DNA of 47,670 nucleotides from Streptosporangiales bacterium (GCA_009379955.1 WHST01000039.1:1-47670), one strand, 5' to 3'; counted from the first letter of the stretch, positions 1 to 47,670 are shown. Notes: a model not told the origin generated them from the letters alone. Made by a program: numbers and translations.

Positions 1-81
1 AGGCGACAACCGGGCCACCGCCCTACCCCCCACCCCGCAAACACCTCAACCACACCCCACAACACCCCACCACGGCCACAC
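1..81. other. C/A-rich window edge, no gene recognised
   Basis: This is low-complexity C- and A-rich sequence with many CCCAC runs. It lies outside the 93-bp repeat. A short open frame on the plus strand runs in from the edge and ends at a stop just beyond it, but the residues are mostly Pro, Thr and His and match nothing I know. It may be the Pro-rich tail of a gene cut by the window edge. Confidence 0.3.
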
Positions 82-174
82 CACCACCCCACGTGAACAA
101 TCGAGGTTAACGTGATCAACGTCGACTTCACCTCGTCCCGGGACGAGGTGAAGTCCACCTCGGAGAGGTGAAGC
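82..174 (-). repeat. Left copy of a 93-bp repeat, inverted relative to the copy at 47,444-47,536
   Basis: Read on the minus strand this matches the right-end copy at 85 of 93 positions without gaps by hand alignment. It starts 16 nt after the fadB-like stop codon and contains a perfect 32-nt palindrome followed by a strongly conserved GATCACGTTAACC block. Both copies sit directly downstream of an outward-reading gene, so the repeat probably acts as a dispersed terminator. It could also be the edge of a larger repeated element. Confidence 0.85.
124..155. terminator. Perfect 32-nt palindrome, bidirectional terminator candidate
   Basis: GACTTCACCTCG pairs perfectly with CGAGGTGAAGTC across the palindromic centre TCCCGGGA. 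It lies 34 nt downstream of the fadB-like stop on the minus strand. There is no long U-tract, as is common for actinobacterial intrinsic terminators. A second small hairpin (CACCTC/GAGGTG, 156-170) lies between it and the gene. Confidence 0.6.
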
Positions 175-189
175 TGTGGACCGGCGAGC

Positions 190-2286
190 TCACGCCGGGA
201 GGCTCGCCACCCCCGGGGCGAGGAAGCGGCGGCCGGTCACGCGTTCGCTGACGCCTTCGCGGTCGAGGTACGGCGTGATGCCGCCGATGTGGAACGGCCA
301 GCCGGCACCCAGGGCCATACACAGGTCGACGTCCTGCGGCTCGGCGACGACGCCCTCGTTGAGCATCAGCCTGGCCTCCTCGGCGAGGGCGCCGAGTGCG
401 CGGGCGCGTACCTCGTCCTCGGTGGACGGCGAGTCGCCGGACTCGAAAAGGGCGGCCACCTCCGGGTCGAACTTCGGGGTCGCGCCCTCCCACACGTAGA
501 CCCCCGACTTGCCGGCCTCGACGAGCCGGCGGAGGTTCTCTGACACGCCGAACCGGTCCGGGTATACCTCGTGCAGCTGTTCGGACACGTGCAGCGCGAT
601 CGCGGGTCCGACCAGTTGCAGCAGCACGAACGGGGACATGGGCAGTCCGAGTGGCGCGACGGACCGGTCGGCGGTCTCCAGCGGCGTGCCCTCGTCGACG
701 GCTGCGGTGATCTCGCCGAGGAACCTGGTGAGCAGCCGGTTGACGACGAACGCGGGCGCGTCCTTCACCGAGACGCACGACTTCTTCAGCTGCCTGCCGA
801 CGGCGAACGCGGTGGCGAGCGTGGCGTCGTCGGTGGCCTCGCCGCGGACGACCTCGAGCAGCGGGAGCACAGCGACCGGGTTGAAGAAGTGGAAGCCGAC
901 GACGCGTTCCGGGTGCCGCAGTCCGCTCGTCATCTCGGTGATCGACAGCCCTGACGTGTTCGTCGCGAGCACGCAGGTCTCGCCCACCACGGCCTCGCAC
1001 TCGGCGAAGACCTGCTGCTTGACCTTCATCTCCTCGAAGACGGCCTCGATGACGAAGTCGGCGTCGGCGAAGGCATCCTTCGACAGCGAGCCGGTGACCA
1101 GCGCCTTGAGCCGGTTGGCCTTGTCGGACCCGATGCGGCCCTTGCCGAGCAGCTTGTCGACCTCGCCGTGGACGTAGCCAACGCCCTTGTCGACGCGCTC
1201 CTGGTCGATGTCGGTCAGGACGACGGGCACCTCGAGGCGGCGCACGAACAGCAGCGCGAGCTGACTCGCCATCAGTCCGGCACCGACGATGCCGACCTTG
1301 GTGACCGGCCTGGCGAGGCTCTTGTCCGGCGCTCCCGCCGGCCGCTTCGCGCGGCGCTGGGTGAGGTCGAACGTGTAGAGGCTCGCGCGCAGCTCGTCGC
1401 TCATGATGAGCGTCGCGAGCGCGTCGTCCTCCGCCGCGAAGCCGGTGTCGCGGTCGGCGGTGCGGGCCAGCTCCAGCAGCTCCAGTGCGGCGTACGGGGC
1501 CGGCGCCGCGCCATGCAGCTTCTGGTCGGCGACGGCGCGGCCGCGGGCGAGCGCGGCGTCCCACGCCTCGCCGCGGTCGATCTCCGGACGTTCGACTGTC
1601 ACGGCGCCGGTCACGACCTGCGCCACCCAGTCGAGGCTGCGCTCGAGGAAGTCGGCGCCGTCGAACATCACATCGGCGATGCCGAGCCCGAACGCCTTCG
1701 GCCCGTCGAGCATGCGGTTCTGGTTGAGCGCGTTCTCGATGATGACCGTGACCGCGGCGTCGGGACCGACGAGGTTCGGCAGCAGCTGGGTGCCGCCCCA
1801 GCCGGGCACGAGGCCGAGGAAGCACTCGGGCAGCGCGATGCCGTTCGCCGCGGACGAGATCGTGCGGTACGTGCAGTGCAGCGCGACCTCGAGGCCGCCG
1901 CCCATCGCGGCACCGTTGACCAGGCCGAACGACGGCACGGAGAGCTCGCCGAGGCGCCGGAACACGTCGTGTCCCAGCCGGCCGATGGCGAGTGCCTGCT
2001 CGTGCGTCGCGAGCTGGGGGAGACCCTTGAGGTCGGCCCCGACGGCGAGGATGAACGGCTTGCCGGTGACGACGACCGCTGCCAGGTCGTCGTGGGCCTC
2101 GACCTCGTCGAGCGCGGCGCCGAGCTCGCGCAGGCCGCCGACGCCGAACGTGCTCGGCTTGGTGTGGTCGAGGCCGTTGTCGAGGGTGATCAGCGCCGCC
2201 GTGCCGGCACCGTGCGGCAGGTCGGCGTACCGCACGTGCGCGTGCGTGACGACCTCGTCGGGGAACTCCAGTGTGGCGCTGCTCAT
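190..2286 (-). CDS. fadB: Multifunctional fatty-acid oxidation protein (enoyl-CoA hydratase / 3-hydroxyacyl-CoA dehydrogenase, FadB type)
   Basis: This 698-aa protein is predicted to hydrate enoyl-CoA and oxidise 3-hydroxyacyl-CoA with NAD in cytosolic beta-oxidation. The N-terminal third is a crotonase domain (VGADLKGLP oxyanion-hole region near residue 80, GGGLEVAL downstream). A Rossmann motif, GIVGAGLMAS, starts near residue 330 and HFFNPV lies near 467, typical of 3-hydroxyacyl-CoA dehydrogenase N domains. The C-terminal dehydrogenase domain follows. The ATG overlaps the thiolase stop as ATGA, so the two genes are translationally coupled and should form the alpha and beta parts of one complex. 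Length fits the family. Confidence 0.92.
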   Translation of the reverse strand: MSSATLEFPDEVVTHAHVRYADLPHGAGTAALITLDNGLDHTKPSTFGVGGLRELGAALDEVEAHDDLAAVVVTGKPFILAVGADLKGLPQLATHEQALAIGRLGHDVFRRLGELSVPSFGLVNGAAMGGGLEVALHCTYRTISSAANGIALPECFLGLVPGWGGTQLLPNLVGPDAAVTVIIENALNQNRMLDGPKAFGLGIADVMFDGADFLERSLDWVAQVVTGAVTVERPEIDRGEAWDAALARGRAVADQKLHGAAPAPYAALELLELARTADRDTGFAAEDDALATLIMSDELRASLYTFDLTQRRAKRPAGAPDKSLARPVTKVGIVGAGLMASQLALLFVRRLEVPVVLTDIDQERVDKGVGYVHGEVDKLLGKGRIGSDKANRLKALVTGSLSKDAFADADFVIEAVFEEMKVKQQVFAECEAVVGETCVLATNTSGLSITEMTSGLRHPERVVGFHFFNPVAVLPLLEVVRGEATDDATLATAFAVGRQLKKSCVSVKDAPAFVVNRLLTRFLGEITAAVDEGTPLETADRSVAPLGLPMSPFVLLQLVGPAIALHVSEQLHEVYPDRFGVSENLRRLVEAGKSGVYVWEGATPKFDPEVAALFESGDSPSTEDEVRARALGALAEEARLMLNEGVVAEPQDVDLCMALGAGWPFHIGGITPYLDREGVSERVTGRRFLAPGVASLPA

Positions 2287-3548
2287 GCGTTCTCCCCGGT
2301 GCCGAAGTGCGGGTTCTCCCAGATGACGGTGCCGCCCATGCCGATGCCGACGCACATCGTGGTGATGCCGTACCTGACCTCGGGATGCTCGGCGAACTGC
2401 CGCGCGAGCTGGGTCATCAGGCGCACGCCCGATGAGGCGAGGGGGTGGCCGACCGCGATCGCGCCGCCGTACGGGTTGACCCGTGGGTCGTCGTCCTTGA
2501 TGCCGAAGTGGTCGAGGAACGCGAGCACCTGGACGGCGAACGCCTCGTTGATCTCGAACAGTCCGATGTCGTCGATGCCCAGGCCGGCCTTGGCGAGCGC
2601 CTTCTCCGTCGCCGGGATCGGGCCGACGCCCATCACCTCGGGCTCGACGCCGACGAACGCGTACGAGACCAGGCGCATGCGCGGTGCCAGCCCGAGCTCC
2701 TCGGCGACGTCCTCCGCCACGAGCAGGCACGCGGTCGCGCCGTCGGTGATGGGCGCGGCATTGCCCGCGGTCACCCGGCCGTGCGGCCGGAACGGCGTCT
2801 TGAGCCCCGCCATGGCGTCGAGGCTGGTGTCCGGCCGGGGCGGCTCGTCGACGGACTGCAGTCCCCAGCCCTCCTCCTGGTTCCTCGTGGCGACGGAGAC
2901 GAGGTCGCGCTGGATGCGTCCCTCCGCGTACGCCTGCGCGAGCTTGCGCTGGCTGGCGAGACCGAAGGCGTCTGCCCTCTCCTTGCTGATCTCCGGGTAG
3001 CGGTCGTGGACGTTCTCCGCCGTCTGCCCCATCACCAGGGCCGACGGGTCGACGAGCTTCTCCGCGATGATCCGCGGGTTGGGGTCGACGGCCTCGCCCA
3101 TCGGGTGCCGCGTCATGTGCTCGACGCCGCCGGCGAGCGCGACGTCGTACGCCCCCACCGCGATGCCAGACGCGACGGTGGTGACCGCCGTCATCGCGCC
3201 CGCGCACATCCGGTCGACGGCGAAGCCGGGCACGGACTTCGGCAGGCCGGAGAGCAGGGCGGCGGTGCGCCCGATCGTGAGGCCCTGGTCGCCGATCTGG
3301 GTGGTGGCCGCGATCGCGACGTCGTCGACCCGCTCGGGCGGCAGCCCGGGGTTGCGGCGCAGCAGCTCGCGCAGGCAGCGGATGACGAGGTCGTCGGCGC
3401 GCGTCTCGGTGTACGCGCCCTTGGCCTTGCCGAACGGCGTGCGGACGCCGTCGACGAACACGACCTCGCGCAGGGTGCGTGGCGCGCGGGGCTCTGCGGA
3501 CTTGTCGGGCACTGGTTCCTCCGGGTCAGAGGCGGTGGACGAGCCCAT
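2283..3548 (-). CDS. fadA: Acetyl-CoA C-acyltransferase (thiolase, FadA type)
   Basis: The protein (421 aa from this ATG) performs the last, thiolytic step of beta-oxidation. The nucleophilic Cys lies in DRMCAGAMTAV near residue 114, the catalytic His in GHPLASSG near 366 and the second Cys in CVGIGMGGT near 398. GNAAPITDGA is also present. The first 25 or so residues before REVVFVDGVRTPFG are a Pro/Glu-rich extension, so the true start is uncertain. A TTG at 3566 would add six residues. It is the first gene of a two-gene operon with fadB. Confidence 0.92.
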   Translation of the reverse strand: MGSSTASDPEEPVPDKSAEPRAPRTLREVVFVDGVRTPFGKAKGAYTETRADDLVIRCLRELLRRNPGLPPERVDDVAIAATTQIGDQGLTIGRTAALLSGLPKSVPGFAVDRMCAGAMTAVTTVASGIAVGAYDVALAGGVEHMTRHPMGEAVDPNPRIIAEKLVDPSALVMGQTAENVHDRYPEISKERADAFGLASQRKLAQAYAEGRIQRDLVSVATRNQEEGWGLQSVDEPPRPDTSLDAMAGLKTPFRPHGRVTAGNAAPITDGATACLLVAEDVAEELGLAPRMRLVSYAFVGVEPEVMGVGPIPATEKALAKAGLGIDDIGLFEINEAFAVQVLAFLDHFGIKDDDPRVNPYGGAIAVGHPLASSGVRLMTQLARQFAEHPEVRYGITTMCVGIGMGGTVIWENPHFGTGENA

Positions 3549-3550
3549 GC

Positions 3551-3562
3551 TACTCACGAGTA
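3551..3562. promoter_or_regulatory. Near-palindrome at the thiolase start, candidate operator
   Basis: TACTC and GAGTA flank a 2-nt centre, just upstream of the chosen thiolase ATG. Beta-oxidation operons in actinobacteria are often controlled by TetR- or GntR-type repressors that bind such palindromes over the promoter. No regulator gene is adjacent, so the role is an inference from position and symmetry. Confidence 0.3.
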
Positions 3563-3606
3563 ACAAAGGTCCGCCAGGAACCCCGCCGACGAGTGCGGGA
3601 GGAGCC

Positions 3607-4467
3607 TCAGTGCTCGGCGGAGGCGGGCTCGGCCGGGCCGGTGGACGCGCTCGACGTGCCGGCGCGCGGCTTGCGGCTCGGCCAGAAGAACGCGATCACG
3701 GTGGGCACGAAGTAGGCCACCCACATCACGGCCTCGAGCACCGTCGGCGTCGGGGAGAAGTTGAGCGTGCCCTTGAGCAGGATGCCGTACCAGCTTGCCG
3801 GGGAGATGACGCCGCTGACGTCGAATGCGAGCAGGGAGAGGCCCGGCAGGATGTTCGCCTCCTGCAGGTCGTGCCAGCCGTACGCGAACACGCCCGCCGC
3901 GACCACGATGAGGAACGCGCCGGTCCAGGTGAAGAACCTGGCCAGGTTGATCTTCACCGCGCGCCGGTAGAGCAGGTACGCGAGCGCGACCGCGGTGAGC
4001 AGGCCGAGCACCGCACCGACGATCGGGATCAGGGTCGAGCCCGAGTTGAGGATGTTCGTCCAGAGGAACAGGGCCGTCTCCAGACCCTCGCGGCCGACGC
4101 ACACGAACGCGACGACCGCGATGGCGGTGGGCCCGAGTTGAAGCGCCCGGTCGAGCCGTCCCTCGATGTCGGCCTTGAGGCGGCGTGCGGTGCGCCGCAT
4201 CCAGAAGATCATCCAGGTGACGAGCCCGACGGCGAGGAGCGACAGGAACCCGCCGAACGCCTCCTGCAGCTGGAACGTCAGCTGCGAGGCCGTGAACGTG
4301 AGGACGCCGCCGAACGCGAGCGCGAGCGCCACCGCGGCGCCGATGCCGAGTGCGACCGGTCGCAGGCCGGCGCGGTTGTCGGTCTTGACCAGGTACGCGA
4401 CGAGGATGCTGACGACGAGCGAGGCTTCGAGCCCTTCGCGCAGCCCGATGAGGTAGTTGCCGAGCAC
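3607..4467 (-). CDS. efeU: FTR1-family iron permease (EfeU-like)
   Basis: This is a 286-aa polytopic membrane protein with about seven hydrophobic segments. It carries the two diagnostic REGLE motifs, REGLEASLV at residues 10-18 and REGLETALF near 126, whose Arg and Glu residues handle ferric iron in FTR1/EfeU permeases. I place the start at the GTG at 4467 because GAGGA lies 6 nt upstream. A GTG at 4485 would add six residues but lacks a ribosome binding site. No efeO or efeB is adjacent, so the permease stands alone here. An iron box lies 33 nt upstream of the chosen start. Confidence 0.93.
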   Translation of the reverse strand: MLGNYLIGLREGLEASLVVSILVAYLVKTDNRAGLRPVALGIGAAVALALAFGGVLTFTASQLTFQLQEAFGGFLSLLAVGLVTWMIFWMRRTARRLKADIEGRLDRALQLGPTAIAVVAFVCVGREGLETALFLWTNILNSGSTLIPIVGAVLGLLTAVALAYLLYRRAVKINLARFFTWTGAFLIVVAAGVFAYGWHDLQEANILPGLSLLAFDVSGVISPASWYGILLKGTLNFSPTPTVLEAVMWVAYFVPTVIAFFWPSRKPRAGTSSASTGPAEPASAEH

Positions 4468-4500
4468 GATGGGTCCTCGAATCACGGTGGCGGAGTGGAC

Positions 4501-4519
4501 TTAGGTAAGGCTAAGCACA
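4501..4519 (-). promoter_or_regulatory. IdeR/DtxR-type iron box
   Basis: The sequence TTAGGTAAGGCTAAGCACA matches 15 of 19 positions of the classical IdeR/DtxR consensus TTAGGTTAGGCTAACCTAA. It lies in the 53-nt gap between the EI24 stop and the efeU start. This predicts that iron-loaded IdeR/DtxR represses the permease when iron is plentiful. Confidence 0.75.
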
Positions 4520-4520
4520 C

Positions 4521-5585
4521 TCATCGTGCCTCCGCAACGCGGGTCGGGCGCGGCCGCCTCGTCGGCAGGCCCCTGGCCCGGCGGTGGAGCAGCGCACCGC
4601 CGACGAACGCGGCCGGCGTCGTGGCGAAGGCGAGCCAGTCGAACGAGGTGAACGAGAGGACGACGTCGAGGAGGAAGTACATCCCGCCGAGGCCGAACAG
4701 GTAGGCGCGGTCGTACCAGCAGGACCGCCACTGCGCCCTGAACCCGGTGATCCCGTAGTGGCCGAGCGGGATCGTCCAGAAGAGCCAGCAGAACAGGAAC
4801 CCGCTGAGGAAGAACTCGAACAGGAACACGAACGGTTTCGCGACCGGCAGCATGCCGACGACGAAGACGGGCAGCCACAGCAGGAGCGAGACGCCGAGCA
4901 GCAGGGCGGTCCGCGCGGTCGCGGCGAGGACGGCGGAGCCGTACGGCTGCCGCGCCGCGCCGGGACCCTCGCCGAGACGTCGCTCGATCCGGCGCACGGT
5001 GAGCACGTAGCCGAACGCGCCGACGACGACGCTGAACGGCAGCAGCACGTCGCGGACCAGTCCGCGGACCGACCGGGTGGCCCACCATGCGACGCCCCGC
5101 CTGGTGAGGTCCCTGACCTGGTCCGGCCAGTCCGCCATGAAGCCGGTCAGCCAGACGACGAGCGGGTCGACGAGGTGGTAGAGCAGCGTGACGACGCCGA
5201 AGTAGACGCCCAGGCCCACGACGACCGGGGCGAGGACGAGGAGCCACAGCATCGGGCTGACCACGAGCCGCGCGAGGCCGAGCCAGTACGCGCCGAGACC
5301 GAGCGCGAAGCGGTGCAGTGCACCGGTCGTGCGCGCGGCGGCGGCGCGCACGCCCACGGGGATCTGCGGAACGGCCGGCGGGTAGGGAGGGTACGGAGGC
5401 GCGGCCGGCGGGGCGAAGCCCGCGGTCAGGTACCCGGCGGCGGGAGGAGCGGGCGGCTGGCCGTACGGTACCGGCTGGCCGTACGGCGCCTGCTGGCCGT
5501 ACGGCGCCTGCTGGCCGACCGGCGCCTGACCGTAGGGCGGCGGGGTCGGCGGACCCGGGGGATCGGCGTGGGGCGGCCCGGGCAT
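4521..5585 (-). CDS. EI24-domain membrane protein with Pro/Tyr/Gly/Gln-rich N-terminus
   Basis: The 354-aa protein begins with a cytoplasmic-looking tail of repeated YGQ(Q/P)xPYGQ units (about residues 1-75) and then has several long hydrophobic segments. WTIPLGHYGITGF followed by YLFGLGGMYFLLDVV resembles the EI24/CysZ-like family. In actinobacteria the function is unknown. The start is placed at the ATG at 5585 because TAGGAT lies 7 nt upstream, a leaderless arrangement. The ATG at 5591 is the alternative. It ends just before the iron box of the next gene. Confidence 0.8.
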   Translation of the reverse strand: MPGPPHADPPGPPTPPPYGQAPVGQQAPYGQQAPYGQPVPYGQPPAPPAAGYLTAGFAPPAAPPYPPYPPAVPQIPVGVRAAAARTTGALHRFALGLGAYWLGLARLVVSPMLWLLVLAPVVVGLGVYFGVVTLLYHLVDPLVVWLTGFMADWPDQVRDLTRRGVAWWATRSVRGLVRDVLLPFSVVVGAFGYVLTVRRIERRLGEGPGAARQPYGSAVLAATARTALLLGVSLLLWLPVFVVGMLPVAKPFVFLFEFFLSGFLFCWLFWTIPLGHYGITGFRAQWRSCWYDRAYLFGLGGMYFLLDVVLSFTSFDWLAFATTPAAFVGGALLHRRARGLPTRRPRPTRVAEAR

Positions 5586-5606
5586 GGCCATGATCCTAGT
5601 GCCGCG

Positions 5607-6854
5607 TCAGGTCAGGGCGTGCGCGATGTCCGCGGCAGTGAGGTCGATCTGCCACTCGCGTGCCCCTTCGGCGCGAAGGGCGGCGGCGACGGCGTCGTGG
5701 TCGGTGCGCGACGGCGGCTGCCAGGCGAGCTGGCGTACGGCGGCCGGCGGCAGGAGGTTCTCCTGCGGCAGGTTGTGCTGCTCGGCGAGGGTGGTGACCA
5801 CGCCCCGCACCGCCGTGAGCCGCGCGGCGGCCTCGGGCTGCTTGCTGCCCCAGCGCTTGGTGGGAGGCGGCTCGTCGGCGGCGTGCTGCCGGCGGCGCGG
5901 CAGGTCGCGGTCGGGCAGGGCGAGCCCTTCGGCGATCGGCCGGTGCCAGGCCTGGACCGACGCCGCGATCTTGCGGTTGCCGAACCCGGGGACGCGACGC
6001 AGCTCGTCGACCGTGGCGGGGGCGGCGAGCGCGGCGGCCACGATGAGGTCGTCGGAGAGCACCCGGCCGGGAGCCAGGTCACGCGTCCGGGCGAGCTCCT
6101 CGCGGGTGAGCCACATCGCCCTGATGATCGCGAGGGCACGCGCGTCACGGACCTTGTGGATCCCCGACGTGCGCCGCCAGGCGTCGGGACGCTCGGTACG
6201 CGGCGGCGCGGCGAGCAGGGCGGCGAACTCCTCGCGGGCCCAGGCGAGCTTGCCGGCCTCCTCGAGCTCGTCCTCGAGGTGGTCACGCAGCTCGACGAGC
6301 AGCTCGACGTCGAGCGCCGCGTACGCCAGCCACTCCCGCGGCAGCGGCCGGGTGGACCAGTCGGCGCTGGCGTGGCCCTTCTCGAGGGTGTAGCCGAGCA
6401 AGGCCTCGACGAGGGTGCCGAGCGCGACCCGCGGGTAGCCGAGCAGGCGCCCGGCGAGCTCGGTGTCGAACAGGCGCGGCGGGGTGAGCCCCACCCCCGC
6501 GAGACAGGAGAGGTCCTGGATCGCGGCGTGGATCACCCACTCGTCCTCGGCGAAGGTCTCCGTCACCACGCCGAGGTCGGGCAGCGTGACGGGGTCGATG
6601 AGCAGCGTGCCGACGTCGGGTCGCCGCAGCTGGATGAGGTAGGCGCGCTGGCCGTAGCGGTAGCCCGACGCGCGCTCGGCGTCGAACGCGACCGGGCCGC
6701 GCGCCGCGGCGAAGCGGTCGAGCGCCGCGTGCAGGTCGGCCGGGCGCTCGATGACCGTCGGGATGCCGTCTCGTGGTTCCAACAGGCGCACCGTGTCGTG
6801 CGCCGCGTCGGTGGCGTCGGGTGCCACCGCGTGGTCGGGAACCGCCTGGGACAT
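5607..6854 (-). CDS. rnd: Ribonuclease D with HRDC domain
   Basis: This 415-aa protein is a predicted 3'-5' exoribonuclease for stable-RNA maturation. The DEDDy exonuclease core shows FDAERA (DxE) near residue 57, an IQDLSCL motif near 108, and YAALDVELLVEL carrying the Tyr and last Asp near 178. An HRDC domain follows (RDLAPGRVLSDDLIVAAA and RVPGFGNRK). The ATG has a strong GGAGGT upstream. It is divergent from the amidotransferase gene with about 96 nt between starts. Next to hemE, this order is common in actinobacteria. Confidence 0.93.
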   Translation of the reverse strand: MSQAVPDHAVAPDATDAAHDTVRLLEPRDGIPTVIERPADLHAALDRFAAARGPVAFDAERASGYRYGQRAYLIQLRRPDVGTLLIDPVTLPDLGVVTETFAEDEWVIHAAIQDLSCLAGVGLTPPRLFDTELAGRLLGYPRVALGTLVEALLGYTLEKGHASADWSTRPLPREWLAYAALDVELLVELRDHLEDELEEAGKLAWAREEFAALLAAPPRTERPDAWRRTSGIHKVRDARALAIIRAMWLTREELARTRDLAPGRVLSDDLIVAAALAAPATVDELRRVPGFGNRKIAASVQAWHRPIAEGLALPDRDLPRRRQHAADEPPPTKRWGSKQPEAAARLTAVRGVVTTLAEQHNLPQENLLPPAAVRQLAWQPPSRTDHDAVAAALRAEGAREWQIDLTAADIAHALT

Positions 6855-6937
6855 GACCTCCACCGTATGTCGCCGACCGGTCACCGGTCCCGCAGACGCG
6901 CCGGAAAGCGGTCGCACAGGTGTCGCGAACGGCCTCG

Positions 6938-6950
6938 TATGCTCGGCCTG
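6938..6950 (+). promoter_or_regulatory. -10 box for a leaderless amidotransferase transcript
   Basis: TATGCT at 6938-6943 is followed by 7 nt and then the GTG at 6951. This spacing puts the transcription start on the start codon. No Shine-Dalgarno sequence is visible upstream, which supports a leaderless start and argues against the in-frame ATG at 6939 that lies inside the box. Confidence 0.5.
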
Positions 6951-7670
6951 GTGGCGAATGTCCTGGTGATCGAACACGAACAGGGGGCCGGGCTGTGCTC
7001 GTTCGAGCCGTGGTTCCGCTCCGCCGGCCTCGAACCCGACGTCGTCCGCCCGTACGCCGGTGACGAGGTCCCGTCCGCCCCCGCGCACGACGCACTCGTC
7101 GTCCTCGGTGGCCGGATGGGTGCGAACGACGACGCGGAGTTCCCGTGGCTGGCCGGCGCCAAGCGGCTGCTGCGGTCATACGTCGAACGCTCCGCGCCGT
7201 GCCTGGGGATCTGCCTGGGCCACCAGCTGCTCGCCGTCGCCGCGGGCGGCGAGGTCAGGCGGAGCCCTGCCGGCACCCAGATCGGGCTGCGTGAGGTCGG
7301 CCTGCTGCCCGCCGCCGCCGGCGACGAGCTCCTCGGCGGGTTCGCGGCGGGGGTCAGGTCGGTGCACTGGAACGCCGACGTGGTCACCCGGCTGCCCGAG
7401 GGTGCCGAGCCGCTCGCCAGGAGCGCCGACGGCTACCCGCAGGCGTACCGGCTGGGGCGTGCCGCGTGGGGGGTGCAGTTCCATCCCGAGGTCGACGTCG
7501 GCGGGTTCGCAGGATGGGCAGCCGGCGAGGGCGCTGCGCAGAGCAGGCGGGGGATCGACGTGCCGGCCGCCGTCTCGGCCGTACGGGCCGCCGACGACGA
7601 GCTGGCCCACACCTGGCGCCGGCTGGCCGTGCGGTTCGCCCGGCTGGCGGCGACCGTCACGCGGTACTGA
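6951..7670 (+). CDS. Class I glutamine amidotransferase-like protein
   Basis: The 239-aa protein has the class I amidotransferase fold, which releases ammonia from glutamine. The nucleophile elbow is PCLGICLGHQLL (Cys near residue 87) and the catalytic His-Glu pair lies in FHPEVD near 178. There is no synthetase domain, so the acceptor is unknown. It resembles the stand-alone GMP-synthase-like amidotransferases that act on small molecules. The start is the GTG placed by the leaderless -10 box. It is convergent with the DUF3000 gene downstream. Confidence 0.85.
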   Translation: MANVLVIEHEQGAGLCSFEPWFRSAGLEPDVVRPYAGDEVPSAPAHDALVVLGGRMGANDDAEFPWLAGAKRLLRSYVERSAPCLGICLGHQLLAVAAGGEVRRSPAGTQIGLREVGLLPAAAGDELLGGFAAGVRSVHWNADVVTRLPEGAEPLARSADGYPQAYRLGRAAWGVQFHPEVDVGGFAGWAAGEGAAQSRRGIDVPAAVSAVRAADDELAHTWRRLAVRFARLAATVTRY

Positions 7671-7733
7671 CGGCGGTCTTGGCGACAGTGCCGACTGCCT
7701 CCGGCGGTCTTGCGACAGCGGTGAGCGGCGCCG

Positions 7734-8306
7734 TCAGCGGGAGCGGCCGGGCAGGATCGCGACGTCGGGCGGCACCGGCGGCAGCCCGCCGGCCTGGCAG
7801 AGCAGGTCGGCCCACGCGCTGAGGTGGTGACCGAGCTCGGTGTCGTGCGGGGTCCAGGACACCCGGATCTCGACCTTGGCGGTCGGCGGGCGGTCGAGAC
7901 CGAAGGACTCCTCGGCCAGCCTCGTGACGGTGCCGCTGGCGTTGCCGTAGGGCGCCTGCCACGCGTCGAGCGCGTCGATGAGCCAGCTCCAGCCGACCGC
8001 GGGCAGGAGTGGGTCGGCGGCGGCCTCTGGCTCGATATCGGCCTGGACGAGGGAGACCACCCGGAACGTGCCGTCCCAGGCGTCGGGGGCGTCCGGGTCG
8101 TGGAGGAGCACGAACCGTCCGGTCGCGAGCTCCTCGTCGCCGGCGACGACCACGTCGGCCGACATGGCGACCGCGTAGGGAGCGAGCCGGCGTGGCGCCG
8201 GTGTCTCGTCCAGCTGGATCTCCGGACGCAACGACGCCGCCCGCAGGCTGGTGATGGCGCGGCGGAACTCCACGGGAGTCCCGTCCGTGTCCCCGAACAC
8301 GGTCAT
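7734..8306 (-). CDS. DUF3000-domain protein
   Basis: This 190-aa soluble protein matches the actinobacterial DUF3000 family, with EFRRAITSLRAASLRPE at the N-terminus, LAPYAVAMSADV in the middle and VEIRVSWTP near the C-terminus. The function is unknown. The family is regularly found beside hemE and rnd, as here. TACGCT (minus strand, 8313-8318) lies 6 nt before the ATG, so the message is probably leaderless. Confidence 0.85.
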   Translation of the reverse strand: MTVFGDTDGTPVEFRRAITSLRAASLRPEIQLDETPAPRRLAPYAVAMSADVVVAGDEELATGRFVLLHDPDAPDAWDGTFRVVSLVQADIEPEAAADPLLPAVGWSWLIDALDAWQAPYGNASGTVTRLAEESFGLDRPPTAKVEIRVSWTPHDTELGHHLSAWADLLCQAGGLPPVPPDVAILPGRSR

Positions 8307-8362
8307 GCGTGCAGCGTAGGACGAACTCGTCGAGTTGCGCCGGTCCGGCGCGCCGAAAGGGG

Positions 8363-8551
8363 TCACGCGGCGTGCGGAGCCCGGTGGGAGGCGTCGTGGC
8401 CTCGGCGACTCGGGGCGACCCCGGTGAACAGCACCGTCCCGCACAGCGTGCAGGCCAGGTCAGGGCACTCCTCGTGGCCGTCGGGGCAGGGTGGCTGCTC
8501 GAACGCGACGACCGCCACGCACGAGGGGCAGTAACGCTCGGGCTGGGTCAT
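8363..8551 (-). CDS. Small zinc-ribbon-like protein
   Basis: This 62-aa protein carries CPSC near residue 8, CPDGHEECPDLAC in the middle and a further CTLC-type pair, enough for one zinc site of ribbon type. The function is not known. The ATG has GGAGGA 6 nt upstream. The ATG also overlaps the stop of a 37-codon upstream ORF as ATGA. The gene lies between DUF3000 and hemE on the opposite strand to hemE. Confidence 0.6.
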   Translation of the reverse strand: MTQPERYCPSCVAVVAFEQPPCPDGHEECPDLACTLCGTVLFTGVAPSRRGHDASHRAPHAA

Positions 8552-8661
8552 GAGCCGTCCTCCAGAGTGAGCATCGCAGCGGTTCGGAGCGCCGCGTAGG
8601 ACCACCTGCCCGCCGAGCGAGGAGCGGAGCGGCGGAGGGCGGTGGGCAAGCGCTGGGTCAT
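8548..8661 (-). CDS. Short basic peptide ORF coupled to the zinc-ribbon gene
   Basis: A 37-aa ORF starts [18 protein letters not shown] and is Arg-rich. It has its own GGAGGA 6 nt before the ATG and ends in an ATGA overlap with the next start. The 20-nt stretch spanning ribosome binding site, ATG and first codons is nearly identical to that of the downstream gene (8545-8564 versus 8654-8673). The peptide may be a translational leader or simply a by-product of a duplicated start region. No homologue is recognised. Confidence 0.4.
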
Positions 8662-8793
8662 GAGCGGTCCTCCGTCTGCCCCCGGCTGCGAACTCGTGTG
8701 CTGCTGTCTCCGACGGTGGCAGACGACGGCCGGTCGGGGCGTGAGGCGCCCCGGCGTGTCGCGGGCGCCGCGCGGTGTGCCAGCATCACGGCG

Positions 8794-9834
8794 GTGACCG
8801 ATCAACTCGCCGACGCCCCCTTCCTGCGCGTGTGCCGGGGCGAGCCCGTCCCGTACACCCCCGTGTGGTTCATGCGCCAGGCCGGCCGCGCGCTGCCCGA
8901 GTACCGGCGGGCCAGGGAGGGCGTGCCGATGCTCGAGGCCTGCCGCCGGCCCGAGCTGGTGGCCGAGCTGACGCTCCAGCCGGTGCGCAGGTACGGCGTC
9001 GACGCGGCGGTCCTGTTCAGCGACATCGTCGTGCCGCTCCACGCGGCGGGCGTCGACGTCGACCTGCGTCCCGGCGTCGGTCCCGTCGTCGACACCCCGG
9101 TGCGGTCGGCCGCCGACGTCGCGGCGCTGCCCGAGCTCGACCCGTCCGCGGTCTCGTTCGTCGGCGAGGCCGTCGGGCTGCTCGTCGAGCGGCTCGGCGC
9201 CACGCCGCTGCTGGGGTTCGCTGGCGCGCCGTTCACGCTCGCGTCGTACCTCGTGGAGGGCGGTCCTTCGCGGCACTTCGAGCGGACCCGGGCGCTGATG
9301 TACGGCGACCCCGACACCTGGCACGCGCTGCTCGACCGGATCGCGGGGATCACCAGCGCGTTCCTCGACGCGCAGGTCCGCGCCGGGGCGTCCGCCGTCC
9401 AGCTGTTCGACTCCTGGGCCGGCGTCCTCGCGCAGGAGGACTACCGCACGTTCGTACTGCCGCACACGCGTGCCGTCTTCGCGGCCCTGCCCGCTGAGCT
9501 GCCGAAGGTCCACTTCGGGGTCGGCACCGGCGAGCTGCTCGGTGACCTGGCCGATGCCGGGGCCGGGGTGGTCGGCGTCGACTGGCGCGTACGGCTCGAC
9601 GACGCGGCCGCGCGGGTCGGCCCCGGTGTCGTGCTGCAGGGCAACCTCGACCCGGCCGCGTGCCTCGGCCCCTGGGAGCTCGTCGCCGACCGGGCACGTG
9701 ACGTGCTGAGGTACGGCGGCACCGCCGACGGCCACGTGTTCAACCTCGGCCACGGCGTCATGCCGTCGACCGACCCCGACATCCTCACCCGGCTGGTCGA
9801 CCTGGTGCACACGGAGTCGGCAACGACGGGGTAG
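8794..9834 (+). CDS. hemE: Uroporphyrinogen decarboxylase
   Basis: The 346-aa enzyme decarboxylates uroporphyrinogen III to coproporphyrinogen III. Family signatures are [14 protein letters not shown] near residue 27, [17 protein letters not shown] near 145, and [13 protein letters not shown] near the C-terminus. I use the GTG at 8794, which gives the normal N-terminus ([16 protein letters not shown]). An upstream extension in the same frame looks non-coding. It is followed after 3 nt by an SRPBCC gene and belongs to the haem cluster with cgoX and hemQ. Confidence 0.95.
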
Positions 9835-9837
9835 ACC

Positions 9838-10329
9838 ATGACCGACGACATCCGCATGAGCCAGGTCAGCCGCGTGGTCGCGGCTCCCGTCGGTCGAGTG
9901 TTCGCCTTCCTCGCGAACGTCGACAACCATCCGCTGCTCGACACCAGCGGAATGGTTCGTGGGTCGGTGGACCACCTCACTGTGTCGGAGGTGGGATCGG
10001 TGTTCGTGATGAACATGCACAACGACTTCAAGGGCGACCATCAGGTCGAGAACCACGTCGTCGTCTACGAACCCGACCGTGCCCTTGGCTGGGCACCGGC
10101 CGAGCCGGGCCACGAGCCCGCCGGGCACACCTACGTGTGGCGCCTGGAACCCGATGGTGAGCACCGCACCGTGGTCAGCCAGACGTACGACTGGTCCTCC
10201 TTCACCCACCTCGACATGCTGGCCCACATGCCGGTGGTGAATCGTGCGCAGCTCCAGCGGTCCCTGGACCAGCTCGCGGACGCCGTCGACGACCAGGACG
10301 GCCCTGGCCGCCCCACGCCCGCCGGATAG
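9838..10329 (+). CDS. SRPBCC (START-like) family protein
   Basis: This 163-aa protein begins with the typical SRPBCC strand and helix (SRVVAAPVGRVFAFLANVDNHPLLD) and ends with a long C-terminal helix (LQRSLDQLADAV) that would close a hydrophobic ligand pocket. The ligand is unknown. It starts 3 nt after the hemE stop and is probably co-transcribed with it. A direct role in haem synthesis cannot be claimed from sequence. Confidence 0.75.
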   Translation: MTDDIRMSQVSRVVAAPVGRVFAFLANVDNHPLLDTSGMVRGSVDHLTVSEVGSVFVMNMHNDFKGDHQVENHVVVYEPDRALGWAPAEPGHEPAGHTYVWRLEPDGEHRTVVSQTYDWSSFTHLDMLAHMPVVNRAQLQRSLDQLADAVDDQDGPGRPTPAG

Positions 10330-10483
10330 TGCTCGCCACTGACGGCCGTCTCGTGCCGCCTACCCCTGTCGGGGTCCCCGGTCGTGGTCCCGGCCCTCGC
10401 TGGGGTCCCCGGTCGTGGTGTCCACCCCAGCCGGGGACCCCAGCGGGGGTGCTGGCCCCTGCCGGGGTCCAGCGGTGCATCGC
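10330..10483. repeat. G/C-rich intergenic spacer with short direct and inverted repeats
   Basis: This spacer between convergent genes holds two exact copies of GGGGTCCCCGGTCGTGGT (about 10,371 and 10,402), further degenerate GGGGTCC units and an inverted copy (CCGGGGACCCCAG). I see no gene in it. It probably contributes RNA structure around the terminator that follows. Confidence 0.55.
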
Positions 10484-10529
10484 GATTCGGGGGTTCCCCT
10501 CACCTGCAGCAGGTGGGAACCCCCGAATC
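10484..10529. terminator. Long hairpin between convergent genes
   Basis: GATTCGGGGGTTCC pairs with GGAACCCCCGAATC, and an inner stem CACCTGC/GCAGGTG with a one-base loop sits inside after a 3-nt bulge. It lies between the SRPBCC stop (plus strand) and the DUF4349 stop (minus strand), so it likely terminates transcription from both sides. Confidence 0.75.
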
Positions 10530-10585
10530 ACGGTGGGATCACGGAAACGACGCACTCAACATGATCATTCGGAGAGGGGCCGGGG

Positions 10586-11533
10586 CTACGCGTCGGCCGG
10601 TTCCTCCACCGGGGTCGAGGGCTTGCGGGAGCGCCGGAGGCGGCGCACGACGGCGTACGTGACGACCCCGAGCGGGACGACGATGAGCAGGAACGGGACG
10701 AACGCGCCGACGACGGTGAGCGCTCCGGTCACGAACACCGCCAGGCCGTGCCAGCCGGCGCGCAGCCCGGGCAGGAAGCCGGCCTCGTCGGGATCCGGCG
10801 CGTGCTTCGGTCCGACCAGCTCGAGGGTGATCGTGGCGTGGCTGACCTGCTTGGCGAGGACGCGCTGGCGTGCCTGCAACGACTCGAGCTCGGCCTGGCG
10901 CTGACTGATCTCCCTCTCGACGGCGAGCACCTCGGTGAGGTCCTCCGCCTTGCCCATCTGGGAGCGGAGCCGCGAGAGGGAGGCGTTCGCCGACTTCACC
11001 CGGGCGTCGACGTCGGCGACGGCCTCGGTGACGTTGTCGACCTGCTGTGACGAGCTGGTCTTCGTGCCGAGCTTGGTGAGCCGGCCGAGCACCCGGCGGT
11101 ACTCGTCGCTCGGCACGCGGAACCGGCTCGTCACGGTGCGCGCCTCGGGCCGTTCGCCGTACTCCTGCTGGTTCTCCACGTAGCCGCCGGCCTGCGTGAC
11201 GATCCGGTCGGCCTCGGCGCTCTTGTCGGCCACGTTCTTCACCCGCACCTCGAGCCTCGCGGTGTAGGTGAGGAGCTGGTCGTCCACCGGCGCCTGCTTC
11301 GAGGCACCGCCCTCGTCCTTGCCCGACCCGCCCTCTTCCCTGCTCGACCCGCCCTGCGTCTGGCCGGGCACCGCGGTGTCGGCAGGCTCGGCCGCACGGG
11401 ACTCCGCCCGGTCACCGCTCGGGCCGCTCATGGCGTCGCCCGCACTGCATGCGGTGGCGGCGGCCACGCACGCGAGCGTGATCGCCACCGCGGAGTAGAG
11501 GCGCCGCCTGCGCGGCGCGGTCCGATGGGTCAC
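10586..11533 (-). CDS. DUF4349-domain lipoprotein
   Basis: The 315-aa protein has a basic signal peptide and a lipobox-like AATAC with the Cys near residue 29. A Ser/Glu/Gly-rich linker follows, then a DUF4349 region with ARLEVRVKNV and a coiled coil (about residues 165-215, ASLSRLRSQMGKAEDLTEVL). Two hydrophobic segments near the C-terminus precede an Arg-rich tail. It should be anchored in the membrane with the coiled coil outside. The GTG start has GAGGAGG upstream. It is divergent from cgoX. Its function is unknown. Confidence 0.82.
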   Translation of the reverse strand: MTHRTAPRRRRLYSAVAITLACVAAATACSAGDAMSGPSGDRAESRAAEPADTAVPGQTQGGSSREEGGSGKDEGGASKQAPVDDQLLTYTARLEVRVKNVADKSAEADRIVTQAGGYVENQQEYGERPEARTVTSRFRVPSDEYRRVLGRLTKLGTKTSSSQQVDNVTEAVADVDARVKSANASLSRLRSQMGKAEDLTEVLAVEREISQRQAELESLQARQRVLAKQVSHATITLELVGPKHAPDPDEAGFLPGLRAGWHGLAVFVTGALTVVGAFVPFLLIVVPLGVVTYAVVRRLRRSRKPSTPVEEPADA

Positions 11534-11652
11534 CGTGTGCCTCCTCGATCGTCCGATGTCCCCCTACACGCCTCACCCGGCTGGAGGGATGCCTCCGGGA
11601 TGTGACCGACGCCGTTCCGTTACCCGCCGCGCGGTCTGAGAGCCTTTCGGTC

Positions 11653-13062
11653 ATGTCCAGTGGTCCCGACCCGTCAGGTCGTCGGCACGTCGTGGTCGTC
11701 GGCGGGGGAGTCGCGGGGCTCACCGCGGCGTGGGAGCTGACCCGCCGCGACGAGAACGTCCGGGTCACCCTCCTCGAGGCCTCGCCCAGGGTCGGCGGCA
11801 AGCTCCAGGTGTCCGAGGTCGCCGGCGTGCCCGTCGACGAGGGTGCCGAGGCGATGCTCGCCCGGCGTCCTGAGGGCGTCGAGCTCGTCTGCGCGCTGGG
11901 TCTCGGCGACGAGCTCGTGGAGCCCGGGACCACGAGAGCCGCGATCTGGACGGACACGCTGCGACCGATGCCCACGGGGCACGTCATGGGCGTCCCCGCC
12001 GACCTCGACGCGCTGGCGTCGTCGGGCCTCCTCGCGCCCGCGGAGGTCGACCGGGTACGCGAGGACGAACGCCTGCCGGCGACTCCGGTGATCGAGGACG
12101 TGTCCGTCGGCCGGTATGTCGGGGAGCGGATGGGTCGCGCGATCGTGGACCGTCTCGTCGAGCCGCTGCTCGGCGGCGTGTACGCGGGCCGCGCCGACGT
12201 GCTCTCGCTGCACGCCACCGTCCCGCAGCTCGTGCCGTACCTGCGTGACAACGGCTCGCTGGTCGCGGCCGCACGTGCGGTGACCGCGGGTGCACCACGG
12301 ACGTCCGCACCGGTGTTCGCGAGCCTGCGGGGCGGGCTCGGCCGGTTGCCCACGGCGCTCGCGTCGCGGTGCGGCGCGGAGATCAGGACGTCCGCGACCG
12401 TCAGGGAGCTGCGCCTGCTGCAGGGCGGCTGGTCGCTCACGGTCGGGTCGCCCAGGTCGCCGGAGCAGGTGACCGCGGACGCCGTCGTGCTCGCGCTGCC
12501 GGCGCGTCCCGCATCGCGGCTGCTCGCAGTCGAGAGTCCGTACGCGGCGGCGGATCTCGCGATGATCGAGTACGCGAGCACGGCGCTGGTGACCCTCGCC
12601 TTCCCCGCGGGAGCGTTCCCCGAACCGCCTGTGGGCAGCGGATTCCTCGTCCCCGCGTCGCGGGGCCGGCTGACGAAGGCCGCGACGTTCGTCACGACGA
12701 AGTGGCCGTACCTCGCCGGCGCCGGCATCGTCGTCGTCCGGTGCTCGGTCGGTCGCCACGGCGAGGAACGTTCGCTGCAGGTCGACGACGACACGCTGGC
12801 TGCCGCGGTCTCCGCCGAGCTCGCCGAGGCGGTGGGCGTCACCGGCCCGCCGATCGAGACCCGGGTGACGCGATGGGGCGGGGCCCTGCCGCAGTACGCC
12901 GTCGGGCACCTCGACCTGGTGTCGCGCATCACCGCCGCCGTCGACCGACTCCCCGGTCTCGCGGTGTGCGGCGCGGCGTACCAGGGTGTCGGCATCCCCG
13001 CGTGCGTGGCGAGCGCGCGGCAGGCGGTCGACCGGGTGTCGGCCGCTCTGGCCGACACGTGA
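11653..13062 (+). CDS. cgoX: Coproporphyrinogen III oxidase / protoporphyrinogen oxidase family (CgoX, HemY type)
   Basis: The 469-aa FAD enzyme opens with the dinucleotide motif [17 protein letters not shown] and keeps SPRVGGKLQ after it. The C-terminus has the FAD-contact region [17 protein letters not shown]. In actinobacteria this protein oxidises coproporphyrinogen III to coproporphyrin III, the step before ferrochelatase. The ATG at 11653 gives the standard N-terminus. An in-frame GTG at 11602 would add 17 residues of doubtful coding character. hemQ follows after 10 nt, which fits a coproporphyrin-dependent haem branch. Confidence 0.92.
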
Positions 13063-13072
13063 GAATGGCCGC

Positions 13073-13774
13073 GTGACGAATGATGGCAAGCAGGCACGCG
13101 AGCTCAACGAGGTCGTCCGCTACACGATGTGGTCCGTCTTCCGTGTGACGTCCCCGATCGACGGCCACGGCGACCGGCAGCGTGTGTCCGGGGAGGTCGA
13201 GCAACTGCTGGCGTCCGCCGAGGCGGACGGCGTGACGACCCGCGGCACGTACGACGTCAGCGGCTTCCGCGCCGACGCCGACGTGATGTTCTGGTGGATC
13301 GCCGAGCAGCCGGAGAGCCTGCAGGACGTCTACGCGCGGTTCCGCCGCACGCAGCTCGGGCGCTCGTGCGAGGCGATGTTCTCCGCGGTCGCGCTGCACC
13401 GGCCGGCGGAGTTCAACAAGAGCCACATCCCGGCGTTCCTCGCCGAGGAGGAGCCGCGCACGTACATCTGCGTCTACCCGTTCGTGCGGACGCTCGAGTG
13501 GTACCTGCTCGACCCGCTCGAGCGGCGGGCGATGCTGGCCGAGCACGGCAAGATGGCGCGCGAGTACCCCGACGTCAGGTCCAACACGGTCGCGTCGTTC
13601 GCGCTCGGTGACTACGAGTGGATGCTGGCGTTCGAGGCCGACGAGCTGCACCGGCTGACCGACCTGATGCGCCACCTCCGCGGCGCCCAGGCCCGCCTGC
13701 ACACGCGCATCGAGGTGCCGTTCTACACGGGCACCCGGCGTCCGGTCGCCGACATCGTCGCGTCGTTGCCCTGA
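13073..13774 (+). CDS. hemQ: Coproheme decarboxylase HemQ (ChdC, chlorite-dismutase family)
   Basis: This 233-aa protein converts iron-coproporphyrin to haem b. It has the family features [41 protein letters not shown] with the catalytic-site Tyr, and the proximal His in [12 protein letters not shown] near residue 157. The GTG at 13073 is preceded by GAGAAT with a 6-nt gap, so an internal leaderless start is possible besides read-through from cgoX. Its stop is one base away from the stop of the convergent nuclease gene. Confidence 0.95.
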
Positions 13775-13775
13775 C

Positions 13776-15572
13776 TCAGGGCCGCACGCGGACGACCTGC
13801 GGGTCGTGGTCGCTCAGCTGGTCGGCGAACTCGGCGTTGACGTGCACCACGTCGTATCTGTACCCGCGCTTCGCGAGGCCGCGGCTGAGCAGGATGTGGT
13901 CGAGCACCTCGGAGTTGCCCTGGTAGTCGTACGTGTATTGGTCCCGCAGCGGCAGTGCCCGCGGCAGGTCGACCAGCCCGGTGCGCGAGGTCAGCGTGCG
14001 CAGGGGCGGTGACCACGGGAAGTCGTTGAAGTCACCCGCGGCGACGACCGCGGCGTCCCTGTCGGCGCGCTGCAGCGTGTCGACGAACGCCGCGACGGCA
14101 TTCGCCTGTCCGACGCGCTGCGCCTCGCTGGTGAGCGAGGGCGGTTGGAACCGTCCCATCAGCGGCTGGTCTCCGCCCTTGCTGTTCCAGTGGTTGGCGA
14201 TGACGAAGACGTCGTCTCCGCGCCAGGTGAACTGGCCGACGAGCGGCTTGCGGCTCTCCTCGAACGCGGGGTCGGCCGGGTCGATGCGCCCGGGGTTGAC
14301 CGTGAGCCTCGGCCGCCCGTGCCTGGTGGTGACGCCGACCGGGGTCGTGGCGTCGCCGCGCGGGGCGTCGACGAAGCCGATGCCGCGGTCGGTGCGGTAG
14401 AGGAACCCGACCCTGATGTTGCCGCCCGGCTGGCCGCCGTCGACGTTGTCCTCGGGGTCGACGGACTCCCACCGGTACGCCGGTCCGCCGGCGGCGGTGA
14501 TCGCGGCCGTGAGCTTCTCGATCGTCTGCCCGGCGGTGACGGTGCCGTCATCGGTCGGCCCGGAGTCGTCCTGCACCTCCTCGACGGTGAGGATGTCGGG
14601 AGCGCGCAGGTTGCGGACGATGGTCTCGGCCAGGCCGGTGAACTTCTCCGCCGGGCTGCTCGGCGCAAGGTTCTCGACGTTGAACGCGCCGACCGACAGC
14701 TCGCTCCGGTGCTGTCGCGAGGTCACCTCGCGCTGGATGCCGCCGTCGCGCACCGCCGGCGTCGCGTCGATCTCCAGCGAGTAGTTGCCGAAGTTGTAGT
14801 CGAGCACGCCGGTGACCGCGCCGCGCAGGGTGTCGCCGACGTTCGCCGTCGGCACGTCCGCGAACGCGCCGCGCAGGACGAGCCGCTCGGGATTGCCGTC
14901 GCGTTCGGTCTGGACCACGCCGCCGCTCGCGCTGCGCGGCGACGCGCCGCGGACGACGACGGGAAGCTCACCGAAGCTGTTCGTCGGGCCGACGGCGACG
15001 GGGTCGTCGAGACGCAGCCGCATGCCCTCGAGCGACTCCCAGAAGTCGAGCCCGTGCCGGCGCGGGTCGTACACTCCCGACGCCTCGACGTCGCCGTCCA
15101 CCCCCGAGGTGATCACGCGCGACGGAGGCACCCGTCCGCCCCGGCCGATCTCGGTCGCGGCCGGCAGGTCATTGCCCGACGAGGCGACGGTGACCGCGTC
15201 GGGCGTGGTCGAGATCTCGGTCGTCGTCAGGTTGGTCGGCTCGTTGCCCGGGCGGTACTCGGTGACCTCGCCGGACACGGTGACGGTGTCGCCGACCGAG
15301 ACCCCGGGCGCAGACCTGGTGTAGACGAGCAGGCCCTCCGCGGTCGCCCGGTCGCGGTCCGGCTCCGGGTCCTGCATGAAGAACTGGTTCGAGGCGACGG
15401 CGGTCACGACGCCCGCCACGTCCGCGACGTCCTCGCCGGCGAGCGGCGACACGTGCGCCCTGCCCTGGACGTCGCGGATCCGCGTGGTGGCGTCCGCATG
15501 CGCGGGAACGGCGGTGAGGGTGAGGCCGGCCGCGACGAGGGCGGCTGACGCGAGAGCGACTGGGCGGCGCAT
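13776..15572 (-). CDS. Secreted endonuclease/exonuclease/phosphatase-fold nuclease (NucH/ExeM-like)
   Basis: The 598-aa protein has a Sec signal peptide ending in VPAHA (residues 22-26). An OB-like region of about 250 residues (VADVAGVVTAV) precedes an EEP catalytic domain with FNVENL, VEEVQDD, ANHWNSKGGD, GDFNDFP, VLDHILLS and SDHDPQ. These are the metal and phosphate ligands of the family. It is probably an extracellular DNase, perhaps phosphate-scavenging. The ATG has GGAGGA upstream. Before the element inserted, this gene lay directly behind the LigD-type polymerase gene. Confidence 0.88.
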   Translation of the reverse strand: MRRPVALASAALVAAGLTLTAVPAHADATTRIRDVQGRAHVSPLAGEDVADVAGVVTAVASNQFFMQDPEPDRDRATAEGLLVYTRSAPGVSVGDTVTVSGEVTEYRPGNEPTNLTTTEISTTPDAVTVASSGNDLPAATEIGRGGRVPPSRVITSGVDGDVEASGVYDPRRHGLDFWESLEGMRLRLDDPVAVGPTNSFGELPVVVRGASPRSASGGVVQTERDGNPERLVLRGAFADVPTANVGDTLRGAVTGVLDYNFGNYSLEIDATPAVRDGGIQREVTSRQHRSELSVGAFNVENLAPSSPAEKFTGLAETIVRNLRAPDILTVEEVQDDSGPTDDGTVTAGQTIEKLTAAITAAGGPAYRWESVDPEDNVDGGQPGGNIRVGFLYRTDRGIGFVDAPRGDATTPVGVTTRHGRPRLTVNPGRIDPADPAFEESRKPLVGQFTWRGDDVFVIANHWNSKGGDQPLMGRFQPPSLTSEAQRVGQANAVAAFVDTLQRADRDAAVVAAGDFNDFPWSPPLRTLTSRTGLVDLPRALPLRDQYTYDYQGNSEVLDHILLSRGLAKRGYRYDVVHVNAEFADQLSDHDPQVVRVRP

Positions 15573-15688
15573 GGGTTCCTCCGTTGCTAGGCCGCGGACA
15601 GTCCTACCAGCAGAGAAGGCCCGCGCCTAGCCGTACGTACCCAACGCGAGGTGAACAGGCCCGGTCGTGACGCGCCGCGACTCTCGCC
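15573..15688. other. Intergenic spacer upstream of the nuclease gene
   Basis: This spacer holds the ribosome binding site of the nuclease gene and presumably its promoter. It also would have been the 3' flank of the polymerase gene before integration. I see no ORF or clear hairpin in it. Confidence 0.4.
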
Positions 15689-15768
15689 TCACTCGGCCTC
15701 GTTTTCCCAGTTCAGCGGGTTCTTCTTGCTGGGCTGCACGCGGGGCGGCTCGCCGGGCATCTTCGGGG
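15689..15768 (-). pseudogene. Displaced native 3' end of the LigD-type polymerase gene
   Basis: The minus strand reads KMPGEPPRVQPSKKNPLN then WENEAE and a TGA. The intact polymerase gene at 23,521 ends with the corresponding KMPGEPMRVQPSRAKRV. This fragment is therefore the original C-terminal coding end, cut off when the element integrated. It has no start and is untranslated debris unless the element is excised. Confidence 0.85.
15747..15768. other. attL core (22-bp direct repeat)
   Basis: The repeat begins CGGCTCGCC and ends CATCTTCGGG and is identical to 23,578-23,599. On the minus strand it encodes PKMPGEP of the LigD-type polymerase, so the element targets a conserved coding motif. 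Homology continues weakly to the left because both sides encode the RVQPS motif. Confidence 0.85.
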
Positions 15769-15797
15769 TGTCGCACGCCTAATCGGCATGCTCACCT

Positions 15798-15812
15798 GCA
15801 TAAACGCTGGTC
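15798..15812 (+). other. Candidate integrase arm-type site, left P1
   Basis: GCATAAACGCTGGTC matches GCATTATCGCTGGTC at 23,531-23,545 at 13 of 15 positions. The left copy is 29 bp inside its core and the right copy is 32 bp inside its core, in the same orientation. In the circular form they would flank the core, as arm sites of tyrosine integrases do. Confidence 0.5.
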
Positions 15813-15835
15813 GGAGCTGAGCGGCTCCCGCCAGG

Positions 15836-15849
15836 TTATCCGGCGAGGT
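15836..15849 (+). other. Candidate integrase arm-type site, left P2
   Basis: TTATCCGGCGAGGT matches TTATCTGGCGAGAT at 23,481-23,494 at 12 of 14 positions in the same orientation. This is a second repeat pair flanking the core, which strengthens the arm-site reading. Confidence 0.5.
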
Positions 15850-15933
15850 GAAGCGCCCAATCCGTAAGCGGTCCCGAGTAGGTGCGTTACCACCCGCCCG
15901 GGACCTCGGCACCGACCGACAGGGGTCAGCACC

Positions 15934-16197
15934 GTGAACAGCAACCTACCGAACTACAGCCTGGAGAAGTCCGGGGACTACGACAGCACCGGCTCCTACC
16001 GCGTCAACATCCTCACCGACGTCGACGGGCTCGTCGAGCGCCAGCTGGCCGGCTACGTCCGGCCCATCCTCCGTGGCTTCGGCCGCGCCCGGCAGTGGCA
16101 GGCGATTGTCGACGGCGTCCCCATCGGCCAGCGGATGCGCACCCGGCAGCTCGCCGCCGCTGTCCTCATCGAACAGTGGAAGAGAGACCACTCGTGA
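15934..16197 (+). CDS. Element orf1, small protein of unknown function
   Basis: The 87-aa protein starts at a GTG with AGGGGT 8 nt upstream. It begins MNSNLPNYSLEKSGDYDS, is acidic in its first half and has a basic, helical C-terminal half (GQRMRTRQLAAAVLIEQWK). I do not recognise the family. Its stop overlaps the next GTG, so it forms a two-gene unit with orf2 that reads from the attL side and ends at a terminator. Position and orientation would suit an excision or regulatory role, but no excisionase motif is clear. Confidence 0.65.
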   Translation: MNSNLPNYSLEKSGDYDSTGSYRVNILTDVDGLVERQLAGYVRPILRGFGRARQWQAIVDGVPIGQRMRTRQLAAAVLIEQWKRDHS

Positions 16198-16418
16198 CCG
16201 ACACGTACCGGTTCAGCGCGCCTGACGACTACGACGCGTACCTGGAGCGCTTGGAACGCGGGTTCGACGCCTACTACAACCATGGCGGCGACCGTGATGT
16301 CGACCCCCTGGTGGTCAAGCTTGCGGTGCACATCGTCGCCGCGTACCAACCCCAGACGCGTGAGCAGGCCGACCTGATCGTCAAGACGCTGGCCACGCTC
16401 AGCTCGGGGAGGCTCTGA
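16194..16418 (+). CDS. Element orf2, small acidic protein of unknown function
   Basis: The 74-aa protein starts at a GTG overlapping the orf1 stop (GTGA). It contains DDYDAYLERLERGFDAYYNH followed by a predicted amphipathic helical region. It has no recognised domain. Translational coupling with orf1 and the terminator right after it indicate a real gene pair. Confidence 0.6.
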   Translation: MTDTYRFSAPDDYDAYLERLERGFDAYYNHGGDRDVDPLVVKLAVHIVAAYQPQTREQADLIVKTLATLSSGRL

Positions 16419-16442
16419 CTCCTAGACGCAGACCTTCTAGTC

Positions 16443-16472
16443 GAGCCCCCGGCCCACGGTGGTCGGGGGCTC
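16443..16472 (+). terminator. Terminator hairpin after orf1-orf2
   Basis: GAGCCCCCG pairs with CGGGGGCTC over a 12-nt loop, followed by GTTCT. It separates the plus-strand orf1-orf2 unit from the convergent minus-strand ParB-like remnant and may serve both. Confidence 0.75.
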
Positions 16473-16475
16473 GTT

Positions 16476-16965
16476 CTATGCCGGTGTGCCGCACGTCCGA
16501 CAGTCCGCCTTCTTCTGCTGCCCGTCCTTGTCAGGTGGCGCCACCTTCACGGGATCGGCGCCAGCCTTGACCTCCTTGACGTACGCGACCTGGTCTTCGC
16601 GCGATTCCTCAGCGACGCGGGTCGCCGTCGTGAGAGGTACGCGGCCGTCGGTGACGAGCTTCTGCAGCTCCTCCGTGCCGTCCTTCATCACCTTGCGAGC
16701 GCGATCAACGGTGCGAGGCTTGACGCTCAACAGCTCGGCGGCCTCATCGGTGGAGGAGGTAGAAACTCCGCCATATGGCGGAGTTTTCGGCCTTCCCTCC
16801 CCCGCGCTGCGCGAGCTTGGCCGCGATCATCGCCCGCTGCGCGTCCGTCAGGTGACGGCGGTGAACGTTGTGGCTGACGATGAACTTCACCGCGTCGCCC
16901 TCATACACCCGCGTCGTGATCAGCTCACCCGCCACGCGGCAAGCGCGAACTACCCAAGGATCCCG
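16476..16965 (-). pseudogene. ParB-like DNA-binding protein, N-terminally truncated and frameshifted
   Basis: One frame reads RACRVAGELITTRVYEGD then NVHRRHLTDAQRAMIAAKLA, a ParB-like central region, and runs into a stop at NSAIWRSFYLLHR. The frame one base over continues TDEAAELLSVKPRTVDRARK, the expected HTH of the same family, to a C-terminal CRTC. A single-base change near 16,745-16,755 breaks the gene. The N-terminal nuclease-like domain is missing and a TAG lies upstream. It is a remnant, or the frameshift is a sequence error and the 5' part is still lost. Confidence 0.75.
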
Positions 16966-16973
16966 CTAATCAC

Positions 16974-17040
16974 CCAAACTGCACTGTGGGCGCGGCGCTC
17001 GTGAAAGGGTAAACCGAGCGCCGCGCCCACAATGGTTTGG
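16974..17040. repeat. 67-bp inverted repeat with perfect 17-bp inner stem
   Basis: TGTGGGCGCGGCGCTCG (16,985-17,001) pairs perfectly with its complement at 17,015-17,031 around a 13-nt A/G-rich loop. An outer stem CCAAAC/GTTTGG extends it. It lies between the broken ParB-like gene and the capsid unit on the same strand. It could be the capsid-operon terminator, or a binding or packaging site. Confidence 0.75.
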
Positions 17041-17159
17041 CCGGTTGGGCGGGTAGCCAGCGCCTCCGGCCTCGTGTCATGCCGTGACACGTTTCCCCCG
17101 GCGCCGCAGGCTGGCATCGAGCGTCCGTTTAGACGGCCCGCGAGACGCCGGGGAAGACT
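17041..17159. other. Spacer, no gene recognised
   Basis: The sequence after the 57-aa ORF and before the large inverted repeat holds no open frame I would support. It includes a small TGTCATGCCGTGACA near-palindrome and a CCGTTTAGACGG hairpin. Confidence 0.35.
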
Positions 17160-17333
17160 TCAGGCGACAGCACCCACCATCGCAGGCGGCGGGTCGTCGC
17201 CCTCGCGCCAGAGCCGGGCCATCCGGTCCGCGCTCACGGCGCCACCACGTCGGCGAGACTCGGCGAGCACGTCGTCAAGCTCGGTATCGTCGGCGAGTTC
17301 CCGCCAGATCCGGGACATCCGGTCCTCGCTCAC
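17160..17333 (-). CDS. 57-aa protein with a tandem SxDRMxR(I/L)WRE motif, coupled to the capsid gene
   Basis: The GTG start overlaps the capsid stop as GTGA. The protein reads MSEDRMSRIWRELADD, then a linker, then VSADRMARLWREGDD, so a 14-residue motif occurs twice. The DNA is duplicated too, each copy starting GTGAGCG(A/C)GGACCGGATG. Coupling to the capsid gene suggests a role in head assembly or simply co-expression, but no family is recognised. Confidence 0.6.
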   Translation of the reverse strand: MSEDRMSRIWRELADDTELDDVLAESRRRGGAVSADRMARLWREGDDPPPAMVGAVA

Positions 17334-18445
17334 GGGGTCACCACGTCGACCGTCGACGCGAACCCGCCGGTGAGTCCAACGCCGTACCCGCCGATCACCG
17401 ACGACGCGACCGTCACGGTACCGGTCTTCACCGAGACCTCAGTCTCAGTCAGGAACCCCTGCGCGTCGAAGAACCGGGCACCGGCCCGCAAATTCGCCAC
17501 CGTCACGAACCCGGTGTTGACCGCGCTGGACGGATAGATCAGCGCGCCACTGAACCGCTGGAACGACTCGGCGATCGTGGCACCGCCGATCGGGGACACG
17601 TCCTGCAGCAGCGCGGCGTTGTCCGGATGGACCAGCACCACGAGGTCGGTCGAGTCAGTGGCGGCGGTGGCGTCGATCACCCGGGCCATCGCCGAGCGGA
17701 CCGCAGCCGGCACATCGGCGCTGAACGCGACCGCGGCACCCGCCGCGGCCTCGACCGCATTGACCAGCACCAGGTCCAGGTCCTTCGCGACCCCGATTGC
17801 GTGCATCCCGACGATCGCGCCGGCGTCGGTGCCGATACGCGATTCACGGCTCATGTCCGTCCAGCGGCCGAAGCGGGCGAGGGTGACGCTTCCGGCGGTG
17901 GACGCGGCGAACTCGGCCAGGCTCACGTTCTCCCCGACCGAGGCCTGAGCCGTGGGCAGCGTCAGGTTCGGGTGCTGCGCTAGCGCGGCGTCCGCCTCCT
18001 GTCGCGGCACACCGGCCACCACGTGAAGCATCCGGGGCCCGGACAGCACGTTGGAGCCCCACACCCGCGGAGCGCCGTAGGTGGTCGTCACGAGCGCCGC
18101 GCGCTGTTCTACATCGGCAGCCTCGAACCGACCCGCGGAACGGGTGTCCAGTGCAGCCTGCAGGTTGTCCAGCGCCTCCGGCCTGAACGCCAGCGGATGC
18201 GCAGAGGCGCGGTGGGACCCGCCCAGCGCCTCGAACCGCGCATCCGAATGCGCCAGGCGCGCCTGCAACGCCTCCTGCTCGGCGATCCGCTCGTCGAACT
18301 GGTCGATCTGGGAGTTCAGGCCCTCGAATGCACGCTGCTCGCTGTCGCTGAACGCACGGTTCTCATCGGCCGCGGCCTGCGCCAAGGCGCGTGCCTGCTC
18401 GTAAACTCGCGCACGATTAGCGCGCACCTTCTCAAGGCTTGACAT
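17330..18445 (-). CDS. HK97-fold phage major capsid protein
   Basis: The 371-aa protein has an N-terminal coiled-coil delta or scaffold region (about residues 1-75, with RAFSDSEQRAFEGLNSQID), a linker, and an HK97-type body ending with the FDAQGFLTETEVSVKTG region and a final glycine-rich strand. GFVTVANLRAGARFF resembles the P-domain end of actinophage capsids. Length is normal for the family. In HK97-type phages the delta domain is removed by a protease, and no protease gene is visible here. The ATG has GGAG 7 nt upstream, buried in a hairpin. Confidence 0.88.
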   Translation of the reverse strand: MSSLEKVRANRARVYEQARALAQAAADENRAFSDSEQRAFEGLNSQIDQFDERIAEQEALQARLAHSDARFEALGGSHRASAHPLAFRPEALDNLQAALDTRSAGRFEAADVEQRAALVTTTYGAPRVWGSNVLSGPRMLHVVAGVPRQEADAALAQHPNLTLPTAQASVGENVSLAEFAASTAGSVTLARFGRWTDMSRESRIGTDAGAIVGMHAIGVAKDLDLVLVNAVEAAAGAAVAFSADVPAAVRSAMARVIDATAATDSTDLVVLVHPDNAALLQDVSPIGGATIAESFQRFSGALIYPSSAVNTGFVTVANLRAGARFFDAQGFLTETEVSVKTGTVTVASSVIGGYGVGLTGGFASTVDVVTP

Positions 18446-18452
18446 AGCTTCA

Positions 18453-18486
18453 CTCCGTAAGTGTCAAAAGGGATTCACTTACGGAG
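18453..18486 (-). promoter_or_regulatory. Hairpin hiding the capsid ribosome binding site
   Basis: In the mRNA CTCCGTAAGTG pairs perfectly with CACTTACGGAG across a 12-nt loop. The GGAG Shine-Dalgarno of the capsid gene is the last part of the 3' arm, 7 nt before the ATG. Translation should be low unless the stem is opened or the upstream arm is missing from the transcript. Confidence 0.65.
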
Positions 18487-18789
18487 TAGAAACCGTTCAC
18501 CCCGGGCACTAAAGCCCCGGCGAGGCCAACCTAGGTTCGAGGTCAGCGGCTCGGTTTGTCCACCACATCCGTGTCGCGTTCGCGGGTGGGTTGCGCCCTG
18601 CCCGCTTACGCCGCACTGTCGGTGCGCTACCCATTCTACCACTCGACTTCTGCCGACCAGTTCCCCGAGTTGGTCGCGTACCTGAGGCTTGGACGGTTCA
18701 GTAAAGTTTTCTGAACCGTCCCGGTGTTCACGCTTGGCAACGCTTGCCAGCCCGGATTCCCGCTGCCGCTCCTTGGCTTCCTTCTGCAT
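18475..18789 (-). CDS. Uncertain ORF with HTH-like fragment upstream of the capsid gene
   Basis: The frame opens MQKEAKERQRESGLASVAKR and contains ENFTEPSKPQVRDQLGELVG, which recalls the DNA-binding helix region of phage ParB-like proteins. The second half (about residue 50 onward) looks non-coding and runs through the capsid leader and into the ribosome-binding-site hairpin. I read it as a truncated gene fragment at a recombination joint. The leader also holds a possible -10 (TAGAAT, minus strand near 18,640) for the capsid gene. Confidence 0.3.
   Translation of the reverse strand: MQKEAKERQRESGLASVAKREHRDGSENFTEPSKPQVRDQLGELVGRSRVVEWVAHRQCGVSGQGATHPRTRHGCGGQTEPLTSNLGWPRRGFSARGERFLLRK
18680..18712. 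repeat. Repeat copy A with inverted repeat around TAAAGTTTT
   Basis: ACCTGAGGCTTGG followed a few bases later by TTCAGTAAAGTTTTCT recurs at 18,802-18,832. In this copy GACGGTTCAG (18,692-18,701) and CTGAACCGTC (18,711-18,720) form 10-bp inverted arms around the A/T-rich centre, like a repressor operator or terminator. Both copies also encode ENFTE..KPQVRD in one frame, so duplication of coding sequence is an alternative. Confidence 0.5.
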
Positions 18790-18801
18790 CAGCGATCACG
18801 A

Positions 18802-18832
18802 ACCTGAGGCTTGGTTTCAGTAAAGTTTTCTG
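18802..18832. repeat. Repeat copy B of the 18,680 repeat
   Basis: ACCTGAGGCTTGG then TTTCAGTAAAGTTTTCT matches copy A, but the outer inverted arms are mostly lost. It lies in the 46-nt gap between the preceding gene stop and the next ATG. Confidence 0.5.
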
Positions 18833-18835
18833 GAA

Positions 18836-19165
18836 CTATTCCCCCTCGTCGAGCCCCATCGGCCACTCGACACGGCCCGCGGCCGGCGTCACCGCGTCGT
18901 CGACCGCACGCGCCAACGCACGCCGCCGGTCACGCTCCTCAGCGAGCTTGAGAGCCGCGCTCATCAACGCATCACGCTCCCGCGCGATCTGCGCCAGCGC
19001 GCGGTCAAGCTCGCCGTCATCGAACTCCCACGCGCGGATGATCATGTCTGCCCCCCAGTTCCTCGGGGAACCGAACCCGAGTTGCGACGCCAGGCGGAAC
19101 ACCCAGGCCGGCACGACCCGCAGTCGGCCGACGACCACAGAGCCGCACAGACCATCCGCCAGCAC
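18836..19165 (-). CDS. Element protein of unknown function, partly frame-overlapping its upstream neighbour
   Basis: The clearly coding part from the ATG at 19,045 reads MIIRAWEFDDGELDRALA and continues as a charged helical protein. Coding bias in this frame extends upstream to about 19,165 (VVVGRLRVVPAWVFRLASQL), where a GTG could serve as start. The upstream gene overlaps this stretch in another frame with worse bias. Either the two are one frameshifted gene or this is a long overlap. No family is recognised. Confidence 0.5.
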   Translation of the reverse strand: MLADGLCGSVVVGRLRVVPAWVFRLASQLGFGSPRNWGADMIIRAWEFDDGELDRALAQIARERDALMSAALKLAEERDRRRALARAVDDAVTPAAGRVEWPMGLDEGE

Positions 19166-19365
19166 CGACGCGCCAGCAGCGCGTCCAACACGTCATCCCC
19201 CTGACGGCAAGCGCCCAGAGCACGCAGCACCGTACGCAGCCACTTCTGCGCGGCCGGATCGCCATCCTCGGCCAGCAGCAGCGCCAGACGCGCCAGATCA
19301 CGCGACCCCCGGCTACCGGGAATCACCGACCGCGCCACATAGCGACGCACCCGAGCCTCACGCAT
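19042..19365 (-). CDS. Element protein of unknown function, 107 aa
   Basis: The ATG overlaps the stop of the upstream gene by 8 nt, and the stop overlaps the next ATG (ATGA). The first 65 residues (MREARVRRYVARSVIPGSRG onward, ending DDVLDALLARR) look coding. The rest is Cys- and Trp-rich with poor codon bias, and the good bias moves to the frame of the next gene. A single-base frameshift near 19,165 is likely. Confidence 0.5.
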   Translation of the reverse strand: MREARVRRYVARSVIPGSRGSRDLARLALLLAEDGDPAAQKWLRTVLRALGACRQGDDVLDALLARRCWRMVCAALWSSADCGSCRPGCSAWRRNSGSVPRGTGGQT

Positions 19366-19621
19366 CGCGCTGTCGCAGAAGATCATCAAGCTCGGCATCC
19401 GACACACCACGACCACCCATGCCACCCTCACCAGTGAGATCCGCCAGCAGCAGCCGCATCTCCCGCACCGCCGGCCCCAACCCGTAACCCGGGATCGAAC
19501 CATCCGTCAGCCGCTCCGCCAGATGCGCGGCCAACGCCGCACACGCACGACGACCAGGATCCATCTCACCGAGCGACTCAACGAGCCTGTCCACTTCCGT
19601 CCGAAAATCACCAAGATCCAC
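19358..19621 (-). CDS. Small phage-type protein, weakly like a terminase small-subunit family
   Basis: The 87-aa protein starts at a GTG with AAGGGA upstream. It is acidic and helical, with PGRRACAALAAHLAERLTDG in the middle, VREMRLLLADLTGEG after it and DDLLRQRDA at the end. The layout recalls short terminase-small-subunit-like proteins of actinophages, which end in a similar acidic/basic tail, but I cannot see a decisive motif. Confidence 0.5.
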   Translation of the reverse strand: MDLGDFRTEVDRLVESLGEMDPGRRACAALAAHLAERLTDGSIPGYGLGPAVREMRLLLADLTGEGGMGGRGVSDAELDDLLRQRDA

Positions 19622-20027
19622 TTCGTTCCCTTTCAGCTCAAGATCACAACGGGTTTTCTTTTCCCACCCACGGTCAGAAACGCCCGACTGAGCGGTCAGC
19701 GTGAGGAGTCGGGATCAGAAAACACCCCCGGGGGGGTACCGGGTGTACTCATGGGGGGTACGGGTGTCCTGTGAGGCCCCGGCACCCCGTTCCTAGTACT
19801 CGGTACCGGGGTGGCCCTGTACGGGTCTCTACGGGCTCCCTGTGCCCTCCTAGGGCCATGTGTGGTCATGTGCGTGCGTGTCATGGCCCTACGCCCTCTG
19901 CGTTCCGAGTGCCTGCGTCGTTGTCGTGCCCGACGTCGTGCACGTGCGGTTGGCCAGCCCCTCGCACGCCTGGTGTGTGCGTCGCTGCCACCGTGGCCGA
20001 CCAGCCTGGCGATCAGGTCGTCGAGGG
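19622..20027. other. Repeat-rich, frame-broken stretch
   Basis: This region holds G/C-rich short repeats (several GTACC and GGGGG units at 19,720-19,830) and a poor minus-strand open frame from a GTG at 20,031 to a stop at 19,696. Only the first 20 or so residues of that frame (MTLDDLIARLVGHGGSDAH) have coding bias. A different frame is better after that. I read it as decayed coding sequence. Confidence 0.4.
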
Positions 20028-20204
20028 TCACTCGGTGTCGCCTCGTCGACCACGCCGGCCGCGTCGTCGGTGACGGCCAGGGCGACGACGCACCCAGATG
20101 CTGGGCACCCGCTGCTCTCGCTCAGCTCTGTCGAGTGCCGCCATGACCTCGGTGTCGGTCGGGTCCAGCGGCTCGTACTCCGGTGGGTTGTCAGTGATCG
20201 TCAT
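20028..20204 (-). pseudogene. Small element gene with probable frameshift
   Basis: The ATG has GAGGTGA 6 nt upstream and reads MTITDNPPEYEPLDPTDTEV with good codon bias up to SIWV. The frame then becomes an Arg-rich run, while the frame one base over reads VVALAVTDDAAGVVDEAT with strong bias. A single-base indel near 20,095 is likely. The function is unknown. The original product probably ran on through 20,031. Confidence 0.5.
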
Positions 20205-20470
20205 GTGTGTTCACCTCGTCGAATACGGCAGTGATGGCGTTGATGGATGCGTGGTCGTCTCGGGCTGCGAGGAGCCGGATAGCGGCTGCGGTCGCTGCCG
20301 CCCACCGCGCTACCCCGTGGGTCGGGGTCGTCGCTGTCGAGGTCGGCGGCGGTGAGGAGTTGCCCGGTGCGTTCCGGTCCTAGCCCGAAGAAACGGAGTC
20401 GCTTGACGAGCCGTCTGGTGACGCCATGTCGACGAGCTTCCCGGTGATCTTCCCGGCGCTGATCAGTCAT
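20201..20470 (-). pseudogene. Element gene with probable frameshift
   Basis: The first half (MTDQRREDHREARRHGVTRR and on to LLTAADLDSDD) has fair coding bias. The second half turns Arg/His/Pro-rich, while the frame one base over reads ARWAAATAAAIRLLAARDD then HASINAITAVFDEVNTHDDH and stops inside the next gene. The switch lies at a CCCC run near 20,320. The repaired protein would be about 95 aa, family unknown. Confidence 0.5.
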
Positions 20471-20691
20471 CGCTCACTGCCGCATCTCCGGTGTGGCCCG
20501 GTGTGGCCCGGTGTGGCCCGGCCGCACTTGGCGTGGGTGTGGCCCGTGGCCCCGCTATATAGGCCACGGCCACGGCCACACTTGCCGGACACACGCGCCG
20601 ACGTGATCACTGGGCCACACCTGGCGCGAAGATCCGAGCGCGGTTCGGCCCCTCCCCGGATCGCCTGAACAGTCTCCGTTTTCATGATCAA
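20467..20691 (-). CDS. Small Cys/His-rich protein with GHTGPH-type repeats
   Basis: The 74-aa ORF starts at a TTG 7 nt after GGAG and ends in an ATGA overlap. Its C-terminal half contains KCGRGRGLYSGATGHTHAKC and then GRATPGHTGPHR, a Cys/His pattern seen in small actinophage zinc-binding proteins. The DNA behind it has three exact tandem GTGTGGCCCG units (20,491-20,520). The function is unknown. Confidence 0.5.
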   Translation of the reverse strand: MIMKTETVQAIRGGAEPRSDLRARCGPVITSARVSGKCGRGRGLYSGATGHTHAKCGRATPGHTGPHRRCGSER

Positions 20692-20812
20692 CTCGCCACT
20701 CCTCTGTTGGTTCTTCTAAGCGATTCAGTTACGGCCTTAAATGGTTACTGCCGTGAGTCCCGTCCCGTCCCGTCCCGTCCTGGGGTAACCGGTAACCCGG
20801 TAACCGGTAACC
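20681..20812. other. Candidate replication origin: GGTAACC iterons beside an A/T-richer stretch
   Basis: Four copies of GGTAACC start at 20,784, 20,791, 20,799 and 20,806 (spacing 7, 8, 7). They lie inside the 3' end of the replication-initiator-like gene, where they encode LPVTGLPVTP. Next to them is a GTCCC tandem run (20,757-20,780) and an A/T-richer stretch (about 20,681-20,755). An origin within the initiator gene is the arrangement of lambda-type phages. Confidence 0.5.
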
Positions 20813-21206
20813 CGGCCTTGCTCGGGCACGTATCCCGCGGGCAGTGACGCGAGTGATTGCCCGCCTCGCACTGCCGTTTCCGGTACGCCGCCGTGTTCTT
20901 CCGCTTCCTCGGCAGCAAGCTTTCGTCACGTTCACCCGGCGGCGGCAGGTGCTCGTCGATGGTCAACACGGTGACGTCGTGGTCGCCGATATCGAGCACA
21001 CCGGCCGACCGCAACTCCTCGTGACACGCGCCAGGGTCACGGACGTCTGACACGCGGCACGCCACCTGTAGCGGCAGTGTCCCGTCGTACCGCTCGGTTG
21101 CGCTGCACGTCTCGACCAGGGCGAGATAGTGCCAGCGCGCGGCATGAGAGACGTTGTCCCATGCCTTGGCGGACGTGAACCGGTCGTCATAGCGCACCCA
21201 ACTCAT
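20745..21206 (-). CDS. Phage replication-initiator-like protein
   Basis: The 153-aa protein begins MSWVRYDDRFTSAKAWDNVS, the typical start of actinophage replisome-organiser or winged-helix replication proteins. HYLALVETCSATERYDGTLP and a compact Cys/His cluster (RQCEAGNHSRHCPRDTCP) follow. The C-terminus is the iteron-encoded Pro/Val/Thr-Gly repeat. The ATG at 21,206 has GGGAGG 8 nt upstream. It overlaps the upstream stop by 4 nt. It is the best candidate for initiating replication of the excised element. Confidence 0.65.
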   Translation of the reverse strand: MSWVRYDDRFTSAKAWDNVSHAARWHYLALVETCSATERYDGTLPLQVACRVSDVRDPGACHEELRSAGVLDIGDHDVTVLTIDEHLPPPGERDESLLPRKRKNTAAYRKRQCEAGNHSRHCPRDTCPSKAGLPVTGLPVTPGRDGTGRDSRQ

Positions 21207-21421
21207 CCGCGTGCCTCCCGTCGTAGCCAAGCGGCGGCACGCCGGCGAGCAGTCGCAGATGCGTACGGGGAGCTGGCGAGCCGGCGCGCGATCTCACGGC
21301 ACCGGTCGAGCCGTACGGCCAGCGTCCCCCGGTGACGTTGGGCTGCCGCCCGCTGGCGCGCACGTCGTCGCCCGTCGGTCGACACGGCAGGCCGTGAGGG
21401 CAGGTCGAACAAGGTCGTCAC
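21203..21421 (-). CDS. Element small basic protein, 72 aa
   Basis: The GTG overlaps the upstream stop as GTGA and the stop overlaps the next ATG. It reads MTTLFDLPSRPAVSTDGRRR, then an Arg/Ala-rich helix (ARQRAAAQRHRGTLAVRLDR). It is probably nucleic-acid-associated because of charge, but no family is recognised. Confidence 0.6.
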   Translation of the reverse strand: MTTLFDLPSRPAVSTDGRRRARQRAAAQRHRGTLAVRLDRCREIARRLASSPYASATARRRAAAWLRREARG

Positions 21422-21654
21422 GGCGTCACCTGCCGCACCTTGACCGGCACCGACCAGTACTCGCACGCAGCGACGAGGTCGGGGACCTTGACCGCCGGGA
21501 TCACCCATCCGCGCGCGTAAGGGCTCCACTTCGCCATGCGGTCGGTGAGGAGGAACTCCGTCTGCAAGATGCGCTTGACGCCCCTGCCGGTGACCAGGGC
21601 CAGACCACGGGACTCGTCGACAGTGATCCACACGAACGTGTCGGGCGCCGTCAT
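21418..21654 (-). CDS. Element protein of unknown function, 78 aa
   Basis: The ATG overlaps the upstream stop (ATGA). The sequence MTAPDTFVWITVDESRGLAL then LLTDRMAKWSPYARGWVIPA looks like a small globular alpha/beta protein with good codon bias. Similar short proteins occur in actinobacterial phages and integrative elements. The function is not known. Confidence 0.65.
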   Translation of the reverse strand: MTAPDTFVWITVDESRGLALVTGRGVKRILQTEFLLTDRMAKWSPYARGWVIPAVKVPDLVAACEYWSVPVKVRQVTP

Positions 21655-21848
21655 GCCGCTGCCATCCGTTGACGCAGACTGGTGATGTAGGGCCCGTGCG
21701 GTCCGTACCCGCCGATCGCGCTGTGGCCGTAGTCGACGACACCGACAAGGTCGACGAGACGACAGTCAGGGTCGTCGAGCCGCCACGGCGGCAACGGCAG
21801 GGGGCGCGACCAGCATCCGCAGGGGCATGGGCGCGGAGGGGGTACCAT
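21651..21848 (-). CDS. Element small protein with CPCGCW motif, 65 aa
   Basis: From the ATG at 21,848 it reads MVPPPRPCPCGCWSRPLPLP and later GYGPHGPYITSLRQRMAAA. It ends in ATGA overlap with the next gene. A GTG at 21,929 in the same frame overlaps the stop of the upstream gene and would add 27 residues, but that stretch spans a strong hairpin and looks non-coding. The function is unknown. Confidence 0.5.
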   Translation of the reverse strand: MVPPPRPCPCGCWSRPLPLPPWRLDDPDCRLVDLVGVVDYGHSAIGGYGPHGPYITSLRQRMAAA

Positions 21849-21885
21849 GGCCGTGACGTCGACGCCTTGCCGCTGATTCGTCGCG

Positions 21886-21915
21886 GAGCCGCCCGGTCCC
21901 CCGACAGGGCGGCTC
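21886..21915. terminator. Hairpin inside the operon, possible attenuator
   Basis: GAGCCGCCC pairs with GGGCGGCTC over a 12-nt loop. It lies between the first operon gene and the second. On the plus strand TTCTC follows. On the operon strand it may reduce read-through after the first gene. Confidence 0.5.
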
Positions 21916-21925
21916 TTCTCTGCGG

Positions 21926-22201
21926 TCACCCGTTACCGCCGCTGCGGTTACTGCGGGCACGCGATGCCGCGAACGACAATCGCTGCATGTGCGCGCGGTA
22001 CGCGCAGTCGACGCGTCGCTCAAGTTCGGCGTCGGACAGGCCGGGGGACTCGGCTTCGACCTGCCGGCGGAACTTGGCACGCAGACCGGCATGCGCGCGC
22101 TGCGCGTTGGCCTTGCCGTCCTCCTGCGACCACCGGGTGTTCGCAGCGATCCGAGCGCGCAGGACGCGCTGCTCAGGGGTGAGATTCTTGGATGCGGCCA
22201 T
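21926..22201 (-). CDS. Conserved small protein of actinobacterial mobile elements, first gene of the operon
   Basis: The 91-aa protein reads MAASKNLTPEQRVLRARIAA then GLRAKFRRQVEAESPGLSDA, AELERRVDCAYRAHMQRL and a basic tail. This K-N-L-T-P-E-x-R-x-x-R-A pattern with a C-terminal AH(M)xRLAxxSAR motif is common in small proteins of Streptomyces plasmids, integrative elements and phages. The function is unknown. The ATG has GGAG 7 nt upstream, inside a hairpin. It is the first gene of the minus-strand operon and divergent from the gene at 22,324. Confidence 0.7.
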   Translation of the reverse strand: MAASKNLTPEQRVLRARIAANTRWSQEDGKANAQRAHAGLRAKFRRQVEAESPGLSDAELERRVDCAYRAHMQRLSFAASRARSNRSGGNG

Positions 22202-22203
22202 GC

Positions 22204-22234
22204 GGGACTCCAGCCGCGTTGCGCGGCGAGTCCC
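22204..22234 (-). promoter_or_regulatory. Hairpin hiding the ribosome binding site of the first operon gene
   Basis: In the mRNA GGGACTC pairs with GAGTCCC, with an inner stem GCCGCG/CGCGGC and a 3-nt loop. The GGAG of the following ATG overlaps the 3' arm. This matches the design seen before the capsid gene, with different sequence. Confidence 0.6.
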
Positions 22235-22311
22235 GGGAGTCACACGAGAGCCGGGGTTCATGCCAGGCGCGCCGTGAATGACACGCGTGGTATTTGGCTG
22301 TGACACCAGGC

Positions 22312-22323
22312 TAGCATGTAGGG
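22312..22323 (+). promoter_or_regulatory. -10 box for a leaderless gene at 22,324
   Basis: TAGCAT at 22,312-22,317 lies 6 nt before the GTG. The divergent region up to 22,201 also must hold the promoter of the minus-strand operon. TGTCATTCACG and the TGTGACACC stretch are possible sites, but I cannot define them. Confidence 0.4.
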
Positions 22324-22575
22324 GTGACGGATGGTGAGGGGCTCACCCGGCAGACCCGCGAGCTAGGTCGGGACGCGCTCGTCCGCGTCTGCTGCCGAGG
22401 CTGCCGGCGCCGACTCGGGCAACTCCGCCGCGTCGTCAGCAGCGAACCTGATCACATCTACGACTGTGACCGCTGCGACCGGTCGTACCCCATCACCGGG
22501 CCGCGGATGTTCCACGCGTACGTGTCCGCGCTGGGGACCGGGAGCCGTGTCGTCGAACTGCCGCTGCGCAGTTAG
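22324..22575 (+). CDS. Small zinc-binding protein of the element, 83 aa
   Basis: The protein begins MTDGEGLTRQTRELGRDALV and carries CCRGC and YDCDRC pairs about 28 residues apart, a plausible zinc ribbon. The middle and C-terminal parts (PRMFHAYVSALGTGSRVVEL) have normal codon bias. Its TAG stop overlaps the convergent integrase TAA (the bases TTAG). It is the only plus-strand gene in the right half, so a regulatory or excision role is possible but unproven. Confidence 0.6.
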   Translation: MTDGEGLTRQTRELGRDALVRVCCRGCRRRLGQLRRVVSSEPDHIYDCDRCDRSYPITGPRMFHAYVSALGTGSRVVELPLRS

Positions 22576-23471
22576 AGCCGGTCTCCGAGGCGGAGCCGCC
22601 GCGCCGCTTCCCGCGCCCGCTGCTCGGCGGCGGATGAACCGTAGACCGCCAACATCGCGTCGGATGTCCAGCCCATCAACCGTTTGAGGTCCTGCTCGCC
22701 GCCCCCGGCGGCTAGCCACGAGTGCGCGGCGGTGTGCCGGAACCGGTGCGCATGAAGGTCGACGACGCCCGCCTGCGTACCCCGGATACGGATCCGCTCG
22801 TCTAGTCCGTCGACGGATAGCGGTCCGCGTTGCGACAGCCAGAGCCGGTCGGTCTCGCCCGCCTTGGGATGCTTGCGCCGCTCCCGCAAGTACCTGTCCA
22901 GGGCGCGGGACGTCTTCGCACCGAACGGCACGACCCGCACCTTGCGGCCCTTGCCGATCACCCGGACCACCTCGACGTCGAAGTCGACGTCGAGGAGAGT
23001 GAGTCGGGTGACCTCGGAGATCCGCACGCCGCAGTCGAACAGCACTCGCAGGATCGCGTGGTCACGGCGATCGGCGAACGCCGACCCTGCCGTTGCCTTC
23101 AGTAGAGCGCCGATCTCCTCGTCAGTGAGTATGGGAACAGGTTGGGGCGCGGCCTTCGGTTGCTCCATCCCTTCCATGGGGGAGCGGTCGACCAGGTTCT
23201 CTGCGACGAGCCAGCGGCAGAACCGGCGGAGACCTCGAAACCGGGTGGACAGGGTGTTGGTCGACTGCCCGGCGTCGGCGAGATCACCGAGCCAGTGCGC
23301 GATCGCCGAGCGGGTGAGTTCGTCGAGCGTCGGTTGCCTGCCACGGTCGGTGAGCCAGCGGGTGAAGAACCGCACCGACTGGCCGTACAGCTCGACCGTG
23401 CGGGGCGCCTTGTCCGCGGCGCGCAGGTGCCGCCGCCAGGAGGCGACCAGGTCGTCGAGCCGTTCTGCCAT
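22572..23471 (-). CDS. int: Tyrosine recombinase (integrase)
   Basis: The 299-aa protein has a SAM-like core-binding domain (residues about 5-90, WRRHLRAADKAPRTVELYGQ) and a catalytic domain. The first catalytic Arg is in GVRISEVTRL near residue 146, HxxR lies in DLHAHRFRHTAAHS near 240, the G-W pair near 267 and the Tyr nucleophile in AVYGSS near 276. All key residues are present. There is no long arm-binding AP2 extension, as in XerC-like integrases. TAAGCT lies 6 nt before the ATG. It sits beside attR and should integrate and help excise the element. Confidence 0.93.
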   Translation of the reverse strand: MAERLDDLVASWRRHLRAADKAPRTVELYGQSVRFFTRWLTDRGRQPTLDELTRSAIAHWLGDLADAGQSTNTLSTRFRGLRRFCRWLVAENLVDRSPMEGMEQPKAAPQPVPILTDEEIGALLKATAGSAFADRRDHAILRVLFDCGVRISEVTRLTLLDVDFDVEVVRVIGKGRKVRVVPFGAKTSRALDRYLRERRKHPKAGETDRLWLSQRGPLSVDGLDERIRIRGTQAGVVDLHAHRFRHTAAHSWLAAGGGEQDLKRLMGWTSDAMLAVYGSSAAEQRAREAARRLRLGDRL

Positions 23472-23483
23472 GAGGCTAGCTTA
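23472..23483 (-). promoter_or_regulatory. Integrase leaderless promoter overlapping an arm site
   Basis: On the minus strand TAAGCT (23,478-23,483) is followed by 6 nt and the ATG. The P2-type repeat at 23,481-23,494 overlaps the upstream edge of this box, so integrase bound there could repress its own gene. Confidence 0.45.
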
Positions 23484-23494
23484 TCTGGCGAGAT
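23481..23494 (+). other. Candidate integrase arm-type site, right P2
   Basis: TTATCTGGCGAGAT matches the left copy at 15,836-15,849 at 12 of 14 positions in the same orientation. It lies 83 bp inside the right core. The nearby CGGCAT/ATGCCG inverted repeat (23,497-23,518) may bind another protein. Confidence 0.5.
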
Positions 23495-23520
23495 TGCGGC
23501 ATACTAGGCGTCATGCCGAG

Positions 23521-24585
23521 TTACGCGGGTGCATTATCGCTGGTCACACGCTTGGCGCGGCTGGGTTGGACGCGCATCGGCTCGCCGGGCATCTTCGGGT
23601 AGTCCGGGGGATAGGGCAGGTTGCCGAGGCCCTCGTCGCGCTCGTCGCGGTCGGCCCACTCGAGCAGGGTGTCGAGCGAGTACGCCTCGTCGTCGATGCC
23701 CGCGTGGACGTGGCCGAGCTCGGCGAACCGCTTCGGCATCGACACCACGTCGAAGTCGTCGGGCGTCACGTCGCCGACCTCGTCCCACCGCAGCGGCGCC
23801 GACACGCGCGCCTCGGCCTTGGCGCGGACGGAGTAGGCGGAGGCGATCGTGCGGTCGCGGGCCATCTGGTTGTAGTCGATGAAGATCCGCTCGCCGCGCT
23901 CCTCCTTCCACCAGTTCAGCGTGACGTGGTCGGGCATGCGGCGGACGAGCTCGCGGCCGAGCGCGATCAGCGCGCGTCGCGACTCGACGAAGGTCCAGCG
24001 CGGCTCGATCGGCACGTACACGTGCAGGCCGCGGCCGCCCGAGGTCTTGGGCCACCCCGTCATGCCGAGCTCCTCGAGCAGGCCGCGCAGCTCGCCGGCG
24101 ACCCGCGCGGCGTCGGCGAAGTCGGTGCCCGGCTGGGGGTCGAGGTCGATGCGCAGCTGGTCGGGGTGGTCGACGTTCGGCCGGCGGACGGGCCACGGGT
24201 GGAACGTCAGCGTGCCGAGGTTGCCGGCCCAGGCGACCACCGCGAGCTCGGTCGGGCAGACCTCGTCCGCCTTGCGGCCGCTGGGGAACGCGATGCTGAC
24301 CGACTCGACGTAGTCGGGCGCGCCCTTGGGGATCCGCTTCTGGTAGAACGCGTCGCCGCGGTTGTCCTGGCGCGTCGAGAGCTTCGCGCCGGGGAAGACG
24401 CCCGACGGCCACCGCTCGAGCGTGGTGGGACGGTCGCGCAGGGAGGCGAGGATGCCGTCACCGACGGCGAGGAAGTAGCGGACGATGTCGCCCTTGGTGT
24501 GGCCCCGTTCGGGGAAGTAGACCTTGTCGGGATTGGACACCCGCACGGTACGGTCGCCGACCTGCAGCTCAAGTGCCTCGGACAT
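23521..24585 (-). CDS. LigD-type polymerase/primase (NHEJ AEP) with element-supplied C-terminus
   Basis: The 354-aa protein is the stand-alone polymerase domain of the LigD family, which fills gaps and adds ribonucleotides during end joining. It shows SNPDKVYFPE, TTLERWPSGVFPG, FYQKRIPKGAPDYV, LRIDLDPQPGTDF with the catalytic Asp pair, TSGGRGLHVYVPI, and VSAPLRWDEVGDV. The C-terminus after PKMPGEP (MRVQPSRAKRVTSDNAPA) is encoded inside the element. The native end is at 15,689-15,768. TACGGT lies 6 nt before the ATG. No Ku gene is in the window. Confidence 0.92.
   Translation of the reverse strand: MSEALELQVGDRTVRVSNPDKVYFPERGHTKGDIVRYFLAVGDGILASLRDRPTTLERWPSGVFPGAKLSTRQDNRGDAFYQKRIPKGAPDYVESVSIAFPSGRKADEVCPTELAVVAWAGNLGTLTFHPWPVRRPNVDHPDQLRIDLDPQPGTDFADAARVAGELRGLLEELGMTGWPKTSGGRGLHVYVPIEPRWTFVESRRALIALGRELVRRMPDHVTLNWWKEERGERIFIDYNQMARDRTIASAYSVRAKAEARVSAPLRWDEVGDVTPDDFDVVSMPKRFAELGHVHAGIDDEAYSLDTLLEWADRDERDEGLGNLPYPPDYPKMPGEPMRVQPSRAKRVTSDNAPA
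23531..23545 (+). other. Candidate integrase arm-type site, right P1
   Basis: GCATTATCGCTGGTC matches the left copy at 15,798-15,812 at 13 of 15 positions. It lies within the element-supplied 3' end of the polymerase gene, which encodes its last few residues here. Confidence 0.5.
23578..23599. other. attR core (22-bp direct repeat)
   Basis: This is identical to 15,747-15,768. It lies inside the polymerase coding sequence so that the reading frame passes through it without change, and the element provides the codons after it. Confidence 0.85.
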
Positions 24586-24729
24586 GCAGACACCGTAGCG
24601 GTGCCGGCGCGGCGGCGTCGCCGACTTGACCGCGGACGGGAGTGGGTCGGTCACCCCCGCGTGGCCGGTACGACGGGGTAGGGTGGCGCCTGCGGATTTC
24701 GCGTCCAGGGCGGGAAGGCAAGGGAGGTC

Positions 24730-26412
24730 ATGGTCGAGGAGCAGGCAGGCGTGCCCGAGGGTGACGAGGGCAGCACCGATCCTGCCGAAGAGGCGTGGCG
24801 TGACGCCATCGAGGGTCACTGCGACCGCCACCTCGGTCCGTGTCCTAACGTCATCGCCGAGACCTCGTCCGATCTCGTCAGGATCGACCTCGACCCCTAC
24901 CTCCCCGCACACAACCGTGAGCGCACCACCGTCGTCACGGTCGGCGTCAGCACCAAGCCGACCTCGGCGCCCGACGCGATGGCGTCCTACCGGCACATCG
25001 AGCTGTTCACCTACCTGCCGGCCATCTGGTCGTACGGCACCGACGAGGCGCGCTGGTGGCCGTGCCGCATGCTCAAGGACGTCGGACGCCTCGTGCACCG
25101 CCTCGAGACCTGGTACGCGCCGGGCCAGCTGCTCGGCGGCGACCCCGACGAGCCGCTCACCGACGAGTCGCTGCTCACCGGCGTCGTCCTGCTCCCGCCG
25201 GTCTACGAGGACCCCGCCTTCGACCAGCTCGAGATCGAGGGCACCAGCTGCCGGTTCCTCTGGGCGTACCCGCTCACGACGCCGGAGATCGAGTTCGCCC
25301 AGGATCGCGGGGTGTCGCGGCTGCTCGAGCTGATGGCCGAGCGCGACGTCGAGCTGCCGCTTGACAACCGCCGCGCCTGCATGATCACGGGCAAGAAGTA
25401 CGGCGCCGCGGGCGCCTCGCCCACGCCGTCGAAGGCCGACCCCGAGCGGGTGCCGCAGCCGGTGTCCGAACCTCCGCAGCCCGCGCCGAGCGCGCCGCGG
25501 CCGCCGTCCGACGCCTCTCGGCCCCCGGCGCCGCAGCACCCGTCGTCGCCTCCGCGGCAGCCCGCTCCGCCGCAGCCGGGCCAGCGGGTGGCCCAGCCCC
25601 GGGCGCAGCAACCTCCCGCAGGTCCGCCGCAGGCGCACGAGCCGTACGGCGGGGCGTCGGCCCAGCCGCCGGCGTACGGCCCGCCGCAGCACGGCGGCTA
25701 CGGCCCGCCGCAGCCGTACCCTGGCCAGCACCAGGGCCAGCCGTACCAGCAGCCCTACCAGCCGTATCCCGGCCAGCAGTACGGCCCGCCCCAGCAGTAC
25801 GGGCCGCAGTACGGCCCGCCGCAGCAGGGCGGCTACGGCCCGCAGAACCCGTACCCGCAGGGGCCGCCACCTCAGTACCAGCAGCCCCAGTACCAGCAGG
25901 CGCCGTACCAGCAGCAGGGCCCGTACGGCGGTCAGCAGCCGCCCGCACCGGCCCAGCCGAGCGTGCCGTCGTCGGCGCGGCAGTCGCCCGAGCTGTGGAA
26001 CAAGATCCTGAGCGGCATCGAGCAGCGCCTGCACCGCCTGCTGCAGACCGACGGCTTCCTCGTGGTCGAGGAGGCCATGACGGGCTACTACGTCATGCTG
26101 GCGAGCAGCAGGCAGCGGGGCACGCTGACCTGCGAGGCCGTGAGCAACCAGTTCCTGCCCGCCGGCCGCCGGCTCGACGGCGACCAGGAGCAGCGCATGC
26201 GTGCCCTCGGCTGGTCGCCGCCGGGACAGGGTGAGGCCAGCGGCACCTGGAACCACGCGCGCACGCTGCACGTGCCCGTGAAGGCGCCCGGCGTCGCCCG
26301 GGTCGCCGTGACGACGCTGCGCGACATCTACGGCTGCGACCCTCGACGGCTCAGCTACACCGGCAACCCGTCATCGGTCGCCGACATCAATGAGCCGTTC
26401 CACCCGTCCTGA
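24730..26412 (+). CDS. SUFU-domain protein with Pro/Tyr/Gln repeat linker and TY-Chap-like C-terminus
   Basis: The 560-aa protein has three parts. Residues about 15-215 form a suppressor-of-fused (SUFU) domain (RHIELFTYLPAIWSYGTD, LLPPVYEDPAFDQLEIEG). Residues about 220-415 are a Pro/Gln/Tyr/Gly-rich linker with many YGPPQ(Q/H) and QPYQ units, likely disordered. The last 145 residues (LQTDGFLVVEEAMTGYYVML, TTLRDIYGCDPRRLSY) resemble the TY-Chap/YbjN-like peptide-binding fold. The combination suggests a chaperone-like or immunity-like role. The ATG has GGGAGGTC upstream. Its 3' end overlaps the kinase gene by 23 nt. Confidence 0.75.
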   Translation: MVEEQAGVPEGDEGSTDPAEEAWRDAIEGHCDRHLGPCPNVIAETSSDLVRIDLDPYLPAHNRERTTVVTVGVSTKPTSAPDAMASYRHIELFTYLPAIWSYGTDEARWWPCRMLKDVGRLVHRLETWYAPGQLLGGDPDEPLTDESLLTGVVLLPPVYEDPAFDQLEIEGTSCRFLWAYPLTTPEIEFAQDRGVSRLLELMAERDVELPLDNRRACMITGKKYGAAGASPTPSKADPERVPQPVSEPPQPAPSAPRPPSDASRPPAPQHPSSPPRQPAPPQPGQRVAQPRAQQPPAGPPQAHEPYGGASAQPPAYGPPQHGGYGPPQPYPGQHQGQPYQQPYQPYPGQQYGPPQQYGPQYGPPQQGGYGPQNPYPQGPPPQYQQPQYQQAPYQQQGPYGGQQPPAPAQPSVPSSARQSPELWNKILSGIEQRLHRLLQTDGFLVVEEAMTGYYVMLASSRQRGTLTCEAVSNQFLPAGRRLDGDQEQRMRALGWSPPGQGEASGTWNHARTLHVPVKAPGVARVAVTTLRDIYGCDPRRLSYTGNPSSVADINEPFHPS

Positions 26413-27556
26413 GGTGCGTCGGGTCAGGCGCCGCATCGCCGTCCCGTCGAGGCTGGACGCCGGGGTCGGGGTCGCGGGTGCAGCGCTCGCCGTCGCAGGC
26501 ACGGTCGTCGCAGCGATGCGGCAGGATACCGGACACGCCCTCGACGCTGGCTCGACGGCACTCGTCGCTCTCGCGGGCCTTGCCCTCGCGTGGCACCGGC
26601 GGGCGCCGGTCGTCGTTCTCGGCGTCGTGGTCGCGCTCGTCGCGGCGTACCTGCTGAGCGGCTATCCGTACGGGCCGATCCAGCTGTGCATGGTGGTCGC
26701 CATGTTCGAGGTCGCGAGGCTGCGCCGGTTGCGGGCGTCGCTCCTGGTCTGCGGCATCGCCACTGCGGTGACGGTAGCGGCGCTGATGTTCCGCGCCGTC
26801 CTGCAGGCCGAGCTGCCGCTGCTGCTCGTCGTCTTCTGGGCGAGCTGGCTCGTCCTCCCGTGGTCGGTCGGCGCCCTGGTGCAGGTGCGCGCGGCAGCGA
26901 CGCGACGTGCCAGGCGGGACCTGCTGGCCACGGGGGCCCTGGAGGAACGCGTACGCGTCGCGAGGGACGTCCACGACGTCGCCGGTCACGGGTTCTCCGC
27001 GGTGGCGATGCAGGCCGGCGTGGCCCTGCTGCTCCTCGACGAGCGACCCGACCAGGCGAAGGAGTCGCTCGAGGCGATCAGGTCGACGAGCACGCAGGCA
27101 CTCACCGACCTCCGCGCGATGCTCGACGCGTTCCCCCGACCGTCGGGGAACGGGCAGGACGGTGCGGATCCCCTCGACGCTCCGAGTCTCCGCGACATCG
27201 AACCGCTCGTCGCCTCCGTACGTGCGGCAGGTCTCCCCGTCCGCCTCGACCTGCCCGACGTCCGGGTGCCGCGCGAGATCGAAGGTGTCACCTACCGCGT
27301 CGTCCAGGAGGCCCTGACCAACGTCCTGCGACACGGGGGTCCGACGAGCGCCGAGGTGCGGGTGGCCCGCGACGGCGACACGCTCCTCGTCGAGATCACC
27401 GATCGCGGTGTCGGCGCCGCGGACGTCCGAGCCGGCCGCGGACTCGGCGGGATGCGCGATCGAGTGGCGTCGGCCGGCGGGGTGCTGGTGACGGAGTCGC
27501 GTACGGGCGGGGGCTTCCTCGTCTCCGCGCGGCTTCCCACCGGGAGCGCGGCATGA
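26390..27556 (+). CDS. Sensor histidine kinase, NarL/DesK type (HisKA_3)
   Basis: This 388-aa kinase has about four to five hydrophobic N-terminal segments (residues 20-165) with no large extracellular domain. The HisKA_3 motif is RVARDVHDVAGHGFSAVAMQ with the phospho-His near residue 194. The ATPase has VTYRVVQEALTNVLRHGG, ITDRGVG and GRGLGGMRDRV. Membrane-embedded sensing is likely. It overlaps the SUFU gene by 23 nt and the regulator by 4 nt, so all three are co-translated. Confidence 0.9.
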   Translation: MSRSTRPEVRRVRRRIAVPSRLDAGVGVAGAALAVAGTVVAAMRQDTGHALDAGSTALVALAGLALAWHRRAPVVVLGVVVALVAAYLLSGYPYGPIQLCMVVAMFEVARLRRLRASLLVCGIATAVTVAALMFRAVLQAELPLLLVVFWASWLVLPWSVGALVQVRAAATRRARRDLLATGALEERVRVARDVHDVAGHGFSAVAMQAGVALLLLDERPDQAKESLEAIRSTSTQALTDLRAMLDAFPRPSGNGQDGADPLDAPSLRDIEPLVASVRAAGLPVRLDLPDVRVPREIEGVTYRVVQEALTNVLRHGGPTSAEVRVARDGDTLLVEITDRGVGAADVRAGRGLGGMRDRVASAGGVLVTESRTGGGFLVSARLPTGSAA

Positions 27557-28215
27557 TCCGGGTCGCGCTCGCCGACGATCAGGCCGTGGTGCGGATGGGC
27601 CTGCGTGTGCTCGTCGACCGCGAGGCCGACCTGGAGGTCGTCGGCGAAGCGGCGGACGGCGTGGCGGCCGTCGCTCTGGTCCGCGAGCTGCGTCCCGACG
27701 TCCTGCTGCTCGACATCAGGATGCCCGGCATGGACGGGCTCGAGGCGCTCGCCGCGATCAGCGCCGACGACGAGCTGGCGGGCACGCGCATGATCGTCGT
27801 GACCACCTTCGAGACCGACGAGTACGTCTTCCGTGCGCTCCAGGCCGGGGCGAGCGGCTTCGTGCTCAAGGACGCCGCGCCCGACGAGGTCGTGCATGCG
27901 ATCCGGGTCGTGGCGGCGGGTGAGGCGCTGCTGTCGCCGTCGGTGACGCGTCGGGTGATCGGCCGGTTCTGTGGTCCACAGGCGAGATCCGTGGCTCCGC
28001 TGCCCGGCGTCGACGAGCTGACCGAGCGGGAGCGAGAGCTCGTCGCCTGGGTGGCCACCGGCCGGTCGAACGACGAGATCGGCAGGGAGCTTGTCATCAG
28101 CCCGGCGACCGTCCGCACACACGTCGGTCGCGCAATGCTCAAGCTCGGCGCCAGGGACCGCGCGCAGCTCGTCGTCCTGGCCATGCAGCACGGGCTCACT
28201 CTGCCGGCGCCCTGA
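27553..28215 (+). CDS. NarL/LuxR-family response regulator
   Basis: The 220-aa protein has a receiver domain (ALADDQAVVRMGLRVLVDRE, phospho-Asp in LLLDIRMPGMDG near residue 55, Lys in VLKDAAPDEV) and a LuxR HTH (ELTERERELVAWVATGRSN then EIGRELVISPATVRTHVGR). Its ATG overlaps the kinase stop (ATGA). It is the cognate partner of the kinase. Its target genes are unknown. Confidence 0.92.
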   Translation: MIRVALADDQAVVRMGLRVLVDREADLEVVGEAADGVAAVALVRELRPDVLLLDIRMPGMDGLEALAAISADDELAGTRMIVVTTFETDEYVFRALQAGASGFVLKDAAPDEVVHAIRVVAAGEALLSPSVTRRVIGRFCGPQARSVAPLPGVDELTERERELVAWVATGRSNDEIGRELVISPATVRTHVGRAMLKLGARDRAQLVVLAMQHGLTLPAP

Positions 28216-28224
28216 GTCCGGAGT

Positions 28225-28611
28225 TCACCTCGTGCCACCCGCGGCCCGGCGATAGTGGGCCTTGGTAGCCAGCAGGCCCGCGACCAGCGCGGTCGCCACG
28301 CCGATCACCTGCACTCCCTGGCCGACGGCGACGCTCGTCCCCGCCTCGCCGAGCAGGTTCGGCACACCGGTGGGGCTGATCAGGAAGCCGACGACGACGA
28401 ACAACCCGAGGAACGCTCCCACGGCCGGCACCCACCGCCAGGGGGCGACCGCGACGAAGATCGCCCCGGCGACGAGGATGACGAGGCCCGGTGGGACGGC
28501 GAACGGGAACTCCACGCCCGAGGCCCACAGGATCGCGATGCCGATGGCACCAACGACCAGGCCGGCGATCGTCGTGACGCGGGAGCGGATGAACCTGGTG
28601 TGTGTATCCAT
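28225..28611 (-). CDS. Small integral membrane protein, 128 aa
   Basis: The protein has about four hydrophobic segments (TTIAGLVVGAIGIAILWASG, GLVILVAGAIFVAVAPWRWV, VGAFLGLFVVVGFLI and GVQVIGVATALVAGLL) and short loops. No family function is recognised. It is convergent with the response regulator, with a 9-nt gap, and divergent from the ligase. Confidence 0.75.
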   Translation of the reverse strand: MDTHTRFIRSRVTTIAGLVVGAIGIAILWASGVEFPFAVPPGLVILVAGAIFVAVAPWRWVPAVGAFLGLFVVVGFLISPTGVPNLLGEAGTSVAVGQGVQVIGVATALVAGLLATKAHYRRAAGGTR

Positions 28612-28668
28612 GCCTTCAGGGTGGTCGGTCGTGCCCTACGCAGTCGTCCGTGTGGTGACGGCATCGGT

Positions 28669-28686
28669 GTACGCAGATCTTCGTAC
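28669..28686. promoter_or_regulatory. Near-palindrome in a divergent promoter region
   Basis: GTACGCAGATCTTCGTAC is palindromic except for one base pair. It lies in the 170-nt region between the small membrane protein and the ATP-dependent ligase. It is a candidate operator, with no adjacent regulator to assign. Confidence 0.3.
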
Positions 28687-28781
28687 GCACGGACGTCGCA
28701 GGCGGTGGTCTCCCGACTGCCGACACGACCGATCTCGGGTCGCTGCCGGCGTCGCGTCGGGTGTTCGGTCAAGATGGCCAC

Positions 28782-29852
28782 ATGCGCCTACCTGTCATGC
28801 CGCCGGTCTCGCCGATGCTGGCGAAGTCGGTCAAGGAGATCCCCGCGAGCGCCCACAGCTACGAGCCGAAGTGGGACGGGTTCCGGTCGATCATCTTCCG
28901 CGACCACGACGAGGTCGAGATCGGCAGCAGGAACGAACGGCCGATGACGAGGTACTTCCCCGAGCTCGTCGAGGCGGTCAAGGCGAACCTGCCCGAGAGG
29001 TGCGTGGTCGACGGCGAGATCGTCGTCGTCGGGCCGTCGGGCGACCGGCTGGACTTCGAGGTGCTGCAGCAGCGGATCCACCCGGCTGTGAGCCGCGTGA
29101 CGATGCTGTCCGAGACCACTCCGGCGAAGTTCGTCGCGTTCGACCTGCTGGCGCTCGGCGACGAGGACTACACCGAGCGCCCGTTCACCGAGCGGCGTGC
29201 GGCGCTCGTCGACGCGCTGTCGGCGGCGCGGCCGCCCGTCCACGTGACCACGGCCACCACCGACCCGGCGGTCGCCGATCAGTGGTTCACCCGATTCGAG
29301 GGCGCCGGCCTCGACGGCGTGATCGCGAAGCCGCTCGATGGCACGTACCAGCCGGACAAGCGCGTGATGTTCAAGATCAAGCACGAGCGCACCGCCGACT
29401 GCGTGGTCGCCGGCTACCGCGTGCACAAGAGCGGCCCCGACGCGATCGGCTCGCTGCTGCTCGGCCTCTTCAACGACGAGGGCGAGCTCGCGAGCGTCGG
29501 TGTGATCGGCGCGTTCCCGCTGGCGCGGCGCAAGGAGCTGTTCGCCGAGATGCAGCCGCTCGTCACGACCTTCGACGAACACCCGTGGGCGTGGGAGCGC
29601 CAGGAGCAGGGGAGCCGCACACCGCGCAACAGCGAGGGCAGCAGGTGGAGTGGCGGCAAGGACCTCTCGTTCGTCCCGCTGCGCCCGGAGCGCGTCGTCG
29701 AGGTGCGCTACGACCACATGGAGGGCGTGCGCTTCCGCCACACCGCCCAGTTCGTGCGCTGGCGTCCGGACCGCGAGCCGACGTCGTGTACGTACGAGCA
29801 GCTCGAGGAACCGGTCAGCTTCGACCTGGAGGAGATTCTCGGCCTGCGCTGA
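28782..29852 (+). CDS. ATP-dependent DNA ligase (LigC type)
   Basis: The 356-aa enzyme has the nucleotidyltransferase motif I YEPKWDGFR with the adenylated Lys at residue 30, RNERPMTRYFPEL, VVDGEIVV (motif III region), GLDGVIAKPLDGTYQPDKR (motif IV region) and FKIKHERTADCVVAGY (motif V), followed by an OB domain. It would seal nicks in end joining or base-excision repair. CAAGAT lies 6 nt before the ATG at 28,782. A GTG at 28,761 is the alternative start. The LigD-type polymerase is 4.2 kb away on the other strand. Confidence 0.92.
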   Translation: MRLPVMPPVSPMLAKSVKEIPASAHSYEPKWDGFRSIIFRDHDEVEIGSRNERPMTRYFPELVEAVKANLPERCVVDGEIVVVGPSGDRLDFEVLQQRIHPAVSRVTMLSETTPAKFVAFDLLALGDEDYTERPFTERRAALVDALSAARPPVHVTTATTDPAVADQWFTRFEGAGLDGVIAKPLDGTYQPDKRVMFKIKHERTADCVVAGYRVHKSGPDAIGSLLLGLFNDEGELASVGVIGAFPLARRKELFAEMQPLVTTFDEHPWAWERQEQGSRTPRNSEGSRWSGGKDLSFVPLRPERVVEVRYDHMEGVRFRHTAQFVRWRPDREPTSCTYEQLEEPVSFDLEEILGLR

Positions 29853-29864
29853 GCACGCCCGCCG

Positions 29865-30422
29865 TCAGTGGCCGACGGCGCCGTCGATGCGCTCCCTGAG
29901 CAGGTCGGCATGGCCGTCGTGCTGGGCGTACTCCGCGATCATCCGCAGCAGCACCCAGCGCAGCGAGAACGGCGTGCCGTCGCGGCGCCTGGTGCCGGTG
30001 TCGTCGAGCGACTCCGCGGCGGCCGCGATCTCGCGTGACCTCCCGCACTCCGCCCGCCAGATCTCGAACGCCTCCTCGACGTCGCCGCCGAGGTCGTCGA
30101 AGTCCTGGTTCGGGTCGTCGTCGGAGTAGTAGAGCATCGGGACGTCGTGGCCGGCGAACTGGATCTGTATCCACCACCGCTCGACGCCGGAGAGGTGGCG
30201 GACGAGCCCGTGCAGGCTGAGCCCGGACGGCGGCACGCTCTTCTCGGAGAGCTGTTCGTGCGACAGCCCGGCGCACTTGAGCGCGAGGGTGTCGCGGTAG
30301 TAGTCGAGGTAGGCGGTCAGCATCGTGCGCTCGTCCGCGATCGGCGGCGGTGGAGTGCGGGTGTCGTCTGCCCACTGCTCCGAGTACTGGATCGGCGGGT
30401 GCTGCTCGGCGTCGTCGCTCAT
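29865..30422 (-). CDS. DinB/DUF664-family protein
   Basis: The 185-aa protein is a four-helix-bundle DinB-like family member. Family features are MLTAYLDYYRDTLALKCAGL, LHGLVRHLSGVERWW with a metal-site His, and LLRMIAEYAQHDGHADLLRE with two more His. These proteins are often thiol-dependent metalloenzymes, but the substrate is unknown here. The gene is divergent from the acyl-CoA dehydrogenase. Confidence 0.85.
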   Translation of the reverse strand: MSDDAEQHPPIQYSEQWADDTRTPPPPIADERTMLTAYLDYYRDTLALKCAGLSHEQLSEKSVPPSGLSLHGLVRHLSGVERWWIQIQFAGHDVPMLYYSDDDPNQDFDDLGGDVEEAFEIWRAECGRSREIAAAAESLDDTGTRRRDGTPFSLRWVLLRMIAEYAQHDGHADLLRERIDGAVGH

Positions 30423-30490
30423 GGCACGAGCCTGCCACCGCCCACCGACAGTACCTAGACTGCGGGCGTCGACTCGACGGAGGTGGCGCA

Positions 30491-31657
30491 GTGGACTTCT
30501 CGCTCGGCGACGAGGAGACGGCGGTCAGGGACACCGTCCGGGCGTTCGTCACCAAGGAGGTGATGCCGATCGAGCAGGAGGCCCTGCGCCGCGAGCGCGC
30601 GCACGAGCCCGGGCTGACCAGGGACGAGCTGCGCGAGCTGCAGCTCAAGGCGAAGGAGTTCGGCTTCTGGGGCCTGGCGACGCCGACCGAGTACGGCGGG
30701 ATGGACCTCTCCGCCGTCGTGCAGTCGCTGGTCTGGACCGAGATCGGGCGGACGTTCGTGCAGTTCCGCTTCGGCGGTGACGCGGACAACATCCTGTTCC
30801 ACGCCGACGAGGAGCAACGGCGCGAGTACCTCGTGCCGACGATCGAGGGGGAGCGGCTGTCCTGCTTCGCCATCACCGAGCCGGGTGCCGGCTCCGATGC
30901 GGCGAACATCAGGCTCGGTGCCAGGCGCGACGGGGACGACTGGGTGCTCGACGGCGAGAAGACGTTCATCACCGGAGGCGACGTGGCCGACTTCGCCATC
31001 GTGGTCGCGGTCACCGACAGGGACAGGAGCCCCCGCGACGGCGGCGCGACTGCGTTCCTCGTCGACCGGGCGATGGGCTGGCGGTCCGAGCCGATCCAGA
31101 CGATGGGCGAGGGAGGTCCGGCGGCACTGGTGTTCGAGGACGTGCGGGTGCCGGGTCGCAACGTGCTCGGCGAGGTCGGGCAGGGGTTCCCGCTCGGCAT
31201 GGAGTGGATCGAGAAGGGCCGGTACGTCATCCCGTCCCTCGCGCTCGGCATCGCGGAGCGTGCGCTGCAGATGGCGATCGACTACGCGAACACCCGTGAG
31301 ACGTTCGGCCGGCCGATCGGCGCCAACCAGGCGATCCAGTGGAAGATCGCCGACGCCGAGACCGCGCTCGAGGCGGCACGCTGGCTGACGCTGCGGGCCG
31401 CGTGGACCGTCGACCAGGGCCTGCCGTCCCGGCACGCGTCGTCGATGGCGAAGCTCTCCGGTGCCGCGATGGTCAACCGGGTCGTCGACGACGTCCTGCA
31501 GATCCACGGCGGCATGGGCTACACGCGGGAGCTGCCGATCGAGCGGTGGTACCGGCAGGTGCGGCTGTTCCGCATCTTCGAGGGCACCGACGAGATGCAG
31601 CGGCTGATCCTGTCCCGCGACCTGCTGCGCGGCTACACGCAGATCGGTCTGTCCTAG
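30491..31657 (+). CDS. Acyl-CoA dehydrogenase
   Basis: The 388-aa flavoenzyme oxidises acyl-CoA to enoyl-CoA. It shows CFAITEPGAGSDAANI, LDGEKTFITGGDVADF, ANTRETFGRPIGANQAIQWK, and the C-terminal QIHGGMGYTRELPIERWYRQ with FEGTDEMQRLILSRDLL. The GTG start has GGAGGT 6 nt upstream. Chain length preference cannot be read. It stands alone and ends at a strong terminator. Confidence 0.93.
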   Translation: MDFSLGDEETAVRDTVRAFVTKEVMPIEQEALRRERAHEPGLTRDELRELQLKAKEFGFWGLATPTEYGGMDLSAVVQSLVWTEIGRTFVQFRFGGDADNILFHADEEQRREYLVPTIEGERLSCFAITEPGAGSDAANIRLGARRDGDDWVLDGEKTFITGGDVADFAIVVAVTDRDRSPRDGGATAFLVDRAMGWRSEPIQTMGEGGPAALVFEDVRVPGRNVLGEVGQGFPLGMEWIEKGRYVIPSLALGIAERALQMAIDYANTRETFGRPIGANQAIQWKIADAETALEAARWLTLRAAWTVDQGLPSRHASSMAKLSGAAMVNRVVDDVLQIHGGMGYTRELPIERWYRQVRLFRIFEGTDEMQRLILSRDLLRGYTQIGLS

Positions 31658-31674
31658 GCCCCATACCCGTGAGC

Positions 31675-31710
31675 GGCACCCTCACCGCGCCAGGACACGG
31701 TGAGGGTGCC
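31675..31710. terminator. Terminator after the acyl-CoA dehydrogenase
   Basis: GGCACCCTCACCG pairs perfectly with CGGTGAGGGTGCC over a 10-nt loop. It starts 17 nt after the stop codon. No U-tract follows. Confidence 0.75.
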
Positions 31711-31761
31711 CCTGACGTGCCCCGGCTCCGCGACTGGCGTCGGCCAGTGGTTCCTTCCCTC

Positions 31762-31790
31762 TTGCGTAAAAGTCTATCTAGATAGAGAAT
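31762..31790 (+). promoter_or_regulatory. padR promoter with palindromic operator
   Basis: TTGCGT (31,762-31,767) and GAGAAT (31,785-31,790) are 17 bp apart, a good promoter spacing. TCTATCTAGATAGA (31,773-31,786), a perfect 14-bp palindrome, occupies the spacer and the -10 edge. This is a typical place for PadR autorepression. Confidence 0.65.
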
Positions 31791-31796
31791 CGTGCC

Positions 31797-32153
31797 ATGA
31801 CGTTCGCACGCAAGCCCTCCCCGCAGACACGTGCCGTGCTCGCGGCGCTCGCCGAGCGCACCGCGGACTGGAGCCACGGGTACGAGCTGTCGCGCACGCT
31901 CGACATCAAGGCCGGCACCCTGTATCCGATCCTCATCCGGCTGGCCGAGCGTGGCGTGGTCGAGACGGCGTGGGAACAGGAAACACCGTCGGGTCGCCCG
32001 CCGCGTCACCTGTACCGCCTCTCAGCCGACGGCGCGGAGTACGTGCGCGAGCTGCGGCTCGCCCAGTCGCCGGCAGTTCGGTCGACGACGGAGGGGGCGG
32101 CGACGATCGTGCCCCGTGTCATGGCGTCGAGACCCGCGAGGGCCGAGGCGTGA
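31797..32153 (+). CDS. PadR-family transcriptional regulator
   Basis: The 118-aa protein has a PadR winged helix: TRAVLAALAERTADWSHGYE, LDIKAGTLYPILIRLAERGV, and the wing SGRPPRHLYRLSADGAEYV. The start ATG follows a self-operator-like palindrome. Its stop overlaps the GTG of a membrane-protein gene (GTGA), the usual arrangement in which the PadR protein controls its partner. Confidence 0.92.
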   Translation: MTFARKPSPQTRAVLAALAERTADWSHGYELSRTLDIKAGTLYPILIRLAERGVVETAWEQETPSGRPPRHLYRLSADGAEYVRELRLAQSPAVRSTTEGAATIVPRVMASRPARAEA

Positions 32154-33088
32154 GCGCCGGCCAGGACGGGCGGTACGCGGGCGGCGCCAGGGCGGCCGCG
32201 GTCACCGCGGCGGTCACACTCGGACTCTGGGTGTGGCTCGCCTGGGCGATGGTCGAGGCGGGGACGGGTCCGCCGACCGTCCAGGCGGTCGCGTGGGCGG
32301 TCGTCGTCCTCGGCCTTCCGTTCGCGATCGCGGCAGCTGCCGTGGCGTGGCACGTCGCGCGGGCTGCGCGCGGCCCGGACGCCGCCGCACGGCTCCTCGC
32401 CCTCGCGACTGCCGGGCGGCACGGCCGCGGTGACGAGTGGGGCGCCGCGATGCGCGCCGAGCTCGCCAGCATCACGGACCCGGCGGAGCGTCGGCAGTTC
32501 GCGCTCGGCTTCGCCCTCACCGCACTGCGCACCGACTGGGGCAGGATGCCGCGGCTCGTCGCGACCGTCTCCTTCCTCGGTTTCGCGGCTCTCACCTTCG
32601 CCGCGTCCCGGATCATGCTCGCGGGCGACCGGGGCGGCATCCTCGTCGGCGCCCTGGTGCCGGGGCTCGTCCTCCTCGCCGTCGGACTGGTCGCGGCCCG
32701 CTCCGGCCGTTCGTTCCGCGCTGGGCTCGAGAGCGGGGTCGTGGGTCTGCTCGCAGCGCTCGCCGGGGTCCTGGTGGCCGCGGTGCCCGAGGCGGTCACC
32801 TGGTACCACGAGGCGGGCGCGTGGATCCTCGACGGCGATGCCCCGATGCACGGCATCGCCGGGCCGGGCGAGGCGGTGCGCAACGCCCTCAGCGGCCTCT
32901 CCTTCTTCTACCTACTCGTCAGCGCCCCCTGGCCCGTCATCGGCGCCGCCCTCGGCGCATGGCGGCGCAGGCGGCCCGAGGTCGCTGCTCCACCGGCGGA
33001 CGCCCCCGCGGGATCGACGGGTTCGGCCCAGACACCCGAGCTCGGACACCGAGCCCAGGCATCCACCGGTGTCCTTCGCCGGGCCTAG
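32150..33088 (+). CDS. Membrane protein coupled to PadR, unknown function
   Basis: The 312-aa protein has about six hydrophobic segments: two N-terminal (VTLGLWVWLAWAMVEAG, VVVLGLPFAIAAAAVAWHV), a cytoplasmic patch with RGDEWGAAMRAELASITDP, and further segments in the second half ending with FFYLLVSAPWPVIGAALGAW. The patch resembles the helical prefix found in PadR-linked membrane proteins and permeases. The product may be a sensor or transporter part. It is convergent with the reductase gene. Confidence 0.75.
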   Translation: MSAGQDGRYAGGARAAAVTAAVTLGLWVWLAWAMVEAGTGPPTVQAVAWAVVVLGLPFAIAAAAVAWHVARAARGPDAAARLLALATAGRHGRGDEWGAAMRAELASITDPAERRQFALGFALTALRTDWGRMPRLVATVSFLGFAALTFAASRIMLAGDRGGILVGALVPGLVLLAVGLVAARSGRSFRAGLESGVVGLLAALAGVLVAAVPEAVTWYHEAGAWILDGDAPMHGIAGPGEAVRNALSGLSFFYLLVSAPWPVIGAALGAWRRRRPEVAAPPADAPAGSTGSAQTPELGHRAQASTGVLRRA

Positions 33089-33099
33089 TGTCCAGGGCA

Positions 33100-33846
33100 C
33101 TAGCGGGTGTAGCGCAGGTACAGATAGCTGTCGTCCTCCAGCGCGTGGGCGAGGCGCATGCGCGCCCGCGGGACGAGGTCGGGGCCCCGCGCGATGCGCG
33201 ACGCGTCGCCGCCGGCGAGCACCGGCGCGACGGTGAGGCAGAGGTCGTCGACGCGGTCGGCGGCGGCGAGGCCGCCGAGCAGGCCGGGACCGCCCTCGCA
33301 CAGCATGCGGGGGAGCCCGTGTCCGACGAGGGCGTCGAGCGCGGCCCCCAGGTCGACTCGGTCGCCGCCGGCGAGGACCACCTCGGCGACCTCGCCCGCG
33401 GCGCGCAGGCGGTCGGGGTCGGCCGCCTCGCACGTCACGACCAGCGTGGTGACCTCGGGCTCGGTGAAGACCGGGGCCGTGAGGTCGAGGTCGAGGGTGT
33501 GGGTGACGACCGCGAGCCGGGGGACGGGCGCGAGTCCGGCCTCGATGCGCGCGTCGCGCCGTGCCTGGCGGGGGCGGAGCGGACCGTACCCCTCGGCGCG
33601 GACCGTGCCCGCGCCCACGACCACGACGTCGGCCAGCCCGCGCAGCAGGCCGAGCAGCTGCCGGTCGGCGTCGCTGCCGAGCGCACGTGAGCCGCCGTCG
33701 ACGACGGCGGCGCCGTCGGCGCTCGCGATCATGTTGACCCGCAGCCAGGGCACCGGCGGGTACGCGTAGACCGCGTCGAGGTCGGGCTCGTCGGGGTCGC
33801 CCCACGTGGGCGAGGCGAGCGGTGCCGGTGGCACGACGAGGCGCAT
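33100..33846 (-). CDS. RibD C-terminal-domain reductase (pyrimidine reductase family)
   Basis: The 248-aa protein has RVNMIASADGAAVVDGGSRA, a GLADVVVVGAGTVRAEGYGP motif, VVTHTLDLDL and MLCEGGPGLLGGLAAADRVD, all typical of the RibD reductase or dihydrofolate-reductase-like family. It lacks the deaminase domain. The role in riboflavin synthesis cannot be proven without other rib genes nearby. Its ATG lies 13 nt after the treZ stop and has GGAG upstream, so it probably rides on the treXYZ transcript. Confidence 0.88.
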   Translation of the reverse strand: MRLVVPPAPLASPTWGDPDEPDLDAVYAYPPVPWLRVNMIASADGAAVVDGGSRALGSDADRQLLGLLRGLADVVVVGAGTVRAEGYGPLRPRQARRDARIEAGLAPVPRLAVVTHTLDLDLTAPVFTEPEVTTLVVTCEAADPDRLRAAGEVAEVVLAGGDRVDLGAALDALVGHGLPRMLCEGGPGLLGGLAAADRVDDLCLTVAPVLAGGDASRIARGPDLVPRARMRLAHALEDDSYLYLRYTR

Positions 33847-33859
33847 GGTCTCCGTTCTC

Positions 33860-35614
33860 TCACCTGATGGTGGCGATGGCGACCGACTCGCCGGGCAGGT
33901 CGATGCTGCCGTTGCGGAACGACCAGCCGCGCTCGGACGCGGCCAGGACATGGGTCGGCGCGCCGCCGACGAGCACCTGGCGGCGGTCGGGTCCGAGGTT
34001 GGCGGCGACGACGACGTCACCGCGCCGCACCACGAGCCAGGAGCCGTCGTCGGCGTGGTCGACATGGGCGTCGCCGAGACGTCCGCTCGCCAGTTCGGGC
34101 ACCCTGCGGCGCAGGGCGATCAGCTTGCGGTGCCACGCCAGCAGGGAACGGTGCGGCTCGCGGTCGACCTCCGACCAGTCCAGCGTCGACCTCGTGAACG
34201 TCGCCGGGTCCTGCGGGTCGGGCACGTCCTCCGGACGCCAGCCGAAGCCCGCGAACTCGGCCCGGCGCCCGGACCTGACCAGGTCGGCGATCGCGGTGTC
34301 GCCGTGGTCGGTGAAGTACTGCCACGGTGTGCTGGCACCCCACTCCTCGCCCATGAAGAGCATCGGCGTGAACGGTGCGGTGAGGACGAGCGCCGCCGCG
34401 ACCTGCTGCAGCCCGGGCGAGAGCAACGCGGAGCTGCGCTCGCCGCGCGCCCGGTTGCCGATCTGGTCGTGGTTCTGCAGGTAGCCGAGGAGCTGCCAGC
34501 CCGCAACGCCCTCCGGCGCGCGGCCGTGCCGCCTGCCGCGGACGACGGAGTGCTGACCGGTGTAGACATAGCCCTCGCGCAGTGCGGTCGCGAGGTCGTC
34601 GATCCCCGCGGCGAAGTCGGCGTAGTAGCCGGCCGTCTCCCCGGTGAGCGTGACGTGCAACGCGTGGTGGAAGTCGTCGCTCCACTGCGCGTCGATCCCG
34701 TACCCGTACCTCGCCCTGCTCGTGATGACACGCGGGTCGCCGAGGTCGGACTCCGCGACGAGGAACCTGGCGCGGCCGGTGCGCGCCGCCAGCGCCTCGA
34801 CCGCGACCGTGAGCTCCTCGAGCAGGTGCGTCGCGGACCGGTCGACGAACGCGTGGACGGCGTCGATGCGCAGGCCGTCGAGGTGGAAGTCGCGCAGCCA
34901 CATCAGCGCGTTGTCGACGAGGTACGCGCGGACGTCGTCGGATCCGGGACCGTCGAGGTTGACGGCGGGTCCCCAGGGCGTGGTGTACGTGTCGGTGAGG
35001 TACGGGCCGAAGTCGACGAGGTAGGCGCCGTCGGGACCGAGATGGTTGTAGACGACGTCGAGGGCGACGCCGAGACCCTTCGCGTGGCAGGCGTCGACGA
35101 ACGCCTTGAGGGCGTCGGGACCGCCGTACGGCTCGTGCACCGCGTACGGCGCCGCGACGTCGTACCCCCAGCCGCGGATGCCGGGGAACGCGTGGACGGG
35201 AAGCAGCTCGACGACGTCGACGCCGAGGGCGACCAGGTGGTCGAGCCGCTCGGCCGCGGCGGCGAACGTGCCCTCGGCGGTGAACGTGCCGACGTGCAGC
35301 TCGTACACCACCGCGCCGGGAAGCGCGAGCCCACGCCAGTCCTCGTCGGCCCAGTCGTACGCACGCTGGTCGTAGACACGGTTGAGTCCGTGCACGCCGT
35401 CGGGCAGCCACACGCCGCGCGGGTCGGGTCGCGGGTCGCCGTCGTCGACCACGAATCCGTAGGACGTGCCCGCCTCGAGACCGGGCAGCTCGACCTCCCA
35501 CCAGCCGGCGTCCCCGGACACGGTCATCGGGCGGCGACCGTCGTCGAGACGCACGGCGACGGTGGTCGCATTCGGTGCCCAGACACGGAGGTTCGTCATT
35601 CCGGGCAGGAGCAT
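33860..35614 (-). CDS. treZ: Malto-oligosyltrehalose trehalohydrolase
   Basis: The 584-aa GH13 enzyme cleaves trehalose from maltooligosyltrehalose. It has an N-terminal carbohydrate-binding fold (LRVWAPNATTVAVRLDDG), then GH13 motifs LDVVYNHLGPDG, DGLRIDAVHAFVD with the nucleophile Asp, FLVAESDLGDP with the acid Glu, and LQNHDQIGNRARG. FMGEEWGASTPW is a TreZ-typical stretch. The ATG at 35,599 is an alternative start. It follows treY with a 23-nt gap. Confidence 0.94.
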   Translation of the reverse strand: MLLPGMTNLRVWAPNATTVAVRLDDGRRPMTVSGDAGWWEVELPGLEAGTSYGFVVDDGDPRPDPRGVWLPDGVHGLNRVYDQRAYDWADEDWRGLALPGAVVYELHVGTFTAEGTFAAAAERLDHLVALGVDVVELLPVHAFPGIRGWGYDVAAPYAVHEPYGGPDALKAFVDACHAKGLGVALDVVYNHLGPDGAYLVDFGPYLTDTYTTPWGPAVNLDGPGSDDVRAYLVDNALMWLRDFHLDGLRIDAVHAFVDRSATHLLEELTVAVEALAARTGRARFLVAESDLGDPRVITSRARYGYGIDAQWSDDFHHALHVTLTGETAGYYADFAAGIDDLATALREGYVYTGQHSVVRGRRHGRAPEGVAGWQLLGYLQNHDQIGNRARGERSSALLSPGLQQVAAALVLTAPFTPMLFMGEEWGASTPWQYFTDHGDTAIADLVRSGRRAEFAGFGWRPEDVPDPQDPATFTRSTLDWSEVDREPHRSLLAWHRKLIALRRRVPELASGRLGDAHVDHADDGSWLVVRRGDVVVAANLGPDRRQVLVGGAPTHVLAASERGWSFRNGSIDLPGESVAIATIR

Positions 35615-35637
35615 TTCACAGGTCGTCCGCCTCGCGA

Positions 35638-37983
35638 TCAGGGGTGGAGAAGGGTCACGGGAAGGTCGGCGAACAATGTGTCGAGCCGCGTACCGCCCGC
35701 GTGTGACCGACCGGTGAAGGCGTCGGTCCACGTCCCCTCGGGGAGGTCGACGGACGTGTCCCGCCAGCCGCCCGACCTGGCGAGCCGCACGGGCAGGCGG
35801 GGTACCACGACGATGGCGCCACCGCGGTCGAACGCGATCGCATGGTCGGCGGCGGGCCCGGTGACGGCCAGCGGGGCGTACCCGGCGAAGAGGTCGGGAC
35901 GGTCGCGTCGCAGCCGCAGGACGCGGCTCACGACGTGCACTTTGGCCACGTCGGGATCGTCGCGCCATGCGGGTGGCGCGGACCCGCGGTCGAGCGCGGC
36001 GAGCAGCCCGCCGAGCCGGCCGTAGTCGACCTGCCTGCGGTTGTCGGGGTCGACGAGGGCGAGGTGGAGGGCCTCCGCACCCTGGTAGCAGTCGGGCACG
36101 CCGGGCATGGTGAGCTGCAGCACCTTGTGCGCGAGCATGCTGCAGGCCCAGGGCTCCCGAAGATCGGCGACGAACGCCTCCACCGCCGCCCGGGTCGCCG
36201 GGTCGGCGAGCACGGCCTCCGCGTACCCGAGGACGGCCTCCTCGTAGCCGGGATCGGGAGCGAGCCAGGACGTCCGGCGCTTGGCCTCGCGGCAGGCCTT
36301 GCGCAGGTACGCGGTGAGCCGTTCCGGCGTCAACGGCCAGGTACCCGCGAGGGTCTGCCAGAACAGCGCCGAGGTCGGACCGTCGAGCACGTCCGCCGGA
36401 CCCGAGGCGTGCCGGCCGGCGAGGAACCGTGCCCAGACGTCCGGCACCTCGCTCAGCAGGGCGAGGCGGGCACGCACGTCCTCGCTGCGCTTGGTGTCGT
36501 GGGTCGACAGGGTCGTCATCGTGCCGGCCGGCAGGTGCTGCGCGAAGCGGTGGAACCGCGCGACCGAGCCGACATCCGGGTGTCCGGGGTCGCCGCCGAC
36601 CTCGTTGCGCGATACGAGCACGTGCCACCGGTAGAACGCCGTGTCCTCGACGCCCTTGGCCGTGAGCGCGCTCGACAGTTGCTGGAACCTGACCACCACC
36701 TCGCCGGCGGGGACGTCGGACAGCCGGCCGAGCACGAGGTCGGCGAGATCACGCAGCACCGGCGCGAGAACGGGGTCGGCGGACTCCGCCCGCTGCCTGG
36801 CCCGTTCGACGACCTCGGTGTCGACCGCGGACGGCTGCTCGCCGGGGACGACGTACGTGCGGTACACCGGCATGGCGACGAGCAACTCGTCGAGTGCACG
36901 CGCCAGCAGGTCCTCGTCGTGCGCGGGCAGGCAGGGCCCCACCAGCGCCGCCAGCCGGGCGCGTTCGGCGGTCAGCACCTCGCCGAGCACGTCCCGCTTC
37001 GCCTCGGCCGCCACCGCGTCCCAGCCGCGATGCTCGCCGGTCACGTCCTCGTGCAGTCGCGTCAGCGCGTCGAGGCCGGGCGCGTCGAGGAACACGTCGT
37101 CGACGGCGCGCAGCACGTCGTAGCCGCTCGTGCCGTCGCAGGGCCAGTCGGCCGGCAGCGCCTCGTCGACGCCGAGGATCTTCTCGACGACGACCCACGC
37201 GTCCGGAGCGGCGGCACGGAGCCGGCGCAGGTAGCCACGCGGATCGGCGAGCCCGTCGGGGTGGTCGACCCGCAGACCCTGGATGTCGCCCGCCGCGACG
37301 AGGTCGAGCAGCAGCCGGTGGGTCTCCTCGAACACCTCGGCATCCTCGACGCGCAGCCCGATGAGGCCGGACACGTCGAAGAACCTCCGGTAGTTCAGCC
37401 GGTCGACGGGATCGGACCAGAGGGCCAGGGCGTAGTGCTGCGCATGGACGACGTCGGGCCAGGGCAGCCCGCCGGTGCCGTCGGCGATCGGGTACTCGTG
37501 CTCGTGGTACCTGAGCAGGTCGCCGTCGCGGACGAGCTCGCCGTTGGCGACGGCCTGGTCGAGGCCGGTGCCGAGGACCGGCAGCACGAGCCTGCCGTCG
37601 TCATCCGCCCAGTCGACGTCGAACCACCGCGCGTAGGGCGACGACGGGCCGTCACGCAGCACCGACCAGAGGGCCGGGTTGGTCGACTCGGGAGCCGGGA
37701 CTGCCATGTGGTTGGGCACGATGTCGACCACGCAGCCGAGGCCGTGCTCGCGCAGCGAGCCCTGGAGCACCCGCCAGCCGTCCGCGCCGCCCCGCTCGCG
37801 CGACAGCCGGCCGTGGTCGACCACGTCGTACCCGTGTCGCGAGCCGAGAGCCGACTCCAGGACGGGCGACAGGTAGACGTGCGTGACGCCCAGGCTCGCC
37901 AGGTACGGGACGATCGCCGCGGTGTCGCGGAAGCCGAAGTCGGCCGTGAGCTGGATCCGGTACGTCGACACCGGCGTCGCCAC
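35638..37983 (-). CDS. treY: Maltooligosyltrehalose synthase
   Basis: The 781-aa enzyme converts the reducing end of a maltooligosaccharide into a trehalose linkage. It begins STYRIQLTADFGFRDTAAIV, then HVYLSPVLESALGSRHGYDV, IQGLRVDHPDGLADPRGYL, VVVEKILGVDEALPADW with the acid, and CSMLAHKVLQLTMPGVPDCY near the C-terminus. Length is normal. The GTG has AAGGAG 8 nt upstream. It acts between TreX and TreZ and is encoded between them. Confidence 0.95.
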   Translation of the reverse strand: MATPVSTYRIQLTADFGFRDTAAIVPYLASLGVTHVYLSPVLESALGSRHGYDVVDHGRLSRERGGADGWRVLQGSLREHGLGCVVDIVPNHMAVPAPESTNPALWSVLRDGPSSPYARWFDVDWADDDGRLVLPVLGTGLDQAVANGELVRDGDLLRYHEHEYPIADGTGGLPWPDVVHAQHYALALWSDPVDRLNYRRFFDVSGLIGLRVEDAEVFEETHRLLLDLVAAGDIQGLRVDHPDGLADPRGYLRRLRAAAPDAWVVVEKILGVDEALPADWPCDGTSGYDVLRAVDDVFLDAPGLDALTRLHEDVTGEHRGWDAVAAEAKRDVLGEVLTAERARLAALVGPCLPAHDEDLLARALDELLVAMPVYRTYVVPGEQPSAVDTEVVERARQRAESADPVLAPVLRDLADLVLGRLSDVPAGEVVVRFQQLSSALTAKGVEDTAFYRWHVLVSRNEVGGDPGHPDVGSVARFHRFAQHLPAGTMTTLSTHDTKRSEDVRARLALLSEVPDVWARFLAGRHASGPADVLDGPTSALFWQTLAGTWPLTPERLTAYLRKACREAKRRTSWLAPDPGYEEAVLGYAEAVLADPATRAAVEAFVADLREPWACSMLAHKVLQLTMPGVPDCYQGAEALHLALVDPDNRRQVDYGRLGGLLAALDRGSAPPAWRDDPDVAKVHVVSRVLRLRRDRPDLFAGYAPLAVTGPAADHAIAFDRGGAIVVVPRLPVRLARSGGWRDTSVDLPEGTWTDAFTGRSHAGGTRLDTLFADLPVTLLHP

Positions 37984-38031
37984 GGTCGTGCTCCTTCGCC
38001 TGTCGCCCTTCGCTGCGGTTTCCGCAGGTCC

Positions 38032-40140
38032 TCAGGTCCTTCGCAGCACGATCATCGACCGTGCCTCGACGTCGATCTGCTGTCCCGCCTTCGTGGTCGG
38101 CCGGTAGGTGCCGCTCGGCGTCGCCGTGTCGATCTCGACCTCCCAGGTCTCGCCGAAGCTCTTGTCCGGCAGGGTGAAGGTGAGGTCCTGGTCGTGGGCG
38201 TTGAACATCAGCAGGAACGAGTCGTCGCGCACTTTCTCGCCGTACGCGTCGGGCTCGGTGAGCGCGTCGCCGTTGAGGAAGACGCTCAGCGTCTGGCTGA
38301 ACCCGTCGTTCCAGTCGGTGTCGGTCATCTCCTCGCCGCCGGCGGTGAACCAGGTGATGTCGCGCAGTCCGTCCGGGGTGCCGCGCACCCGCCGGCCCTG
38401 GAAGAAGCGGCGGCGCCGGAACACCGGGTGCTCGTGGCGCAGCGCGACGAGGCGGCGGGTGAAGTCGAGCAGCTCGGTGTCGCGGTCCTCGAGGTCCCAG
38501 TCGATCCAGGTGATCTCGTTGTCCTGCGCGTAGCCGTTGTTGTTGCCGCCCTGCGAACGCCCGATCTCGTCGCCGTGCGAGAGCATGGGGGTGCCCTGCG
38601 AGAGCAGCAGCGTCGCGAGGAAGTTGCGCTTCTGCTTGGCGCGCAACCCGAGGATGTCGGGATCGTCAGTGGGACCCTCGGCGCCGTGGTTCCACGACCG
38701 GTTGTCGTCCGTGCCGTCGCGGTTGTCCTCGCCGTTGGCCTGGTTGTACTTGTGGTCGTACGAGACGAGGTCGTCGAGGGTGAAGCCGTCGTGGCAGGTG
38801 ACGAAGTTGATGGACGCGAACGGGCGCCGGCCGCTCGACTCGTACAGGTCGCTCGACCCGCAGATGCGCGACGCGAACTCGGGCACGTTCGGGGTCTGTC
38901 CCCGCCAGAAGTCGCGCACGGTGTCGCGGTAGCGGCCGTTCCACTCGGTCCAGCCCGGCGGGAAGTTGCCGACCTGGTAGCCGCCTTCGCCGACGTCCCA
39001 CGGCTCGGCGATCAGCTTCACCTGGGAGACCACGGGGTCCTGTTGCACCAGGTCGAAGAACGCCGACAGTTTGTCGACGTCGTGCAGCTCCCTGGCCAGC
39101 GCGGACGCGAGGTCGAAGCGGAACCCGTCGACGTGCATCTCGGTGACCCAGTAGCGCAGCGAGTCCATGATGAGCTGCAACGTGTTGGGGTTGCGGACGT
39201 TGAGGCTGTTGCCGGTGCCCGTGTAGTCCATGTAGTAGCGGGGGTCGTCGTCGAGCAGCCGGTAGTACGCGGCGTTGTCGAGACCGCGGAAGCACAGGGT
39301 CGGTCCCTTGTGGTTGCCCTCGCCGGTGTGGTTGTAGACCACGTCGAGGATCACCTCGATGCCGGCGGCGTGCAGCGCCTGCACCATCTGCTTGAACTCC
39401 TGCACCTGCTCGCCGGCCTCACCGGCGAAGCCGTACCTGTTGTGCGGAGCGAGGTAGCCGATCGTGTCGTAGCCCCAGTAGTTGGTCTTGCCGTGCTTCT
39501 GCTGCTCCTCGGTCACCACGAACTGGTGCACCGGCATCAGCTCGACGGCGGTCACCCCGAGGGAGGTGAAGTGCTCGACGATCGCCGGGTGCCCCAGCGC
39601 CGCGTAGGTGCCCCTGAGGTCCTCGGGCACGCCCGGGTGCCGGACGGTGAGGCCCTTGACGTGCGTCTCGTAGATCACTGACTCGTTGTACGGGGTCTTC
39701 GGGTTGCGGTCGTCGGCCCAGTCGAAGTAGGGGTTCACCACGACGGAGCGCATCGTGTACGGCGCGCTGTCGTCATCGTTGCGTGCCGCCGGTTGGTCGA
39801 GTCGGTGCGCGAAGACGGCGGGCTCCCACTCGATACCGCCCTCGATCGCCTTGGCGTACGGGTCGAGCAGCAGCTTCGCCGGGTTGCAGCGCTGCCCCTT
39901 GGCCGGGTCCCAAGGCCCGTGGACCCGATAGCCGTACCGCTGTCCAGGACCGATGCCGGGCATGTAGCCGTGCCACGTGTACCCGTCGACCTCGGTGAGC
40001 TCGTGCCTGGTCTCGGAGCCGCCGTCGTCGAAGAGGCAGAGCTCGACCCGCTCCGCGACCTCGGAGAACACGGCGAAGTTCGTGCCCGCACCCGTGTAGG
40101 TCGCGCCACGCGGATACGGCTGTCCTGGCCAGACGGTCAT
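38032..40140 (-). CDS. treX: Glycogen debranching enzyme (TreX/GlgX)
   Basis: The 702-aa GH13 isoamylase-type enzyme removes alpha-1,6 branches from glycogen. It shows YTGAGTNFAVFSEVAERVEL at the N-terminus, LDVVYNHTGEGNHKGPT, MHVDGFRFDLASALARELHD with the nucleophile Asp, KLIAEPWDVGEGGYQVGNFP with the acid Glu, and FVTCHDGFTLDDLVSYDHKY. TAGTCT lies 6 nt before the ATG, so the operon message probably starts at the codon. It is the first gene of treX-treY-treZ. Confidence 0.95.
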   Translation of the reverse strand: MTVWPGQPYPRGATYTGAGTNFAVFSEVAERVELCLFDDGGSETRHELTEVDGYTWHGYMPGIGPGQRYGYRVHGPWDPAKGQRCNPAKLLLDPYAKAIEGGIEWEPAVFAHRLDQPAARNDDDSAPYTMRSVVVNPYFDWADDRNPKTPYNESVIYETHVKGLTVRHPGVPEDLRGTYAALGHPAIVEHFTSLGVTAVELMPVHQFVVTEEQQKHGKTNYWGYDTIGYLAPHNRYGFAGEAGEQVQEFKQMVQALHAAGIEVILDVVYNHTGEGNHKGPTLCFRGLDNAAYYRLLDDDPRYYMDYTGTGNSLNVRNPNTLQLIMDSLRYWVTEMHVDGFRFDLASALARELHDVDKLSAFFDLVQQDPVVSQVKLIAEPWDVGEGGYQVGNFPPGWTEWNGRYRDTVRDFWRGQTPNVPEFASRICGSSDLYESSGRRPFASINFVTCHDGFTLDDLVSYDHKYNQANGEDNRDGTDDNRSWNHGAEGPTDDPDILGLRAKQKRNFLATLLLSQGTPMLSHGDEIGRSQGGNNNGYAQDNEITWIDWDLEDRDTELLDFTRRLVALRHEHPVFRRRRFFQGRRVRGTPDGLRDITWFTAGGEEMTDTDWNDGFSQTLSVFLNGDALTEPDAYGEKVRDDSFLLMFNAHDQDLTFTLPDKSFGETWEVEIDTATPSGTYRPTTKAGQQIDVEARSMIVLRRT

Positions 40141-40213
40141 GCCGCGAGACTAGCCGGTCCGCCGCTGTCCGCGATCGTCCGTGGACGGGACGTAACGGTC
40201 ACCTCTCGCCGTG

Positions 40214-41821
40214 CTAAGGGGTGGCCGCGCGGGCGATGATCGCCTCGGTGTCGACGCCGCGGGGGAGGGTGCCGAACGTGTGACCCCAGTCACCCCCGAG
40301 GCGTGTGGCGCAGAACGCGTCGGCCACCGCCGGGTCGCCGTGCCTGACCAGGAGTGAGCCGGTCAGGACCAGTGCGGTGCGCTCGGCGAGGCGTCGTGCG
40401 CGGGCCTCGACACCGGCGAGGTCGGCGAGGTCGGTCAGCAGGTCGGTCACCGCCTTGTCGAGGCGGGCGTCCGCGCCCCTGGCCGACCCGATCTCGATGA
40501 GCAGTGCGTCGAGCGTGGACCGGTCGCGGAGCGCGCGGAGCAGGTCGAGCGCGTTGACGCTGCCCGACCCCTCCCAGATCGAGTTGAGCGGCGCCTCGCG
40601 GTACAGCCGCGCCATGCCCCACTCCTCGACGTAACCGTTGCCGCCCAGGCACTCCAGCGCCTCGGCGGTGGTGACGGGCGCCCGCTTGCAGACGAGGTAC
40701 TTGCCGACGGGCAGCCCGATGCGGAGCAGCTCGGACTCGCCCGCGTCGACCGCCGCGGCGAGCCGCAGCAGGAGCGTCGTCGCCGCCTCGGACTCGACGA
40801 CGAGGTCGGCGAGCACGTTGCGCATCAGCGGTTGGTCGGCGAGCGCCGAGCCGAACACGGTGCGGTGGCGGGCGTAGTGCGCCGCCCGGACCACCGCCTG
40901 GCGCATCACCGAGGCGGAGCCTGCGATGCAGTCGAGTCGGGTGGCAGCGACCATCTCGATGATCGTGCGTACGCCGCGGCCCTCCTCGCCGAGCCGCGCC
41001 GCGTGCGCGGCGTCGAACTCGACCTCGCTCGACGCGTTCGACCGGTTGCCGAGCTTGTCCTTCAACCGCTGGATGTGGAAGGCGTTGCGGCCGCCGTCCG
41101 GCAGCACCCGGGGGAGGACGAAGCAGGTGAGCCCACCGGGCGCCTGGGCGAGGACGAGGAAGACGTCCGACATCGGTGCGGAGCAGAACCACTTGTGCCC
41201 GGTGAGGACGTACTCGCCCGCATTGCCCGCGGGCTCCGCGCGCGTGGTGTTCGCGCGTACGTCCGACCCGCCCTGCTTCTCCGTCATGCCCATGCCGGCG
41301 AGTGCGCCGGCCTTGCCGTGCGCCGGCGTGAGGCCGGGCTCGTAGCGACCGGACGTCAGCAGCGGTTCCCACGTGGCGGCCAGCGCGGGGTCGACGCGCA
41401 GCGCGGGAACCGCCGCGTGGGTCATGGAGACGGGGCACAGGTGACCCTGCTCGACCTGTGACCACAGGTAGAAGCCGGCGGCGCGCGCGACGTGCGCGCC
41501 GGCACGCGGCTCGGCCCACGGCCCGCCGGCCAGCCCCCAGCCGACGGCGCGGTCGAGCAGCCGGTGCCACGACGGGTGGAACTCGACCTCGTCGACGCGC
41601 GCGCCGCCGCGGTCGTGGGTGCGGAGCTCGGGCGGATGAGTGTTCGCGAGGTCGCCCCAGTCCTGCGCCTCGGCGCTGCCGGTGGCCCTGCCGATCTCGG
41701 TGAGCCGGTCGCCCGCCCACCCTGCGCCGTATGCCCCGACCCCCGCGGCGAGGGTCGGGTCGGCGGCGAACGCGTCGTAGTCGTCCGGCGGTGGTACCTG
41801 GTTGAGCGGTGCCGTCGACAT
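40214..41821 (-). CDS. aidB: AidB-like acyl-CoA dehydrogenase
   Basis: The 535-aa flavoprotein matches the AidB branch of the acyl-CoA dehydrogenase family: LAGMGMTEKQGGSDVRANTT, LTGHKWFCSAPMSDVFLVLA, RLKDKLGNRSNASSEVEFD, and LECLGGNGYVEEWGMARLYR with EAPLNSIWEGSGSVNALDLL. AidB is linked to protection from alkylation damage in Escherichia coli. The actinobacterial function may differ. GAGGAG precedes the ATG. It is divergent from the YihY gene. Confidence 0.9.
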   Translation of the reverse strand: MSTAPLNQVPPPDDYDAFAADPTLAAGVGAYGAGWAGDRLTEIGRATGSAEAQDWGDLANTHPPELRTHDRGGARVDEVEFHPSWHRLLDRAVGWGLAGGPWAEPRAGAHVARAAGFYLWSQVEQGHLCPVSMTHAAVPALRVDPALAATWEPLLTSGRYEPGLTPAHGKAGALAGMGMTEKQGGSDVRANTTRAEPAGNAGEYVLTGHKWFCSAPMSDVFLVLAQAPGGLTCFVLPRVLPDGGRNAFHIQRLKDKLGNRSNASSEVEFDAAHAARLGEEGRGVRTIIEMVAATRLDCIAGSASVMRQAVVRAAHYARHRTVFGSALADQPLMRNVLADLVVESEAATTLLLRLAAAVDAGESELLRIGLPVGKYLVCKRAPVTTAEALECLGGNGYVEEWGMARLYREAPLNSIWEGSGSVNALDLLRALRDRSTLDALLIEIGSARGADARLDKAVTDLLTDLADLAGVEARARRLAERTALVLTGSLLVRHGDPAVADAFCATRLGGDWGHTFGTLPRGVDTEAIIARAATP

Positions 41822-41887
41822 GCGGTCTCCTCGTGGTCGGCGGGCCGTGGTCGGCGATCCCGACCCGCACGCCGTACCTTAGAGCCC

Positions 41888-42880
41888 ATGGCGACGGCCA
41901 CCGGTCAACGTCGTGGGATTCGAGCGCTCGTGACCCGCTCACTGGCGCGCCTGTGGGGTGCGCCGTGGTTCCGTCCCGTCCGCCACGCCGGCCTCATCGT
42001 CAGGCGCACGGTCGTCGCGCTGTTCCGCTACCGCGTCACCGGCCTCGCGGCCGAGGCGGCCTTCTGGGCGCTGATGTCGCTGCCGCCGCTGGTCCTCGGG
42101 CTCATCGGCATGCTCGGCCACTTCCGCAGCTGGCTCGGACCCGACACGCTCAACGCGATCAGGGAATGGATCCTGCACGGCTCCGCCGTCGTGCTGACCG
42201 ACCGCACCGTCGACGTCGTCGTCGCCCCGATCGTCGACGACGTGTTCCGTGGCGGTTCGGCCGACATCATCTCGATCGGCTTCCTGATCTCCCTCTGGTC
42301 CGGCTCGCGCGCGCTCAACGTGTACGTCGACACGATCACGATCGCGTACGGCCTCGCCGGCCACCGCGGGATCGTCAGGACCCGAGCCCTGTCGTTCGCC
42401 CTCTACGTCGTCGGGCTCGGGATCGGGCTCGTCGTGCTCCCGCTGCTCGTCGCCGGTCCCACCCTCGTCGAGCAGGCGATCCCGGAGAGCGCTCGCTGGG
42501 TGAACATCTTCTACTGGCCCGTCGTCGTGCTGTTCAGCGTGGCGTTCCTCGCGTCGCTGTACTCGATCAGCGTCCCGGTGCGCACGGCGTGGTGGCGCGA
42601 CCTGCCCGGCTCCGTCGTCGCGATCGTCATCTGGGTCACGGGCAGCTTCTTCCTCCGCGAATACCTCGGCGCCTCGTTCTCCGGCTCGACGATCTACGGG
42701 TCGCTCGCCGCCCCCGTCGCCGTGCTCGCGTGGCTCTACCTCACGGCCCTGGCGATCCTCATCGGCGCCTCGCTCAACGCCGAGATCGACAGGGAGTGGC
42801 CGTCGCCGAGCACCGCGCAGGCACGCGGCAACGGCCTGCCCGGCCGGCCCGGCGTGAACGTCGACGCGAAATTGCTGTGA
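41888..42880 (+). CDS. YihY/BrkB-family membrane protein
   Basis: The 330-aa protein has six predicted membrane segments and family motifs: RYRVTGLAAEAAFWALMSLP, LISLWSGSRALNVYVDTITI, and GASFSGSTIYGSLAAPVAVL then LTALAILIGASLNAEI. Some members were once called RNase BN, but the function is unknown. TACCTT lies 7 nt before the ATG, suggesting a leaderless message. Confidence 0.88.
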   Translation: MATATGQRRGIRALVTRSLARLWGAPWFRPVRHAGLIVRRTVVALFRYRVTGLAAEAAFWALMSLPPLVLGLIGMLGHFRSWLGPDTLNAIREWILHGSAVVLTDRTVDVVVAPIVDDVFRGGSADIISIGFLISLWSGSRALNVYVDTITIAYGLAGHRGIVRTRALSFALYVVGLGIGLVVLPLLVAGPTLVEQAIPESARWVNIFYWPVVVLFSVAFLASLYSISVPVRTAWWRDLPGSVVAIVIWVTGSFFLREYLGASFSGSTIYGSLAAPVAVLAWLYLTALAILIGASLNAEIDREWPSPSTAQARGNGLPGRPGVNVDAKLL

Positions 42881-42944
42881 CACCGGCAGCCGGGGGATCT
42901 AGTGTCTGCCTCGAGCAGATACGGCGTACGAGGAGGTGGTGGAA

Positions 42945-43001
42945 ATGGCGGTCTCGTCCCACGTACTGCACGTTCCCGACCACCGGGTCGTGCGACGGTG
43001 A
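42945..43001 (+). CDS. 18-aa mini-ORF upstream of rsgA
   Basis: The ORF MAVSSHVLHVPDHRVVRR has GAGGAGG upstream and ends inside the left arm of a small hairpin 55 nt before rsgA. It could be a leader peptide controlling rsgA or a small stable peptide. There is no run of one rare amino acid that would point to classical attenuation. Confidence 0.4.
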   Translation: MAVSSHVLHVPDHRVVRR

Positions 43002-43027
43002 CAGGCGTCCGGCCCTCCGTCGCCTGT
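43001..43027 (+). promoter_or_regulatory. Hairpin between mini-ORF and rsgA
   Basis: ACAGGCG pairs with CGCCTGT over a 13-nt loop. The mini-ORF stop codon ends at the first base of the stem, so a ribosome stopping there would melt it. The rsgA ribosome binding site (GGAAAGG) lies 12 nt further on. Confidence 0.35.
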
Positions 43028-43055
43028 GCCCGTCCTGCCGGAAAGGCACCTTCTC

Positions 43056-44117
43056 ATGTCAGCTCCCACGTTCAGCTCGCTCGGCTGGGACGCCGAGCGA
43101 GCGGCGGCGTTCGCCGCCCTCGATGACGACTCACTGACACCGGCCCGGGTCACCAGGGTCGACCGCGGCGGCTGCGACCTGCTGACCGCCGACGGCCCCT
43201 GGCGCGCCACGTACGGATCCGGCGTCCTCACCACCCTGCCCTGCACCGGCGACTGGATCGGCGCGCGACGCTGGCCCGATGACCGCGTGACCATCGAGGT
43301 CGTGCTCGAGCGACGCACGCTCGTCCAACGTGTCGTGGTCACCCCCGGGCAGTCGGCCAGCCAGCCGCTCGTCGCCAACGTCGACGTCGTCCTGATCGCG
43401 GAGGGCGCGGTCCCCGACCCCGATCTCGGCCGGCTCGAACGGCTGCTCGCGGTCGCCTGGGAGAGCGGCGCCGCCCCGGTCATCCTGCTCACCAAGGCCG
43501 ACCTCGCCGGCGACGCGATCGACGTACTCGTCGACGACGTCGTCGCCATCGCGCCCGGTGCGCCCGTCCACGCGGTGAGTTCCGTCACCGGCGACGGTCT
43601 CGAAGGCGTCCGCGAGCACCTCGGCCCGGGACGGACGGCCGCGCTGCTCGGCGCCTCCGGCGTCGGGAAGTCGACACTCGTGAACGCACTCGCCGGCGTC
43701 ACGGTCATGGCCACGCGCATGCTGCGGGCCGACGGCAAGGGCAGGCACACGACGGTGACCCGCGAGCTGATCCCGCTGCCCGACGGCACGGTGCTCGTCG
43801 ACACCCCTGGACTGCGCAGCATCGGCCTCAACGTCGCCAGGGAGAACGTCGGCCGCGTCTTCGCGGACATCGAGGAGCTGGCGTCCCGATGCCGGTTCGG
43901 TGACTGCACCCACGAGGTCGAGCCCGACTGCGCCGTGCGCGCCGCGCTCGACGCGGGCGAGCTGGCCGAACGCCGCATGCGCAGCTGGCGCAAGCTGCAA
44001 CGCGAGGCGCTGTACCAGCAGGCAAGGGTCGACCAGCGCCTCCGGGCCGAGCGCCGCAAGGAGCAACTGCGCCGCGGACGCGAGGCGCGAGACGCCAGGG
44101 GCCGCGCCCGTCGCTGA
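43056..44117 (+). CDS. rsgA: Ribosome small-subunit-dependent GTPase A
   Basis: The 353-aa protein is a circularly permuted GTPase for late 30S maturation. An OB-like N-terminus is followed by NVDVVLIAEGA and ILLTKADL (G4) before GASGVGKSTLVNAL (G1) and VDTPGLRSIG (G3). A zinc-binding CRFGDCTHEVEPDC follows, then a basic C-terminal tail. The ATG has GGAAAGG upstream. A GTG 30 nt upstream in the same frame is less likely. Confidence 0.95.
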   Translation: MSAPTFSSLGWDAERAAAFAALDDDSLTPARVTRVDRGGCDLLTADGPWRATYGSGVLTTLPCTGDWIGARRWPDDRVTIEVVLERRTLVQRVVVTPGQSASQPLVANVDVVLIAEGAVPDPDLGRLERLLAVAWESGAAPVILLTKADLAGDAIDVLVDDVVAIAPGAPVHAVSSVTGDGLEGVREHLGPGRTAALLGASGVGKSTLVNALAGVTVMATRMLRADGKGRHTTVTRELIPLPDGTVLVDTPGLRSIGLNVARENVGRVFADIEELASRCRFGDCTHEVEPDCAVRAALDAGELAERRMRSWRKLQREALYQQARVDQRLRAERRKEQLRRGREARDARGRARR

Positions 44118-44170
44118 ATGCGCGGCTGCCCAGGTGCCGCCTTCCGCAGGCGCACCACGAGGTACAGACT

Positions 44171-44824
44171 GTGCGCATGCAGTTCCGTGACCGAGCGGAT
44201 GCGGGAAGGCAGCTGGGACTCGCGGTGGAGCTGTACCGCGACACCCGGCCCGTCGTCGTCGGACTCGTGCGCGGAGGTGTGGTCGTCGCCGCCGAGGTGG
44301 CGCGCGCGCTCGATGTCCCGGTCTACGCGACCCTCGTGCGCAAGCTCGGTCATCCCTGTTATCCCGAGCTCGGACTCGGCGCCATCGCAGAGGACGGCGT
44401 CCCCGTCTGGAACGAGCCGGTGCTCGGCCAGGCACCGAGCACCGAGTCCGCCAGGTACGGCATCCTCGCGCGCGAACGAGCCGAGATGAAGCGCCGGCTG
44501 GCGTGCTTCACGTCGGGGCTGCTGCCGGACTCCCTCGACGGCCGCACCGTGCTGCTCGTCGACGACGGCCTGGCGACGGGCGGGTCGGCCCGCGCCGCGG
44601 TCGGCTTCGTACGGCGGCGCAGGCCGGCGAAGCTCGTGCTGACCGTCCCCGTCGGGTCTCCCGACGCGGTACACCTGCTGCGCGACGTGGTCGACGACCT
44701 CATCACCCTCGTGACCCCGGCCGATTTCGAGTCCGTCGGGCGCTGGTACGACAGTTTCGAGCAGTGTGACGACGCCGGCGTGTTCGCTGCGTTAGGGCAT
44801 GATCACGGACTGCGGTCGCGCTGA
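44171..44824 (+). CDS. Phosphoribosyltransferase-family protein
   Basis: The 217-aa protein has the PRPP-binding loop VLLVDDGLATGGSARAAV and an N-terminal RPVVVGLVRGGVVVAAEVAR, like the predicted phosphoribosyltransferases linked to erythromycin-esterase-like or hydrolase domains. The substrate is unknown. The GTG at 44,171 is 7 nt after GAGGT. An ATG two codons later is the alternative. Confidence 0.85.
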   Translation: MRMQFRDRADAGRQLGLAVELYRDTRPVVVGLVRGGVVVAAEVARALDVPVYATLVRKLGHPCYPELGLGAIAEDGVPVWNEPVLGQAPSTESARYGILARERAEMKRRLACFTSGLLPDSLDGRTVLLVDDGLATGGSARAAVGFVRRRRPAKLVLTVPVGSPDAVHLLRDVVDDLITLVTPADFESVGRWYDSFEQCDDAGVFAALGHDHGLRSR

Positions 44825-44904
44825 ATTCATTCGGAACCGGCGTGTTGATCGCGGCGTCCCACGCTTCGTATCGTCGAACCTCACACACCGGGGGAGACAC
44901 AAAA

Positions 44905-45192
44905 GTGCGTGACCTACAGCTGCTGATGTCCGCGAGCGCTCGCTGGAGCGATTCTGCCGCATGCAGCACCGTATCGGCCGACCTGTTCTTCGACAGCGAG
45001 GGCGAGACGCGAGAAGGACGCGAAATCCGTGAACGGGCCGCGAAGGCGGTCTGCGCCGGCTGTCCGGCTCTCGCCGTCTGCCTCGACTTCGCCGTCGACC
45101 GTCCCGGCCTGCACGGCCTGTGGGGCGGCATGAACGGCCGTGAGCGTGCGGCAGAGCGCCGGCGCCGGTCGAGATCGGTCGCGGCGGCCTAG
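44905..45192 (+). CDS. WhiB-family iron-sulphur regulator
   Basis: This 95-aa protein has the four WhiB cysteines at about residues 20, 50, 53 and 59 (CAGCPALAVC), the GLHGLWGGMNGRER turn, and a basic C-terminus (RRRRSRSVAAA). It should bind a 4Fe-4S cluster and partner with the principal sigma factor. The GTG has GGGGGAG 8 nt upstream. Which WhiB class it belongs to cannot be settled by eye. Confidence 0.92.
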   Translation: MRDLQLLMSASARWSDSAACSTVSADLFFDSEGETREGREIRERAAKAVCAGCPALAVCLDFAVDRPGLHGLWGGMNGRERAAERRRRSRSVAAA

Positions 45193-45224
45193 ACCTCCCC
45201 GGCGGGCAAACCACAACAGACCCG

Positions 45225-45262
45225 GCGCATCGGCGCGTGGATTCGAACCCGCGCCGGTGCGC
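45225..45262. terminator. Hairpin after whiB with tRNA T-loop-like loop
   Basis: GCGCA/TGCGC and GGCGCG/CGCGCC stems are separated by a 2-nt internal loop and close on TGGATTCGAACC. It lies 32 nt after the whiB stop, so a terminator is the simplest reading. The loop resembles the complement of a tRNA T-arm (GGTTCGAATCC), but the flanks do not fold as a tRNA. Confidence 0.55.
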
Positions 45263-45329
45263 CTCCAAACGTGCCGCGACGCCCTGTGCCACTGTGACCT
45301 CGAGGTTCCTCGCGAACAGGGGAGCGACC

Positions 45330-46424
45330 GTGGCCGAGATCGTTTGTCCGCACTGTCATGCGACGGTGCCAAGAGACGGTGCCTTCTGCCCGCGGTGCAG
45401 GAGCTTCATCGGGTCCGGCGTCGCCGCTGAGGGCGCCTCGCGACGGACCGTCGAGCCCGCGGCCGTCACGGGGCGCCGCGCGGAGGCGCTCGCCGAGGAG
45501 TCGACCGCCGAGCCCGTCTCCGCGGGTCCCCAGGACACGGGTACCAGGCACACCGAGGTGAGGGACGTCGTCGAGGAAGCCGTCCGCTCGTCGATGGCCA
45601 CGAAGCGCGGCAACCGGATCGCGCTCGACGACGACCCCGGTGACGACCCGTATCCCTCCGACTCCGCGGTCGCCCGGCGCCGACGTCCCGCGGGCGCCGG
45701 GTCGCCGCGCAGCCGTCGTCCCGGTGGGAGCGACGGCACGAGGATGCCTCCGGGTCGCGACGACGGCCCGCCACCGCTGGCCAGGTTCGTCGCCTGGATC
45801 CTCGCCGTTCCCGACCGGGTCCGCACCACCTCCAGGCGGCTCGGGGCCCTGCCCGTCGTCGTCCTCGTCGTGGTCCTGGCGCTGCTCGCGTCCGGTGGTC
45901 TCCTGTACGCGGTCGGCGCGTTCGACAGCAGACCCGACACCAAGCCGGTGGCGAAGAGCCCGGTGCGGGTGCTCGCACCGGCGTCCTTCAAGGCGTCGTG
46001 CGCGGCCAAGCCGAGCACGACCGCGGCGGGCAAGAAGGTGACGTTCGGCGCGAAGCACCTGGTCGACGGCGAGACCACCACCGGCTGGCGGTGTCCTGGC
46101 GACGGCAGCAGGCAGCAGGTGACGTTCTCGTTCGCCGAACCGGTCGAGGTGACCAAGGTGGCGCTCGTCCCCGGCTGGGCGACGAAGGACCCCACCAGCA
46201 AGGCCGACAGGTTCGCCGAGAACGGCGCCCCGACCGCCGTCGCCTGGCGGTTCGACAAGACGTCGGTCAAGCAACGCATCGCCAGGCCGGAGCCGGCGTG
46301 GGCGACGATGACCCTCGACGCCCCCGTGACGACCCGCGCGGTGACCATGAGCATCGACGCGGTCCGCAAGGGCGAGCGGCGCGCGATGGTCGCGGTGAGC
46401 GAGATCCGCATCTACGGACGTTGA
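45330..46424 (+). CDS. Zinc-ribbon membrane protein with discoidin-like C-terminal domain
   Basis: The 364-aa protein opens with a zinc ribbon (IVCPHCHATVPRDGAFCPRC, residues 4-23), continues with a long acidic and Arg/Gly-rich disordered region, and has one transmembrane segment (LPVVVLVVVLALLASGGLLY, near residue 180). The extracellular part (GAKHLVDGETTTGWRCPGDG, then VTFSFAEPVEVTKVALVPGW and SEIRIYG) has the layout of an F5/8-type C discoidin fold. The GTG has GGGGAG upstream. The function is unknown; carbohydrate or cell-surface binding is an inference. Confidence 0.75.
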   Translation: MAEIVCPHCHATVPRDGAFCPRCRSFIGSGVAAEGASRRTVEPAAVTGRRAEALAEESTAEPVSAGPQDTGTRHTEVRDVVEEAVRSSMATKRGNRIALDDDPGDDPYPSDSAVARRRRPAGAGSPRSRRPGGSDGTRMPPGRDDGPPPLARFVAWILAVPDRVRTTSRRLGALPVVVLVVVLALLASGGLLYAVGAFDSRPDTKPVAKSPVRVLAPASFKASCAAKPSTTAAGKKVTFGAKHLVDGETTTGWRCPGDGSRQQVTFSFAEPVEVTKVALVPGWATKDPTSKADRFAENGAPTAVAWRFDKTSVKQRIARPEPAWATMTLDAPVTTRAVTMSIDAVRKGERRAMVAVSEIRIYGR

Positions 46425-46504
46425 TTCGCGGGCCCTGCCCGATCGCGGCGAAGGACACGTGTCGTTCTCATGCCGAGATGGTGTGATCTGGCGGTCACTT
46501 TCGG

Positions 46505-46510
46505 TATAGT
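46505..46510 (+). promoter_or_regulatory. -10-like TATAGT directly before a terminator
   Basis: TATAGT is a good -10 box, but no good -35 is visible. Transcripts starting near 46,517 would run straight into the terminator at 46,519-46,558, giving an RNA of about 40 nt. Confidence 0.35.
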
Positions 46511-46518
46511 CGCTCTTC

Positions 46519-46558
46519 GCCACCTCTTCTCTCTCGGGGCGAGAAGAGGTGGCTTTTT
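46519..46558 (+). terminator. Strong intrinsic terminator with U-tract
   Basis: GCCACCTCTTCTC pairs perfectly with GAGAAGAGGTGGC over a 9-nt loop and TTTTT follows. It is the only textbook rho-independent terminator with a U-run that I see in the window. It lies between the zinc-ribbon gene and the dioxygenase gene. Confidence 0.9.
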
Positions 46559-46631
46559 CATCCCCGCCGTCTAGTTGACGATTCAAGCGTCGAGCTACGC
46601 TGAGCCCAGGACCACGACGCAGGGGGCGCTC

Positions 46632-47432
46632 ATGTCCGACGAACGGACCCCGGGCACGCGGATGCCGGTGCTCTATCTCAGCCACGGCGCGCCGCCGCTC
46701 GCCGACGACGCCGTGTGGACCCGCGAGCTCGCCGACTGGGCGGGACGGTTCCCGCGGCCGCGCGCGGTGTTGATGGTCTCCGCGCACTGGGAGGAGTCGC
46801 CGCTCACGCTCGGCGCGACGTCGACGGTGCCCCTGACGTACGACTTCTGGGGCTTCCCGCAGCGCTACTACGACGTCGAGTACCCGGCACCGGGGGCGCC
46901 GGAGCTCGCCGCCGCCGTCCGCCGGCTGCTGCACTCGCCCGAGTACCCGGTGCACGACGATCCCAGGCGCGGGCTCGACCACGGCGCGTACGTGCCGCTC
47001 GTCGAGATGTACCCGGACGCCGACGTGCCGGTGCTCCAGGTGTCGATGCCGACGCTGGAGCCGGAGACACTGTTCAGGCTGGGACGCGGCCTGGCGCCGC
47101 TGCGCGACGACGGCGTGCTGGTCGTCGGCAGCGGGTTCACGACGCACAACCTGCACGAGACCGACATGAGCCGGGGGAGTGACATCGCTCCGCCGACGTG
47201 GTCGACCGAGTTCGACGACTGGGTCGACGGCGCGGTCGCCGCGACCGACGTCGACGCGCTGCTCGACTTCCGGCGCAAGGCACCCGCCGCGCACCGGGCA
47301 CATCCGCGTACGGAGCACTTCGCGCCGCTGTTCGTCGCTCTCGGCGCGGGCGTCGAGACGCTGCGCTCGAGCGAGGCTGTCATCGACGGCTACTGGTACG
47401 GCCTGGCGAAGCGCTCGTTCCAGTTCGACTGA
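46632..47432 (+). CDS. DODA-type extradiol ring-opening dioxygenase (YgiD/LigB-like)
   Basis: The 266-aa protein resembles the DODA/LigB superfamily. Metal- and substrate-site His residues appear in LYLSHGAPPLADD, LMVSAHWEESPLT, GLDHGAYVPLVEMY and PRTEHFAPLFVALGAG. Members open catechol or DOPA rings. The natural substrate is unknown. The ATG follows AGGGGGC. TACGCT near 46,596 is a possible -10 box. Confidence 0.9.
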   Translation: MSDERTPGTRMPVLYLSHGAPPLADDAVWTRELADWAGRFPRPRAVLMVSAHWEESPLTLGATSTVPLTYDFWGFPQRYYDVEYPAPGAPELAAAVRRLLHSPEYPVHDDPRRGLDHGAYVPLVEMYPDADVPVLQVSMPTLEPETLFRLGRGLAPLRDDGVLVVGSGFTTHNLHETDMSRGSDIAPPTWSTEFDDWVDGAVAATDVDALLDFRRKAPAAHRAHPRTEHFAPLFVALGAGVETLRSSEAVIDGYWYGLAKRSFQFD

Positions 47433-47443
47433 TCAGCGATGGT

Positions 47444-47536
47444 GCTTCACCTCGTGGAGATGGACTTCACCTCGTCCCTGCACGAGGTGAAGTCAACGCT
47501 GATCACGTTAACCTCGATTGTTCACGTGGGGTGGTG
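47444..47536 (+). repeat. Right copy of the 93-bp terminator-containing repeat
   Basis: It starts 11 nt after the dioxygenase stop and matches the left-end repeat on the opposite strand at 85 of 93 positions. The 40-nt outer part, including GATCACGTTAACC and CACGTGGGGTGGTG, is nearly invariant. The differences are mostly in the loop and the first stem. Confidence 0.85.
47463..47494. terminator. Hairpin within the right repeat copy
   Basis: GACTTCACCTCGT pairs with ACGAGGTGAAGTC over a CCCTGC loop. The stem is unchanged from the left copy while the centre has changed, which points to selection on the stem. Confidence 0.65.
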
Positions 47537-47573
47537 ACGTGTTTCTGACTTCGTGACGCACTTTGGCGTTGGA

Positions 47574-47670
47574 TTAGCCAACATCGTCGGGGTTCTGGGT
47601 GGGTTGAGTCTGTCGTTCTTGGCGGTGGGTGGCAAGCCGGTGTAGCCGGGCTTGCTCGAGGCCGGCCTGG
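47574..47670 (-). CDS. Partial C-terminal fragment, possible transposase
   Basis: The minus strand from the window edge reads QAGLEQARLHRLATHRQE and ends about 13 residues later in TAA. It is only about 31 codons. The basic Gln/His/Arg composition would fit the tail of a transposase, but no motif proves it. A small GTTGG/CCAAC hairpin overlaps its stop. Confidence 0.25.
   Translation of the reverse strand, partial: QAGLEQARLHRLATHRQERQTQPTQNPDDVG

Follow-up and report, generated by a model that had tools for sequence, protein, structure and literature searches.

Analysis of a 47,670-nucleotide stretch of DNA from a Streptosporangiales bacterium (hereafter the window) revealed a 7.85-kb integrated mobile element with exact 22-bp repeats at both ends, which is likely to be a helper-dependent phage satellite inserted in the 3' end of a ligD-type gene. 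Judging from its genes, this satellite probably makes small heads or remodels them. Counted in favor of the satellite reading were the gene set on the capsid side, the attachment ends, and the integrase. The plan also recurs: nine or more capsid-bearing elements of comparable size, from other actinobacteria, suggest that this is a genuine class of phage parasite, not the wreck of a virus.

The direct repeat, CGGCTCGCCGGGCATCTTCGGG, was matched at two positions with no mismatches (Table 1), compared to a chance expectation of 0.02 matches allowing three or fewer mismatches, confirming the repeats that a sequence-only reading of this DNA had claimed. The 22-bp core sits inside the 3' coding end of the minus-strand ligD-type gene. 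In a virtual empty site, made by joining the flanks by script, the gene ends ...PPDYPKMPGEPPRVQPSKKNPLNWENEAE (...NLPYPPDYPKMPGEPPRVQPSKKNPLNWENEAE) before its stop, a normal C-terminus, and as integrated it ends ...PKMPGEPMRVQPSRAKRVTSDNAPA, a substitute 3' end from the element. The change from NLPYPPDYPKMPGEPPRVQPSKKNPLNWENEAE to PKMPGEPMRVQPSRAKRVTSDNAPA indicates that the element swaps the last host codons, the native ones now lying past its opposite boundary. In a congener (G001), the contig with the ligD-type gene stops at the same core, which is compatible with insertion there and proves nothing. One other occupant of the ligD site turned up, in G146; besides an integrase it carries primase-like and tape-measure genes, and its far boundary was not located. 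Among the genomes examined, none showed a full prophage at this site.

Table 1. Features of the element and its flanks, numbered from the first nucleotide of the window.
Feature	Position	Strand	Basis
Displaced native 3' end of ligD-type host gene (...KMPGEPPRVQPSKKNPLNWENEAE, stop)	15689..15772	-	flank reading
att core, copy 1, 22 bp	15746..15767	.	exact repeat
87-aa ORF, no assigned function	15934..16197	+	ORF, family scans
74-aa ORF, overlaps 87-aa ORF, no assigned function	16194..16418	+	ORF, family scans
ParB-like remnant, broken, frame-shifted	16476..16965	-	phrog_21315 1e-6, phrog_1033 0.02, reading frames
20-bp inverted repeat	16982..17034	.	repeat search
57-aa ORF, overlaps capsid gene end, no assigned function	17160..17333	-	ORF, family scans
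Predicted HK97-type capsid protein with N-terminal delta domain, 371 aa	17330..18445	-	phrog_10, TIGR01554, PF25209, profile alignment
12-bp inverted repeat; hairpin holds capsid Shine-Dalgarno sequence	18452..18487	-	-28.8 kcal/mol, z -3.9
g70, homologue upstream of capsid in G248 element and in ordinary prophage G294	18836..19045	-	phmmer
g110, homologue within G248 element	19042..19365	-	phmmer 4e-5
g87, homologue beside capsid of G248 element	19358..19621	-	phmmer 4e-13
111-aa ORF, no assigned function	19696..20031	-	ORF, family scans
58-aa ORF, no assigned function	20028..20204	-	ORF, family scans
89-aa ORF, no assigned function	20201..20470	-	ORF, family scans
Iteron-like repeats TGTGGCC, 4 direct and 2 inverted copies	20492..20619	.	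motif count
Replication-initiator-like protein, 153 aa	20745..21206	-	weak relatives in G166 and G095
78-aa protein, overlaps 92-aa gene, no assigned function	21418..21654	-	ORF, family scans
92-aa protein, overlaps 91-aa gene, no assigned function	21651..21929	-	ORF, family scans
91-aa protein, kept beside same integrase type in other elements	21926..22201	-	phmmer matches in many integrase loci
83-aa protein with CxxC-type pairs, opposite strand	22324..22575	+	high-GC3 ORF; weak family matches only
Tyrosine integrase, 299 aa	22572..23471	-	PF00589, phrog_1; relatives found within order
3' part of ligD-type host gene (attB target) and element-supplied 3' end	23521..24640	-	ORF; start not fixed
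att core, copy 2, 22 bp	23578..23599	.	exact repeat

The element encodes an intact tyrosine integrase (PF00589, 7e-27; phrog_1, 3e-46), followed by small minus-strand genes, several of which overlap one another. The integrase had been recognized from the sequence, as had an initiator-like gene with iterons, and both were found again here, the initiator with weak relatives and the iteron-like repeats as a possible origin. The 83-aa CxxC protein might be a control or excision protein, and the 20-bp inverted repeat probably marks the end of the capsid operon. The observation that no packaging, protease, tail, or lysis genes are visible also held up: Pfam and PHROG-type family scans, along with a phmmer screen described below, detected neither a lysis gene nor any gene for a portal, terminase, protease, or tail, and apart from the capsid none of the ORFs scanned matched a head or packaging family. 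No primase or helicase was matched in the family scans, and no excisionase, repressor, or AlpA-type regulator was recognized among the scanned element proteins, though a divergent regulator could escape such scans. The broken ParB-like gene at the left end indicates that the element is not wholly intact, which corrects the sequence-only reading, and together with the missing primase it makes partial decay the main rival explanation, in which a larger prophage or satellite lost packaging, tail, and replication genes by deletion and the capsid is a leftover.

The 371-aa protein matched phrog_10 over residues 1-68 (4.5e-7), TIGR01554 over residues 10-120 (1.4e-4), and PF25209 (Phage_capsid_4) over residues 174-346, with 26.3 bits in a protein scan (cut-off 27) and 30.8 bits in a genome scan. 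Its N-terminus aligned at 95% probability to a profile of prophage and cf-type capsids; the shell past the delta domain did not align to the two capsid profiles built in this analysis. AlphaFold (15-row alignment; shell alone) gave no usable model, and a PDB sequence search with the capsid gave no match. With moderate confidence, we read this protein as a predicted HK97-type capsid in which the delta domain is clear and the shell is borderline on one Pfam family; the earlier claim of a full-length HK97 capsid gene thus stands for the intact ORF and the delta domain, and less firmly for the shell. An encapsulin-like compartment was set aside on account of the delta domain. The capsid gene is set apart from the small genes, behind a 12-bp inverted repeat whose hairpin, taking in the Shine-Dalgarno sequence, could render capsid synthesis conditional.

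No close relatives of this capsid were found in the sampled genomes, IMG/VR, phages, plasmids, or genome contigs. Whole-genome searches of the order and class with the capsid returned ordinary prophages (G272, G294, and G420) that match the delta domain, and the matches to a shell-only search of the order were all at E 0.001 or weaker. Two other candidate relatives (G495 and G526) were rejected when the matched regions turned out to be non-capsid. In the capsid tree, lone and cf-type capsids cluster away from prophage capsids, a grouping that we did not rely on, given its low support (0.53) and a sampling skewed toward the query.

An integrase search of the order, with reading of the neighborhoods, led to two compact elements that pair a capsid gene with a scaffold gene, in G232 and G243 (Actinomadura geliboluensis). 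The identity of G243 places the window's genome in the order of Actinomadura. Both elements have integrases related to that of ours and likewise target a protein gene at its 3' end. A search with the G243 capsid revealed others in Actinomadura, Nocardiopsis, Brevibacterium, Actinomyces, Mycobacterium, Nesterenkonia, and an Acidimicrobiia MAG. Both ends could be mapped by direct repeats for nine further capsid elements of 8.37-9.71 kb: those of G232 (8.67 kb), A. geliboluensis (8.89 kb), Brevibacterium antiquum (9.05 kb), Actinomyces urogenitalis (8.44 kb), the Acidimicrobiia MAG (8.65 kb), Nesterenkonia (8.37 kb), G026 (9.61 kb), G314 (9.71 kb), and G248 (9.19 kb, 16-bp repeats). The set says nothing about frequency, because the searches favored small capsid elements. 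The nine share a common plan in which one capsid gene accompanies an integrase and a replication gene, usually along with a scaffold gene. PHROG and Pfam scans of selected proteins recovered these functions, the replication gene being a primase/helicase or an initiator, in combinations that differ between elements. Most have a primase/helicase; the Actinomyces element has only an initiator-type replication match, and the A. geliboluensis element also encodes a small-terminase-like gene. In the phmmer screen, all ten elements were compared with prophage proteins met in this analysis (portals, large terminases, a protease, and tape measures), a query set that may miss very divergent genes; none of these matched in our element or in eight of the nine sisters. 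The Brevibacterium element is the exception, with a large terminase found by phmmer and confirmed by PHROGs, in two ORFs.

In gene content, the closest element is that of G248, in which homologues of g70, g87, and g110 surround a delta-bearing capsid, and which also encodes an integrase along with primase-like and P-loop proteins; the three shared small genes tie our element to the class by more than its integrase. Capsids of 69-76% identity occur in elements with different integrases, suggesting that the capsid is retained across elements. These observations bear on decay. The broken ParB-like gene adjoins the capsid end, no primase/helicase or recognizable repressor was found in the element, and its capsid is without close relatives in the collections searched, as a decayed element might be. 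However, the integrase and capsid genes are undamaged, as are the two att copies, the same plan occurs at 8-10 kb and at unrelated sites in other actinobacterial elements, and the capsid-side gene set recurs in the G248 element, whereas decay would not be expected to spare one gene set repeatedly. We therefore regard decay as unlikely, although it keeps some weight. Many elements in the order with related integrases had no capsid match in the phmmer screen, as might be expected if ours were a non-phage integrative element (AICE- or IME-like) whose capsid has some other use, for example as a compartment or a defense signal; but family scans recognized no transfer gene in our element, and its delta domain and the scaffold-capsid pairs of the sisters are head-assembly features, making this alternative very improbable. 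The proposal of a minimal capsid-bearing satellite was partly supported by a search of related genomes for the same gene plan, which was found at other sites in other genera, and from the ligD site, where no full prophage was seen; as described below, one premise behind it was incomplete.

In the life cycle envisaged for such a satellite, the integrase would excise the element when a helper phage is active, and the initiator-like protein would replicate it from the iteron-like repeats. The capsid, made from a separately controlled unit, would build small heads, alone or mixed with helper capsid, and helper portal, protease, terminase, tail, and lysis proteins would complete, fill, and release the particle. 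The same genome assembly has no portal of PF04860 and no capsid of PF05065, indicating that no helper of those families is resident and that a helper would be external or belong to other families.

An option within the satellite reading, not exclusive of it, is that the capsid mixes into the helper shell, altering its size or poisoning it. SaPIbov5 likewise carries a capsid homologue, Ccm, which sits in the pentamers and diverts the helper's shell to T=4 (PMC8569155), and a capsid gene without portal or protease suits a mixing role. Ccm is homologous to the capsid of its own helper; the capsid of our element is not known to have such a relation, and the collections searched gave no phage capsid close to it. 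A self-sufficient shell would agree with the scaffold-like gene that adjoins the capsid in most sisters and with the delta domain in ours, where no separate scaffold gene was found and the N-terminal delta domain aligns to prophage capsids. On balance mixing is a plausible but tentative option.

A more specific and rather doubtful proposal is that each particle of such an element holds a single genome of 8-10 kb in an unusually small HK97 head of the element's own (T about 2.3 to 3), with helper parts filling and tailing it. A published model predicts 8.1 kb at T 2.33, 8.9 kb at T 2.49, and 11.8 kb (8.1-17.1) at T 3, and treats those small architectures as missing or rare among tailed phages (PMC7762592). 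The narrow range of the ten elements, 7.85-9.71 kb, fits small heads and is no proof of them; concatemers in full-size heads would fit as well. The elements point to very small actinobacterial satellites, below the 10-20 kb of Gram-negative PICIs, that bring no particle genes besides a capsid and, usually, a scaffold. Should these satellites build heads of their own, they would be natural cases of small HK97 shells that have been predicted but not seen, and would allow one to ask what minimum of head parts a satellite must bring.

The premise that satellite capsids come only with protease, portal, or terminase was incomplete, as counterexamples have been published (PMC10111431, PMC8569155, PMC10654092). 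Among Gram-negative PICIs, which are 10-20 kb with an AlpA-type regulator and a primase, 21 of 29 reference elements have a major capsid gene and no full head module, and the capsid gene was reported to be dispensable for helper-assisted transfer (PMC6092414, PMC10111431). Our element resembles them as a small satellite with a capsid and no full head module, but no AlpA or primase was found in it. Candidate PICIs of Mycobacterium have an integrase and a capsid; the integrase is of the tyrosine type for insertions in tRNA genes or of the serine type at other sites, and some have helicase, terminase, or scaffold genes (PMC10654092). In contrast, our element belongs to another genus and order, lies in the 3' end of a protein gene, has no recognized helicase, and has a capsid far from the others found here. 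Precedents are thus already published among Gram-negative PICIs, SaPIbov5, and candidate PICIs of Mycobacterium, and within the open-license PubMed Central literature considered our element is a further variant.

As regards classification, our element shows the site-specific integration by its own integrase that is typical of PICIs; no Stl- or AlpA-type regulator was recognized, and in place of a primase match there are the small initiator-like gene, with its weak relatives, and the iteron-like repeats. The packaging, tail, and lysis genes of a complete prophage were not found, and of the cf-PICI gene set only the capsid was. Because the PICI regulator and the cf-PICI gene set were not found, we file it under neither. 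What it does have are the features of a lone-capsid actinobacterial satellite of about 8-10 kb: an integrase with att repeats, one HK97 capsid with a borderline shell, and no recognized portal, terminase, protease, or tail gene. The Streptomyces satellites MulchRoom and MiniFlayer are also actinobacterial and carry capsid and scaffold genes, but they have terminase and portal and lack replication genes (PMC10690885). As described in PMC10690885, cf-PICIs rely on helper tails and carry their own genes for capsid, protease, portal, connectors, and the two terminase subunits; our element shares a satellite-encoded capsid with them, and the rest of that set was not found in it. Three IMG/VR contigs (L153, L157, and L158) look cf-PICI-like.

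The congener contig L220 (C45 of G001) begins five bases ahead of the same 22-bp att core that bounds the window element, and those five bases, CGCAT, are identical to the element-side junction in the window. The same ligD-type site is occupied in G146 by another element (L047), the far end of which was sought and not found, with short N runs lying near it. Both this element and one in G291 (L057) encode an integrase related to that of the window element and a tape-measure-like gene, and no capsid was detected in either by phmmer.

In Nocardiopsis sp. FIRDI 009 (G118), the two halves of a split prophage large-terminase gene flank a serine-recombinase element encoding scaffold and capsid (L134). 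An element of this kind also adjoins a prophage large-terminase gene in Nocardiopsis lucentensis (L133), on a contig that includes only the N-terminal half of that gene. The arrangement, an element within a prophage large-terminase gene, is similar to that of helper-embedded PICIs, a class of phage-inducible satellites (PMC10111431).

Coordinates of the elements and of a remnant in the window
Feature	Location	Note
Element in L047	1611-12761
Element in L057	9731-13306
Element in L134	5472-12936
Frame-shifted ParB-like remnant	window 16476-16965	contains 24-bp palindrome AAACTCCGCCATATGGCGGAGTTT

Three IMG/VR metagenome contigs (L153, L157, L158) look like cf-PICIs, the capsid-forming type; as read from ORFs alone, they have genes for a terminase, a capsid, a portal and a protease-like protein, no tail genes are visible, and L157 additionally carries an integrase.
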